A DNA stretch of 45,255 nucleotides from a virus. Positions 1-45,255 of the stretch are shown piece after piece. Under the pieces are notes generated by a model that was not told the DNA's origin, ran no database searches, and saw only the letters and a program-made list of their open reading frames with translations. The stretch lies in the IMG/VR virus record IMGVR_UViG_3300026488_000004, positions 1 through 45,255 of that record; one strand, 5' to 3'. Each line of letters opens with the position of its first letter. Position 1 is the stretch's first letter. The translations under genes were made by a program, and so were the position numbers.

Positions 1-127
1 TCTTCATAAGAAAGGACTAAAAATGAAATATACAAAGGAAGCTTTTGAGTATGTTTTGTCTTTAATTGAGGAATATAATCTTTACTCATACAAAGAGTTG
101 GTTCTGAAGTATAACGAACTGACTAAG
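1..127. repeat. 127-bp terminal direct repeat, left copy
   Basis: The first 127 bases are identical to bases 45129-45255. Exact identity and a length equal to a common assembler k-mer suggest the overlap left when a circular or circularly permuted genome is assembled. A true terminal repeat is possible but less likely. The repeat contains the start of the HTH gene at 23. Confidence 0.95.
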
Positions 128-652
128 TCAAGGGAATCAATTACTACAATTAGAGGAATGATGAATTATTATGGTTTTTCTATGGAAAAACATAGAGCTA
201 ATAGAGTTTTGGAGTTAAGAAAAGTTGGATTTTCTAATCAGCAAATCGCTGATATTGTGGGATTAAACAAAGAAAGTGTTTCAAGAATAGGGGCTTCTCT
301 TGACAAAAAAAGAATCAAAAGAAGAAAACGTAATTTTTGGAAAGAACAAAGTTTTAAAAATAAACTAATTAGTTTACTTGAAGGACATAATTACAATCTT
401 ACTAAAGTAGCTGAAAAAGTAAGAATGAGATTTTCAGATCTTGTTGAAGTTTTAAAATATCATAATATTTATGACTTATGGAGAGCCAATGCTAAAATCA
501 AAGATGGTTCTAAAACAAGAAAGTGTATAGAATATTTTAAGTTATATCCAAATGCTAGTGCTTATAAAATAGCAGAGATCGTAGGGTGTGATTACAAAGT
601 GGCTTATAAGGCAAAGAGAAGGTTTGAAAAGGAGTTAAACTATGAAAAATAA
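23..652 (+). CDS. multi-HTH DNA-binding protein
   Basis: A 209-residue basic protein. Residues about 62-93 form a clear helix-turn-helix of the resolvase/sigma-like kind (core QQIADIVGLNKESVSRI). A second HTH-like stretch lies at about 181-201 (YKIAEIVGCDYKVAY), and residues 110-150 may hold a third. There are no catalytic resolvase residues, so it is more likely a transcription regulator than a recombinase. The start follows AAGAAAGGACTAAAA. The gene overlaps the sigma-4-like gene by 11 bases, which suggests translational coupling, and it lies downstream of the palindrome-array locus across the circular junction. The DNA target is unknown. Confidence 0.75.
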   Translation: MKYTKEAFEYVLSLIEEYNLYSYKELVLKYNELTKSRESITTIRGMMNYYGFSMEKHRANRVLELRKVGFSNQQIADIVGLNKESVSRIGASLDKKRIKRRKRNFWKEQSFKNKLISLLEGHNYNLTKVAEKVRMRFSDLVEVLKYHNIYDLWRANAKIKDGSKTRKCIEYFKLYPNASAYKIAEIVGCDYKVAYKAKRRFEKELNYEK

Positions 653-902
653 ACAATATGATGAAATAATTATTGAAGCTTCCAAATGTTTTAGGCGTCA
701 TAAAACATATGATGGTATGATAGAATGCTTAAAACAGAAAGGATATAAATATCCAGAAAATCGTCTTACAGGTTTAACTCTTGATGAGATAGGATATATA
801 ATGGGTGTTACGAGAGAAAGGGTAAGGCAAATAGAAAATTCCGCTTTTAGAAAAATAAGAATGTTTGGCTACAAATATAAAGATTTACTCGATTCTATTT
901 AG
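642..902 (+). CDS. stand-alone sigma-70 region 4 protein
   Basis: An 86-residue protein. Residues 45-73 match region 4.2 of primary sigma factors closely: a TLDEIG helix, a turn, then VTRERVRQIE and a basic tail FRKIR, the part that reads the -35 element and docks on the RNA polymerase beta flap. Regions 2 and 3 are absent, so it cannot melt a promoter alone. By analogy with short phage sigma-like proteins it could be a co-activator, a late-gene specificity subunit, or a competitor of host sigma. Start follows AAGGAGTTAAACT. It is coupled to the upstream HTH gene and overlaps the end of the leftward late block by 8 bases. Confidence 0.85.
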   Translation: MKNKQYDEIIIEASKCFRRHKTYDGMIECLKQKGYKYPENRLTGLTLDEIGYIMGVTRERVRQIENSAFRKIRMFGYKYKDLLDSI

Positions 903-3900
903 TATATATTCCTATTGCCTCCGTTGGTTCTTGATTTTGTATAGCTTTATAAATTAATAAATATTCTTTTGGAAGAATCATCTGTTCTGCTTCTTTGAAA
1001 ATATGTCCATGTATTATCTGGTTATAAACAGATAACTTAAATGTCAATGGATCCATTAACGTTCTATGTAAGAACCAACTGTCTATCCTTATTCCATTCT
1101 TAGAATAATCATCGTTTCTTTCGTCTGCTAATGCAAAATACATTCCAACTATCATTGCCATAGTAAAAGGTTTCTCTTTTGCTGTTTTAATGATACCACC
1201 TTGCATTCTAAGCATAAACACTAAGAAAGGAACGCCACTATTCTCAATATCCCTTATCCATCCTATTGGTTCTTTTTTAAAATCAACGAATAGATTATTT
1301 ATCATTTCTATGGCTTTTTCTTTACCATAGTTTACTTTTAAATATTTATAAGCAGAAGCTCTGGTAAATAAGTCTATATTTGAGTAATAGTTAACCAAAT
1401 ATTGTCCTATGATTGTTTCTTTATCCAACAACCCCGTTTTAATCATTTTAATTATCTTATCAGCATTGTTGGTTCCGTATTTTTTATCCAAAGATTTCAA
1501 ACCTTGGTAAAGAGCTTTTTCATCTTTAGTAGAACCAAACAGGATTTCAATATCAGAAGATAGATTCCCTATTTTTCCGTCATAGAATATTTCAGCAAAC
1601 ACATTATTCTTTTTAACGGTTCTTAGATATTCTCTTGCCCTATTGTATCCATGTTTGTATAGTATCTCATTAAATTTGTTCTCAAACTTTTGCCATTCTT
1701 TCCATTCTTTTACTGTTTGTATTATCAGTTTTGGAACGTATTTAGGATTAACACCAAGGGAAACCAATCCTGTTATTCCACTGAATGTAGCTGAAGCAAA
1801 TGCCGTGGCACTTTTGTAAGTAGCGTTACCTTTCAATCTCTTTATTAGAGATGTATAAATCTGATAGATAGTATTTAGTTTTTCATCTTTAAATTCAAAA
1901 TGTTTATAAAGAAGCATATTCTTATATGTCTTATCTACATAGAATTGAACTTTAACGTCTTTTCCTTTTGAGATACGCATATCTTTTATTTCGTCTTTAA
2001 AGATTGACTCTAATAGAATTTGTTGTTCTTTAGTAGCCTTAACAAATCCTTTTTCTTTTTCAAAAGAAACTATCTCTTTTAGAGATTCTTTATATACTTT
2101 GTTCCTGATGAGTTTTTTGAACATAGCTTTATCTATTACAGAACCAAGCATATGATGTAAGATCTCCGTTGGTTCTGATTCAAAGTAAACCTCTTTAAAA
2201 TGCGTTTTTTCAGGAATATATAAAACTTCAATTATGTCTTTGTCTTTATGAAGAAAGACTAAACGATCTTTGTTCTTTTTGTATAAATCGCTTTTAATAA
2301 AGTCTTTATATTCATTTGAGTTTGTGTTGAATATTCTATTTAAACCTGTTCTTTTTCTAAATGATTTGCTTATTGTTAATTGAGACACAAACTCTTCTTC
2401 ATTATGAGGAACCACAAACAACCCTTCTGATACTTCCCTGTATCCTTCCTTTTTTAATTTGATTGCTTCCTCTTCAGAGAAGGCAAATCTTAATCTGTTT
2501 AAACCTTTGATTATGTATGGCTCGTATCCTAAGATTAAAGACTTTGTGTTAATAACTTCTGATGAGAATTCGTTGTAATAGTCTATAAACTGTTTTAAAG
2601 ATTCTTTGTCTAATTTATCCAACAATCCATTTTTCTCAAGAATATATCTTGCTCTGAATAAGGCAAAGTTATCAAAACTCAACCCAATCTTCCGTTGGTT
2701 CTTTCTGAAAGTATCATAAGAGAACGCTTTTTCTTTTGCTTTTGTTCCATCTGTGAATTTAAACTCTGTTGAATGTTTTATGAAATATTTTTGTGTTTCG
2801 TTCAGTTTTGAAAGTTTATATTCATCAGATTTGATGAGATTGATTAAATCTTCTGTTGATATTTCTTTACCTCTTAAATCTTTAAGAATTGTTCTAAGCT
2901 GTAATAAACCGCTTTTTGTTATTGTTTTTAGTTCGTCTTTAGAATAATCTGTCTCTAACTTCTTAATCAATTTAGAACCAGCTGACTTGAACAGGTTGGT
3001 TCCATTTAGGAATCTTTCTTTTAGTTCCTGTAGTTTCTTAACAGACTCTGTTGGTTCTAAAATGTTTGCTTCAAACAACACTTCTTTTACTGCTGTAGGC
3101 ATGTCGTTTTCAAGATAGTCTTTTGCTTTTTTGTAAAGTTCTGTATTTTTTATTTCATTATACAATCTATTTAATACGTTTTCTTTGAATTTGTTTTCCA
3201 AGGCTTCTACTCTTTTCCATAAAGATTGAGAACCAAACAGAATATCTTTTAGATCTTTATTAACATAAGTAAAGCCTAACAGCATTGTGTATGCATTTCT
3301 TAAACTCTCTTTTTCTGATTCTTTTATTTTTTGTTTTTTCATGTATAGCTTTAAGAAATCCTCAAACTCTTTTCTTATAGCCCATCTTTCTTTTAGTTCA
3401 GGAAAATCTTTTAGCATTTTATACATTAAAAGGTTTGCATATTGGATTACTTTTTCTTCTGGAAAGTCAGGTTTTATGTTGTGTATTGTTTCGTGGATTA
3501 ATGCCAATAAGTGCAAATCTTCAGAACCACCAGCTACTTCGGTTAGTTTTTTCATATCAGTGGTTCCATATTTTTTTATGTTGTTCTTTAGGTTTTCATA
3601 TGCTATAGATTCATTGTATTTAATCTTTTTCCACCTTGGTTCTTTAGATGATTTTATTGCAGAGTGAATTTTTAGATAAGATTCTTTGAGTTTTTTTCTT
3701 ACATTCTCTGTAAGAGCTATATTCATGTCATATCTTTTATTTATATACTCATCAGAGCTTTTTTTAATGGTTTCTACTAAGTTGTTTATATTGGTTAGTG
3801 TTTCTGTATTAATTTCTTTTTTTTGTTGTTTTACGTTGTTCTTATGCTGTTTTTTAGAGGTTTGTTTCTTGGAAGGTTTTTCGGTTTTTTCTGTTTTTTC

Positions 3901-6474
3901 TTTTATTGGTTTTTTAACGTCTTGTTTTTTCTTTTCCGATAAAATTCTTTTATTTCCATATTCTCTCTTGTTAGAACCAAGTTTCTCTCCAAGATCTTTT
4001 GCAATCTTAGCTTCTTTTCTCTCAAGTTTAGATAATAGCTTTTCGTCTTTTAATATTTGCTGAGGCTTTAAAGTGTCAATATCTTTTTCTAATCTTGAGA
4101 CATTCAGTTTATCTATCGTCACTTCACCTGTTGATTCTACTTTGAAATATGCAAATTCTGAAGGCATCTCTTTAAACTCATCTTTAATTTTATTTAAGTG
4201 TTTCTGGATTCCTATTTTCACTATTTCATCTATTTTCTTTTGGTCATCCTTGATGATATTTTCAATTTGTTTATTTGTTAGCCTTTTATTTTTTCTTTTT
4301 AATTCTTCTTTGTAAAATTCAGTTATTCTATGCTTCAGTTTTTCTCTTAAAGTTAAGCCCACTTCGTCTATGTCGTTAAAGATGAAAGCATTTAGTTTTT
4401 TTGTGAAATCGTTATAAAGTCTTTTCTTATCTATTTTAGGATTTACGGTATTTCCTTCTTCCCTGCCAAGAGAAACCAATGTGGTTCTATCTTTTTCATC
4501 CATATAAGGATAATCTTTGTCTAAAACCTGTTTTAATATGTCATTTTCAAAAGGATCTGAGTCTTTTAAATCATTAGAACCGATACTCGTTGGTTCTTCT
4601 TTTTCAAAGTTTCTCATCTTTTTGTGAAGTTCATAAATATGAAGAGCTTTTATTAATTTGTCTTTATTTATGCCTGTCTTGCCTTCTGTGAAGTCTTTTA
4701 TTGTTCCATAAGCATCTACTACATCTTCATGAGAAAGTTTCTTATATTCTTTGTAAAGCTCATTATTTTTAGCTTTCTCTTCGTTTATAGAAAGTTTCCC
4801 TTCTTGCATATCTATTATGTCATTGTTTAGTTTGGATAGTTTTTTATTATCAACCTTTGTTAGTTCTTTCTTATTAAGAACTCTGTTTACGAATGAAACA
4901 ATATTATCGTTTCCATATTTTTTGTTTGTTTTTAATGTTGTAATAATATCATCCATTCTTCTGACAATTGCTCTCAGGTTAGAGTTTTTGGATATAGTCA
5001 GTCTTCCATTTCTGTATTCAGTTTTAGAACCAAGTGTAAAGTTAGGAATGTCAGTATCAAGTATATCTTCTAACGTTTCTTTAATATACTTTGTGTTTCC
5101 TGTTTTTAATGCTTGTCTAAACTCTTTGGCTCTTATTTTTTTATCATATTCTGATAATCCTGTATCAATATATTTTGGTTTGTTATCAACAAAATCAACC
5201 ATATCTTTTTGAGAACCAAGCTCTTTGTTTATATCTGATAACAATCCTGTTATTTTGTTTTTATTCTTCTCTGTTGGTTCTTTAATGTAGGAATCTAATA
5301 AATTGTACAGCCCTTGTCCATCTTCTTTTGGATAACCTAATTGTTCAGCCTTGTCAGAATATTGCTTAAACAGGTTTAGCTTTTCTTTGGCTTTATCTGT
5401 TTTTCCTTCCTCTATATCTTTTATAATGTTGGACGAATAAGCTGTAAACTCGTGTAACAATGTATCTGTTGGTTCTATATTTGAGTTTTCAAATGTCTTG
5501 CTATGAGTTCCCTCGTGATCCAATACATCAATCAAATCATCAGGATTTTTAATTTTGTCAGGGTTTATAGATAAGATAGTTTTATCACCGTCTTTTATTG
5601 TCTCACCACCAGTAGGTTGGTTCTTGTTTATTTTGATATCATCAAAAAATGTTTCTTTATTATGCATTAAGACATATTTTGCTTTTTCTAAGAATGAGTT
5701 AGGATTATTTTTCAGGTCTTTAAATAATTCTTCTTTAGAGCCAACTTCTTTAGGTAATGTGAATTTATTATATACAGCTTTTCCATTGCTATCAAAATCT
5801 ATCATATCTCTTGTTGGTTCACCGAAAACAGACTCTCTTTTTTGTTTAGATTTTTCTTTAAGGTTTTTGAAAAGATTTTTTGCTTTATCTATTGTTTTTT
5901 CTTCTTTATCTGTTTTTAACTTAGAGCCAAGTGTAGGAATGTTTTGTTTTGATTTGACTACGTCTCTTGCAACAAAAGGCAATGCCATACCTGTCATAGC
6001 AACCTCGTTAGCCAACAAAACATCTTTATTTATTCTTACATCTTTTCCGTTTGTCGTTGGTTCCAACGAAAGAGGAACAGCATTTAGCGTTGAGTCCGCA
6101 CTTATTGCGAATAGCTCTTTTAGGAGAACAGAAGATGTTTTATTTTTTAATAAAGAGCTTACGGCAAGAGAAGAGACTTTAAAAGTCCCTAACCCAAGAG
6201 CGAAGTTTCCGACAAATTCAGGAATACCTGATGTTTCCTGTGATTGTATTATTTGATTTGCCTCTACTTGTTCAGGTGTTATGGTTCCTGATAGTGAAGA
6301 AGCCAAAGCGTTTAGTCCTGAAGTGAATTGTGCTATAGGAAGAAGCGTTTTTTGAATTGTTGATAATTTAGGATTTGCGTTTTCTTTGAAGGCTTCAGTT
6401 GTTTTTTTCTTTTCTTCTTCTGAAAGTTCTGAGACAGCATCGAAGAAGGCGTTTTGAAGAACGTTTTTAGCCAT
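895..6474 (-). CDS. giant internal/ejection virion protein with two HEXXH motifs
   Basis: At 1859 residues this is the largest protein in the window and the last gene of the late block, the place where podoviruses encode ejection proteins. The N-terminus has a weakly hydrophobic Ala/Leu-rich stretch (about 45-130). Long lysine- and glutamate-rich helical segments follow, with a very basic Lys/Gln linker near 880-925, and several hydrophobic helices near the C-terminus could insert in a membrane. Two zinc-peptidase-like motifs are visible: HEGTH at 320-324 and HETIH at 994-998, the second after a hydrophobic strand. Role in ejection is inferred from size and position; peptidase activity is inferred from the motifs only. 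The protein holds at least eight Glu-Pro-Thr triplets created by the dispersed repeat. Start follows AAGGAATTCAT. Confidence 0.7.
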   Translation of the reverse strand: MAKNVLQNAFFDAVSELSEEEKKKTTEAFKENANPKLSTIQKTLLPIAQFTSGLNALASSLSGTITPEQVEANQIIQSQETSGIPEFVGNFALGLGTFKVSSLAVSSLLKNKTSSVLLKELFAISADSTLNAVPLSLEPTTNGKDVRINKDVLLANEVAMTGMALPFVARDVVKSKQNIPTLGSKLKTDKEEKTIDKAKNLFKNLKEKSKQKRESVFGEPTRDMIDFDSNGKAVYNKFTLPKEVGSKEELFKDLKNNPNSFLEKAKYVLMHNKETFFDDIKINKNQPTGGETIKDGDKTILSINPDKIKNPDDLIDVLDHEGTHSKTFENSNIEPTDTLLHEFTAYSSNIIKDIEEGKTDKAKEKLNLFKQYSDKAEQLGYPKEDGQGLYNLLDSYIKEPTEKNKNKITGLLSDINKELGSQKDMVDFVDNKPKYIDTGLSEYDKKIRAKEFRQALKTGNTKYIKETLEDILDTDIPNFTLGSKTEYRNGRLTISKNSNLRAIVRRMDDIITTLKTNKKYGNDNIVSFVNRVLNKKELTKVDNKKLSKLNNDIIDMQEGKLSINEEKAKNNELYKEYKKLSHEDVVDAYGTIKDFTEGKTGINKDKLIKALHIYELHKKMRNFEKEEPTSIGSNDLKDSDPFENDILKQVLDKDYPYMDEKDRTTLVSLGREEGNTVNPKIDKKRLYNDFTKKLNAFIFNDIDEVGLTLREKLKHRITEFYKEELKRKNKRLTNKQIENIIKDDQKKIDEIVKIGIQKHLNKIKDEFKEMPSEFAYFKVESTGEVTIDKLNVSRLEKDIDTLKPQQILKDEKLLSKLERKEAKIAKDLGEKLGSNKREYGNKRILSEKKKQDVKKPIKEKTEKTEKPSKKQTSKKQHKNNVKQQKKEINTETLTNINNLVETIKKSSDEYINKRYDMNIALTENVRKKLKESYLKIHSAIKSSKEPRWKKIKYNESIAYENLKNNIKKYGTTDMKKLTEVAGGSEDLHLLALIHETIHNIKPDFPEEKVIQYANLLMYKMLKDFPELKERWAIRKEFEDFLKLYMKKQKIKESEKESLRNAYTMLLGFTYVNKDLKDILFGSQSLWKRVEALENKFKENVLNRLYNEIKNTELYKKAKDYLENDMPTAVKEVLFEANILEPTESVKKLQELKERFLNGTNLFKSAGSKLIKKLETDYSKDELKTITKSGLLQLRTILKDLRGKEISTEDLINLIKSDEYKLSKLNETQKYFIKHSTEFKFTDGTKAKEKAFSYDTFRKNQRKIGLSFDNFALFRARYILEKNGLLDKLDKESLKQFIDYYNEFSSEVINTKSLILGYEPYIIKGLNRLRFAFSEEEAIKLKKEGYREVSEGLFVVPHNEEEFVSQLTISKSFRKRTGLNRIFNTNSNEYKDFIKSDLYKKNKDRLVFLHKDKDIIEVLYIPEKTHFKEVYFESEPTEILHHMLGSVIDKAMFKKLIRNKVYKESLKEIVSFEKEKGFVKATKEQQILLESIFKDEIKDMRISKGKDVKVQFYVDKTYKNMLLYKHFEFKDEKLNTIYQIYTSLIKRLKGNATYKSATAFASATFSGITGLVSLGVNPKYVPKLIIQTVKEWKEWQKFENKFNEILYKHGYNRAREYLRTVKKNNVFAEIFYDGKIGNLSSDIEILFGSTKDEKALYQGLKSLDKKYGTNNADKIIKMIKTGLLDKETIIGQYLVNYYSNIDLFTRASAYKYLKVNYGKEKAIEMINNLFVDFKKEPIGWIRDIENSGVPFLVFMLRMQGGIIKTAKEKPFTMAMIVGMYFALADERNDDYSKNGIRIDSWFLHRTLMDPLTFKLSVYNQIIHGHIFKEAEQMILPKEYLLIYKAIQNQEPTEAIGIYTK

Positions 6475-6483
6475 ATGAATTCC

Positions 6484-8238
6484 TTATTTATTTATATTGT
6501 TTTGTTCTTTTTTTATCATAAAGTATGTGAATAATAATGCTTTTCCAAGAGTTTTTTTGTCAAAATGTTTAAATGTCTCTTCTTTTGCGTTTTTATAGGC
6601 TGTCTTAGGGTCTAAGTTTCCATATGTTATATAATGAGCATATCTTTGCCTTAAATAATCTTGGACTTTTTTGTATGCTACATCCAATTTGTCTTTTTTA
6701 AATAGCTGGACCAGTCTTTGTTTTGACTTATTATATTTATTAATATCTGTTCTTAATTCTTTATTTGAAAAGTCCTGTATTGTATTTAATGTTGGAACAG
6801 TGGTTCTCGTGTCTAAAGAAGGCTGTGCCGATAGTATGTCTGTGTCGTCTTTGATAGGACTGTCACTATATGAAGAATTAAACATTGAATCTATATATGT
6901 GTTATTATATTGATTTGCTAATTCTCGCATTTCTTCTATTGTTTTTTTGGATATTATTCCTTCTTTTGATAAGAAGTCAAAATCTATTGGATCAAGCCCC
7001 AAATCTTTGCTTATCATATTTGAGAGAGTTGCTTTTTTGGATGTCTTAAACCATCTTGAAAAATTGAATAACGTGGCTTCTCTGTTAATATCATTTGTCA
7101 AGCCTACCATTAATGCAAGATAAGGTTTTTCTTTTAACATCGAAGTAAGCTCTTCTTTACTAAACTTTTCTGTTAAGAAAAAGCTTCCACCCCATAGATT
7201 CTCATTGTCAGACTTTTTAGAGTTTTCTATTATTTCGGGAATGAGACTTGTTTTTACCGTATAATCAACTTTTATGTCATTGTCAGCTTCTTTTAATGCT
7301 TTAGGGTTTATGGCATTTAACTGAGAACCAAGTTCGTTAGCGATTTTTGTGTTCCCGTCAAGCAACGCTTGTTTGTAAGCGTCCTTTGTTGTTTCCACTA
7401 TGTATCCATATAGCTCTGGATTTGTTTTCTTTGTGGCCAATGCTAACGTTGAAAGGTTGATCCCATTAGCCGTGCTTACTTCATTCATTTTTGCTATTTT
7501 CTCATAAGGGTTCATATCGCTCATGTATATTTTACTAATCTCAGGAAGAACGTTAGATAGAGTTGTTGGATCTTTTAAAGAACCAAGTGTGTTTCCAGTT
7601 TTATTGGTTAGTTTGTATTTGTCAAGTTCATAATATTTTAACACATCTATAGGAACCTGAGATATTTCTTTTCCTGTATTTTTATTGAACACTTTTCCTG
7701 TTTTATAGTCTATTATTGCGTTGTTGTTCTTAACCCAGTTAATAGCGTTTATTCCCGTTAGCTCTGAAGGTTTTAATTGAGCTTGTTTAGGCGGCTTATA
7801 ATTTAACAGGCTTGCTTCAACAGCTGTTGGTTCATATATAGAACCATCGCTTGAATGATATAGTCCGTCAGAGCCAAGTCTGATACCTTTCTCTTGAAGA
7901 GAAGATAAAACGTTTTGTTTTTCTTTTATAGTGTCTGATAAGGTGTTCTGATAATTAATACTTGATTCTGCTCTTTGCCTATCTAACTCAAATCGTTTCT
8001 CTTTCATTTTGTTCATAAATTCATCTTGTTGAACATTATGCATAAACTGTGCTGTTTGCAATAATTCCTGTTGTTTCCTTGCTTCTTCCTGTTCTAATAG
8101 AGCATTCATTTTAAGAGCAAGAGAAGCTGAAGAGTTGAATATATTAGCTACTGAGTTTAACGTGTTAGAGGCTTGTGCCATTCCTTGATTAGCTACAGAA
8201 CCGCCCTGTGCTAATGCTTCCATATATGGGTTTCGCAT
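6484..8238 (-). CDS. putative internal virion protein
   Basis: A 584-residue protein. The N-terminal 40 residues are Ala/Ser/Asn-rich. Residues about 43-120 form a strongly charged heptad-like helix rich in Glu, Gln and Lys. The rest is mostly helical and lysine-rich, with no enzyme motif that I recognise. It sits between a smaller and a giant putative ejection protein, the usual three-gene set downstream of the coat gene in podoviruses. Start follows AAAGGAATCAAC. Assignment as an ejection/internal protein rests on gene order and composition. Confidence 0.6.
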   Translation of the reverse strand: MRNPYMEALAQGGSVANQGMAQASNTLNSVANIFNSSASLALKMNALLEQEEARKQQELLQTAQFMHNVQQDEFMNKMKEKRFELDRQRAESSINYQNTLSDTIKEKQNVLSSLQEKGIRLGSDGLYHSSDGSIYEPTAVEASLLNYKPPKQAQLKPSELTGINAINWVKNNNAIIDYKTGKVFNKNTGKEISQVPIDVLKYYELDKYKLTNKTGNTLGSLKDPTTLSNVLPEISKIYMSDMNPYEKIAKMNEVSTANGINLSTLALATKKTNPELYGYIVETTKDAYKQALLDGNTKIANELGSQLNAINPKALKEADNDIKVDYTVKTSLIPEIIENSKKSDNENLWGGSFFLTEKFSKEELTSMLKEKPYLALMVGLTNDINREATLFNFSRWFKTSKKATLSNMISKDLGLDPIDFDFLSKEGIISKKTIEEMRELANQYNNTYIDSMFNSSYSDSPIKDDTDILSAQPSLDTRTTVPTLNTIQDFSNKELRTDINKYNKSKQRLVQLFKKDKLDVAYKKVQDYLRQRYAHYITYGNLDPKTAYKNAKEETFKHFDKKTLGKALLFTYFMIKKEQNNINK

Positions 8239-8248
8239 GTTGATTCCT

Positions 8249-8689
8249 TTAAGAGTTCATGTATGAGTCTGTAAGTTTTTTTCTAACATTTTGTATTCTG
8301 TCTAATTCCTGCTTGGTTCTTTTCCATTGTTCTTCTGCTATTCCTAATTGTTTTTTAGCTAATCCGTATTGTTTAAAGCCTAAGTATAAAGAACCAAGTG
8401 TACCAAGAGTTGATATTCCTGTGTTTAGAGGTTTAAGGTATTTGTTCTCAAAACTGTTTTGCTGTGCATATTGATTTTCAGACATTTTACTTAATAGTGC
8501 ATATTCAGGATGTTGTTGTTGATAATAGTAGTCTTGATTAAATACCGTATTAGCAACTTGTGGTGTTGGCAACATAGTTGTTTGGTTCTGTGTTAATAAG
8601 TTAGTATTGGTTACAAAGGGATTTACTTCAGTATTTATATTAGCTAATGTGGTGTAGCAGCTTCCGTTTGCATCGCATATTTGTCCCAT
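8249..8689 (-). CDS. putative small internal virion protein
   Basis: A 146-residue protein. The N-terminal half is rich in Asn, Gln, Thr and Tyr. Residues about 93-110 are a Gly-rich, mildly hydrophobic stretch (core LGTLGSLYLGF), followed by a charged helix to the C-terminus. The same pattern of a hydrophobic patch then a coiled helix is seen in small podovirus ejection proteins. It lies just upstream, in transcription order, of the 584- and 1859-residue proteins. Start follows AAAGGAACAAAG. Function inferred from context. Confidence 0.55.
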   Translation of the reverse strand: MGQICDANGSCYTTLANINTEVNPFVTNTNLLTQNQTTMLPTPQVANTVFNQDYYYQQQHPEYALLSKMSENQYAQQNSFENKYLKPLNTGISTLGTLGSLYLGFKQYGLAKKQLGIAEEQWKRTKQELDRIQNVRKKLTDSYMNS

Positions 8690-8726
8690 CTTTGTTCCTT
8701 TGTAGAGTTTATAAGTTATCTAAATC

Positions 8727-8750
8727 ATAGAACCAACAGAGTGGTTCTAT
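8727..8750. terminator. repeat-pair hairpin between structural genes
   Basis: ATAGAACCA (8727-8735), a 6-base loop and TGGTTCTAT (8742-8750) form a 9-bp stem from two oppositely oriented copies of the dispersed word. It sits just after the stop of the 107-residue gene. There is no strong T-run on the leftward transcript, so it could be an attenuator, an mRNA-stabilising 3' end or a weak terminator. Confidence 0.55.
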
Positions 8751-8753
8751 TGT

Positions 8754-9077
8754 TTAAACAACTTTTACGAAATATTTGTTTACATATCTAACAGATGCAT
8801 TAAGATTTTCTTTTTCCTGTAATCTTGCTATCCTGTTAGCTTTTTCTTGAGAGATTCTCAACTGTTCCATGATAACTCTTGGATCTGTTTTGCTATTAAC
8901 CCTTCTTGGTTCTTTGATTCTTTCAATAGCTTTAACATCGTTTTCAGTCACTATCACAGGAATATCAAAAGGGATAATCTTCCCATTAACTTTTACAAAA
9001 CCTTCTCTATCAGCATTATCTGTTGCTGGTTTAACTATGACTTTAACTTTACCGTCTTGTGATTTAGCTTTTGCCAT
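8754..9077 (-). CDS. small protein downstream of coat gene, possible decoration protein
   Basis: A 107-residue basic protein of unknown family. The first half is beta-rich with valines (KVKVIVKPA and a GFVKVNGKIIPF stretch); the second half is a charged helix. It follows the major coat gene and is separated from its neighbours on both sides by hairpins made of the dispersed repeat, which suggests independent transcript level or stability. Start follows AAAAGGAGAATTT. A decoration or head-completion role is possible from its position only. Confidence 0.5.
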   Translation of the reverse strand: MAKAKSQDGKVKVIVKPATDNADREGFVKVNGKIIPFDIPVIVTENDVKAIERIKEPRRVNSKTDPRVIMEQLRISQEKANRIARLQEKENLNASVRYVNKYFVKVV

Positions 9078-9113
9078 AAATTCTCCTTTTGTTTTTTTTA
9101 ATTTAACTAAATC

Positions 9114-9138
9114 GTGAGAACCAACTAAGGGTTCTCAC
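9114..9138. terminator. repeat-pair hairpin downstream of coat gene
   Basis: GTGAGAACC (9114-9122), loop AACTAAG and GGTTCTCAC (9130-9138) form a perfect 9-bp stem. The stem is built from inverted copies of the dispersed word. It lies after the stop of the leftward coat gene. No clear T-run follows on the leftward transcript, so the terminator call is tentative; transcript protection is an alternative. Confidence 0.6.
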
Positions 9139-9145
9139 TGTTTAA

Positions 9146-10216
9146 TTAAACGTCAAAATGGAATTTAACTAAACCAAGTCTTTCAGGGTAAATAGTTGAA
9201 GCACCTAACCAAGATTTCCATCCAATAGTAGCAACTCTGTTAAGGGGATCGTCACCGTTTTGTCCTAATCCTTTAACGATTACTTCAATTCTTTTTTTAC
9301 CTCTTACAGGAATGTTAGCTGTATGCTCTTTACCAAGAATTAACATATATCCTGTATATGTTCCGCTGTCTTCTTCAATAAGCATGTTTTCGTTTTCAAT
9401 AATTCTAACGTCCTTAAGCATACCGATTTCACCCTCTAAAGGTTTTACAGAACCAGTAGCGTATTTTTCAAGTGGAATAAAATCAGGGTTGTCTCTTAAA
9501 GCATCACCAGCTAGTGTGTTAACAATACCAATGTATCTTGCCCATACTGGTTCTGTTTTGTAGTTAGGGCTTGATGCAAGAATAGAGCTTACATATTTAG
9601 CACCAGATAGTCTTAACTGTAGAGAGATTTTTCTAATTGCTTTAGACATAGAACCACTTGTAGCATTGTCATCAGGGCTAGTGTTTCCTGTAATATCAAC
9701 AAGATGTCCAGCAGCATTAATCATAATATCTCTATAAAAACCATCAATAATAAGAGACGCAACATCACTATATTGTCTAACGTTTTCAGAAATTGTATAC
9801 ATATCATGGAATGTTTTAACCTCTTCAGTTACAGTCATAAATGCCCCAATAGGAAACACATCTGTTGATTGTTCTACAACTTTCATTTGCCCTTTTTCTG
9901 TTCCTGAACTTCCTTCTGGAAGAATGAAATCTTGATATGCGTTTTTATTAACTAGCGTAGCAATTCCCTCTCCATTGGCTACATCATTTTCTGTATAGTT
10001 TGTGTAAATGCTATTTGCTAACATTAAATCTTTCATTGGAACCCATTTTCTGAACGTAATCTTGGTTCCGTTATTTTGAGGTAATGCTTTTTGGATTGTA
10101 GCAAATTTATCAAAGATTGTTTTTTGTGCTACTTCAGTAGCCATTAATTTATCAACGTATGCTTGTTGTTTTGCGCCTAATCCTGAACCTTGTGTTCCAT
10201 AAGTAACTGTTGCCAT
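9146..10216 (-). CDS. major capsid protein, N4-gp56-like
   Basis: A 356-residue protein resembling the N4 gp56 family of HK97-fold coat proteins. It opens MATVTYG, has a basic strand TKITFRKWVP at about 52-61, a central region with VTEEVKTFHD, and ends with a typical segment containing DPLNRVATIGWKSW. The length fits the family. It lies next to an acidic scaffold-like gene and downstream of the portal, as expected for a head module. A very good ribosome-binding site (AAGGAGATAAACA) and flanking hairpins fit a highly expressed gene. The family call is from remembered motif patterns, not a search. Confidence 0.85.
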   Translation of the reverse strand: MATVTYGTQGSGLGAKQQAYVDKLMATEVAQKTIFDKFATIQKALPQNNGTKITFRKWVPMKDLMLANSIYTNYTENDVANGEGIATLVNKNAYQDFILPEGSSGTEKGQMKVVEQSTDVFPIGAFMTVTEEVKTFHDMYTISENVRQYSDVASLIIDGFYRDIMINAAGHLVDITGNTSPDDNATSGSMSKAIRKISLQLRLSGAKYVSSILASSPNYKTEPVWARYIGIVNTLAGDALRDNPDFIPLEKYATGSVKPLEGEIGMLKDVRIIENENMLIEEDSGTYTGYMLILGKEHTANIPVRGKKRIEVIVKGLGQNGDDPLNRVATIGWKSWLGASTIYPERLGLVKFHFDV

Positions 10217-10227
10217 TGTTTATCTCC

Positions 10228-11325
10228 TTATCCGAATATTTCTTTTTCTAATTCTTCGAGAGATTTGTTATTCCAAATCTCATCGTAAGTTTCTTCGATT
10301 GTTTTTTGTCTTTTTCTTTGTTTTTGTGGTCTTTTAGGTTTAACCACAGAGCTTGGTTCCTGAGGTTTATTCTCAATAGAACCAACGTTCTGAACAGCAT
10401 ATTGATAAGCCTGTATCCAGCTTAAAGCAGGATTAAGAGCTTTTATCTTAACTGCCTCAGGCAGTACTTTTTCAAATTCTCCTGTTTGTACAGAACCAAC
10501 GAATGCAGGGAATACTTCAGGATTGTATAGCTCAACCTTGAAAGTCTCATCAAGAGTATCCCAGACTTTAGATACTTTTCCTGCTAATTCAGGATCTCTT
10601 CTCGTTAAGTCTGAGTAATACTCTTTTATAGGATCTTCCTGTTGAACCTCTGGTTTGTATTCCTCACCTGTTGGTTCTTCTTCTGTGAAGATATCGTCTT
10701 CATATTCCGTTTCTATACCAAATTTATTAGCAAGGTATTTGATTGCTTCAGCTTTGCCTTGTTTAGCATCAGCTAAGGCTTTAACATCCTCTGGTTCTAA
10801 ACCAGATTCTTCTATGATGGAAGCTATATTTCTTAGAGGCTTGATTTTGTTCATCTTAAATGAATAATCCAAACCTTTCTGCATAAGTTCAATAGCTTCC
10901 TCTTCAGTCTTAACCCAAATCTCTTTACCTCTGTATTTAAGAGGTCTGGTTATTACAACGCCGTTAGGCTGTTCTTTTTCTTCTTCTTCAGAACCAACCT
11001 CTGTTTCTTTTTGAGATTCTTCTTCTGTTGGTTCTTCTTCTAAAGATTCCTCATCTTGTTTTGATTCTGGTTGAGATAGATCTTTAAGATCTACTTCTTC
11101 TAAGTCTTTATCCCAGATTTCGTCATATTCGTCTTTTTCCTCTGTTTGAGGATTTTCTTCAGTTTGGATTTCTTCAGTATCAGTTTCCTCTGTCTGAGGA
11201 ATGCTGTTTTCTTCGCTTTGAGCTGTCGGCTCTTCTAAAGTGTTTTCATCAGAACCAAGAGTCTCATTAGCGTCCAGTTCTGTATCAGGAACAGGAGTAG
11301 CCAAAGTGTTTAACTCTTTTTCCAT
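10228..11325 (-). CDS. putative scaffolding protein
   Basis: A 365-residue protein. Its first 110 residues are extremely rich in Glu, Thr, Gln and Asp and surely disordered. The middle is helical (ELMQKGLDYSFKMNKIKPL region near 150), and the C-terminus is basic with a QKQRKRQK stretch near 340, then helical. An acidic body with a basic C-terminal coat-binding tail, directly upstream of the coat gene, is the classic layout of a podovirus scaffold. Start follows AAAAGGAGAGTAAAAC. The dispersed repeat contributes many of its EPT triplets. Confidence 0.75.
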   Translation of the reverse strand: MEKELNTLATPVPDTELDANETLGSDENTLEEPTAQSEENSIPQTEETDTEEIQTEENPQTEEKDEYDEIWDKDLEEVDLKDLSQPESKQDEESLEEEPTEEESQKETEVGSEEEEKEQPNGVVITRPLKYRGKEIWVKTEEEAIELMQKGLDYSFKMNKIKPLRNIASIIEESGLEPEDVKALADAKQGKAEAIKYLANKFGIETEYEDDIFTEEEPTGEEYKPEVQQEDPIKEYYSDLTRRDPELAGKVSKVWDTLDETFKVELYNPEVFPAFVGSVQTGEFEKVLPEAVKIKALNPALSWIQAYQYAVQNVGSIENKPQEPSSVVKPKRPQKQRKRQKTIEETYDEIWNNKSLEELEKEIFG

Positions 11326-11328
11326 GTT

Positions 11329-11559
11329 TTACTCTCCTTTTATTTTTGGTAAGTCTTCTTCGCTAATTGTAGCAGAATTTATAAGCCCATCAAAGTAAGC
11401 TCTTAAATTTTGTCTTGCTTTTAGCTTATCTTTAACTATTTCGTTATCTAAATTCTCATTAAAGACGATATCTTGGATATCAGAACCAAGATACCTGTCT
11501 ATAATGATTTCTTTAAAATCTTCATTTTCCAAAAGTCTAAAAATAGATTCTCTATTCAT
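11329..11559 (-). CDS. small acidic protein between portal and scaffold
   Basis: A 76-residue acidic, helical protein with no recognised domain. Its start overlaps the end of the portal gene by 8 bases and follows AAAGGATAAAA, so it is translationally coupled to the portal and probably belongs to head assembly. Function unknown. Confidence 0.6.
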   Translation of the reverse strand: MNRESIFRLLENEDFKEIIIDRYLGSDIQDIVFNENLDNEIVKDKLKARQNLRAYFDGLINSATISEEDLPKIKGE

Positions 11560-13546
11560 TTTTATCCTTTACTTTGTTTAATACGTCAGCGTATTTGTTA
11601 GCTATATCTGCATCAACGCTAAGAGCTTCTTTCTGAGCTTTAACCTCTGTCTGCTTGGTTCTTGCCAAAGCGTTTTGAGCCAATGCTTCAGATTTTTTAG
11701 CTTCAGCCATTTCTTTAGCTAATTGAGCTTGAGCTATTTGTTGAGCCATTGGATCTGGTTGAGGTTGATAGTTTGCTATCTCATCGGCTAATTCAGGATA
11801 TTCAAGAAGTTCTGTAAGCTTAGCTAACAATTTCTGAACTACGTCTGGTGGACAAGCTCCAGCTTGAACTAAAGAACCAGCCTGCTGCATAAGCATGTTG
11901 ATTTGATTAATTTTAATAGACTTCAATCCGTCTGTTCCAACTCTGAATTTAATGTCGTATTTACTGTCGCTTCTGTTAAACATATCTTCAACCTCTTTAG
12001 CTATTAACAACATAGCTTTTTGTTTAACGTCTTCAGGTAATTCGTCTACACCAAACTCTTTAGCCAGTTTCATTGTTTCTTTAGCTTTGAGTTCAGGAAT
12101 GTTTATTCCTGTTATTTTCTCTATCTCTTCATCAGATAAATATTTCATCATCATTTGTAACCATTTACAGAATACTCTTCTTAATCCGTCTTGAATGTTG
12201 ATTGTAAACATTAAAAGTCTAACCTGGGCTTGACTCATCATAGACTGGAAGTTAGAAGCTGGTGAGTTGAGTTCTTTCCCAGAGATACCAGTCATAGTTT
12301 TATTTACACCTGTTAATCCTTCTGCTTGGTTCTCTATGATTTGTAGCATATTATAAACACTTGATGGTAATTCATTAAAATGCCCATCCACTACAACCTG
12401 ATTTAAAGGAACGCCAGTAGCGTTAACTTCTACAACTGGATGCCCACTCATAAGTCTTTTGTAGTTAATAGCATCTAAAGCCCCCTTTCTAACGAACTTG
12501 GTTCCGTTGTTTGACATAGACATATTGTCAATAACACCCCTAACAATAGAAGTCATAAATTTTTGCTCATCGGCTATCAGCTCAGCTAAAGCATCGCCCC
12601 AGATTGAGAACTCTTTGTCAAATAGAGGAACTTCTACAAAAGGATACCAGTTAAAGTCATAGTCTTTAGAACCAATAACCTCTACATCTGTTGTAGAGCT
12701 TGACAAAAAGAATTTGATTTTAATTTTCCCTTTCTCTCTATACCAGTATTCATATACATAGATTTTGTCTTGGTTCTTATCTTTGTTATCTTCCTCATCT
12801 AGTCGCCACAAATCTCTGTTGTGTAAATCATCTGCTGATTCAGAACCAACAGTGTGACTCTGTTTACTGAAAAACTTTTCAACCGTTTCTTTGTTATAGA
12901 TTGGGTCTGATAATAAGTCCTCTTTTGTTGTAGGATACCTAACTATTATATATCTACATTCGTCTATACTGTAAGCTGTTGGATCTGTAAAAATATCTTC
13001 ATTAGGAATTATCTGAGAGTGAGGTCTGTTTCTAATAACTTTCTCAAAAGTTATTTTATGTTTTCCATCTTCAGTTTGAGTTACTTTAGCCCCTTTTTGA
13101 ACAAATCTGTTTAGAACGCTTGGATCTTGAACTGAGACAGTCTGTTCGTTTTTTACAACCTCTTTATCCCAAGAAATGTATATAAAAGCTGTCCCTTCTT
13201 TTACTGGAATGTCAGTAAGAGTGTTTATAAACTTAACCTTGTTAAACTCTTTATCCCAGAAATAGTTTAAAAGTTTTTCGTCTATCTTTGCTTTAATGAC
13301 ATCATTTTTGGTTCTTGGTTCTAAGGAAACTATATTCGCCGAAGACAGGAAAGGTTTGGCAAGATTTGCCGATAATGTTTTACCTTGTTTTTTGATAAGT
13401 TTCCATACTATCTTGCTTCTGCCATCAACTTCGTTTCCTAATGGCTTTCCATCGTATAGATCCAACCATTCCTGAATCTTTTTATTAAGCTCACTTTTGT
13501 ATTCTGATGCTTCCTGATATGATATTTGGATTTGCTCTTTATTCAT
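11552..13546 (-). CDS. portal protein
   Basis: A 664-residue protein with the features of a large podovirus portal. A helical N-terminus leads to residues 35-75, which resemble the conserved segment of P22-like portals (GRSKIVWKLIKKQ). Then come a beta-rich wing, a central region with GTAFIYISWD, long helices with KTMTGISGKELNSP, and a Gln/Ala-rich coiled C-terminus (QIAQAQLAKEMAEAKK) like a portal barrel. It would form the dodecameric vertex through which DNA is packaged. It lies upstream of the scaffold and coat genes. Start follows AAAAGGAACAAT. Confidence 0.82.
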   Translation of the reverse strand: MNKEQIQISYQEASEYKSELNKKIQEWLDLYDGKPLGNEVDGRSKIVWKLIKKQGKTLSANLAKPFLSSANIVSLEPRTKNDVIKAKIDEKLLNYFWDKEFNKVKFINTLTDIPVKEGTAFIYISWDKEVVKNEQTVSVQDPSVLNRFVQKGAKVTQTEDGKHKITFEKVIRNRPHSQIIPNEDIFTDPTAYSIDECRYIIVRYPTTKEDLLSDPIYNKETVEKFFSKQSHTVGSESADDLHNRDLWRLDEEDNKDKNQDKIYVYEYWYREKGKIKIKFFLSSSTTDVEVIGSKDYDFNWYPFVEVPLFDKEFSIWGDALAELIADEQKFMTSIVRGVIDNMSMSNNGTKFVRKGALDAINYKRLMSGHPVVEVNATGVPLNQVVVDGHFNELPSSVYNMLQIIENQAEGLTGVNKTMTGISGKELNSPASNFQSMMSQAQVRLLMFTINIQDGLRRVFCKWLQMMMKYLSDEEIEKITGINIPELKAKETMKLAKEFGVDELPEDVKQKAMLLIAKEVEDMFNRSDSKYDIKFRVGTDGLKSIKINQINMLMQQAGSLVQAGACPPDVVQKLLAKLTELLEYPELADEIANYQPQPDPMAQQIAQAQLAKEMAEAKKSEALAQNALARTKQTEVKAQKEALSVDADIANKYADVLNKVKDKNE

Positions 13547-13558
13547 ATTGTTCCTTTT

Positions 13559-15679
13559 CTATAGTTTAAAATATTTATCGTAATCATAATCATATTCGCC
13601 TATTGACATTTTATAAAATTCATCAATGTTTTCAAAAGGCATATATATTCTAACTCCATCATTATTGTTTGTTAGTTGTTCTTGTAATTCTCGTGTTTTC
13701 TTGTTGTATTCCTCTATATTATGAGCTATTTGATATTGTGATATGAGCAAATACATCTTGTTTGCTGATAAGGCATAATTAATTGTTGTTGTTATCGTTG
13801 ATCCTGAATATGAATAAGCTCCATAAGCTATTATGGCAATTTGTATGTAAAGTTTAGTCCTATCACCAATATCACTATTGTTAAGCAATGATGAAGCAGA
13901 CAATGACACAAGTGTAGTTATTGGAGCTAGATAAACACCTATTGCAAATGTAAGAAATTGAAACATGGATGTTTGCCAAAACTTAAGTTTGGTTGATTCA
14001 CTGGCGTAAACAAACATAACGATATTATGTTTATAATTATTATAAAAGTCTCTCAAGGGCTTTGAGCGTTCCATAAAGGCTTGGATTGGCACAGGGAATA
14101 TCCCATTATCATAATTATTGTTTGTATAATATGAGTTATCGCCAATTTTCATTTTCATTTTTCTTGCTGGATTACATATTGTTGCGTGTTCATCTGTGTT
14201 ATTGTTGACATAACAGTTTTCCCCATTAAAAAACGTTATGTCAGTTGTCCCATCACCTATTGTTACGCTCTTCTTCTCCTCGTTGGTTCTCCCGTAAAGC
14301 ATATTAAGCGTATCATCGAATCTTTCTCCAAATGAAGCTCCTATTGTTATTACAGCTTCCTTTACTGAAGCAGAACCAATGCCATCAGACTCGTCATTTC
14401 CATCTATTAACATATCTGGTTCTATTCCCATGTCCTTTAACAATCTTCTATATTTTGGTTTTGTATTGACAAATTTTCCTCTTTGTTTTAAAGGAATAAA
14501 CAAAAACTCATTTCCGCCTATTATTTCCAAATAGTCATCTTGATAGAAAACTTCATTGATTTCGTTCCCTTCTTCATCTTCGCAAATACAAGCTATAGCC
14601 TGTTTATTGACTGGTATGTTTATAGATACTTCAGTGTCTTTTTTATTTAAATCAATGAATTTATATTCTATCTCTACATCTGAATCTTTACCGATTTCTT
14701 CGTTGAATTTTACGGTTACTGGAAACTTTCCTATCGTATAATAATTTGATACATTTTCATTGTTTACTTTTACGCTAATAATGCTATAAGATTTATCATC
14801 AGATAATGTTATTGAGTCTGTGTCTTCTTCTGTTGTAATTGACTCAACACTTTGGTTCTTTAGATTATAAAAATAATATGTTGATTTACTTTTATCAACT
14901 GATAAGAAGCTGTTATCATCAGTTTTAACCATCAATGGATCACCATTATAAAAGAATGGAAATACATTATCTTCATATGTAAAGATACCTATATCTTCAT
15001 TAACTTGCGAAGAGCCAAAATCTCTGATTTTATTATCAACATATTCTTTAAACTCTTTTATAAAGAAGTATAAATAAGATTTCACAGTAGTGGACCAGTA
15101 TATTTCTTTTGTTATTTCAAATATATATTTTTTACCTCCATCGCAATCATAATCTATATCTGAACAAGAATCCTCAGTATAAACTCCACTTAAGCAACTT
15201 TTTTTTATCCATTTCGTATCCAAAGATGAATCTATTAATATGCCATCCGCCAATGAACAGATTTTCTCCGCTGTTAAAGAAAGATTTGAAAAATTAACCT
15301 TGTAAAAGCTACAAACACATCTATATTCATTAGTGGATTCTTCCTTCTTTTTTATACTTATTGTCTTTCTGTATTTATTGGATAAAGCTTCTTCTATGTT
15401 TTTGACAGTGATAGTTTTTATCGTTCCTTCAGCATTTGCTGTAAAGCCTAATGCTTTTGTTCTTCCTCTAGCCATAAGCATTGTTTTTTCATATATCAAC
15501 CTATTTAAGGGGTTTCCTTTTCTGCTTTTAACCCATTTGGCAAACTCATTTACAAGTTTTGCTCTAAACATATCTTTATCACTGTCAAGTATCCTAAATA
15601 CACCCAAGTCTCTAAAAGTAACAGTCTCTTCAAAAGCTCCTCCTACAAAATCCACAAAAGAACTAACAGCTCCACCCAT
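13559..15679 (-). CDS. large structural protein, tail or ejection component
   Basis: A 706-residue protein. It begins with a Gly/Val-rich N-terminus (GGAVSSFVDFVGGAF), has a long beta-rich centre with many Asp, Asn, Ser and Tyr residues, and near the C-terminus (about 570-650) has two hydrophobic segments around FQFLTFAIGVYLAP and IQIAIIAYGAYSY. The tail is acidic and Tyr/Asp-rich. It lies upstream of the portal gene and uses ATG after AGGATAGTCTA. No family recognised. Membrane-like segments in a virion-sized protein suggest a tail tip or ejection role, but this is weak. Confidence 0.5.
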   Translation of the reverse strand: MGGAVSSFVDFVGGAFEETVTFRDLGVFRILDSDKDMFRAKLVNEFAKWVKSRKGNPLNRLIYEKTMLMARGRTKALGFTANAEGTIKTITVKNIEEALSNKYRKTISIKKKEESTNEYRCVCSFYKVNFSNLSLTAEKICSLADGILIDSSLDTKWIKKSCLSGVYTEDSCSDIDYDCDGGKKYIFEITKEIYWSTTVKSYLYFFIKEFKEYVDNKIRDFGSSQVNEDIGIFTYEDNVFPFFYNGDPLMVKTDDNSFLSVDKSKSTYYFYNLKNQSVESITTEEDTDSITLSDDKSYSIISVKVNNENVSNYYTIGKFPVTVKFNEEIGKDSDVEIEYKFIDLNKKDTEVSINIPVNKQAIACICEDEEGNEINEVFYQDDYLEIIGGNEFLFIPLKQRGKFVNTKPKYRRLLKDMGIEPDMLIDGNDESDGIGSASVKEAVITIGASFGERFDDTLNMLYGRTNEEKKSVTIGDGTTDITFFNGENCYVNNNTDEHATICNPARKMKMKIGDNSYYTNNNYDNGIFPVPIQAFMERSKPLRDFYNNYKHNIVMFVYASESTKLKFWQTSMFQFLTFAIGVYLAPITTLVSLSASSLLNNSDIGDRTKLYIQIAIIAYGAYSYSGSTITTTINYALSANKMYLLISQYQIAHNIEEYNKKTRELQEQLTNNNDGVRIYMPFENIDEFYKMSIGEYDYDYDKYFKL

Positions 15680-15683
15680 TAGA

Positions 15684-16007
15684 CTATCCTATCAACTTAT
15701 ATATTTTATTTATTCCATCAGAGCCAACAAGTTTATGTTTAAATAGATTCAATAACCTCTTGTTGTTGGTTCTACATAATGGCTTATGTTTAGCAATTAG
15801 CTTTTTTACAATAGAATATATCTTAAACTTACAATCCATTCCTTCAACTGTAAAAAAGTTAATATAGTTATCTCTATCAATAATAACAATATATTTACAC
15901 AATGAAACATACTCCTTTAGTCTTGTAAAAGAACCAACAAAACACTCCGTTGGTTCTAATCCTAGAGATCTAAAGTATTTCAAAGTTTCTTTGCTGAAAT
16001 TAACCAA
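15684..16007 (-). CDS. hypothetical protein, TTG start
   Basis: A 107-residue basic protein of unknown family, beginning at a TTG placed 6 bases after AAGGA; no ATG fits. Its start overlaps the end of the coiled-coil gene by 8 bases, so it is probably coupled to it. An internal pair of inverted repeat words (15930-15957) could form a hairpin inside its mRNA. Confidence 0.55.
   Translation of the reverse strand: MVNFSKETLKYFRSLGLEPTECFVGSFTRLKEYVSLCKYIVIIDRDNYINFFTVEGMDCKFKIYSIVKKLIAKHKPLCRTNNKRLLNLFKHKLVGSDGINKIYKLIG
15930..15957. repeat. inverted pair of dispersed repeat inside a gene
   Basis: AGAACCAAC (15930-15938) and GTTGGTTCT (15949-15957) are perfect complements separated by 10 bases. 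The pair lies in the 5' part of the 107-residue gene, so the hairpin is coding sequence, not a terminator. Confidence 0.7.
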
Positions 16008-16812
16008 TATTTGTCCTTATGTCGTTATACAAACTGGATAATTCGTCATTAGTTATTATTGTTGGTTTACTTTCCAGCATTCCAGAACTAAACATCATAG
16101 CCCATGCATTCATTTGCGAATCAAAAAGCTTAAACCTAAAGTTATCATCAAAGCCTCTTGTTTGTCTCTCAAGTAATTCCTGTTGTTTTACTTGAGTGTT
16201 CTTTTGTTCCTCAATTTCTTGTTTTTTAGAAATGTTTAAATCTTTTTCAGTAGGTCTGATGTTAGATGTTATATATTCTTGGTCTAAAGTTTGTTTTTGA
16301 GTTAAATCTGTTCTAGCATTAATTTCATTAGTTTGGGAAACTTTTAGTTCAGCATCTTTTTTGAGATTATTATATTCTTCCGTTCTTATATACTGGGTTA
16401 CATATTCTTGATCTGATATTTGTTTTTCTATTAATGTTTTTCTAGCATTAATTTCATTAGTTTGGGCATCTGTTTGTTCCTTTTGAGAACCAATAAGTGC
16501 TGTTTGTATTTCAAGCTGTAACTGTTTTGCTTTTTCAGTATTTTCTTGCTCTTTAATCAATTTAGTTTGTTCTTCTGTTTGTATTTTTTGAGAGTTAATT
16601 AGTTCGGTTTGAGCATCTGTCTGTTTTACCTGAGCTTCTTTTAACGGAGATTCAAAAGCTAACTGAACCACTGTATTCATCAAATTTGAATACACATTAG
16701 CATAATCGGTTCCCTTTAATCTTCCTTTATTAAATTGTTCATCTAAATCTGCTTTTACTTTTGCTGTAAGCTCATCGTAAACTGTTTTTACCTGCTCAAT
16801 ATCATAAGCCAT
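16000..16812 (-). CDS. coiled-coil virion protein with internal repeats
   Basis: A 270-residue, Gln/Thr/Glu-rich protein. Residues about 60-200 repeat a helical unit of the form QTNEINARxxLxxKQ, seen at least twice clearly (QTNEINARKTL and QTNEINARTDL) and in looser versions (QTDAQTELINSQ, QTEEQTKLIKEQ). This predicts a long coiled coil. It ends in a non-repetitive region with an aromatic/Met-rich patch (NAWAMMFSSGML). Likely structural. Start follows AAGGATAATA. Confidence 0.55.
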   Translation of the reverse strand: MAYDIEQVKTVYDELTAKVKADLDEQFNKGRLKGTDYANVYSNLMNTVVQLAFESPLKEAQVKQTDAQTELINSQKIQTEEQTKLIKEQENTEKAKQLQLEIQTALIGSQKEQTDAQTNEINARKTLIEKQISDQEYVTQYIRTEEYNNLKKDAELKVSQTNEINARTDLTQKQTLDQEYITSNIRPTEKDLNISKKQEIEEQKNTQVKQQELLERQTRGFDDNFRFKLFDSQMNAWAMMFSSGMLESKPTIITNDELSSLYNDIRTNIG

Positions 16813-17303
16813 TATTTATCCTTTAATAGTCTTGTTTTTTCTTTAGAACCAAGGGAACTTCCATAGAAAAAAGTGATTATTCCACTGATTATAGTTCCCA
16901 TCAGAAAGCCTATGATAGTATCTACATAGCGTTGGTTCTGTTGAGGTATATCATATGTCATTGCCATAAAAATAAATACTCCAGATACTATAGACCAAAA
17001 GAATGCGAATAAATATATAAAGTTCTTAGCGAACCAACCATCCTGAGTTAGAGCTACTTCTTGCATATGTCTCGCATTAGCTCTATCTTTAGCAAATATT
17101 TCTAATTGTTTAAGAATAAAATCTCTTTCTTTTTCCTGAAACTCTTTTAGTTTCTGAATATCCTGGTTTGTTGGTTCTTTTCTGGATAAATCAATTCCAG
17201 TTTTTTCTCTTATCACGTCTATTGCTTTATCCTTACCTGTGTCTATAAACTTACTTACAAGATCCAATCCTGCTGAAGCCAGCATACCAACTAATGGTAT
17301 CAT
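16812..17303 (-). CDS. 3-TM holin of the gene-transfer-release type
   Basis: A 163-residue protein. An amphipathic N-terminus is followed by a charged helix with the DRANARHM signature that precedes the membrane part in holins of the three-TM GTA-release family. Two strong hydrophobic helices follow, IYLFAFFWSIVSGVFIF and IIGFLMGTIISGIITFF, and the tail is basic (KEKTRLLKDK). Holins open the inner membrane to time lysis. It lies far from the endolysin, which has its own membrane proteins nearby, so the phage may use two holin-like proteins. Start follows AAAGGAATATAA. Confidence 0.65.
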   Translation of the reverse strand: MIPLVGMLASAGLDLVSKFIDTGKDKAIDVIREKTGIDLSRKEPTNQDIQKLKEFQEKERDFILKQLEIFAKDRANARHMQEVALTQDGWFAKNFIYLFAFFWSIVSGVFIFMAMTYDIPQQNQRYVDTIIGFLMGTIISGIITFFYGSSLGSKEKTRLLKDK

Positions 17304-17647
17304 TTATATTCCTTTCTGTATTTTATTTTGTGATATAGAATCACAGCATTAACCATCAACCATCTTTGCCATTTAGGTATAGCTATATCTTTTAAACATT
17401 CTTCAAAAATTTTATCAGCTTCTTTGTATCTTTCTAAATCACATAAATAGTCATGTATTATAGCACATGGAAGGTAGTCTGTTCTATTAGGCGGAAACAG
17501 TGACCAAAATACACGAGGCACTGAAGCTCCGTCTGTATAGAACCCCTTAGGAACCAATGTGTTATTGTATTTAACCGGTTCTAGCAGTTTAAACTTATGA
17601 TTCCTAAGAGGTCGTAGCTTAAAATCTGAATATTTTAGCCTTCCCAT
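17300..17647 (-). CDS. DUF1353 family protein
   Basis: From the chosen ATG the protein has 115 residues. It shows the DUF1353 pattern: VPKGFYTDGASVPRVFW, then PPNRTDYLPCAIIHDYL, then ADKIFEECLKD. The conserved Asp-Gly-Ala-Ser and His-Asp-Tyr residues are all present. The open frame extends 20 codons further upstream, but that part is read inside the preceding gene. The ATG at 17647 follows a GAGG and overlaps the upstream stop by 13 bases. DUF1353 proteins are common in tail and lysis regions; their role is unknown. Confidence 0.75.
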   Translation of the reverse strand: MGRLKYSDFKLRPLRNHKFKLLEPVKYNNTLVPKGFYTDGASVPRVFWSLFPPNRTDYLPCAIIHDYLCDLERYKEADKIFEECLKDIAIPKWQRWLMVNAVILYHKIKYRKEYK

Positions 17648-18033
17648 TTGATAGCCTCTACTTCCTCTTCTGTCTGTGCCTGATTGACTTGTTCTTCTAA
17701 ATCCCATAACTTTTGTAGTTGTGATTGATAGTGTTCGCCAAGCTCTAATAGAACTTGTTTAATATTGTCTACGCTTAATTCAATTCTTCCATCAAGAGTT
17801 TTTACTTTCATAATATCAACTCCAGCTGCGATAGCCAGATCATAAGCATTTTTTAACTTACTTATGTCTCGTTCTTCTGAGTAGAATCTATTTTCAGATA
17901 CACTTGTTACATAACCTTTTTTTAAAGTTTCTAAAAATCTATGTTTTAGTTCTTTTATTTTTATTTGTTTTAAAATAGTTAATTTTTCTTTTTGTGTTTT
18001 TGCTATTTCGTATGCATAAATTAACTCATTCAT
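17635..18033 (-). CDS. putative fibre helper protein (third of a set)
   Basis: A 132-residue helical protein. Its last 30 residues (core EEQVNQAQTEEEVEAIKW) match in layout the C-termini of the proteins at 18984-19493 and 20672-21181: a helix with QVN or QVK, then T/SxEEV/IxxIxW/F at the very end. Each of the three follows a putative fibre gene in transcription order, so a tail-fibre chaperone or attachment role is suggested. Start follows GGCAGGAGATGTAAG. Function inferred. Confidence 0.55.
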   Translation of the reverse strand: MNELIYAYEIAKTQKEKLTILKQIKIKELKHRFLETLKKGYVTSVSENRFYSEERDISKLKNAYDLAIAAGVDIMKVKTLDGRIELSVDNIKQVLLELGEHYQSQLQKLWDLEEQVNQAQTEEEVEAIKWEG

Positions 18034-18719
18034 CTTACATCTCCTGCCCAGTAGAGATAATCAATTAATACAGTGTCTGCTGGACTCGCATCTGAAGAAG
18101 AATATATATTTTTACAAATAAAAGTCGGCAACATATATCTTATATGCGTTATTGCGTTTAAATATTCGTATATCTTTGCTCCTTCTTTCCAAATCTCTAT
18201 TTTGTTTTTTTTCTTTGTAGTTATGTAAAATCTTAACTCTATCTCATCCCCGTTTGTAAAAGATAACCCTGTGGCTATATTATTGCCCTCCTCTCTTACT
18301 GTCACATCTCCTGCGTTAAATCGTATAAAAAACTCTTTACTATCTGTTGTATCTAAATCATATTTTTCTGGACGTGTTGTTATATTTCCAAACGCTAAAT
18401 CAAACTTTTCTAAATTTTGTAAAAATTTGATTTTTATCCTATATTCTACATCTTTTGCGGGAAACGTCCAGTATTCTCCGAAGGAAACTGCACTTTGTCC
18501 CGCTTCTTGTGTGTAATCCAGCCTTATTCTTAAATACCCTGGGGCGACCCAGTACCCCATCCACAATGCATTTTCTTTTGTAAAAATTCTCAAAGGCGAC
18601 ATTTGTATAGACGGTTTGTCTGTATAAAATAAAAAATCACTAAACCATTCAAAACGTTTTTGTCCAATTTTGTTTTTTAGCTTTGCCGGATTGCTAAAAT
18701 TTATAACTTTTCCCATCAT
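18030..18719 (-). CDS. putative receptor-binding / lectin-like tail protein
   Basis: About 229 residues, beta-rich, with frequent aromatic residues (ENALWMGYWVAPGYLRI, FGEYWTFP) and a pattern typical of jelly-roll or lectin-like folds (DEIELRFYITTKKKNKIEIWKEG split around 180-200). Two ATGs sit side by side (18719 and 18716) after GGAGGCGA; the second has better spacing. The dispersed repeat word is absent from this gene, unlike almost all neighbours, which fits recent exchange of a host-range gene. It precedes one of the DUF4376-like helpers. Confidence 0.5.
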   Translation of the reverse strand: MMGKVINFSNPAKLKNKIGQKRFEWFSDFLFYTDKPSIQMSPLRIFTKENALWMGYWVAPGYLRIRLDYTQEAGQSAVSFGEYWTFPAKDVEYRIKIKFLQNLEKFDLAFGNITTRPEKYDLDTTDSKEFFIRFNAGDVTVREEGNNIATGLSFTNGDEIELRFYITTKKKNKIEIWKEGAKIYEYLNAITHIRYMLPTFICKNIYSSSDASPADTVLIDYLYWAGDVR

Positions 18720-18973
18720 TCGCCTCCTCTCAGCCATACTGTTATATCAGAATAGTGGCTTAGTATATACACATCTGTTGGTTCTTCAGCTATATACAAT
18801 TCACTGTTCATAAGAATCAAACCTCTGTTCTCACTGTTTAATTCTTTTTCTCCTATCCATAAATATGAGTCGCTTTGATTCTGAACCACCTTGCAGTTAT
18901 GAATAAGATATAGCTCTTTGGCTTTTATCTCCATTGTTAATTCTTGTTTACTTGTTAATGTGATTTCTATCAT
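18716..18973 (-). CDS. small tail-region protein
   Basis: An 85-residue protein, mostly beta with alternating polar and hydrophobic residues, no known domain. It overlaps the next gene by a few bases and carries that gene's GGAGG ribosome-binding site in its last codons, so the two are coupled. Start follows AGGAGATGAGAA. Probably part of the fibre cassette. Confidence 0.55.
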   Translation of the reverse strand: MIEITLTSKQELTMEIKAKELYLIHNCKVVQNQSDSYLWIGEKELNSENRGLILMNSELYIAEEPTDVYILSHYSDITVWLRGGE

Positions 18974-18983
18974 TTCTCATCTC

Positions 18984-19493
18984 CTATGTAAATTTAATTT
19001 TTTCTATTTCTTCTACTGATGTGGCATCATTAACTTGCTCTCTTAAGGAATTAAATTTGGTAAAGATTTCCGTTTGTTTTTGTCCTGCAAGAACCAATGC
19101 TTCTTTAAATTTAGGTTTAGTTAATTGAATAGTGTTGTTATTGGTATCTATCCAATCTAATGTAGTTGTATCATCAGGTAATGCTTGTATAGCCCTACTC
19201 ATTCTTGTCTGAGCCAATTCATTTCCATCGAGATACTCACCTGATTCTAATGTTACGGCTATTTCATTTACAAGTTTGTCTCTCATTTGTTTGAGATAGT
19301 TTATCTTTTTGTTTTTGAAATATTCTAATCTCTCTTCTTCTGTGAATGCAGGATCAGGTTGGCTACCTTCTTTTATCCATTCTTGTATCTCTCGATAATG
19401 TCTGTTGGATTTATCTAAAGGTACTAATGTTCCGTTTAATAAATATCCTGTTAATTTATTTGTTTCTATATCTCTTATTTCTTTAACTTTCAT
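18984..19493 (-). CDS. DUF4376-like fibre helper protein
   Basis: A 169-residue helical protein. It carries an N-terminal short beta part, a region FTEEERLEYFKNKKINYLK followed by a helix with a SGEYLDGNELAQTRM motif, and TTLDWIDTNNNTI, a layout I associate with DUF4376-type tail proteins. The C-terminus resembles the two sister helpers. It follows the 388-residue fibre gene in the transcript. Such proteins are often fibre chaperones; here that is inferred from position. Start follows AAGGAGTAATGA. Confidence 0.65.
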   Translation of the reverse strand: MKVKEIRDIETNKLTGYLLNGTLVPLDKSNRHYREIQEWIKEGSQPDPAFTEEERLEYFKNKKINYLKQMRDKLVNEIAVTLESGEYLDGNELAQTRMSRAIQALPDDTTTLDWIDTNNNTIQLTKPKFKEALVLAGQKQTEIFTKFNSLREQVNDATSVEEIEKIKFT

Positions 19494-19503
19494 TCATTAC
19501 TCC

Positions 19504-20670
19504 TTACATTTCAGCATCTGCTGTAAAATGCCAAGTATATAGATGCTCATTTGTTAATCCACCTTGATGATCATAAAAGTATACTCGTTCACCGGTATTT
19601 GTTTCTGGTCCTATCGTTGGGGTACCAGCATCAACACCATCGGTCCTGTCTCTATATTTCCCCACTGTCCCTGTCTCGAACGCATACACTGTTATTGAAG
19701 GAGTGGTTCTCATTTTATTTTTAAGATAATAACTTCTTTCAGTGAAATTCACAGTGGATATAGCACTCGTGGTTAGTGCCCCATCTAACCAATCATATCT
19801 GAAATGTGGATACATGGTGTTAAAAAAATATCTTCTACATCTATGTAGTTGAACGTCAAAAGGCACTTGTTCAAAATCAGTAGCTATAGTGCCTTTTTCT
19901 AATTGAACATCAGCTACTGAAATGTGGTTTCCAGCAGTTGTGTACCATTTTGTTGCATTTTTACTACAAATAGGAACAAACTTTGTATTATGCACGCCGT
20001 CAGTTCTATCTACCCACTTATCTGTAGTATTTGCCATATGAGACGGAAAATATGATGCAATATGCAGCTCAATTCCTATTTGTTCATCTCTATGATTATA
20101 TTGTTGTAATAAAGAGGAATCAAAATTGATTGTTTTACTTATTTTTTTCCAAGTTTCACTTCCATCATACTCAAAATCTGTGACATAACTATATCCAATA
20201 TCGTTGCCGCTATCGTCAGCCCCATACACTCTTCTTAATGCAACACTAAATGTGCCTGCAACATTTGATTTAAACCAAAATGAAATTGTTATATAGTCGC
20301 CATTTTTAATCTCATTGTATAAATGATACCCTTCAAATATATATCTTAAAGTCATTATACCAGTTGCCTCAGATAAATTACTTTCGTCTAAATTTAAAGC
20401 ATTATCATTATCATCATTATTTGCTATCAAATTTATTCCAACATTTCCAGAAGGAACAGTATTATCGGGCTTGGCATTCAACTTACCGCTTGAATGTTTC
20501 CAGATACTACTATACCATCTATCAGCATGATAAATAGAACTGCTATTTGTAATAGAAAAATTCAATCCTCTTTGCCATACACTAAAATCTCCATTTATAA
20601 TTTTGTTTTTAAACCCAATAAAAGATTGAGTTATGTTGGGTAATTGAGAAGCATTCCAAGCTTTGCTCAT
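19504..20670 (-). CDS. tail fibre / receptor-binding protein with carbohydrate-binding-like region
   Basis: A 388-residue protein. Its N-terminal part holds the segment FKNKIINGDFSVWQRG, common at the start of phage fibre domains with a jelly-roll carbohydrate-binding fold. A beta-rich body with GDYITISFWFKS and SWF-type aromatic ladders follows, then ADVQLEKGTIATDFE, also typical of these domains. The C-terminus (about 300-388) is variable and aromatic and may be the receptor-contact knob. It contains only one copy of the dispersed repeat (near 19704) in 1.2 kb. Start follows AAGGAGAATGAT. Confidence 0.75.
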   Translation of the reverse strand: MSKAWNASQLPNITQSFIGFKNKIINGDFSVWQRGLNFSITNSSSIYHADRWYSSIWKHSSGKLNAKPDNTVPSGNVGINLIANNDDNDNALNLDESNLSEATGIMTLRYIFEGYHLYNEIKNGDYITISFWFKSNVAGTFSVALRRVYGADDSGNDIGYSYVTDFEYDGSETWKKISKTINFDSSLLQQYNHRDEQIGIELHIASYFPSHMANTTDKWVDRTDGVHNTKFVPICSKNATKWYTTAGNHISVADVQLEKGTIATDFEQVPFDVQLHRCRRYFFNTMYPHFRYDWLDGALTTSAISTVNFTERSYYLKNKMRTTPSITVYAFETGTVGKYRDRTDGVDAGTPTIGPETNTGERVYFYDHQGGLTNEHLYTWHFTADAEM

Positions 20671-20671
20671 A

Positions 20672-21181
20672 TCATTCTCCTTTCCAGCTTATTGAATTGA
20701 CCTCATCTATTGTTGTAGCTTGTTTAACCTGTTGCTTTAACTGATTAGCTTTCTCTAATATAGCTATCTTAATATCTTTACCATCCTTTAACACTTGAGT
20801 TATTTGTTCAGGTGTATGTTCTTTATATTCCCAAGTCTGCCCATTATCATGCGAACATTTGAATAGTTGATTCTCATTTGTTAATTGTGCTGTTTGAACT
20901 ACACCTAAGAGATTAATCTGGTCTGTTGGTTCTGATTGATATAAATGTTTAGAACCAAGTGCGGATGAAATAAACCCTGAAACTATCTTTTCTTGTGCTA
21001 TTTTGTTTATTTCAGATATTTTCTCTTGTTTAGCTTTCTCAAATAATTCTTGATTCTGTAAATCCAGAAAATCTTGAGGTGGATTGTCTTTATCATATTC
21101 TGTGAAACCATCAGGGATTTCGTATCCTGTTCCTTTTATTAATTTATTGTTTTCTGTTTTATAAAAGTATTTTAGCTTCAT
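20672..21181 (-). CDS. DUF4376 fibre helper protein
   Basis: A 169-residue protein with the clearest DUF4376 pattern of the three helpers: a long helix with KISEINKIAQEKI, then GFISSALGSKHLYQSE and DQINLLGVV, then HTPEQITQVLKDG. The C-terminus (QATTIDEVNSISW) matches its sister proteins. Located directly after a fibre gene, overlapping it by 4 bases. Start follows AGGAGGCAAACA. A chaperone or attachment role is inferred. Confidence 0.72.
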   Translation of the reverse strand: MKLKYFYKTENNKLIKGTGYEIPDGFTEYDKDNPPQDFLDLQNQELFEKAKQEKISEINKIAQEKIVSGFISSALGSKHLYQSEPTDQINLLGVVQTAQLTNENQLFKCSHDNGQTWEYKEHTPEQITQVLKDGKDIKIAILEKANQLKQQVKQATTIDEVNSISWKGE

Positions 21182-22194
21182 TGTTTGCCTCCTAATACTA
21201 AAATATATACCATTGAACTATCATAAAGACTAGAAGAATAGCTGCTTCTCACCCTAAAATAGGTAGTCGTATTAATATCTTCAGACTTTTGTGCTATATG
21301 TTGTAATGCATCATCATCATTAGCATCTCTTTGTGTTCCTAAAATAACATAATTTGCATTATCCATTTCATTCTCAAAATAAATTGTATATACTCCTGTG
21401 TCATTTCTTATAACACTACTTATGTTATAACTATCTTCAATAGTTCCATTCATTCCATCAAACACAACCCATGCGGTAATTTGGTTTTTTATCCAGCTAT
21501 CATCTTTCTTGACAACCTCTGCTCCAGTTGTTTTAACCAATTCGCCTACTACGTTCTCTACTTTTGTAACTACATCAATATCTTCATAATCGTTTTTATT
21601 CACAAAAGTATTATCAGCTTCAGCCTTTGTGTAGCAATCAGCTAAAACAAAAGAACCAAAGAACACGCCTAATATCTCATCACCATCAGCAGGGGCTGTA
21701 TCAAATTTCACATTCTGACCATCAGATAAATCCACATCCTGAGTAACATTCACACCATTAACATATACCTCAGCATAATTAGCATCATAACCATCAGTTA
21801 CACTGAAAGAGGTTGTGGTTCCATCACCAGTCCAAGTCTGTTTTTTAACCATTCCATTTATAGCAGATGAAGCTAATTGCCACGATGTTCCATCGTATGC
21901 TTTCATTTTATTTATTGTTGTATTAAAATACAAATCACCTTCTTGTAAAGAAGAACCATCGTTTCTTTTTGTAGGGTCTTCAGTTTTAGCCCCCTGATAT
22001 TGTTCAACAAAATCACCACTTATTGGCTCCCAATAAGCATTATCGCTCAATGGGGTTCCAGCTGGAACATTTTGTTTTGAGATATACTTCACACCATAGC
22101 TATTATTCACGATGGTTAAAAGCTCGTAATCTTTTGAGCTATCCCATTCTCCGCCAAAGGTTATTCTAACCTTTCCCAAGTTTAAAGTTCCCAA
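21178..22194 (-). CDS. tail fibre protein, TTG start
   Basis: A 338-residue fibre-like protein starting at TTG after AAGGAGTAAAGT. The N-terminal 60 residues hold a carbohydrate-binding-like block (WDSSKDYELLTIVNNS, then a KYISKQNVPAGTPL stretch). Next comes a Gly-rich beta part with GDLYFNTTINKMKAYDG and TWTGDGTTTSF, a repeat-like motif seen in many virion fibres, a short coiled region with YTKAEADNTF, and a C-terminal beta domain with aromatic residues. Four-base overlap with the helper gene downstream. Confidence 0.75.
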   Translation of the reverse strand: MGTLNLGKVRITFGGEWDSSKDYELLTIVNNSYGVKYISKQNVPAGTPLSDNAYWEPISGDFVEQYQGAKTEDPTKRNDGSSLQEGDLYFNTTINKMKAYDGTSWQLASSAINGMVKKQTWTGDGTTTSFSVTDGYDANYAEVYVNGVNVTQDVDLSDGQNVKFDTAPADGDEILGVFFGSFVLADCYTKAEADNTFVNKNDYEDIDVVTKVENVVGELVKTTGAEVVKKDDSWIKNQITAWVVFDGMNGTIEDSYNISSVIRNDTGVYTIYFENEMDNANYVILGTQRDANDDDALQHIAQKSEDINTTTYFRVRSSYSSSLYDSSMVYILVLGGKQ

Positions 22195-22206
22195 ACTTTA
22201 CTCCTT

Positions 22207-22821
22207 TTAATTGTAGTTTATAACAAGATAGCCATCATCGCTTATAGACGGCGCAGATGAGGCATCTATTTGCGTGACTAGCAAATGTCCGTTTGTATCT
22301 ATTGTAGCTGAACCAAGATCTACATTAAGATACGCTTGAACAAGATTTACATCAGTATGATAAATCGAATAGTTATCGTTTAGCGTAAGAATATCATCTT
22401 TTACTGATGCCACAGTGTTTACATTATCAATGTTTGTGGCAACAGTATCAACATTATCAATGTCGTTAACTACCTTATCTATATTAGATAAATCGTTAGC
22501 AACATTATTTATGTTTGTAATATTAGAACCAACGGTGCTTATATTCGTTATATTATTAGCAACCGTATTAACATTATTTTTGTTGATTGCAACATTATTA
22601 ATGTTATCTATATTTGTAGCTACAGTGTTCACATTCGTGATAGAACCAGCGGTCGTATTAATGTCTGTCAAATTGTCAGCAACACTTCTAACATTGTTTA
22701 TATTAGAACCAACTTCTTTTACCTTGTTGTCTGATAGTAAAGTATTTAAAATATCAATAGTTGAATCAATTTTCTTATCTATATACGTTTTCATAAAATC
22801 ATATAACTGTTGAACTGTCAT
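22207..22821 (-). CDS. decapeptide-repeat tail fibre protein
   Basis: About 204 residues. After a helical N-terminus, residues about 45-150 consist of a 10-residue repeat of the type TVATNIDNIN, present about ten times with conserved Val and Asn positions (TVANNITNIS, TVGSNITNIN, KVVNDIDNVD, TVATNIDNVN). This predicts a trimeric shaft or a beta-solenoid. The C-terminus is a short beta segment. Start is ATG at 22821, overlapping the upstream stop as ATGA; a TTG two codons earlier is possible. The repeat unit is 30 bases in the DNA. Confidence 0.7.
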   Translation of the reverse strand: MTVQQLYDFMKTYIDKKIDSTIDILNTLLSDNKVKEVGSNINNVRSVADNLTDINTTAGSITNVNTVATNIDNINNVAINKNNVNTVANNITNISTVGSNITNINNVANDLSNIDKVVNDIDNVDTVATNIDNVNTVASVKDDILTLNDNYSIYHTDVNLVQAYLNVDLGSATIDTNGHLLVTQIDASSAPSISDDGYLVINYN

Positions 22822-23501
22822 AACCAAGCCCTTTTATGTAGTTTTGAATTGTAATAAGGGTATTTGCTCATAAGAAGATTAATCTCATTGTTCCATTTCT
22901 GAAAGTCTGAAACAACTGGCTGTAAGTTCTGAGCATTAGTATAGTTAGAAGAAAGATAATATTTTACACCAGCTATTAAGGCAGGTTTTATAACTTCTTC
23001 TATGTTAGAACCAACAAGTGTAACGTCTGGGATAAATGAGCCTATAGCATAGGCTTTAATTGATTCTTCGTTAAACGCTCCCTTATATTCATAGATTAAA
23101 TCATTTACGGGATCAAACAAATCAAATATGCTCTCTCTATTCTCGTTAACAACATCTGTTACGTCAATTAATTGGCTATTCTCTGGAAAAGACTCTAAAG
23201 TTTCGTTTACCTGAACCTCTAATCCAGTTCCATCATTCATAGCCTCAAGCAAATCCTCAAGCGTTGGCTCTATTACATCTAAAGACAATAGATCTTTTTT
23301 TTCAGCCATATTTATTTTATAAATAGAGCCAAAGTCATATACAGTTACGCCATCAATAATCTCAAAACCTATAATAGTTTTAAAAATTCTTGTCTTAAAA
23401 GCTATTTCCCTGATTACGTCATTCAGTATCGTGGCTAAATCTGTATCTTCTATTCCATAATCTCTCACATAAACCTTATAATTGTTTATATCTATTGCCA
23501 T
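22818..23501 (-). CDS. putative head-tail connector / adaptor protein
   Basis: A 227-residue acidic protein. It opens with a helical region typical of adaptor proteins (TDLATILNDVIREIAFKTR), has a beta part with DGVTVYDFGSIYKI, and ends with helices and an aromatic tail (FQKWNNEINLLMSKYPYY). The layout recalls podovirus gp4/gp11-type adaptors, placed here directly downstream of the terminase. Start follows AAAGGTAAATA. The identification is tentative. Confidence 0.5.
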   Translation of the reverse strand: MAIDINNYKVYVRDYGIEDTDLATILNDVIREIAFKTRIFKTIIGFEIIDGVTVYDFGSIYKINMAEKKDLLSLDVIEPTLEDLLEAMNDGTGLEVQVNETLESFPENSQLIDVTDVVNENRESIFDLFDPVNDLIYEYKGAFNEESIKAYAIGSFIPDVTLVGSNIEEVIKPALIAGVKYYLSSNYTNAQNLQPVVSDFQKWNNEINLLMSKYPYYNSKLHKRAWL

Positions 23502-23547
23502 TATTTACCTTTATCGGTTTTGTGAATTATAACACAAAAAAATAAAA

Positions 23548-25047
23548 TTAAAACAAATAAGGGTTTGTAAAACTTTCATCAACTATCCCTTCACTGTCTG
23601 AGTAGTTTATTGGTTCAGCATAAATCATATCTATAAGGGTTAATTGTGATAACGAATCTATTAAGTCATCATGTTTAGCAAGAATAGAATCATTAGTAAT
23701 TAGACTCATCTCATGCTTTAACTCATCAACAAACTCTTTCATATGAGTTTTTGGCAACCATAATCTTCCCATTTCTACAACAGGTTGTAGAGCTTTAAAT
23801 ACAGCCAGTTTAGCCTTGGTTCTATTAACCATCTGAAGATTGAAAAACTTTCCCCTCTTAACCATCTCATTCTGAATAAACGTTTTCATAGACAGCTGAA
23901 AAGCTACCTTTTCAAGAACCACAGCGTAAGGGTTCCATCTTGCAACTAAAGTAAATATTCTATCTATTGTCTCATCAGGTTTAATTCTTCCAAAGAAACC
24001 GTCCACCAAGAACCAGTTGTTGTTCTCATCTATCCCTACAACGCTAATTGCGGTATAGTCAGCATAAGATTTTTCAGATACTGCCAAGTCCACAGATATA
24101 TAATAAGTCAAAGAACCAAGTTTGTCTTTTAAATCATCAATATTGTAATAGTTTATATTTTCCATGTTAAACAGCAAATCATCTTTAGGCGTAACTTGAA
24201 GCATGTATTCCTGATAAAAAGAAGTCTCTTTTCCCTGGTCTTTTAAATCCTCATAGATCTCTCTGACATAATCAGGCGTAAATCTGTCAGACCAAGAAGT
24301 TATGAGTTTATTCCAGTCTTCTGGAGGGAAATCCTCTGCAACAGGTAAAACAATAGTTTTCCAAGTTTTGCTTCTCACTAAATCCAATAACAATGAGTCC
24401 TCGTGTATAGGCGTTCCAATAAATATAAACTCATATTTGTTAGGGTTGATAGAAGGTCTAACTACATTGTTGAACCAGTTCTTTAACTTGGTTCTTGATT
24501 CTTTAGTAGAATGCTTCTCATCGTTTTCAATATCGTCAAGAATGACAATATTAGGACGTTTGTTTGCTATATTGGTTCCCCTTAAACTTTGTCCAGAACC
24601 ACGTCCTTTGAAATAAAACATTTTCTGAAGTTCTTTGTGCCAGACATAGATAGTAGGATCATCACCTAGTCTTTTCTTCTTAATCTCAAGAACCTTACTT
24701 AAATCACTTTGCTCTATGAGAGCTAGTAATGTCTCAAAAGTGGACTCAACCATAGCTACACTATCCTGAATAACAAGAATATAATCAAACTCTCCAAAGT
24801 TAGGTTTCTTTCCAAGATAGAGCCAACGAAGAATGTTGTATTTAGTAAGAGCAGATTTTCCCAAACCTCTATGACACATAACCACTTTATGTTTGTCTTT
24901 TGAGAGAAGATGGTCAACTAACTGAAAATGAGCTTCAGCACTTCTATTTTCTTCTTTAAAAAAAGAATTGAACCATACAAAAAACTTTACAGTTTCTTTG
25001 TGTTTAGGAACATACGGCTTACTATAACTCTGTCTTTCAACTATCAA
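23548..25047 (-). CDS. terL: terminase large subunit, T7-like
   Basis: A 499-residue packaging motor. Walker A is CHRGLGKSAL (Lys64), Walker B ends ILDDIE (Asp171-Asp172), and a coupling-type motif IFIGTPIHED lies near 210. The C-terminal RNase H-like nuclease is marked by YYISVDLAVS (Asp320) and a late acidic motif AKHDDLIDSL near 470. The pattern of DDIENDE and the length fit T7-type terminases. It starts at TTG after AAGGACATTAA and overlaps the upstream membrane gene by 11 bases. It couples ATP hydrolysis to DNA translocation into the prohead. Confidence 0.93.
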   Translation of the reverse strand: MIVERQSYSKPYVPKHKETVKFFVWFNSFFKEENRSAEAHFQLVDHLLSKDKHKVVMCHRGLGKSALTKYNILRWLYLGKKPNFGEFDYILVIQDSVAMVESTFETLLALIEQSDLSKVLEIKKKRLGDDPTIYVWHKELQKMFYFKGRGSGQSLRGTNIANKRPNIVILDDIENDEKHSTKESRTKLKNWFNNVVRPSINPNKYEFIFIGTPIHEDSLLLDLVRSKTWKTIVLPVAEDFPPEDWNKLITSWSDRFTPDYVREIYEDLKDQGKETSFYQEYMLQVTPKDDLLFNMENINYYNIDDLKDKLGSLTYYISVDLAVSEKSYADYTAISVVGIDENNNWFLVDGFFGRIKPDETIDRIFTLVARWNPYAVVLEKVAFQLSMKTFIQNEMVKRGKFFNLQMVNRTKAKLAVFKALQPVVEMGRLWLPKTHMKEFVDELKHEMSLITNDSILAKHDDLIDSLSQLTLIDMIYAEPINYSDSEGIVDESFTNPYLF

Positions 25048-25330
25048 TTAATGTCCTTATTAAATATACTATTATCGCAGTAATAGCTGGTATAGAAGTA
25101 AAAAGAGCATCATAAAAATCTGTTGTGTGGTTCTCAGAGAAAGAGTCATAAACTTCTTTAAGAAGCCCTACTATCACAACAATAGCAAATGAAAATAAGA
25201 TGTCTTCAGTTAAAAAAAATAAACAAATAAACAAAATAGAACCAACTGCCATATGGGCGATCTTGTCGTGTGGTATTCTGTTGAACAATAATAACAATTT
25301 TTCAGTGACATTATAAAATGTTTTTTTCAT
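25037..25330 (-). CDS. small membrane protein of the lysis cassette
   Basis: A 97-residue protein with a basic N-terminus, a PHDKIAHMAVGS motif like that of VanZ-type small membrane proteins, and two to three hydrophobic helices (LFICLFFLTEDILFSFAIVV region and AITAIIVYLI). It lies between the endolysin and the terminase genes, so a holin, antiholin or other lysis role is possible. Start follows AAAGGATTGAT. Confidence 0.55.
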   Translation of the reverse strand: MKKTFYNVTEKLLLLFNRIPHDKIAHMAVGSILFICLFFLTEDILFSFAIVVIVGLLKEVYDSFSENHTTDFYDALFTSIPAITAIIVYLIRTLIDS

Positions 25331-25331
25331 A

Positions 25332-25757
25332 TCAATCCTTTAATTCAAAATGTCCTACGTCATATCCATTTCCTATATTGAAAGTTAACCCCCAGACAAT
25401 AGGAACGTTTAGCAATCTTGAAGATCTAAGTATAGCTCTTCCGACTTCTAACCACATCCATCCGTTTTCTTTTGTGTAATCAAATATGCCCCTTTTATTT
25501 TCTCTATCCCAAATATAGATATCAACCGCATGACCATATCCGTCTTCTTGGATCTGATGCTTTGATTTTTTTTTGTATCCATCAAGTTCACTTAACCCTT
25601 TTTTATATTTTTCATTTTGCTCTTCAGCAGTTCTAACTCCAGAAGCAATACCAAAATCAACTTTCGACTCTTTTATTGCTCTATTCAGAACCAACGTGAG
25701 CGAAGGATGAACTCCCTTTAATCTGTTTTTAGAAGTTTTACCAAAACTATATCCCAT
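25332..25757 (-). CDS. endolysin, M15-family L,D-carboxypeptidase/endopeptidase
   Basis: A 141-residue peptidoglycan peptidase of the VanY/T5-endolysin kind. It has SGVRTAEEQ near 39-47, the zinc motif spread over SKHQ (His67) and YGHAVDI (Asp79), and a late DVGHFEL (His136). A short insertion lies between SKHQ and GHAVDI compared with the usual SxHxxGxAxD. There is no signal peptide, so release depends on a holin. Flanked by membrane-protein genes that supply one. Start follows AAGGAGAGGAAA. Confidence 0.88.
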   Translation of the reverse strand: MGYSFGKTSKNRLKGVHPSLTLVLNRAIKESKVDFGIASGVRTAEEQNEKYKKGLSELDGYKKKSKHQIQEDGYGHAVDIYIWDRENKRGIFDYTKENGWMWLEVGRAILRSSRLLNVPIVWGLTFNIGNGYDVGHFELKD

Positions 25758-25775
25758 TTTCCTCTCCTTGTCATT

Positions 25776-25871
25776 TTATTTACAATCGTCTTTTATAACA
25801 TACACAGAGATACATACCCCTATAACTATGCTTAAAGCGCTATAATACACGAAGTAGTATGCTTCAATCAC
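25776..25871 (-). CDS. 31-residue single-TM peptide (GTG start)
   Basis: Read from GTG at 25871, which overlaps the stop of the 3-TM gene as GTGA. The product has 31 residues with one hydrophobic stretch (YYSALSIVIGVCISVYVI) and a polar Lys-Asp-Asp-Cys-Lys end. Translation would be by coupling, since the only purine-rich site is a weak GAGAG. It fills most of the gap between the 3-TM gene and the endolysin. Lysis cassettes often carry such tiny membrane peptides, but expression is unproven. Confidence 0.45.
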   Translation of the reverse strand: MIEAYYFVYYSALSIVIGVCISVYVIKDDCK

Positions 25872-26221
25872 TGTTTTTTCTCTCTGTTGTAGTAAGACTC
25901 CACAGCTTTTCTCATAGAATCAGAATTGAGCTTATCGGCAATCATGAGTTCCATTAAATATACACCTCTGGTTCCTATATGCCCAAAAGCTGAAGCTATC
26001 CCAGCACTAAGTATCATGTTTTCAGACCATCCATAAACTAATAAAAATACTGTGATTCCTATCGACGTAGAACCAATGAGATCTATTATCAACATAGAAA
26101 GTTTTCTTCTAATGGAAAGTGATGACAAGTCTCTTCTTACAAAAGAACCAATGCCAGAAAAGAGTATCGAAAAGCCTACAACTATGTAATCTATTATCCC
26201 AAATTCATTTATATGCTTCAT
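25868..26221 (-). CDS. 3-TM holin candidate
   Basis: About 117 residues from the ATG at 26221, which follows AGGGGTG at a good distance; a longer frame from 26239 overlaps the terminase gene. Three hydrophobic segments are visible: DYIVVGFSILFSGIGSF, MLIIDLIGSTSIGITVFLL and a weaker third around ILSAGIASAFGHIG. The tail is charged. The pattern recalls LydA-like holins, and the endolysin is two genes downstream. Confidence 0.6.
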   Translation of the reverse strand: MKHINEFGIIDYIVVGFSILFSGIGSFVRRDLSSLSIRRKLSMLIIDLIGSTSIGITVFLLVYGWSENMILSAGIASAFGHIGTRGVYLMELMIADKLNSDSMRKAVESYYNREKKQ

Positions 26222-26231
26222 GTGTTCACCC

Positions 26232-26885
26232 CTAGTCATCTTTTTCCCTTTGATTAGATGTCATCTCTATAACTTTAGATGCGTCTAATCCTTGTAACCT
26301 ATTCGCTATTTTATCAAGTTTATCTTCAATCTGGACAACATTTATCTCATTGTTTTGAATATTAACGTTTAGTTCTAATTCTTGAGCTTTTTCAGGTTTT
26401 CTTGTTTCCTGTAAAAACGTTTTCATATATTCTATTCTATCCCTATCCTTGGTTCTTTCGTCAAATATCTTCTTAAGAGATAGATCCAGCACCTTCATCC
26501 TGTCAAGAGCATATGTAACATACAGGCTAGTATGCAGAGTAGAAACAATATATTTGTAGAGCTTTGAATTCTCAAGCCTTTTAGCTTTTAATTCAATCGT
26601 GGTTCTTCCTAATTCATCACCAACCTTTTTCTCTTCAGAACCAAGAGGAGCATCAGTATCAGTTACAACACATCTTTCAGGAAAAGCACACTTAAAAGCC
26701 TCATACCTTGAAGCATTCTCATTGAACCTTTTCCTGATATAAATAATTGTCTTCGCTATCCTACTTAAATCATTTACACCAGTATCTTCACTAATGCTGA
26801 CAATTTCACTTGGTTCTAAATAGTCGTCTTCATTAAATTGTTTCAGAACCAACGAAGCATTCTCAAGTCTCTGTTTTATATCCAT
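26232..26885 (-). CDS. putative terminase small subunit
   Basis: A 217-residue, helical, charged protein. Residues about 60-75 (RYEAFKCAFPER) resemble the DNA-recognition region of small terminases, and the C-terminal half is a long helical oligomerisation-type region. It is the first sizeable gene of the late block and lies three genes upstream of lysis and five upstream of terL. Start ATG follows AAGGTG and overlaps a 33-residue leader ORF. The family call is from position and pattern. Confidence 0.6.
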   Translation of the reverse strand: MDIKQRLENASLVLKQFNEDDYLEPSEIVSISEDTGVNDLSRIAKTIIYIRKRFNENASRYEAFKCAFPERCVVTDTDAPLGSEEKKVGDELGRTTIELKAKRLENSKLYKYIVSTLHTSLYVTYALDRMKVLDLSLKKIFDERTKDRDRIEYMKTFLQETRKPEKAQELELNVNIQNNEINVVQIEDKLDKIANRLQGLDASKVIEMTSNQREKDD

Positions 26886-26977
26886 CTAAACACCTTATTC
26901 AACAGTCTAAAGAACCAAGTCCTAGGTCTGTATAATTTAATCATTTGTTTTAATAGCTCATCACTTGTTATCTCCAT
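26876..26977 (-). CDS. 33-residue leader ORF upstream of terminase gene
   Basis: ATG at 26977 follows AGGAATGAG, a usable ribosome-binding site. The 33-residue product is basic and aromatic near its end (RPRTWFFRLLNKVFRW). Its stop overlaps the ATG of the putative small terminase, so ribosomes finishing it could restart there. It could be a real small protein or a coupling leader. Confidence 0.5.
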   Translation of the reverse strand: MEITSDELLKQMIKLYRPRTWFFRLLNKVFRWI

Positions 26978-27030
26978 CTCATTCCTATATCTTTGTGAAC
27001 AGTAATGCCAAACTGATTTCTTTTTTTCAT
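26968..27030 (-). CDS. 20-residue leader ORF of late transcript
   Basis: ATG at 27030 follows AAAAGGGATAAT, and the stop overlaps the start of the 33-residue ORF. It is the first translatable frame after the leftward promoter at 27063-27092. The product, 20 residues, is basic and may matter only for ribosome loading. Confidence 0.35.
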   Translation of the reverse strand: MKKRNQFGITVHKDIGMRWR

Positions 27031-27062
27031 ATTATCCCTTTTGTTGTTTACTTGGTTCGTAA

Positions 27063-27092
27063 ATTATACTATAATAGTTTTGCAGGTTGCAA
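27063..27092 (-). promoter_or_regulatory. leftward late promoter
   Basis: On the minus strand TTGCAA (plus-strand 27087-27092) and TATAAT (27063-27068) are separated by 18 bases. It lies about 30 bases upstream of the first ORF of the leftward block. The -35 is inside a TTTGCA-N3-TGCAAA palindrome, so a repressor or activator could control it. A promoter match only; not mapped. Confidence 0.55.
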
Positions 27093-27093
27093 A
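27079..27093. promoter_or_regulatory. palindromic operator candidate
   Basis: TTTGCA, three bases, TGCAAA: a perfect 6-3-6 palindrome covering the -35 element of the leftward promoter. Likely binding site of a dimeric regulator, possibly one encoded by this phage. Confidence 0.45.
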
Positions 27094-27304
27094 TAAACAA
27101 TAAAGTCCTCCTTAATATTTTTTCATTCTACCTCCTTGATTAAGCAACCTGTGGAAGAGGTTTTCATCCTTTTTCCTCTTTCTTACACTTAACTTTAAAT
27201 TACCTTGGTTCCGAAGTTGGTTCATTAAGGCAAACCTTCCTAATCCAAAATTTTATATAAAAACAATGATTGAAAATTTAATATAAAAATCTATGGTGAC
27301 TTGA

Positions 27305-27320
27305 CTATTGAAATCAATAG
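27305..27320. promoter_or_regulatory. palindrome CTATTGA-AA-TCAATAG
   Basis: A perfect 7-2-7 palindrome in the divergent region, next to a weak rightward promoter match (TTGAAA 27308, TATAAA 27333, spacing 19). A possible operator for rightward early transcription. Confidence 0.4.
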
Positions 27321-27447
27321 TTGGATTTTAATTATAAAAATTTAAGGGTTTTAATCTAAACCACCCCTTCTCTCTAAAATCAGATCCCCCCCCTATGTCC
27401 GTGAAAAAGAATTCTTTTACCTTGGTTCTGTACTTGGTTCTGTGTTC

Positions 27448-27482
27448 GTGTTTTTTATTTTTTCTTGCGAAATAAAAAACAC
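27448..27482 (+). promoter_or_regulatory. perfect 13-bp AT-rich hairpin in the leader of the 39-residue ORF
   Basis: GTGTTTTTTATTT (27448-27460), a 9-base loop and AAATAAAAAACAC (27470-27482) pair without mismatch. It ends just before the AAAGGAG of the next gene, so it is in the 5' leader. Its U-rich stem is not a normal terminator; mRNA stabilisation or protein binding are possible. Confidence 0.5.
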
Positions 27483-27497
27483 TTAAAGGAGTATAAA

Positions 27498-27617
27498 ATG
27501 ATCTACTACATTATCAATCATAAGAACCAACGCGTAGTAGTCAATGGAATGGTTAGAGAGATGAAAAGATTAGGATACAGAGTATATAAAATCAGAGAAT
27601 TTGCCTTTATTAAATGA
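27498..27617 (+). CDS. 39-residue basic protein
   Basis: ATG after AAAGGAGTATAAA, a strong site, opens a 39-codon frame ending TGA at 27617. The product is very basic and beta-leaning (MIYYIINHKNQRVVV at its start). It is the first gene of the rightward block and is followed by a hairpin. Function unknown; the leader resembles those at 28688 and 28844. Confidence 0.6.
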   Translation: MIYYIINHKNQRVVVNGMVREMKRLGYRVYKIREFAFIK

Positions 27618-27625
27618 AAGGCAAA
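27600..27625 (+). terminator. hairpin at end of 39-residue gene
   Basis: TTTGCCTTT (27600-27608), 8-base loop, AAAGGCAAA (27617-27625), followed by GTTCTCTTTTA. The stem overlaps the stop codon. A plausible weak rho-independent terminator or attenuator. Confidence 0.5.
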
Positions 27626-27697
27626 GTTCTCTTTTATTGTGCAGTATCAGGTAGTTAAATATAGTTGTAAAAATCAATAAATCAAAAGGGAAGGACT

Positions 27698-28192
27698 ATG
27701 AAAGTAGTAAAAAGAAACGTAAGTAAAGTAAATAACTTAAGAGACTTCTTTGTAAGAGAATTGAATTCAGAACCAATGAGTTCTGATATAGTAAAAGAAA
27801 GTATCGTGAATGGAAACAGATTTAGAGTGTTCTGTCATTTGTATGACGATAATCTAAAAGTAGTAGTAAGCGTATGGAATGAACAAGCTGGCATAGATTT
27901 AGGTATAAGAGAATATAGTATTCTTCTATTTTCAGATGAAAAACTTAAAATCAAATTACCCAATGAAAGTGTGGGATTAGCGATAGTAGAACTACTAGAA
28001 AGCTATAATGTTAGCTTAGAACCGTTTGGTTCTGGATATAGCACTGAATGGATGATTAACGACACCGAAACAACAATGAGTAAAATCTGGTTTAGTGAAG
28101 ACTTTAAATACTTTTCAATCACTACTAAAGAAATAGAACCAATAGAAGAAACCATTAGCAAAGAAGTATTATTGGATAAGTTAGGGCTTTAA
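27698..28192 (+). CDS. hypothetical protein
   Basis: A 164-residue acidic protein, mixed alpha/beta, without a recognised domain and without membrane segments. Start follows AAGGGAAGGACT. It stands alone between hairpins on both sides, which suggests its own transcript. Such free-standing early genes in phages are often host-takeover or anti-defence proteins, but nothing in this sequence shows that. Confidence 0.65.
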   Translation: MKVVKRNVSKVNNLRDFFVRELNSEPMSSDIVKESIVNGNRFRVFCHLYDDNLKVVVSVWNEQAGIDLGIREYSILLFSDEKLKIKLPNESVGLAIVELLESYNVSLEPFGSGYSTEWMINDTETTMSKIWFSEDFKYFSITTKEIEPIEETISKEVLLDKLGL

Positions 28193-28226
28193 GCCTTAAC
28201 TCTATTTTTTTTATGCTTACGCATAA
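28185..28226 (+). terminator. tandem small hairpins after 164-residue gene
   Basis: GGCTT-T-AAGCC (28185-28195) is followed by AACTCTATTTTTTTTATG, then TTATGC-TTAC-GCATAA (28211-28226). The first stem plus T-run is terminator-like. Confidence 0.5.
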
Positions 28227-28260
28227 TCAACTGTAAATAATTACACAAAAGGAGTTCAAA

Positions 28261-28527
28261 ATGATGTTAATTATAAGTGGGGTATTTATGGCATTTAACC
28301 TATTAATCATCCTACATAAACTTAGAAAGTTTATGATACTAAATGCTTTAGTAGACTTATTATTTCTAGGCATTATTGTGGTTCTTACAGCAGGAACGTA
28401 TAGTGGATTAGCTACTGGTATGATAGCTTCCACAATAGTATCAGGATATCTATGGTTCTATCCTTTAAGAGAACCAAAACTGATTAGAAAAATGAAAAAT
28501 AAAATAAAAGGCAAATCTCAACAGTAG
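28261..28527 (+). CDS. small membrane protein
   Basis: An 88-residue protein with two to three hydrophobic helices (LIISGVFMAFNLLIILH, LVDLLFLGIIVVLTAG and a weaker third ending SGYLWFYPL) and a basic tail KIKGKSQQ. Start follows AAAAGGAGTTCAAA, and a strong terminator ends the unit. A superinfection-exclusion or membrane-modifying role is common for such genes but is not shown here. Confidence 0.65.
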   Translation: MMLIISGVFMAFNLLIILHKLRKFMILNALVDLLFLGIIVVLTAGTYSGLATGMIASTIVSGYLWFYPLREPKLIRKMKNKIKGKSQQ

Positions 28528-28546
28528 AGATACCTAAAATCTCACT

Positions 28547-28583
28547 ACATAAACTCAATAGAAAAACGCTATTGAGTTTATGT
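28547..28583 (+). terminator. strong hairpin with 15-bp perfect stem
   Basis: ACATAAACTCAATAG (28547-28561), loop AAAAACG, CTATTGAGTTTATGT (28569-28583), then ATTTTATAG. The stem is perfect and the position is right after the membrane gene, a good rho-independent or processing hairpin. Confidence 0.7.
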
Positions 28584-28700
28584 ATTTTATAGTATGTTTA
28601 TATTAAAAAAAAGAAAGTTCTTTAAACAGAACCAACGAGAGAGGTTAATATGGATAAATTTGAAAAAGTTTAGTTATTAATTTGGTTAAAGGGGTATAAA

Positions 28701-28856
28701 ATGAAAACTGTTAAATTCTTGTTAGCTAAAACAATATTTGATTTATATTTATTTAAAAAACCTATGAGGTATTATACAGAAGTTGATTGGTTCTTAAACA
28801 GATGGTGTATAAACACTTTTAATGAATATAAGAGATATATAGAAAAAGGAGTATAA
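28701..28856 (+). CDS. 51-residue basic aromatic protein
   Basis: ATG after AAAGGGGTATAAA. The 51-residue product is rich in Lys, Tyr, Phe and Trp (for example DWFLNRWCINTF). Followed at once by the next gene (TAA then ATG). No family recognised. Confidence 0.55.
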   Translation: MKTVKFLLAKTIFDLYLFKKPMRYYTEVDWFLNRWCINTFNEYKRYIEKGV

Positions 28857-29024
28857 ATGAGAAACAAATTTATTCTGTTAATGGATGATTATATCATAGG
28901 GATATATGACAGTTTAACTGAAGCAAAAAGAGAAAAGCAGGAAATCTTAAAAGTTTTCATTAAGAACCATTGTAAAGACTGCAGGAGAATTAAACTAACA
29001 ATAAGACAAAAGGTTTTTAAATGA
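28857..29024 (+). CDS. 55-residue protein with CxxC
   Basis: ATG after AAAAAGGAGTATAA. The product opens with a beta strand (KFILLMDDYIIGIYDS), continues as a charged helix (TEAKREKQEIL), and ends in a basic Cys-containing tail (HCKDCRR). The single CxxC is not enough for a zinc site alone. Overlaps the next gene as ATGA. Confidence 0.55.
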   Translation: MRNKFILLMDDYIIGIYDSLTEAKREKQEILKVFIKNHCKDCRRIKLTIRQKVFK

Positions 29025-29194
29025 TTGGTTGTGTTTTAGCTTTTACGATACAGGCTTATAACATTGATTTAGATAAAGTTGAAAGAATAAAGATATACAG
29101 ATGTGAAAGAAGGGGTGGTTTTGATATTGTTAAAACAGAACCAACAGGTAGAGAATGTGGTTTTCAAGTAATTGATGGTAAACAATACTGGTAG
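29021..29194 (+). CDS. 57-residue protein, Cys-containing
   Basis: ATG at 29021 overlaps the upstream stop (ATGA), so it is coupled. The 57 residues include three Cys and a beta-rich pattern (KVERIKIYRCERRGGFDIV). Similar in layout to the small strand-rich proteins phages encode in this region. Function unknown. Confidence 0.5.
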   Translation: MIGCVLAFTIQAYNIDLDKVERIKIYRCERRGGFDIVKTEPTGRECGFQVIDGKQYW

Positions 29195-29223
29195 TGTTTT
29201 ATCAAAAAGTAAAAGGAATAACA

Positions 29224-29589
29224 ATGTGTAATGTAAAAGAATTACAGGAATTTGTAGAGGAATACTGGAAAAGTGATTTTGATATAGAAGTAGAATGTAA
29301 GGATATGCCAACAAAGATTGCTATATTTAGCGTAGATCACTATCAAAATTACTGGACATATAACCCAAATAAATGGCATTTTGGAGGATACAGACTTTTT
29401 GTTTTTCCAGATGTAGAGTTTTATCCTAAATATAAAAACTTTGTAAAAAGGCTTAAAGAACATGGAATTGAAGATGGAACTGTAGTAGATTTGGAAACAG
29501 CTAAGAAAATTGTTGAACTGATGTTTGGTTCTAAAAGAACAAAATATTCTGAAATAAAAGAAGCACTTGATGAAGTTGAAGAAGAGTAA
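29224..29589 (+). CDS. hypothetical acidic protein
   Basis: From the ATG at 29224, which follows AAAAGGAATAAC, the protein has 121 residues; a 10-codon longer frame lacks a site. It is Tyr/Trp-rich in the centre (HYQNYWTYNPNKW) and helical and acidic at the end. No domain recognised. It is the last gene before the operator-controlled RepL-like gene. Confidence 0.6.
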   Translation: MCNVKELQEFVEEYWKSDFDIEVECKDMPTKIAIFSVDHYQNYWTYNPNKWHFGGYRLFVFPDVEFYPKYKNFVKRLKEHGIEDGTVVDLETAKKIVELMFGSKRTKYSEIKEALDEVEEE

Positions 29590-29620
29590 ATATAATATAT
29601 ATATTATACTTTTTCTAAAA

Positions 29621-29636
29621 TCCCGTATTTTCGGGA
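29621..29636 (+). terminator. small hairpin TCCCG / CGGGA
   Basis: TCCCG (29621-29625), loop TATTTT, CGGGA (29632-29636), with a T-run only 14 bases later. A weak terminator ahead of the RepL-like operator region. Confidence 0.45.
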
Positions 29637-29651
29637 CTTTCGGAGATTTTT

Positions 29652-29670
29652 TGTGTCATAGTATGACACA
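29652..29670. promoter_or_regulatory. operator 1 of RepL-like gene
   Basis: TGTGTCATA-G-TATGACACA is a perfect 9-1-9 palindrome. Its right half contains the likely -35 TGACAC. Probably the site for a dimeric regulator, likely the product of the gene it precedes. Confidence 0.7.
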
Positions 29671-29693
29671 AATTAATAAAAATGTGTTATAAT
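29664..29693 (+). promoter_or_regulatory. promoter of RepL-like gene
   Basis: TGACAC (29664-29669) and TATAAT (29688-29693) are 18 bases apart. The -35 lies in operator 1 and the -10 in operator 2, so binding at both would block RNA polymerase fully. Confidence 0.65.
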
Positions 29694-29701
29694 ATGTCAC
29701 A
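29683..29701. promoter_or_regulatory. operator 2 of RepL-like gene
   Basis: TGTGTTATAATATGTCACA is an imperfect copy of operator 1, 31 bases on (three helical turns centre to centre), and includes the -10. Two same-face sites suggest cooperative repression. Confidence 0.65.
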
Positions 29702-29724
29702 AAAAGATAAAAGGGAGCTATAAA

Positions 29725-30180
29725 ATGCAATATGATGTTGAATATGTAGAACCAACAGAATTGGCGGGTAAGACAGTTGTCATCAAAGAACTAAAAAAAC
29801 CATATTATTCTGAACCATACCATTGCAAATTCACACTTGTTGGTTCTAAATTAGGAAATGAGTATTCTTTATTTTTGACTTTATTTAATGCTTTTAAACT
29901 AAAAGAAATGGTATTAATTGAATATTTATTTAGATATATGAACAAAGAAAACATTATTGAAATAAAGAAAGAAAAAATAATCTCTGAACTAAATATAAGT
30001 ATGAGAACTTTATACAGATGGTTAAAAGCCCTTGAAAAAGAAGATTTGATGGTAAAAATATCGAAAGACAAATATATGATTAACCCACAAATTGTTATTA
30101 ATTACAGAAAGGTAAAAAACAGAAAAATACCAGATTTAGTTGAACAATATAGAACTTATAAATTAAAACTTAAACAATAA
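29725..30180 (+). CDS. RepL-like winged-helix protein (initiator or regulator)
   Basis: A 151-residue protein. Residues about 65-130 form a winged helix: a helix ending YLFRYMNKEN, a recognition part ISELNISMRTLYRWLKALE, and a wing ending KYMINPQIVI. The YMINP end and overall layout recall RepL-type plasmid replication initiators. It is preceded by its own promoter inside two palindromes, which fits autoregulation by an initiator or repressor. Start follows AAGGGAGCTATAAA. If it is an initiator, the palindromes or the array at 44212 are candidate targets. A pure transcription factor is the alternative. Confidence 0.6.
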   Translation: MQYDVEYVEPTELAGKTVVIKELKKPYYSEPYHCKFTLVGSKLGNEYSLFLTLFNAFKLKEMVLIEYLFRYMNKENIIEIKKEKIISELNISMRTLYRWLKALEKEDLMVKISKDKYMINPQIVINYRKVKNRKIPDLVEQYRTYKLKLKQ

Positions 30181-30227
30181 TCCTCTCTCTTGGTTCTATT
30201 TATGAAATTTTTTTGAAAGGATAAAAC

Positions 30228-30440
30228 ATGCAAAAAAAAGAAAAATGTTTAAAACTTTTAGGATTGATTTTTTATGAAAATAATCTCAAAAAAGTAGAGC
30301 AATTGTTGAATCTTATTAAAAATGAAGAAGATTTAATTAAAATTTTTAAAGAATTAAATGAAAATTATTGGAATAACAACGTTAATGACTATATAAAAGA
30401 ATTTGAAAAATTAAACAAATATAAAAAGGAGAACAAATGA
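30228..30440 (+). CDS. small helical protein
   Basis: A 70-residue, very Lys/Asn/Glu-rich helical protein without a recognised domain. Start follows GAAAGGATAAAAC; it overlaps the next gene as ATGA. Its A-rich coding sequence has no copy of the dispersed repeat. Confidence 0.55.
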   Translation: MQKKEKCLKLLGLIFYENNLKKVEQLLNLIKNEEDLIKIFKELNENYWNNNVNDYIKEFEKLNKYKKENK

Positions 30441-30745
30441 AAAACAAATACTATTTCTCCGTTCATGCAGAAGACTATGATGAAGCTATTGAGAAAGCCA
30501 AAGAAGAAAGGGATACAATTATCCCTGAGTTAATCAAAAGGAACCAAAACTCATTTATTCTTGAACTTACAGTACCTGTAAGATTTCATGAGAAAATAGA
30601 TGAATATGAGGACAGAACAGTATGTGAATATGAAGTAGAGATTAATGAGTTATTTGATGATACGATTGACTGTATTGAATGGTTTTCATTTTGGGTTAAA
30701 GAGTTGCAGGAAGAATTAGAAAAATGTAAAAAGGATAAAAAATGA
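30437..30745 (+). CDS. hypothetical acidic protein
   Basis: A 102-residue protein, rich in Glu and Asp. The N-terminus resembles small phage proteins of the form YYFSVHAEDYDEAIEKA, and a central beta part and acidic helix follow. Coupled to both neighbours by 4-base overlaps. Function unknown. Confidence 0.6.
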   Translation: MKNKYYFSVHAEDYDEAIEKAKEERDTIIPELIKRNQNSFILELTVPVRFHEKIDEYEDRTVCEYEVEINELFDDTIDCIEWFSFWVKELQEELEKCKKDKK

Positions 30746-30936
30746 CAGTAACACTTACACAAAAGGAACTGTTGGTTCTAATTAATAATTACCTTAAATC
30801 AGAACCAAAGGTTGATAGGGTTTCAGTAGAAGTAGAAACAGAAACTGGGCTAAGAGATATTATTTCTTTTAGAGAGGACAGATGGTTTGTTGGTTCTTTT
30901 ATTAAAGATGAAATTAAAAATGAAGAAAGGAATTAA
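30742..30936 (+). CDS. small hypothetical protein
   Basis: A 64-residue protein, helical start (TQKELLVLINNYL) and beta centre (DRVSVEVETETG). It ends just before the Sak4-like gene and is in the same operon. Function unknown. Confidence 0.55.
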   Translation: MTVTLTQKELLVLINNYLKSEPKVDRVSVEVETETGLRDIISFREDRWFVGSFIKDEIKNEERN

Positions 30937-30938
30937 GT

Positions 30939-31610
30939 ATGGGAATATTAGTAGATATTGTAGGATTTTCAGGAACAGGTAAAAGCACAAGTATAAGAAC
31001 TTTATTAAATAAAGATGGAAAATTTGATAAAGATACATTCTTAATAAGAGTATTAAAAAAACCATTACCGTTTAAAAATAAACTAAAACCTTGGGATCCC
31101 GAAAAAAAAGAAGGTGATTATATCTTTATAGACAGGGCTGATTTAGCTTCAAAAGCTATTGAAAAGTTTGCTAATGAATATGGCAAAAAAAGAATCATAC
31201 TTGATGATTCAACATTTTTTATGACAAAGTATTTCATGGACACAGCGTTTCAAAAAGGATATGATAAATTTACAGAAAATGGAAAATATTATTATGATGC
31301 TTTGGTTGCAGGTGAAAACACACCAGAAGATTGCAGAGTATATTTCGTGAACCATCTTGAAGAAACAAATACAGGTTATCTAAAAGTAAAAACAATAGGA
31401 AAGATGCTTGATGAGAAAGTAGATATTCCAGCAATGTTTACAGTTGTGTTGCAATCAATGAGAACTGAAGACGGATATTGGTTCTTAACTAACAAAAGAA
31501 CAGATGCAGATATTGCAAAAAGTCCAGCGGATATGTTCAATAAAACATTAATTCCAAATGATTTAGCATTAGTTGATAAAACTATATGCGAATATTATGA
31601 TATTAAATAA
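30939..31610 (+). CDS. Sak4-like P-loop ATPase, recombination
   Basis: A 223-residue RecA-core ATPase. Walker A is GFSGTGKST (residues 9-17) right at the N-terminus. A Walker B-like strand IILDDS follows near 86, and VYFVNHLEE near 133 matches the late strand of Sak4/AAA_24 phage proteins. Such proteins bind single-stranded DNA and promote annealing or strand exchange with the phage SSB, which is encoded nearby at 32809. Start follows GAAAGGAATTAAGT. A Rad51-type loader role fits the absence of a full recombinase elsewhere. Confidence 0.78.
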   Translation: MGILVDIVGFSGTGKSTSIRTLLNKDGKFDKDTFLIRVLKKPLPFKNKLKPWDPEKKEGDYIFIDRADLASKAIEKFANEYGKKRIILDDSTFFMTKYFMDTAFQKGYDKFTENGKYYYDALVAGENTPEDCRVYFVNHLEETNTGYLKVKTIGKMLDEKVDIPAMFTVVLQSMRTEDGYWFLTNKRTDADIAKSPADMFNKTLIPNDLALVDKTICEYYDIK

Positions 31611-31668
31611 AGATACAGAAGATTTGTATGATATGCAAAAAATTATTGATAAAATAAAAGGAGAATAA
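31597..31668 (+). CDS. possible 23-residue ORF
   Basis: ATG at 31597 lies inside the end of the Sak4-like gene and opens 23 codons ending TAA at 31668, just before the next gene, whose AGGAGAA site lies in its last codons. No clear ribosome-binding site of its own. May only be a coupling frame. Confidence 0.25.
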   Translation: MILNKDTEDLYDMQKIIDKIKGE

Positions 31669-31669
31669 T

Positions 31670-32122
31670 ATGAGTATCAGATTAAGAGCAAATTTGGATT
31701 ATCTTTTAGAGGATAAAGACTTGCATTTTGATATGACAAATGGGAAAAAATTAGCAATAAAAACAAAATGCGGACAGGTTTTAGTTACCTTTAACGATTT
31801 GGTTTTTGCAAAAAAAGAACCAACAAAAAGTGAAATTGATTTCGTTAAAGAAGTTCTTAAAAAACAAATTAATGAAATCAATAAAAAAATTAAAAGATTG
31901 AAAGAGCTTGAACAAAATGAACCAGAAAAAATAAAATTTTATAAAAAATGGAACAAAGAAGATGTTTACGAAGTAGCTACAAATGATTTAGAGTTTGACT
32001 TTAATATAAAAACAAAAGAAATTTCTAATATTAAAATAGAAGCAAACAATGTAAGAGAAATTGAAGAAAAATTAAAACAAATACATCATTTAATGCAAAA
32101 GGCTGAAGAACGAATCAAATGA
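31670..32122 (+). CDS. hypothetical coiled protein
   Basis: A 150-residue protein: a beta-leaning N-terminus (NGKKLAIKTKCGQVLVTF), then long charged helices (EINKKIKRLKELEQNEPE). No family recognised. Start follows AAAGGAGAATAAT. In the replication operon, between the Sak4-like and SSB-like genes. Confidence 0.6.
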   Translation: MSIRLRANLDYLLEDKDLHFDMTNGKKLAIKTKCGQVLVTFNDLVFAKKEPTKSEIDFVKEVLKKQINEINKKIKRLKELEQNEPEKIKFYKKWNKEDVYEVATNDLEFDFNIKTKEISNIKIEANNVREIEEKLKQIHHLMQKAEERIK

Positions 32123-32190
32123 CAAGAGGAAAAGGATAGTATTATAAACGAATTAAATCAAAACTGTAATATCTGATAAGGAGGTGAAAA

Positions 32191-32445
32191 ATTGAATTAG
32201 ATATAAATAAAATTCCTTATAAACATAAGCAATATTTAAAAGAACAATTCAACCGTTTAAATAAAGAACCGACCAAACCAAGAACAAGCTGTTTTCATCC
32301 TTTAAAAACAGACAATGGTTGGTTCTATTATGTGTTCGGTTGGTTAAAAGACAAATGGGTAGTCAGAGTGTTTGACGATGATGAAGAAGCTGTAAAAGCT
32401 TGGATGGAGCTTGAAGAATATCAAGAAAAGTTTAACAAGGAGTAA
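32191..32445 (+). CDS. 84-residue protein with apparent AUU start
   Basis: An 84-residue frame begins at ATT (32191), 6 bases after a perfect GGAGG, with an in-frame TGA two codons upstream (between GGAGG and ATT) and no ATG, GTG or TTG near the site. The product has normal composition (YKHKQYLKEQFNRL near the start, NGWFYYVFGWLKD in the middle) and includes two dispersed words. The frame is tightly joined to the next gene (TAA-AG-ATG). Either AUU is used, as in infC, or a substitution has removed ATG (ATG to ATT). Confidence 0.6.
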   Translation: MELDINKIPYKHKQYLKEQFNRLNKEPTKPRTSCFHPLKTDNGWFYYVFGWLKDKWVVRVFDDDEEAVKAWMELEEYQEKFNKE

Positions 32446-32447
32446 AG

Positions 32448-32621
32448 ATGGATAAAGAAATGCTTAAAATGGTTTTAGAATTAAAAGAAGAAGAAATTAA
32501 AGCAAAAATAAGAGAATGCTTGGATCTTTCTTATGACAAGAGTTATATCTTGGTTAAAAATGAAGAAAAATTAGCCGAATTACTTAATATTGAATTAAAA
32601 AAAGAAAAAGGAGATGAGTAA
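32448..32621 (+). CDS. 57-residue helical protein
   Basis: ATG at 32448 after AACAAGGAGTAAAG. The 57-residue product is Glu/Lys-rich and helical. Its stop overlaps the next start (TAATG). No family recognised. Confidence 0.55.
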   Translation: MDKEMLKMVLELKEEEIKAKIRECLDLSYDKSYILVKNEEKLAELLNIELKKEKGDE

Positions 32622-32809
32622 TGGATAGCACAACTTTAGAACATTTTGTAAATCAAATAATTTCTAAATTAAAAGAATTGGAAGAGGAACTTCCAAAGGT
32701 TAATAATAAAAGTGCTATGAGGAGATGCAGAAGAAGGACCATCGAATTGGAAAAAATGTTTAAAATTTTTAGAAAAGAAACTATTAAAAAAGAAAAAGGA
32801 GATAAATAA
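32621..32809 (+). CDS. 62-residue helical protein
   Basis: A charged, helical 62-residue protein with a basic patch (SAMRRCRRRTIELEK). Start overlaps the upstream stop and follows AAAAAGGAGATGAGTA. It ends at the start of the SSB-like gene. Function unknown. Confidence 0.55.
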   Translation: MDSTTLEHFVNQIISKLKELEEELPKVNNKSAMRRCRRRTIELEKMFKIFRKETIKKEKGDK

Positions 32810-33432
32810 TGAGTTGGTTAGACCAAGTAAATGTAACAGAATTAGAAGAACAGGAAAAAGAACAAGAGAATTTTAGAGGATTTGAACTTCCGGAATCAGG
32901 TGTGTATGAAATCACAATAGAACAAATATTTGTAGACAAAACACAAGGTGGAACTACATTCTTTTCTGTCATTGGTTCTCAAGGTAAGTTTCCTAACAAT
33001 GTAGAAATCAACCTAACAGGCTGGGATGTTCAAAGAATGGTTAAAAATAAAGATGGACAAACTAAAAATTCTAAAGGAGGGTATTACACAGGACTTATGT
33101 TGCTTGATAAGATTGCTAAATGTGCAGGAAAAAGAGTTACTGAATTAATACCTCAAAAAGGATATGTAGAAATCTTTGGACAACAAAGAGAAGTAGGAAT
33201 ATTTAAAGACCTATTAGGTAAAAAAGTTGTTATAGGAATTAGACATAGAAAATATGAAAAACAGGATAGTTCTGAAGGAACAGCGTTACAACTTGTTGAT
33301 GTTTGTTGTACGGGAAATGAAGAATGCAAAGAAAAACTTATTAAAAGGATTGAGAAACGTCCTATTGTTGAAGAGAGATCAAACAATCAACCAAGCAACA
33401 GTCAAACAAGCACTGATGACATTCAGTTCTAA
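32809..33432 (+). CDS. SSB-like protein (DUF669-type)
   Basis: A 207-residue protein with a beta-rich core like the phage DUF669 proteins (GVYEITIEQIFVDKTQGG near the start, then GYYTGLMLLDKIAKC and GKKVVIGIRHRKYE). A disordered Asn/Ser/Gln linker follows, and the protein ends in the acidic-aromatic tip TDDIQF, like DDIPF in bacterial SSB. That tip usually recruits replication and repair partners. It sits between Sak4-like and helicase-primase genes. Start follows AAAAGGAGATAAATA. DUF669-to-SSB function is inferred. Confidence 0.75.
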   Translation: MSWLDQVNVTELEEQEKEQENFRGFELPESGVYEITIEQIFVDKTQGGTTFFSVIGSQGKFPNNVEINLTGWDVQRMVKNKDGQTKNSKGGYYTGLMLLDKIAKCAGKRVTELIPQKGYVEIFGQQREVGIFKDLLGKKVVIGIRHRKYEKQDSSEGTALQLVDVCCTGNEECKEKLIKRIEKRPIVEERSNNQPSNSQTSTDDIQF

Positions 33433-33439
33433 TTTAACA

Positions 33440-33464
33440 ATCAGAACCACCTCTTGGTTCTGAT
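33440..33464 (+). terminator. repeat-pair hairpin after SSB-like gene
   Basis: ATCAGAACCA (33440-33449), loop CCTCT, TGGTTCTGAT (33455-33464): a perfect 10-bp stem made of two opposed dispersed words, in the only gap between the SSB-like and helicase-primase genes. No T-run of length follows. Probable terminator or mRNA processing/stability element. Confidence 0.65.
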
Positions 33465-33491
33465 GATTAAATTAGAAAAAAAGGATAATCT

Positions 33492-35588
33492 ATGATTAAT
33501 CAAATCATCAATTATGTGAATTCACAAGGAAGATTTGTTTCTCAAAGAGAACTTATTGAAAATGCTTTTTGGTTTACATTTTCATCTCTGCTTGGTTCTA
33601 TACAGCCAAAAGTTGAATATAAATACAAACTTCATAATATTAACTATTTTGGAATCACAATAGCACCAAGTAGTGCTGGTAAATCATTTGTATATGAGCA
33701 ATGTAAGAAACTTTTTGGTGAAGATTTAAATCAGAAATACAAAAACTTGATAACAAAAGGATATGAATTAAATACTCAAAATCCGACTGACGATGAAATC
33801 ACAATAGACGGATTTCAGACAAACATAAAAAATTATATCCCTAATTTTGAAAACACAATAGAAGGAACTAAAGAAGGATTATATTTAAGAGCATTGGCTC
33901 TATCAAAAAGTTTCTTTGGTTCATTAAATCTAATTCACGAAGAAATAATGGATGTTATAAGAGATTCAAATCTTAATGTAATGAAAGAGCTTTATGACGG
34001 AAGATTTATAGGTAAAGTGATTAAATCATCCATCAATGATAATATCTATGGAATAGTATCTAACATGCTTATATTTGGTAGCTCTACATCTCTAAAAAGA
34101 GACCAAAAGGTTTATGAATACTTTGCCAAAGCACTTGGTTCTGGAATATATAGAAGAAGTTTTATTTATTATCAAGAACCAACAGATATTCAGATTAGAA
34201 CTGATACAGAATATTACGAACAGCCTGATTTATCTTTTATTAGAGAATATATAAACAAACACATAAAAGAAATAACTAATTTAGGTAATTATCCCGAATT
34301 GCATTTTACAGTAGAAGCTGAAGAATATCTTGAGCTTATCAATTATGAACTTGTAGAGTTCGCTAACAAGTATAAAGAAGATGAAAGGTTTAGTGCAGAA
34401 GTTGGTTCTTTTGATAAGTTGTTAAAATTAAGTGCTTTGCACGCTTTACTTAATTACAGAGAGCAAATTTCTTATGACGATGTAGAATATACCTATAATT
34501 TTTATAAACGTGTCAGAAGTACTAATTTGGAGCTTTTTAATGTAGAACCACAGCATAAAAGAATTTACAGGGTAATAAAAAAATTAGGTAAAGCTACTAA
34601 ATCAGAAATACTTGAATCTGATGTATTCAACAGAATGACATTCAATGAAGATATAAAACTGGTAGAAGAATATGCATACAGAAAAAACGAAGTATTACAG
34701 GTACGTGGTTCTAAAATAAAAACATTTTCGATAGAACCAATGCCTATGGTTGATTTGAATAAAATTATTGTATCTATTCCTAAAGTAGATAAAAAAGAAA
34801 AAACAACTGATTATATAAGCATGGAAATACCATTTTTTGGAGAGAACCAATCCGTAGAGAGATTAGTTAAATCAGATAAAGTGTCAAATTTTTGCTTGGT
34901 TCATTTTGAGAATGGTAAAAGAAAATCAGATAAAACAATTGAAGGACAGAACTGTATAGGAATAGATGTTGATAACGGTATTACACTACAGGAAACTATT
35001 GAAAAACTTAAAGATTATGTGTATCTAATCTATACAACTAAATCTCATCAGAAAGACAAAGGAGGACTTGTTTGTGACAGATTCAGAATATTGCTTCCTG
35101 CGAAATCAAAATTCTTTGTAGATAATGAAAGGCATAAAGAACTGATTACTAATGTCTGTGAAGCATTGGAGGTTGGTTCTTATGACGTATCTACGAGAAA
35201 CCAAGACAGACTGTGGTTCACAAATCCTGAATGTCAAACATTTAAGAACCAACAAGGAGAACTATTTGATGTTATCCCTTATTTGCCTGATACAGAAGTA
35301 AGGGAAATAATTGAAAGACAAATAGAGAAATTTGATGAGAAAGATTATGATACTGATGAAGTTAATCGTAGAATAGGTGGAATGATTAAATGGTTCATTA
35401 ATAACACTTATCAAGGAAACAGATCAAATAATCTATTCAGACTTGGTTCTTTTATAGGAGATCTAACTGGTTCTTTTGTAAGAATAGAAGAGGAAATCTA
35501 TAAAGCTAACTCTATGCTTTCAGAACCAATTAGTGAGAAAGAACTAAGAAAAACTGTATTAGCAAGTTTGAAGAAAAAATATAATTAA
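33492..35588 (+). CDS. helicase-primase fusion (DUF3987-like ATPase + AEP primase)
   Basis: A 698-residue protein with two parts. The N-terminal half is a P-loop ATPase of the DUF3987/SF3-like kind: Walker A APSSAGKS (58-65) and Walker B NLIHEE (146-151), then an arginine-finger-type region. The C-terminal half, about 455-640, has archaeo-eukaryotic primase motifs: IGIDVDNG with the Asp-x-Asp pair (492-494), TTKSHQ (515-520) and DRFRILL (529-535). The rest is helical. Primases with this fold often also polymerise DNA. The usual order is primase first; here it is reversed. No DNA polymerase gene is seen elsewhere. Start follows AAAAAGGATAATCT. Confidence 0.8.
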   Translation: MINQIINYVNSQGRFVSQRELIENAFWFTFSSLLGSIQPKVEYKYKLHNINYFGITIAPSSAGKSFVYEQCKKLFGEDLNQKYKNLITKGYELNTQNPTDDEITIDGFQTNIKNYIPNFENTIEGTKEGLYLRALALSKSFFGSLNLIHEEIMDVIRDSNLNVMKELYDGRFIGKVIKSSINDNIYGIVSNMLIFGSSTSLKRDQKVYEYFAKALGSGIYRRSFIYYQEPTDIQIRTDTEYYEQPDLSFIREYINKHIKEITNLGNYPELHFTVEAEEYLELINYELVEFANKYKEDERFSAEVGSFDKLLKLSALHALLNYREQISYDDVEYTYNFYKRVRSTNLELFNVEPQHKRIYRVIKKLGKATKSEILESDVFNRMTFNEDIKLVEEYAYRKNEVLQVRGSKIKTFSIEPMPMVDLNKIIVSIPKVDKKEKTTDYISMEIPFFGENQSVERLVKSDKVSNFCLVHFENGKRKSDKTIEGQNCIGIDVDNGITLQETIEKLKDYVYLIYTTKSHQKDKGGLVCDRFRILLPAKSKFFVDNERHKELITNVCEALEVGSYDVSTRNQDRLWFTNPECQTFKNQQGELFDVIPYLPDTEVREIIERQIEKFDEKDYDTDEVNRRIGGMIKWFINNTYQGNRSNNLFRLGSFIGDLTGSFVRIEEEIYKANSMLSEPISEKELRKTVLASLKKKYN

Positions 35589-35600
35589 AGGAGAACAAAG

Positions 35601-36209
35601 ATGGCATATTTTGATGGAGTTAAAATAGGTGATAAAGTGTGGAGTTTTGAATTTGGATGGGGCACAGTTAAAGAGTTGATATATAATTCACCATATCCTA
35701 TTGGTGTCGTTTTTGATAATGAACAATATGAGACTTTCACTCTTGACGGAAAAGTAGAAAAATCTTGTAATCAAACTCTTTTTTGGAACGAAGTTAAATT
35801 TGAAGTTCCAAAAAAAACTAAATTAGAATTAAAAGAGTATAAATATTTAGTAGACCTTTCAAATTGCAAAATTTCTAAAGTTAAACCTATTGGTTGTGAA
35901 GATAAAATAGGATTGTTTAGAAACGATGAAGAAACAGCAAAAAAAGCATTAAAACAAATAAAAAGATATACAAGATTGTTGGCTCTAAGAGACCAAGAGT
36001 GTCCTGATAGTAGAGGATATGTTTTTAAATATGAAAAACAAAACTGGTATATATATAAACAAAACTGTGGTTCTGATAGTGAAAGATATGAAGTTCATTA
36101 TTCAGAATTTGATTGTTTACCTTGTTGTATATATTTTAAAACAAAAGAAGATGCTCAAAAAATATGTGATATTCTTAATTCAGGTAGATTTGACTTAGAA
36201 GGAGAATAA
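35601..36209 (+). CDS. protein with GWG-type N-terminal domain
   Basis: A 202-residue protein. The N-terminus (KIGDKVWSFEFGWGTVKEL) is a short beta domain found in many phage accessory proteins, with a VVFDN strand after it; a small Tudor- or CarD-like barrel is possible. The C-terminal half is rich in Cys (about nine in all) and Tyr, but no regular zinc pattern is clear apart from LPCCIYF. Start follows AAAGGAGAACAAAG. Function unknown. Confidence 0.6.
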   Translation: MAYFDGVKIGDKVWSFEFGWGTVKELIYNSPYPIGVVFDNEQYETFTLDGKVEKSCNQTLFWNEVKFEVPKKTKLELKEYKYLVDLSNCKISKVKPIGCEDKIGLFRNDEETAKKALKQIKRYTRLLALRDQECPDSRGYVFKYEKQNWYIYKQNCGSDSERYEVHYSEFDCLPCCIYFKTKEDAQKICDILNSGRFDLEGE

Positions 36210-36213
36210 ACAA

Positions 36214-36963
36214 ATGAACAAGATAATTAAAAAAATTATTGAAAAAACTCAATATCAAGGGAACAGTGAACCAAATATAAAACAAATAAGTGCTTCTCAA
36301 TTTGGAGATGAATTACTACAGATATGGTTAAGATATAAACATGGAGTTCCCGAAAAAAATGATTTCAATCAAGCCACAATAGGAACATTAGTTCATATAG
36401 GAATTCAGGAATTAATCAAAACAGAACCTGAAATTGAAACAGAAAAAGATGTTTTAGTTAAATTTTCTAACGGATGGAGTTTGAGTGGATCTATTGATAT
36501 AGTAGACAATAAAGAAAAAGTGCTCTATGATATCAAAGTTACAAAGCAATACACTATAACCTTATTAAGGGAAAATCCAAAACATAATTATATTTGGCAA
36601 TTAAGCGTTTACAGATATCTAATGAAAGAACTCACTGGTTCTGATTATGATATTAAACTTTTAGCCATACTAAAAGATGGTTCTGATTTTAACATTAGAA
36701 ATGGATATTCTGTACCACATTATGAAATTATTGATTTAGAACCAATCAGTTATAAGGAAATTGAAAAAAGATTCAATGAAATAGTCGAACAATTAGAATC
36801 TTATGAACAAATTGGTTCATATCCTGAACAATGTAAAAATTTACAAATAAGGAAACTAAAAAATGGAAACATAATTAAGGCAAAATGCGAAATTCTTTGT
36901 TCTTACAAAGATGTTTGTCCTTACTACAAGCAGAACCAACGAAGAGATAAAATTAAGTTTTAA
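36214..36963 (+). CDS. PD-(D/E)XK nuclease, RecB/Cas4-like
   Basis: A 249-residue nuclease. Motifs in order: H61 in GTLVHIGIQ, D95 in GSIDIVD, D106-x-K108 in LYDIKVTK, and Q129 with Y133 in QLSVYRY. These match the RecB-type exonuclease fold of Cas4, AddB and phage exonucleases. Four Cys at 207, 225, 229 and 235 near the C-terminus could hold an iron-sulfur cluster as in Cas4. With the Sak4-like ATPase and SSB it may form a two-component recombination system. Start follows AGAAGGAGAATAAACA. Confidence 0.8.
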   Translation: MNKIIKKIIEKTQYQGNSEPNIKQISASQFGDELLQIWLRYKHGVPEKNDFNQATIGTLVHIGIQELIKTEPEIETEKDVLVKFSNGWSLSGSIDIVDNKEKVLYDIKVTKQYTITLLRENPKHNYIWQLSVYRYLMKELTGSDYDIKLLAILKDGSDFNIRNGYSVPHYEIIDLEPISYKEIEKRFNEIVEQLESYEQIGSYPEQCKNLQIRKLKNGNIIKAKCEILCSYKDVCPYYKQNQRRDKIKF

Positions 36964-36979
36964 AAAAGGATAAAAGAAG

Positions 36980-37303
36980 ATGAACATAATCAAACTTATC
37001 GGACAAAGAGCTATGTGTGCTAATTATATTGAAACTGAATTATCGGATATTCGACTTAAATATATACAAGACAAATTTAATATATATTTTCATGGTAATT
37101 ATAAGGGTGGTTATATTTCAATTTTTAAAGATGCTAAAAATACAGAACGTACTATTTGCAAAATCAAAGATGAAGATTCTAATTATGTAGTTGAAATTGA
37201 AATAGATAAAGAGATTGAAAAATTATACCCAACAACATTAAACACTGTTTTAAAAAAAATAACAGGAAAAGAATTTAACGAGCTCAAAAATAACAACTTC
37301 TAA
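36980..37303 (+). CDS. hypothetical protein
   Basis: A 107-residue, beta-rich, basic protein without a recognised domain. Start follows AAAAAGGATAAAAGAAG. No dispersed repeat in its coding region, unlike most neighbours. Function unknown. Confidence 0.55.
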   Translation: MNIIKLIGQRAMCANYIETELSDIRLKYIQDKFNIYFHGNYKGGYISIFKDAKNTERTICKIKDEDSNYVVEIEIDKEIEKLYPTTLNTVLKKITGKEFNELKNNNF

Positions 37304-37339
37304 TTACAATTAAAAATTAAAATCTAAAAAGGATGAAAA

Positions 37340-37624
37340 ATGACAAGGAAAAAAGCATTAAATTTTCTATATAAAAAAATAAAAAGTTATTCAGGAAAAA
37401 TAGAAACAAATAAAAAGTTGATTGATTTAGCGAGAGTTGATAAATTGATTAATCAAATTTATGACGATTTTGAAAATAGGACCTGTGGAAATTGCAAATA
37501 TTACAAAGAAGAAGGAAGCTACTGTGAAAATGAAGAAAATGAAGTTTTTGAGTTTGACAACTATAAGAAAATGAAAATTCCAGATTGGAAATTCGGTTGC
37601 AACAGATTTGAAAGGAAAAAGTAA
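37340..37624 (+). CDS. small CxxC zinc-ribbon-like protein
   Basis: A 94-residue protein. The N-terminal half is helical and basic. Residues about 50-90 hold CGNCKYY, a second Cys in SYCENE and a last in FGCNRF, the pattern of small phage zinc-ribbon proteins. Overlaps the thyX start (TAATG). Start follows AAAAAGGATGAAAA. Confidence 0.6.
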   Translation: MTRKKALNFLYKKIKSYSGKIETNKKLIDLARVDKLINQIYDDFENRTCGNCKYYKEEGSYCENEENEVFEFDNYKKMKIPDWKFGCNRFERKK

Positions 37625-38367
37625 TGTTAGCAAAACTAATTTACCTAACACCACTATGGTTAATAGCAAACGGAATTCGTTACAGTCACGACAACCATCA
37701 TTTAAGTGATAGTGAGAATATATTATATATACATAAAATTAAAGATAAAGATTTTAATGAAGAATTTAATGGTATTGGCTCTAAAGACTTTGACTTAATA
37801 AAAAGAGTTGGTTTTAAAATGAAACACGAAAGTGTTTTAGAACATAGTTTAATTGTTCTCGAAATAGAAGCCAGTAGAGCTTTATTACAAGAATTATCAA
37901 GACATAGAATAGGTATAAGTCCTACAATAAAATCAACAAGATACACTCTTAAGGAGTTAAAAAAAGAAAAGCCTTTTACAATATATGATTATGTTGATGA
38001 GGACTTTTATAAATATGATGAAGTTATTAGAGCTTCAAAGTATGTTATTTTTACTAATGATGTTTACACAGATTTACAAATAATAGAATCTTTAGAAAAA
38101 GTAAGATTTCTTATTGATTTAAATAAATCTAACGATATTGCTAAATATGCCTTACCTGAAGCATTTAAATTTAAAGGACAGTATTCATTAAATTTAAGAG
38201 CATTGGTTCATTTATTAGAATTAAGAACCAACAAAGATGTATTACCAGAATTTCAACAACTATGTGTAGATATGATTGATGTATTGCCAGATGATTACAA
38301 AGAGTTGATTCTAACTAATGAAAAAATTAGAACCAACTATGAAAGGATTAAAAATGAAAACACTTGA
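37624..38367 (+). CDS. thyX: flavin-dependent thymidylate synthase
   Basis: A 247-residue enzyme that makes dTMP from dUMP with FAD and methylene-tetrahydrofolate. The signature region reads RHRIGISPTIKSTRY (near 92-106), against the usual RHR-x7-S; here there are eight residues before the Ser, one more than standard. The upstream KHESVLEH substrate/FAD-binding motif is intact. C-terminal LRALVHLLELR is also typical. A nucleotide-supply gene next to replication genes. Start overlaps the upstream stop (TAATG). Confidence 0.92.
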   Translation: MLAKLIYLTPLWLIANGIRYSHDNHHLSDSENILYIHKIKDKDFNEEFNGIGSKDFDLIKRVGFKMKHESVLEHSLIVLEIEASRALLQELSRHRIGISPTIKSTRYTLKELKKEKPFTIYDYVDEDFYKYDEVIRASKYVIFTNDVYTDLQIIESLEKVRFLIDLNKSNDIAKYALPEAFKFKGQYSLNLRALVHLLELRTNKDVLPEFQQLCVDMIDVLPDDYKELILTNEKIRTNYERIKNENT

Positions 38368-38629
38368 TGAACTAATTAAAGAATTAGGAACTTTTAAGTA
38401 TGTTGCTAAAATCCAAAACAATCAGTATGAAATTGTTTTTGAAAAAGGTTTTATTTTTCAATCATATCAAACAATTATGGCGGTAAAAACATTGGATGGA
38501 ATATTTCTTAGAGAAAACTGGCAAATAAGCAATACAACAAGCAAATATTTGTATCAGTTTTTAAATCTTGATAGAAAAGAGCTATTACAAAAAATTAAGG
38601 AAAATGAAATTCAATTTTTTAAGGATTAA
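38354..38629 (+). CDS. hypothetical protein
   Basis: A 91-residue protein starting at 38354 after GAAAGGATTAAAA, inside the last codons of thyX; a longer frame at 38318 has no site. Mixed alpha/beta, with no recognised domain. Confidence 0.6.
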   Translation: MKTLDELIKELGTFKYVAKIQNNQYEIVFEKGFIFQSYQTIMAVKTLDGIFLRENWQISNTTSKYLYQFLNLDRKELLQKIKENEIQFFKD

Positions 38630-38632
38630 AGC

Positions 38633-38842
38633 ATGATTGTAAGAGTAATTGAAACAAAAGAGAGGACTAAATTAATTTTTAACTCAATTAAAGAGCCTTG
38701 GTATGAAACATTAGAAAACCAACAGGAGCAAGTTTATCTCTTAACCTTTGGGGCTCCTGATGGTTCTGTTTTGTATGTTTATGAAACAAGCAAACCTTTT
38801 GAAATTGATGAAATTATTAAAGGAGAACAAAATGAAAGTTAA
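38633..38842 (+). CDS. hypothetical protein
   Basis: A 69-residue protein, beta-rich (MIVRVIETKERTKLIF) with an acidic tail. Start follows AAGGATTAAAGC. Its end overlaps the next gene by 11 bases and carries that gene's AAAGGAG site. Confidence 0.55.
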   Translation: MIVRVIETKERTKLIFNSIKEPWYETLENQQEQVYLLTFGAPDGSVLYVYETSKPFEIDEIIKGEQNES

Positions 38843-39044
38843 GACAATATTTGGAATTGACACAGATGGAAATGATATTTTTGTAATTCAAAAGGCAAAT
38901 GTGTTTAAAATTCTTACAAGAGAACCAACTGATGAAGAGTGGAGTAATTTAGCAGTTGAATTTAATTTATCCTTTGCTGAGGTAGAGTTAATAAAATACT
39001 CATTCAATGAATGGAAAAACTGGTATAAAAAGGCTAGACAATGA
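38832..39044 (+). CDS. hypothetical acidic protein
   Basis: A 70-residue protein from ATG at 38832 after AAAGGAGAACAA. It has a beta start and an acidic, Trp-containing helical end. Overlaps the next gene as ATGA. Function unknown. Confidence 0.55.
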   Translation: MKVKTIFGIDTDGNDIFVIQKANVFKILTREPTDEEWSNLAVEFNLSFAEVELIKYSFNEWKNWYKKARQ

Positions 39045-39289
39045 CCTATAAAGAATTATATGGGGTTAATTTAGAGGAATACTGTAAATACCACAATGTA
39101 GAACCAGAAAAATTGGTTCTGAAAACACAAAGGGATATTGAGCTCTTGAAAAAGAATCTTCATAAACATACTTACGAAACAGAACCAACAAACTGGAAAT
39201 TAGTTAGTCAAATACATAAGTTGCTAAACAAGAAGATAGAACATTTGAAAAGGTTAAAAGAATGGATAAAAGAAAAAAACAGAAAATAA
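39041..39289 (+). CDS. hypothetical helical protein
   Basis: An 82-residue, charged helical protein. It contains an AGAACCA/TGGTTCT inverted pair at 39100-39121 inside the gene. Function unknown. Confidence 0.55.
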   Translation: MTYKELYGVNLEEYCKYHNVEPEKLVLKTQRDIELLKKNLHKHTYETEPTNWKLVSQIHKLLNKKIEHLKRLKEWIKEKNRK

Positions 39290-39447
39290 TAAGGGAAACT
39301 TTTAAACTCAATGAAATAAAAGGACTTATTTATGATGAAAAAACCAACAAATGCTCATTTATCTACAATAACCATATTGTATCTGGTGAAATATTTTTCT
39401 TTAGAAAAATAACAGGAGAAATTATTTTAACAAAGGACATAAAATGA
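39262..39447 (+). CDS. hypothetical basic protein
   Basis: A 61-residue basic, beta-leaning protein (Lys-rich start, then GLIYDEKTNKCSFIYNN). It begins inside the end of the upstream gene after AAAAGGTTAAAAGA and overlaps the next start as ATGA. Confidence 0.5.
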   Translation: MDKRKKQKIIRETFKLNEIKGLIYDEKTNKCSFIYNNHIVSGEIFFFRKITGEIILTKDIK

Positions 39448-39548
39448 TTTATTTAAGACTTAAAATGTTTTTAGTTATAGCGAATTTATTACTATCAATT
39501 TGGAATAAAGTTGAAATTATTATGAAAAGGAGAAAATATGCTAGATAG
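39444..39548 (+). CDS. 34-residue single-TM peptide
   Basis: ATG at 39444 overlaps the upstream stop (ATGA) and follows AAAGGACATAAA. The 34-residue product has one hydrophobic helix (MFLVIANLLLSIW) and a basic tail (MKRRKYAR), and it carries the AAAAGGAG site of the next gene. A small membrane peptide, function unknown. Confidence 0.5.
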   Translation: MIYLRLKMFLVIANLLLSIWNKVEIIMKRRKYAR

Positions 39549-40059
39549 TTTTGTAAATTTATTAGATATTGCTGATAACCTTGAAGAAGACGGATATTAT
39601 TCACTTTCAGATGAAATAAGGGCAACAGTTGGAATATTGAGAAACAATATCAGTCCTATTGATGAAATCATTAAATTTCAAAAAGATAGACTATTAGACA
39701 AACAACCTTTTAACTTTGAAACAGAAATATTACATATTCTTGAAGAACTTGTTGAAATGCTTGGATATGAAAGTCTATATGCAAGAGACAAAGCTAAAAA
39801 AATATTTGATGAACACTTCACTAATAAAGAGCCAGCTGATAAAGAAAAACTTATTGATGCTTTTGCTGATATTATAGTCTTTGCTGTCGGTTCTATAATG
39901 AAACTTGGATATGATCCAAAATGTGTGCTTAACGAAGTATCTAAAGAAATAAACAGCAGAGTTGGTTCTATTATTGATGGTAAATTTATAAAAGATAAAT
40001 CTCCAGAAGCAAGAGCTAAATGGCATAGGGCCGATTTCAACCAGTGCCTGAAAGGATAA
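39538..40059 (+). CDS. MazG-like nucleotide pyrophosphohydrolase
   Basis: A 173-residue all-alpha protein. The metal-binding helices are visible: HILEELVEML (Glu69, Glu70, Glu73) and LIDAFADIIVF (Asp107 and Asp111). The later part holds KDKSPEARAKW, usual in phage MazG-like and dNTP-pyrophosphatase proteins. It would hydrolyse NTPs or modified dNTPs and so act with ThyX on nucleotide pools. An 11-base overlap with the TM peptide gene; start after AAAAGGAGAAAAT. Confidence 0.78.
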   Translation: MLDSFVNLLDIADNLEEDGYYSLSDEIRATVGILRNNISPIDEIIKFQKDRLLDKQPFNFETEILHILEELVEMLGYESLYARDKAKKIFDEHFTNKEPADKEKLIDAFADIIVFAVGSIMKLGYDPKCVLNEVSKEINSRVGSIIDGKFIKDKSPEARAKWHRADFNQCLKG

Positions 40060-40061
40060 AG

Positions 40062-40364
40062 ATGTTTAAAAACGAAATAAAAAGAGAAGCTCTTAAGCAA
40101 TTAAAAGAATCAAAACCTGATTCCTTTCAAATTGTTGTTAATGACAATAATGATGTTGTTTTAATTTATGAAAACCAGGAGTTCAGGTATGTTTACGAAG
40201 GCAAAAGAACTCTTGTTAAATGGCTAAAAGGAAAAGCCACTCACTTCTATATAGGTGGTGGTTCTATTTTTAACCAACTATATCTGTTTGTTAAGAACTG
40301 TATTGAACAGAATCTTGACTACAGAGCAGAATTAAACAAAATGAAAGGTATAAAGGATTTATAA
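40062..40364 (+). CDS. hypothetical protein
   Basis: A 100-residue protein from ATG at 40062 after AAAGGATAAAG; the longer frame lacks a site. Basic, mixed fold (DNNDVVLIYENQEFRYVYEG). Overlaps the next start by one base. Function unknown. Confidence 0.55.
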   Translation: MFKNEIKREALKQLKESKPDSFQIVVNDNNDVVLIYENQEFRYVYEGKRTLVKWLKGKATHFYIGGGSIFNQLYLFVKNCIEQNLDYRAELNKMKGIKDL

Positions 40365-40681
40365 TGAAAGTTTTAGAAGAAAGAAAAAAAGTTTATGGAG
40401 ACTTTAAAGACATAGCTGAAACAAGCCAAAAAATAAAAAACCTCTATTATGTTGAAAATGCTCAGGAATTAGATCCAGTTATTGATGAAGGCTTTGATAT
40501 GATAGCTCACAAATTGGCAAGGATAATCAACGGTGGTTCTAAATACATAGAAAACTGGGTAGATTTGGCTGGATATGCCACACTTATTGCTAACTATCTT
40601 GAGAACCATCCTGAAGCAATAAACGCTAAAGTCATTTATCTTGAAAAAGACATAAATAACGAATGGAGAGAAAAAAGATGA
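40364..40681 (+). CDS. DUF6378-like protein
   Basis: A 105-residue protein with the pattern VLEERKKVYGDF at the start, GFDMIAHKLARI in the middle and WVDLAGYATL after it. This matches the small helical DUF6378-type phage proteins commonly found next to nucleotide genes. The biochemical role is unknown. Overlaps the next gene as ATGA. Confidence 0.65.
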   Translation: MKVLEERKKVYGDFKDIAETSQKIKNLYYVENAQELDPVIDEGFDMIAHKLARIINGGSKYIENWVDLAGYATLIANYLENHPEAINAKVIYLEKDINNEWREKR

Positions 40682-40857
40682 TTGAAAAAATTATTGAAAA
40701 ATTAATATCCTTTTATTTTTTATGCATTATTTTTATAAGTGAGATTTTAATTCTTCCTTTAGAATTAATTTTGCTTTTTGTTTATAAAAAACAAGTTACT
40801 ATTAAAATTGAAACTATTAATATAAAAGATGGAAATAAGGATTTAAAAGATGACTAA
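40678..40857 (+). CDS. small membrane protein
   Basis: A 59-residue protein from ATG at 40678 (overlapping the upstream stop), with one long hydrophobic stretch (FYFLCIIFISEILILPL and further to LLFVY) and a basic/polar tail. Function unknown. Confidence 0.55.
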   Translation: MIEKIIEKLISFYFLCIIFISEILILPLELILLFVYKKQVTIKIETINIKDGNKDLKDD

Positions 40858-41374
40858 AAAACAGTTAAAAGAAAGAGCTTTATTATTATTTTCTCTGTCT
40901 TTCATCATGGAAGGATTGAACCAACTGGAGCTCATAGATCCTAAAACAAAAGAGCTGAAATGTGATATTTCCAAAGCAGAAGATCATGATGACATGTTGG
41001 TTCTATCTATTTACAAAAAACTTAAAAGATTAAGACCTTCGTACGCAAATGAAAAGGTTTCTAAATTTATGTTTAAGAGAATTGAGAGCATTCCTGATGA
41101 AATATCTCAAGAATGCCAACCTCTACTGATGGGATTAATAGGTGTTTATTTCTATCAAAAATTCAAAAGAACCAACGAGTTTGATTTAGGAATAAATCCT
41201 TCCAAAATAGAAGAAATGTTCAAAAGTTTAATAAATGATAATTTTATTATTACAAAACAAACTATCACAAAAGCTATAGAGATAATAGAATCAATCTATC
41301 CTGATGAAAAGGGATTAATTGAGTTTTATAGATTATCAAATAGATTCCCTTTCAATATTAAAACAAAGGAATAA
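40850..41374 (+). CDS. hypothetical helical protein
   Basis: A 174-residue helical protein with no recognised domain. Two parts: an N-terminal helix bundle (ERALLLFSLSFIMEGL) and a C-terminal region with repeated Ile/Lys helices. Start follows AAGGATTTAAAAG. Function unknown. Confidence 0.6.
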   Translation: MTKKQLKERALLLFSLSFIMEGLNQLELIDPKTKELKCDISKAEDHDDMLVLSIYKKLKRLRPSYANEKVSKFMFKRIESIPDEISQECQPLLMGLIGVYFYQKFKRTNEFDLGINPSKIEEMFKSLINDNFIITKQTITKAIEIIESIYPDEKGLIEFYRLSNRFPFNIKTKE

Positions 41375-41376
41375 AA

Positions 41377-41616
41377 ATGTCTTGTGTATTAAAATGCGAT
41401 TTATGTGGAAGAATTGAATACGAAGTTGAGGTAAAAGAATATGTTGATGAACAGGTAAAAGACGGGTTGTTAAAAGGATGGCATTTATCTAAACCTATTG
41501 AGCATTTATGCGAAGACTGTATAAAAAGAATAAATGAAATTTTTGAAAAACCTGTATTATTTTCATCTAAAAACCATGTTATGCTAACTCATTACGGTAA
41601 GGAGAGTAACAAATGA
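41377..41616 (+). CDS. small zinc-ribbon-like protein
   Basis: A 79-residue protein with CDLCGR at the start and CEDCIKR near 47-53, the two CxxC halves of a zinc ribbon, plus an extra N-terminal Cys. Such small ribbons may bind DNA or RNA polymerase. Start follows AAAGGAATAAAA. Confidence 0.65.
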   Translation: MSCVLKCDLCGRIEYEVEVKEYVDEQVKDGLLKGWHLSKPIEHLCEDCIKRINEIFEKPVLFSSKNHVMLTHYGKESNK

Positions 41617-41819
41617 GAGTAAATAGAATATTTATTGATAAGGTAAACGGAAAAAGTTTTCAGTTTAGAAAAACATATAAAACAGAACTTAATGTAAAAT
41701 TAGATGACAATGAGGAGTTTATTCAAATTTTTGCTTTCAAAAAGGGATGTGATAATCCATTACTTCTTTTTGAATCTCCATTTTACAAAATAGAAAAAAT
41801 AAAAATATTTGTAAATTAA
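41613..41819 (+). CDS. hypothetical protein
   Basis: A 68-residue basic, beta-rich protein, overlapping the upstream stop as ATGA. No domain recognised; no dispersed repeat inside. Confidence 0.5.
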   Translation: MRVNRIFIDKVNGKSFQFRKTYKTELNVKLDDNEEFIQIFAFKKGCDNPLLLFESPFYKIEKIKIFVN

Positions 41820-41829
41820 AGGAAATACT

Positions 41830-42084
41830 ATGAAAGAACCAACGGTGCAGGATGTGATAAATGCGATTAAAGAATGGAAACTTGAAATTGGCTCTAAAGA
41901 TAGATTATCAATTAAACTTGAATATCTTGAAATGCTTGTAAACGAAATAGAATATTTAAAAAATCTTGTAACTACATATAAAAGAATGCTTAATTCTGAA
42001 AAGAAAGAAAGAGAAAATCTTTTAGGTAAGCTTTTAGAATCAGAAAGAAACTGGTTTGAAACAAAACTAGATATTAGAGGATAA
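41830..42084 (+). CDS. coiled-coil protein
   Basis: An 84-residue, highly charged helical protein with heptad-like Leu/Ile spacing from about residue 28. Start follows AAAGGAAATACT. It precedes the RuvC-like gene. Function unknown. Confidence 0.55.
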   Translation: MKEPTVQDVINAIKEWKLEIGSKDRLSIKLEYLEMLVNEIEYLKNLVTTYKRMLNSEKKERENLLGKLLESERNWFETKLDIRG

Positions 42085-42100
42085 CAAATAGGAGGCGAGA

Positions 42101-42584
42101 ATGAGTGAAAAAAACACTATAAAACTGTTCGCAGGAATAGATCCCAGGAAAATCAGGTGCGTTGGTTCTATTAATAGACTCAGAACCAACGATTGTGAAG
42201 TTTGATAAGAAAAGCTATATAAAATGTTTAAAAACATACTCTACTACAGACATTATTGTAGGGCTTGAATTAGTGCACTCTATGCCAAAACAGGGTGTTC
42301 GTAGTATGTTTACATTCGGAGAGAATTTTGGATGGATACAGGGTGCCTTAGACACGTTAGGATTGAAATACGAACTAATACGTCCTCAGGAATGGAAAAA
42401 ACATTTCGGACTGATTGGTTCTGATAAAAAACAATCCTGTGTCAAAGCTCTTGAATTAGAACCAATGCTTAAATGCAAAGGTAAAAGAGGGGGGTTACAG
42501 GATGGAATATGCGATGGTTACTTAATAGCGAGATATTTAAAGGATAAATATGAAACTAAGGGATTATCAAAAAAAGGTAATTGA
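42101..42584 (+). pseudogene. RuvC-like Holliday junction resolvase, broken by a single-base frameshift
   Basis: ATG at 42101 follows a perfect GGAGG and opens FAGIDP, the start of the RuvC/YqgF-type nuclease. The frame is then lost at a CCC run (42143-42145): with one C fewer it reads GIDPGKSGALVLLID and continues into the long frame to 42584. In the corrected protein of about 160 residues all acidic catalytic positions appear: Asp in GIDPG, Glu in VGLELVH, and two Asp in QDGICDGYLIA. Without correction translation ends after about 34 residues. A homopolymer error or a real inactivating or programmed frameshift are all possible. Confidence 0.8.
42161..42190. repeat. inverted pair of the dispersed repeat in the resolvase gene
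   Basis: GTTGGTTCT (42161-42169) and AGAACCAAC (42182-42190) are perfect complements around a 12-base loop, just after the frameshift point. The hairpin would sit 15 bases downstream of the CCC run. Confidence 0.7.
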
Positions 42585-44085
42585 AAGAACCAAGGAGTTT
42601 GTTGGTTCTAATAAAAAAGAATTAGTTATTGAACTTTTTACAGGATTAGGGAAAACATTTCTTATTCCTCATATTGCCAAAGAACTTGTTGGTTCTGGAT
42701 ATCAGGTATATATTATCAGTGACATCTCTCAACTTATTAATCAATTAAGAGACCATTTTAAAAACATATCGTTAGAAGTGTCTATCTTAAACGATAACGA
42801 ACGAACTGATAAAAATAGTCCTATCATACTATCAACAGACCAAACGCTTTATAACAGGCTTAAAAACAACAAATTAGAACCAACAGGTAAGATAGCATTG
42901 ATAGCTGATGAATATCATAAGAGAATTGAGGGTGACAGGTTTAAATTGATACTTGATAAATTAGAACCAACGAAGAAGATAGGTTTAACAGCTACACCTT
43001 TTGACTTTAACGGGATTAAGATGTTTGATAACACATTTTGTCCTATCTCTCAAAGAAAAGCTGAAGAAAAAGGATATTTATCGCCTATTAAGTATTATAT
43101 TCCAAGAATTGTTACAACAATGGATTTTGAAAAGATTGACAAGGGTGTAGCAGATTATAGTGCAGAGGATATCAGAAAACTGTATTCAGATAAACAATTT
43201 AAAGAATGGTTTGTTAAGTTTGCCAAGTCGTTGGTTCTGAATAAAAGACAAACTCTTGTGTTCACTTCTAATATTGCTATGGCAGAGGAATACTGTTCTT
43301 TGATTAAGAAAATAGAACCAACAGCAGAGGTGGTTCATTCTAAACAGGATAAAGACAAGAACCAACAGGTGATTGATGATTTTAAGAGAGGGAAAATTAA
43401 AACGTTAGTTTCAGTGACTTCACTAACAATAGGATTTGATGCACCTAATGTTGATACTATCATTAATCTTAGACCTACTAAATCATTTCCTTTGTTTTTT
43501 CAGATGGTAGGTAGAGGCTCAAGAATATATGAGGATAAAAAATTTACAGAATTTTATGACATTACTGATTGCTTAATCAGAATGGGGATACCTGAAGATT
43601 TTATTCCGTTTAAGGATAAGAAAGAGTTTAAGAAACACAAACTTCAGCAGACTATGGTTGAGCAGTTAATCAACAGAACCAACGAAGAGGTTGTGGAGAT
43701 AACAAGAGAAAAGATTGAAGACTTTGAAGTTTATCTTGAAGAGCTTGAAAGGAATTCGCTACACTTGTTAAGTGTTGATGAATTGAGAGATTTATTTAAT
43801 GCTACGTCTAATGTGAGGTTGTTGGTTCTGATAGCAAATGAGTACCATAGAAGGAAGTATGGTTGGATGTTAAGAACCAAGACGATAGAGTGGATAATTA
43901 AGAATATGGAGGATGTACTGGAGAAACTTTCTGTGTACAACAAAGAAGCTTCTACTATTAAAGCTTACAAGACAAGGATAAGGAATATTCTGAATAGTGG
44001 AAAAAAATTAGCAAGTATGGGGCATTTCCCTGATTGGTTCTATAAAGAAACAATAAACAAATATGGATTTGTTGAGAATTGGTAA
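42550..44085 (+). CDS. SF2 DEAD/H-type helicase
   Basis: A 511-residue helicase. Motif I is FTGLGKTF (Lys35), motif II is ADEYHK (Asp120, His123), motif III TATPF near 148-152, and motif VI QMVGRGSR (318-325). The pattern fits UvsW/Rad25-type SF2 DNA helicases, which rescue stalled forks and branch structures. This complements the RuvC-like gene whose end it overlaps by 35 bases. The C-terminal third is helical. The gene holds about 14 copies of the dispersed repeat, among the densest. Start follows AAAGGATAAAT. Confidence 0.88.
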   Translation: MKLRDYQKKVIERTKEFVGSNKKELVIELFTGLGKTFLIPHIAKELVGSGYQVYIISDISQLINQLRDHFKNISLEVSILNDNERTDKNSPIILSTDQTLYNRLKNNKLEPTGKIALIADEYHKRIEGDRFKLILDKLEPTKKIGLTATPFDFNGIKMFDNTFCPISQRKAEEKGYLSPIKYYIPRIVTTMDFEKIDKGVADYSAEDIRKLYSDKQFKEWFVKFAKSLVLNKRQTLVFTSNIAMAEEYCSLIKKIEPTAEVVHSKQDKDKNQQVIDDFKRGKIKTLVSVTSLTIGFDAPNVDTIINLRPTKSFPLFFQMVGRGSRIYEDKKFTEFYDITDCLIRMGIPEDFIPFKDKKEFKKHKLQQTMVEQLINRTNEEVVEITREKIEDFEVYLEELERNSLHLLSVDELRDLFNATSNVRLLVLIANEYHRRKYGWMLRTKTIEWIIKNMEDVLEKLSVYNKEASTIKAYKTRIRNILNSGKKLASMGHFPDWFYKETINKYGFVENW

Positions 44086-44086
44086 T

Positions 44087-44122
44087 AGAACCAACAACAC
44101 AGTATTTGTATGCGTTGGTTCT
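44087..44122. terminator. repeat-pair hairpin after helicase gene
   Basis: AGAACCAAC (44087-44095), an 18-base loop and GTTGGTTCT (44114-44122) pair perfectly. The left arm starts one base after the helicase stop. Likely the end of the rightward replication transcript, though no T-run follows. Confidence 0.55.
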
Positions 44123-44211
44123 GAATCAAAAATAGATTTTGCATAAAACATTTAAGACATTTTAGAGATACATATATATTAAGTAATTTTCTTTTCTTTC
44201 TTATATATTTA

Positions 44212-44400
44212 GTATCTCTGTGATACCAAATAGATTTCTTTTATAGTATCTTTGTGATACCAAGAATTAAAAAGTTGGTATCTTTCTGATACCAAGGTTT
44301 AACCTTAGTATCAATTTGATACTCTACTATTTGGTATCAATTTGATACCGTTCTATTTAGTATCTTTCTGATACTCTACTATTTGGTATCTTTCTGATAC
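44212..44400. promoter_or_regulatory. array of seven GTATC-N5-GATAC palindromes (iteron/operator-like)
   Basis: Seven 15-bp units start at 44212, 44246, 44278, 44308, 44334, 44360 and 44386. Every unit has both perfect half-sites GTATC and GATAC; the five central bases are TCTGT, TTTGT, TTTCT, AATTT, AATTT, TTTCT and TTTCT. Spacing starts at 34, 32 and 30 bases and settles at exactly 26 for the last four units, about 2.5 helical turns. A half-site lies at 44406. The array ends 17 bases before a consensus promoter. Possible roles: operator for the RHH-like protein, replication origin iterons, or a centromere. Confidence 0.85.
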
Positions 44401-44417
44401 TATTGAGGTATTTTGTC

Positions 44418-44447
44418 TTGACAGCGTGATAATTTTTTATGTATAAT
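44418..44447 (+). promoter_or_regulatory. consensus sigma-70 promoter
   Basis: TTGACA (44418-44423), 18 bases, TATAAT (44442-44447): both hexamers are perfect. It lies between the palindrome array and the RHH-like gene and would drive the rightward unit that continues through the junction into the HTH and sigma-4-like genes. Confidence 0.8.
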
Positions 44448-44475
44448 GTTAAAACAAAAAAACAAAAGGATTAAT

Positions 44476-44646
44476 ATGAGAAAAAGGTATTCCTTTAGAT
44501 TTGGAAATGACTTTGAAGAGCTGTTAAATAAAGCTAAGAAGAGACTATATGAGGAAAATAAACATTTGTTTGGTTCATTAGATGATATAACGAAAACAAA
44601 AACCATAGAGTTTATAATAAGAATGTATGCTAACAAAAAGATTTAG
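44476..44646 (+). CDS. small RHH-like DNA-binding protein
   Basis: A 56-residue basic protein from ATG at 44476 after AAAAGGATTAAT; the longer frame would begin inside the promoter. It has a short N-terminal strand (RYSFRF), a helix (EELLNKAKKRLYEEN) and a second helix after TKTKTIEF, the layout of ribbon-helix-helix dimers. With the seven palindromes and promoter just upstream, an autorepressor or partition-type protein is likely. The family call is from the layout only. Confidence 0.6.
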   Translation: MRKRYSFRFGNDFEELLNKAKKRLYEENKHLFGSLDDITKTKTIEFIIRMYANKKI

Positions 44647-44648
44647 CT

Positions 44649-45089
44649 ATGAAATTAAAGTATCCAAAATTAAAAGACACAAAAATAGTTGATGGTAGAT
44701 ATGCTATTGGATTAATTGATCAAATTTTTGATATGAATTATGATTTGCTTATCATGGATCCAATAGAAGAAAAAATATATAGATATATATTAAGGAAAAC
44801 TTTAAATAGAGAGCCAAGATATAGAGAAGTATTTATCAAATCAGAAGACTTTGAAGAAAGGTTAAAAATTCCAAACATAACAAGAAAGAGAAAAATAAAA
44901 TCTTTGAAAGAAAAAGGTTTTTTAACCTATAAAAAATATCCATTTAAAAAAAATAAATTTGCAACACTATACAGAGTTTGGATACCGGAAGAAATTGAAC
45001 GGCGTATTGAGTTTAGCGAAGTAGAGAGAGAACCGTTAAAGTTAGAGAAGCGTACTAAAGAAATAGATGCTTCTGAAATTCGGTTCTAA
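44649..45089 (+). CDS. winged-helix protein, possible replication initiator or regulator
   Basis: A 146-residue basic protein. Residues about 38-115 look like a winged helix: helix EEKIYRYILRKTLN, a turn, helix FEERLKIPNITRKRKIKSLKEKG, then a wing ending ATLYRVWIP. The tail is charged. Coupled two bases after the RHH-like gene. No strong family match, but the pair of an RHH protein and a winged-helix protein behind an iteron array resembles plasmid control loci. Confidence 0.55.
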   Translation: MKLKYPKLKDTKIVDGRYAIGLIDQIFDMNYDLLIMDPIEEKIYRYILRKTLNREPRYREVFIKSEDFEERLKIPNITRKRKIKSLKEKGFLTYKKYPFKKNKFATLYRVWIPEEIERRIEFSEVEREPLKLEKRTKEIDASEIRF

Positions 45090-45128
45090 ATAGAATTTTA
45101 TTCTCTTTTTCGTTAAAAATCAATACAT

Positions 45129-45255
45129 TCTTCATAAGAAAGGACTAAAAATGAAATATACAAAGGAAGCTTTTGAGTATGTTTTGTCTTTAATTGAGGA
45201 ATATAATCTTTACTCATACAAAGAGTTGGTTCTGAAGTATAACGAACTGACTAAG
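45129..45255. repeat. 127-bp terminal direct repeat, right copy
   Basis: Exact copy of bases 1-127. It includes the ribosome-binding site and first 35 codons of the HTH gene (start at 45151), so the window runs once around the molecule and 127 bases beyond. Confidence 0.95.
45151..45255 (+). CDS. second copy of HTH gene start, cut by window end
   Basis: The first 35 codons of the gene at 23-652 repeated within the terminal overlap. It is the same gene seen again, not a paralogue. Confidence 0.95.
   Translation, partial: MKYTKEAFEYVLSLIEEYNLYSYKELVLKYNELTK

Follow-up and report, generated by a model that had tools for sequence, protein, structure and literature searches.

At ori-lambda, inverted-repeat iterons bind dimers of the O protein and a neighbouring AT-rich tract opens, and in lambda-type phages such origins serve ordinary lytic replication (PMC5043065). 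The iterons of plasmids such as P1, F and RK2 are mostly direct repeats that are bound by monomers (PMC5043065). RepA_N proteins (found in plasmids and in the Vibrio satellite PLE) bind, as dimers of their N-terminal domain, to semi-palindromic repeats whose inverted arms converge on an A-tract (PMC7145576), and pRN1 encodes a repressor, ORF56, that takes part in controlling copy number (PMC4234260). A search of the literature for iteron arrays with RHH proteins in phages found nothing direct.

The locus described here was found in a viral contig of 45,255 bp (IMG/VR record IMGVR_UViG_3300026488_000004), which was analysed at its full length and is called the window below. It contains seven perfect GTATC-N5-GATAC palindromes (Table 1), which span 44212-44400 with start-to-start spacings of 34, 32, 30, 26, 26 and 26 bp; the half-sites are 10 bp apart, and all seven are tandem sites with dimer symmetry. 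An earlier note on this DNA had reported seven perfect sites with the last four at exactly 26 bp, and a TTGACA-N18-TATAAT promoter with a 56-aa and a 146-aa gene next to them, and all of these are where it had placed them. It had also described the array as abutting the promoter: the two are adjacent but do not overlap, as the last palindrome ends 17 bp upstream of the -35 hexamer (TTGACA at 44418-44423, TATAAT at 44442-44447).

Compared with the known systems, the locus is like lambda O/ori-lambda and the origins of Stx phages in having tandem palindromic iterons (putative here) beside an AT-rich tract, transcription nearby and probably one initiator dimer per iteron (PMC5043065, PMC7466680). 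Unlike in lambda, the putative iterons lie outside the initiator gene and before its promoter, there are seven sites at 26–34 bp, and the proposed initiator is the winged-helix half only, paired with an RHH gene. The likeness to RepA_N is a DNA-binding domain that would act as a dimer on semi-palindromic repeats (PMC7145576), but the palindrome geometry and the gene neighbourhood differ, and there is no Pfam RepA_N match. As in pRN1 orf56/orf904, a small putative repressor gene precedes the putative replication gene in one operon (PMC4234260), but the pRN1 replication protein is much larger, and the origin proposed for pRN1 is a stem-loop that follows the operon, where the window has an array preceding it. 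Iteron plasmids (P1, F, RK2) likewise have an array of initiator sites beside an AT-rich region; every site here, however, is a perfect palindrome, so the array does not consist of direct repeats. Phage initiators of PHROGs 270, 428, 678 and 391 and the DnaD-like phrog_186 belong to the winged-helix family reached by an HMM seeded with the window protein (see below) and have the same palindromes inside their genes; unlike the protein here, they are usually 200–390 aa long, with the array mid-gene and a spacing of mostly 21–24 bp. The unusual traits of the locus are putative iterons before the promoter, a bare winged-helix protein as proposed initiator, 26–34 bp spacing and a paired RHH gene, all of which concern the arrangement of the parts.

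Table 1. Coordinates of the array, its flanking elements and the genes of the operon in the window
Feature	Position	Strand	Remarks
Palindrome 1	44212..44226	.	GTATC-TCTGT-GATAC
Palindrome 2	44246..44260	.	GTATC-TTTGT-GATAC
Palindrome 3	44278..44292	.	GTATC-TTTCT-GATAC; arms reach out to TTGGTATC/GATACCAA
Palindrome 4	44308..44322	.	GTATC-AATTT-GATAC
Palindrome 5	44334..44348	.	GTATC-AATTT-GATAC
Palindrome 6	44360..44374	.	GTATC-TTTCT-GATAC
Palindrome 7	44386..44400	.	GTATC-TTTCT-GATAC
AT-rich stretch adjoining the array, candidate unwinding element	44126..44211	.	Low DNA stability
Hairpin AGAACCAAC...GTTGGTTCT in the helicase-array interval	44087..44122	.	Same place in L106, L107 and L109
Sigma-70-type promoter TTGACA-N18-TATAAT	44418..44447	+	Identical in L106; same layout in L107 and L247
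56-aa RHH-like protein that probably regulates the promoter	44476..44646	+	Model; alignment with L107 RHH (25% identity)
146-aa winged-helix protein, proposed array-reading initiator	44649..45089	+	PHROG, model, HMM, recognition helix
Conserved HTH gene, its start forming the right edge of the exchanged cassette	45152..45255 joined to 23..652	+	
Final operon gene, for a sigma-70 region-4-like protein	642..902	+	Pfam Sigma70_r4, E 2.8e-11

No perfect copy of GTATC-N5-GATAC was found outside the array in the whole window, and three copies with one mismatch were. When up to one mismatch is allowed, 0.84 sites are expected per shuffled window and ten were reached in no shuffle; a chance origin of the seven-palindrome array is excluded. 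A distributed regulon of this site was rejected, the site being confined to this array within the window. The 100 bp from 44150, which run into the array, are the fourth least stable of the genome (top 0.03%) and the lowest of the region.

Few close relatives are present in the collections, and the phages compared, near and distant, were L106, L107, L109, L142 and L247. L106 (IMGVR_UViG_3300026488_000040) keeps all seven sites at the same spacing (34, 32, 30, 26, 26 and 26 bp), and 0 of 70 half-site positions differ from the window, versus 13 of 126 positions in the spacers and the DNA just upstream of the array (Fisher p 0.005). The N5 core of the first site (44212-44226 vs 4560-4574 in L106) is the exact reverse complement (TCTGT vs ACAGA), as if a small inversion between the arms had flipped the site. 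Since a symmetric site stays the same when its core is reversed, the two arms of the sites seem to be what is under selection.

The two ends of the record share an exact 127-bp overlap (1-127 vs 45129-45255). Because 127 bp is a typical assembly k-mer length, this terminal repeat is most likely an assembly k-mer overlap and not a biological end repeat, and the contig most likely represents a genome of 45,128 bp that is either circular or circularly permuted. The record thus closes on itself, and therefore the operon runs on across the contig ends, in the order RHH, winged helix, HTH and sigma-region-4-like gene, with the array in the intergenic region upstream. The HTH protein is 65–74% identical in L106, L107 and L109. 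Elsewhere, the genome encodes a terminase, an N4-type primase, a Sak4-like annealing protein, an SF2 helicase and a Holliday-junction resolvase; a P/DnaC-type loader was sought in part of the window proteins. For a clue to the host, the helicase was scanned against genome contigs, where the sole match (26%) was to Flavobacteriales.

The 56-aa protein was modelled as a monomer (pLDDT 82) with an N-terminal strand region followed by helix-helix; it matches nothing in Pfam or PHROG and nothing convincingly in PDB, by sequence or by fold, and its homologue in L107 matches a repressor PHROG weakly. ORF56 of pRN1 is an RHH protein. The model of the 146-aa protein is a winged helix of moderate confidence (pLDDT 66.5, with a low-confidence tail); in PDB, sequence and fold comparison gave only generic winged-helix matches for it, MarR-like regulators being the best by fold. 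Its direct PHROG matches are weak (a DnaD-like loader is among them), Pfam gives no match and hence neither a RepL nor a RepA_N domain, and the protein lacks the C-terminal half that O/DnaD-like initiators typically have. Single-protein searches found nothing for the 56-aa and 146-aa proteins in phages, and in plasmids nothing for the winged-helix proteins of the window (146 aa) and of L107.

We also observed a motif that is spread over the whole window. The 8-mer AGAACCAA has 131 copies where base composition predicts 1.6, and AGAACCAAC has 67 where 0.25 are expected; both are about equally frequent on the two strands whatever the gene direction, with roughly random spacing. The motif is also found in L106, L107 and L109, and its place is taken by GAACCAC(C) in the distant L142. 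It leaves its mark on the proteins (EPT, VGS and NQ) and is reminiscent of a signal for DNA uptake or another genome-wide signal. Opposite AGAACCA pairs make short hairpins (8729-8748, 15930-15957, 33443-33461, 44087-44122 and others), several of them intergenic. In Neisseria and Haemophilus, paired uptake sequences serve as terminators, and the AGAACCA hairpins are similar.

We scanned 2.9 million viral contigs for palindrome pairs. Paired palindromes were found in 101 stretches for GTATC-N5-GATAC and at least 120 for GTTCA-N5-TGAAC, as compared to 2 for the composition-matched control CTATG-N5-CATAG, with counts that include pattern artefacts (e.g. L013/L112, in which a coding repeat contains the palindromes). 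After dereplication, the array was within or overlapped an ORF at 34 of 43 GTATC loci and 66 of 79 GTTCA loci, and array-bearing ORFs matched replication-initiation PHROGs (phrog_678, 17/32; phrog_270, 33/65); when 100 other ORFs of these loci were taken as a control, none of the initiator PHROG families was among their 25 commonest. An iterative HMM search seeded with the 146-aa protein of the window converged on 94 out of 1977 ORFs, including 76 that overlap arrays, 11 within 300 bp of one and 7 farther away. The spacing among unrelated arrays is typically 21–24 bp, and 26 bp (the smallest spacing in the window) is rare. In one unrelated phage contig (L116, from the genome of L068; 785-1716), an RHH gene is followed by a winged-helix gene, and an array of GTATC-N5-GATAC palindromes is found at and behind the end of the latter.

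Sister phages with helicases 87–94% identical have different palindromes and different winged-helix proteins at the position of the array. L107, whose flanks resemble those of the window (helicase 94% and HTH protein 66% identical), has four copies of GTTCA-N5-TGAAC (spacings 27, 26 and 22 bp) followed by TTGACA-N18-TATAAT, and its RHH and winged-helix proteins are 25% and 23% identical to those of the window. In L109, with a helicase 87% identical, there are two GTGACA-N4-TGTCA sites, and the winged helix is of the RepL/HTH_36 type, without an RHH gene. The distant phage L142 (helicase 36%) contains a complete GTTCA cassette, with RHH and winged-helix proteins about 52% and 57% identical to those of L107. 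Judging from these alignments, array, promoter, RHH gene and putative initiator gene make up one cassette between the helicase and HTH genes, the hairpin at 44087..44122 being its left edge, and palindrome and putative initiator have changed together in the cassette versions of related phages. An array lies upstream wherever close homologues of both genes exist (L106, L107, L142 and L247); relatives that keep the two genes and lack the array, which the earlier note had named as evidence to the contrary, were not seen.

L247 is very close to L107. Their RHH proteins are 86%, promoter-leaders 92% and upstream flanks 89% identical, as compared to 58% for the array and 74% for the winged helix; all array sites are altered in L247, where the GTTCA half-sites have given way to ones of the GTATC/GTAAC type, and the predicted recognition helix changes from SKATLSN in L107 to RRNTLSK in L247. 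Because array and recognition helix change while RHH and promoter stay, and because the same palindromes in other phages sit in winged-helix initiator genes, the array is most likely read by the winged-helix protein and not by the RHH protein. The latter is most likely a regulator that works at the promoter, since RHH protein and promoter stay together in L107 and L247.

To compare recognition helices, we used non-redundant initiators (24 GTATC and 38 GTTCA). An Arg at alignment column 51 is found in 17 of the 24 GTATC initiators versus 2 of the 38 GTTCA initiators (family-wise permutation p 0.006), and a leave-one-out score sorted 87% correctly, using twelve columns of the helix that were selected once the alignment had been seen; shared ancestry inflates these statistics, which are thus optimistic. 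The window protein has Arg at column 51 and scores +10.0 for the GTATC class, as does its L106 counterpart, and the winged-helix proteins of L107 and L142 score for the GTTCA class. The sites of L247 mix 15- and 16-bp forms, and the score puts this phage in the wrong class.

Given the AT-rich DNA beside the array and the parallel with ori-lambda, we read the locus as array, unwinding element and initiator operon, and consider it probable that the array represents seven palindromic iterons of a lambda-O-type phage origin. A dimer of the 146-aa winged-helix protein would bind each GTATC-N5-GATAC site, and strain from the occupied array would melt the adjoining AT-rich stretch, where the phage primase and a replicative helicase could be loaded. 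The downstream promoter would give the mRNA for the RHH protein and the initiator, with the RHH protein regulating at the promoter. The iteron origin that the earlier note had mentioned among its suggestions is favoured by the arrays in initiator families; an RHH repressor or plasmid partition system, its other suggestion, does not fit an array that tracks the recognition helix of the winged-helix protein. Several points speak against an origin: the 146-aa protein is short of the C-terminal half, has no Pfam match and has weak PHROG matches; the operon ends in regulator-like genes; the 26-bp spacing is rare; the GC skew is silent; and L247 falls in the wrong helix class.

The position of the array, outside the initiator gene and upstream of the promoter (at about -61 to -235), fits transcription control too, with the winged helix activating or repressing its own operon as a genetic switch without a role in replication. 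All operon members look like regulators, and the winged-helix protein is short, with the MarR-like fold match given above. However, a consensus promoter requires no activator, and simple repression would need a site overlapping it, which is not there; the occurrence of the same palindromes within initiator genes of unrelated phages and of the region's least stable DNA next to the array also argues against this explanation, and we regard it as unlikely.

The true initiator could instead be encoded by the RepL-like gene at 29725-30180. This gene passes the Pfam RepL cutoff (E 7.5e-8), as does the cassette protein of L109, and is close to the skew minimum; if it drives replication, the array cassette could be an accessory module for incompatibility or superinfection interference whose swapping is driven by selection, and the cassette differs between close relatives as interference loci do. 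Against this, the gene has no multi-site array, and two palindromes at 29652-29701 overlap its own promoter, which fits autoregulation. We think it improbable that this gene drives replication with the cassette as an accessory, though it is possibly a second or the main initiator. The region 29650-30180 contains a second winged-helix gene with two palindromes of the TGTGTCAT type, and an 89% identical copy is found in the genome of L109.

Binding of the array by the 56-aa RHH protein as a CopG/omega/ParG-like repressor or partition protein is very improbable: RHH is the first gene behind the promoter and operons of RHH and replication-protein genes are known (e.g. pRN1 orf56/orf904, PMC4234260), but every array site differs between L107 and L247 while RHH and promoter are kept, and the genome has no ParA-type ATPase. 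Searches of the genome for a ParA-type ATPase (PF13614), and for tyrosine integrases and serine recombinases, were empty, and plasmid partition (parS/ParAB) and an integrating prophage were dropped accordingly. The extrachromosomal phase proposed in the earlier note is unsupported, because neither integrase nor ParA was found and because lambda-type phages use such origins lytically. The GC-skew check that it had suggested was run: the minimum is at 27,400, at a divergent gene boundary, and the maximum at the ends. The skew mirrors gene orientation, gives no independent origin signal and was dropped as an origin marker.

As a tentative proposal, which taken as a whole we hold with somewhat less than even confidence, the locus is a mobile origin cassette, whose replication specificity would be switched by whole swap or by joint change of recognition helix and iterons, and a readable recognition-helix code would pair winged-helix initiators with iterons across unrelated phages. 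If the reading of the locus as an origin is right, origins and their matching initiators could be found straight from sequence via simple palindromic arrays in many uncultured phages. L107 and L247 offer a small natural test of how an initiator and its full iteron set would shift specificity jointly. The cassette swap between near-identical phages suggests diversifying selection on origin type, which bears on phage-phage and phage-satellite interference; cassette switching is perhaps an escape from interference with replication by co-infecting phages or satellites.
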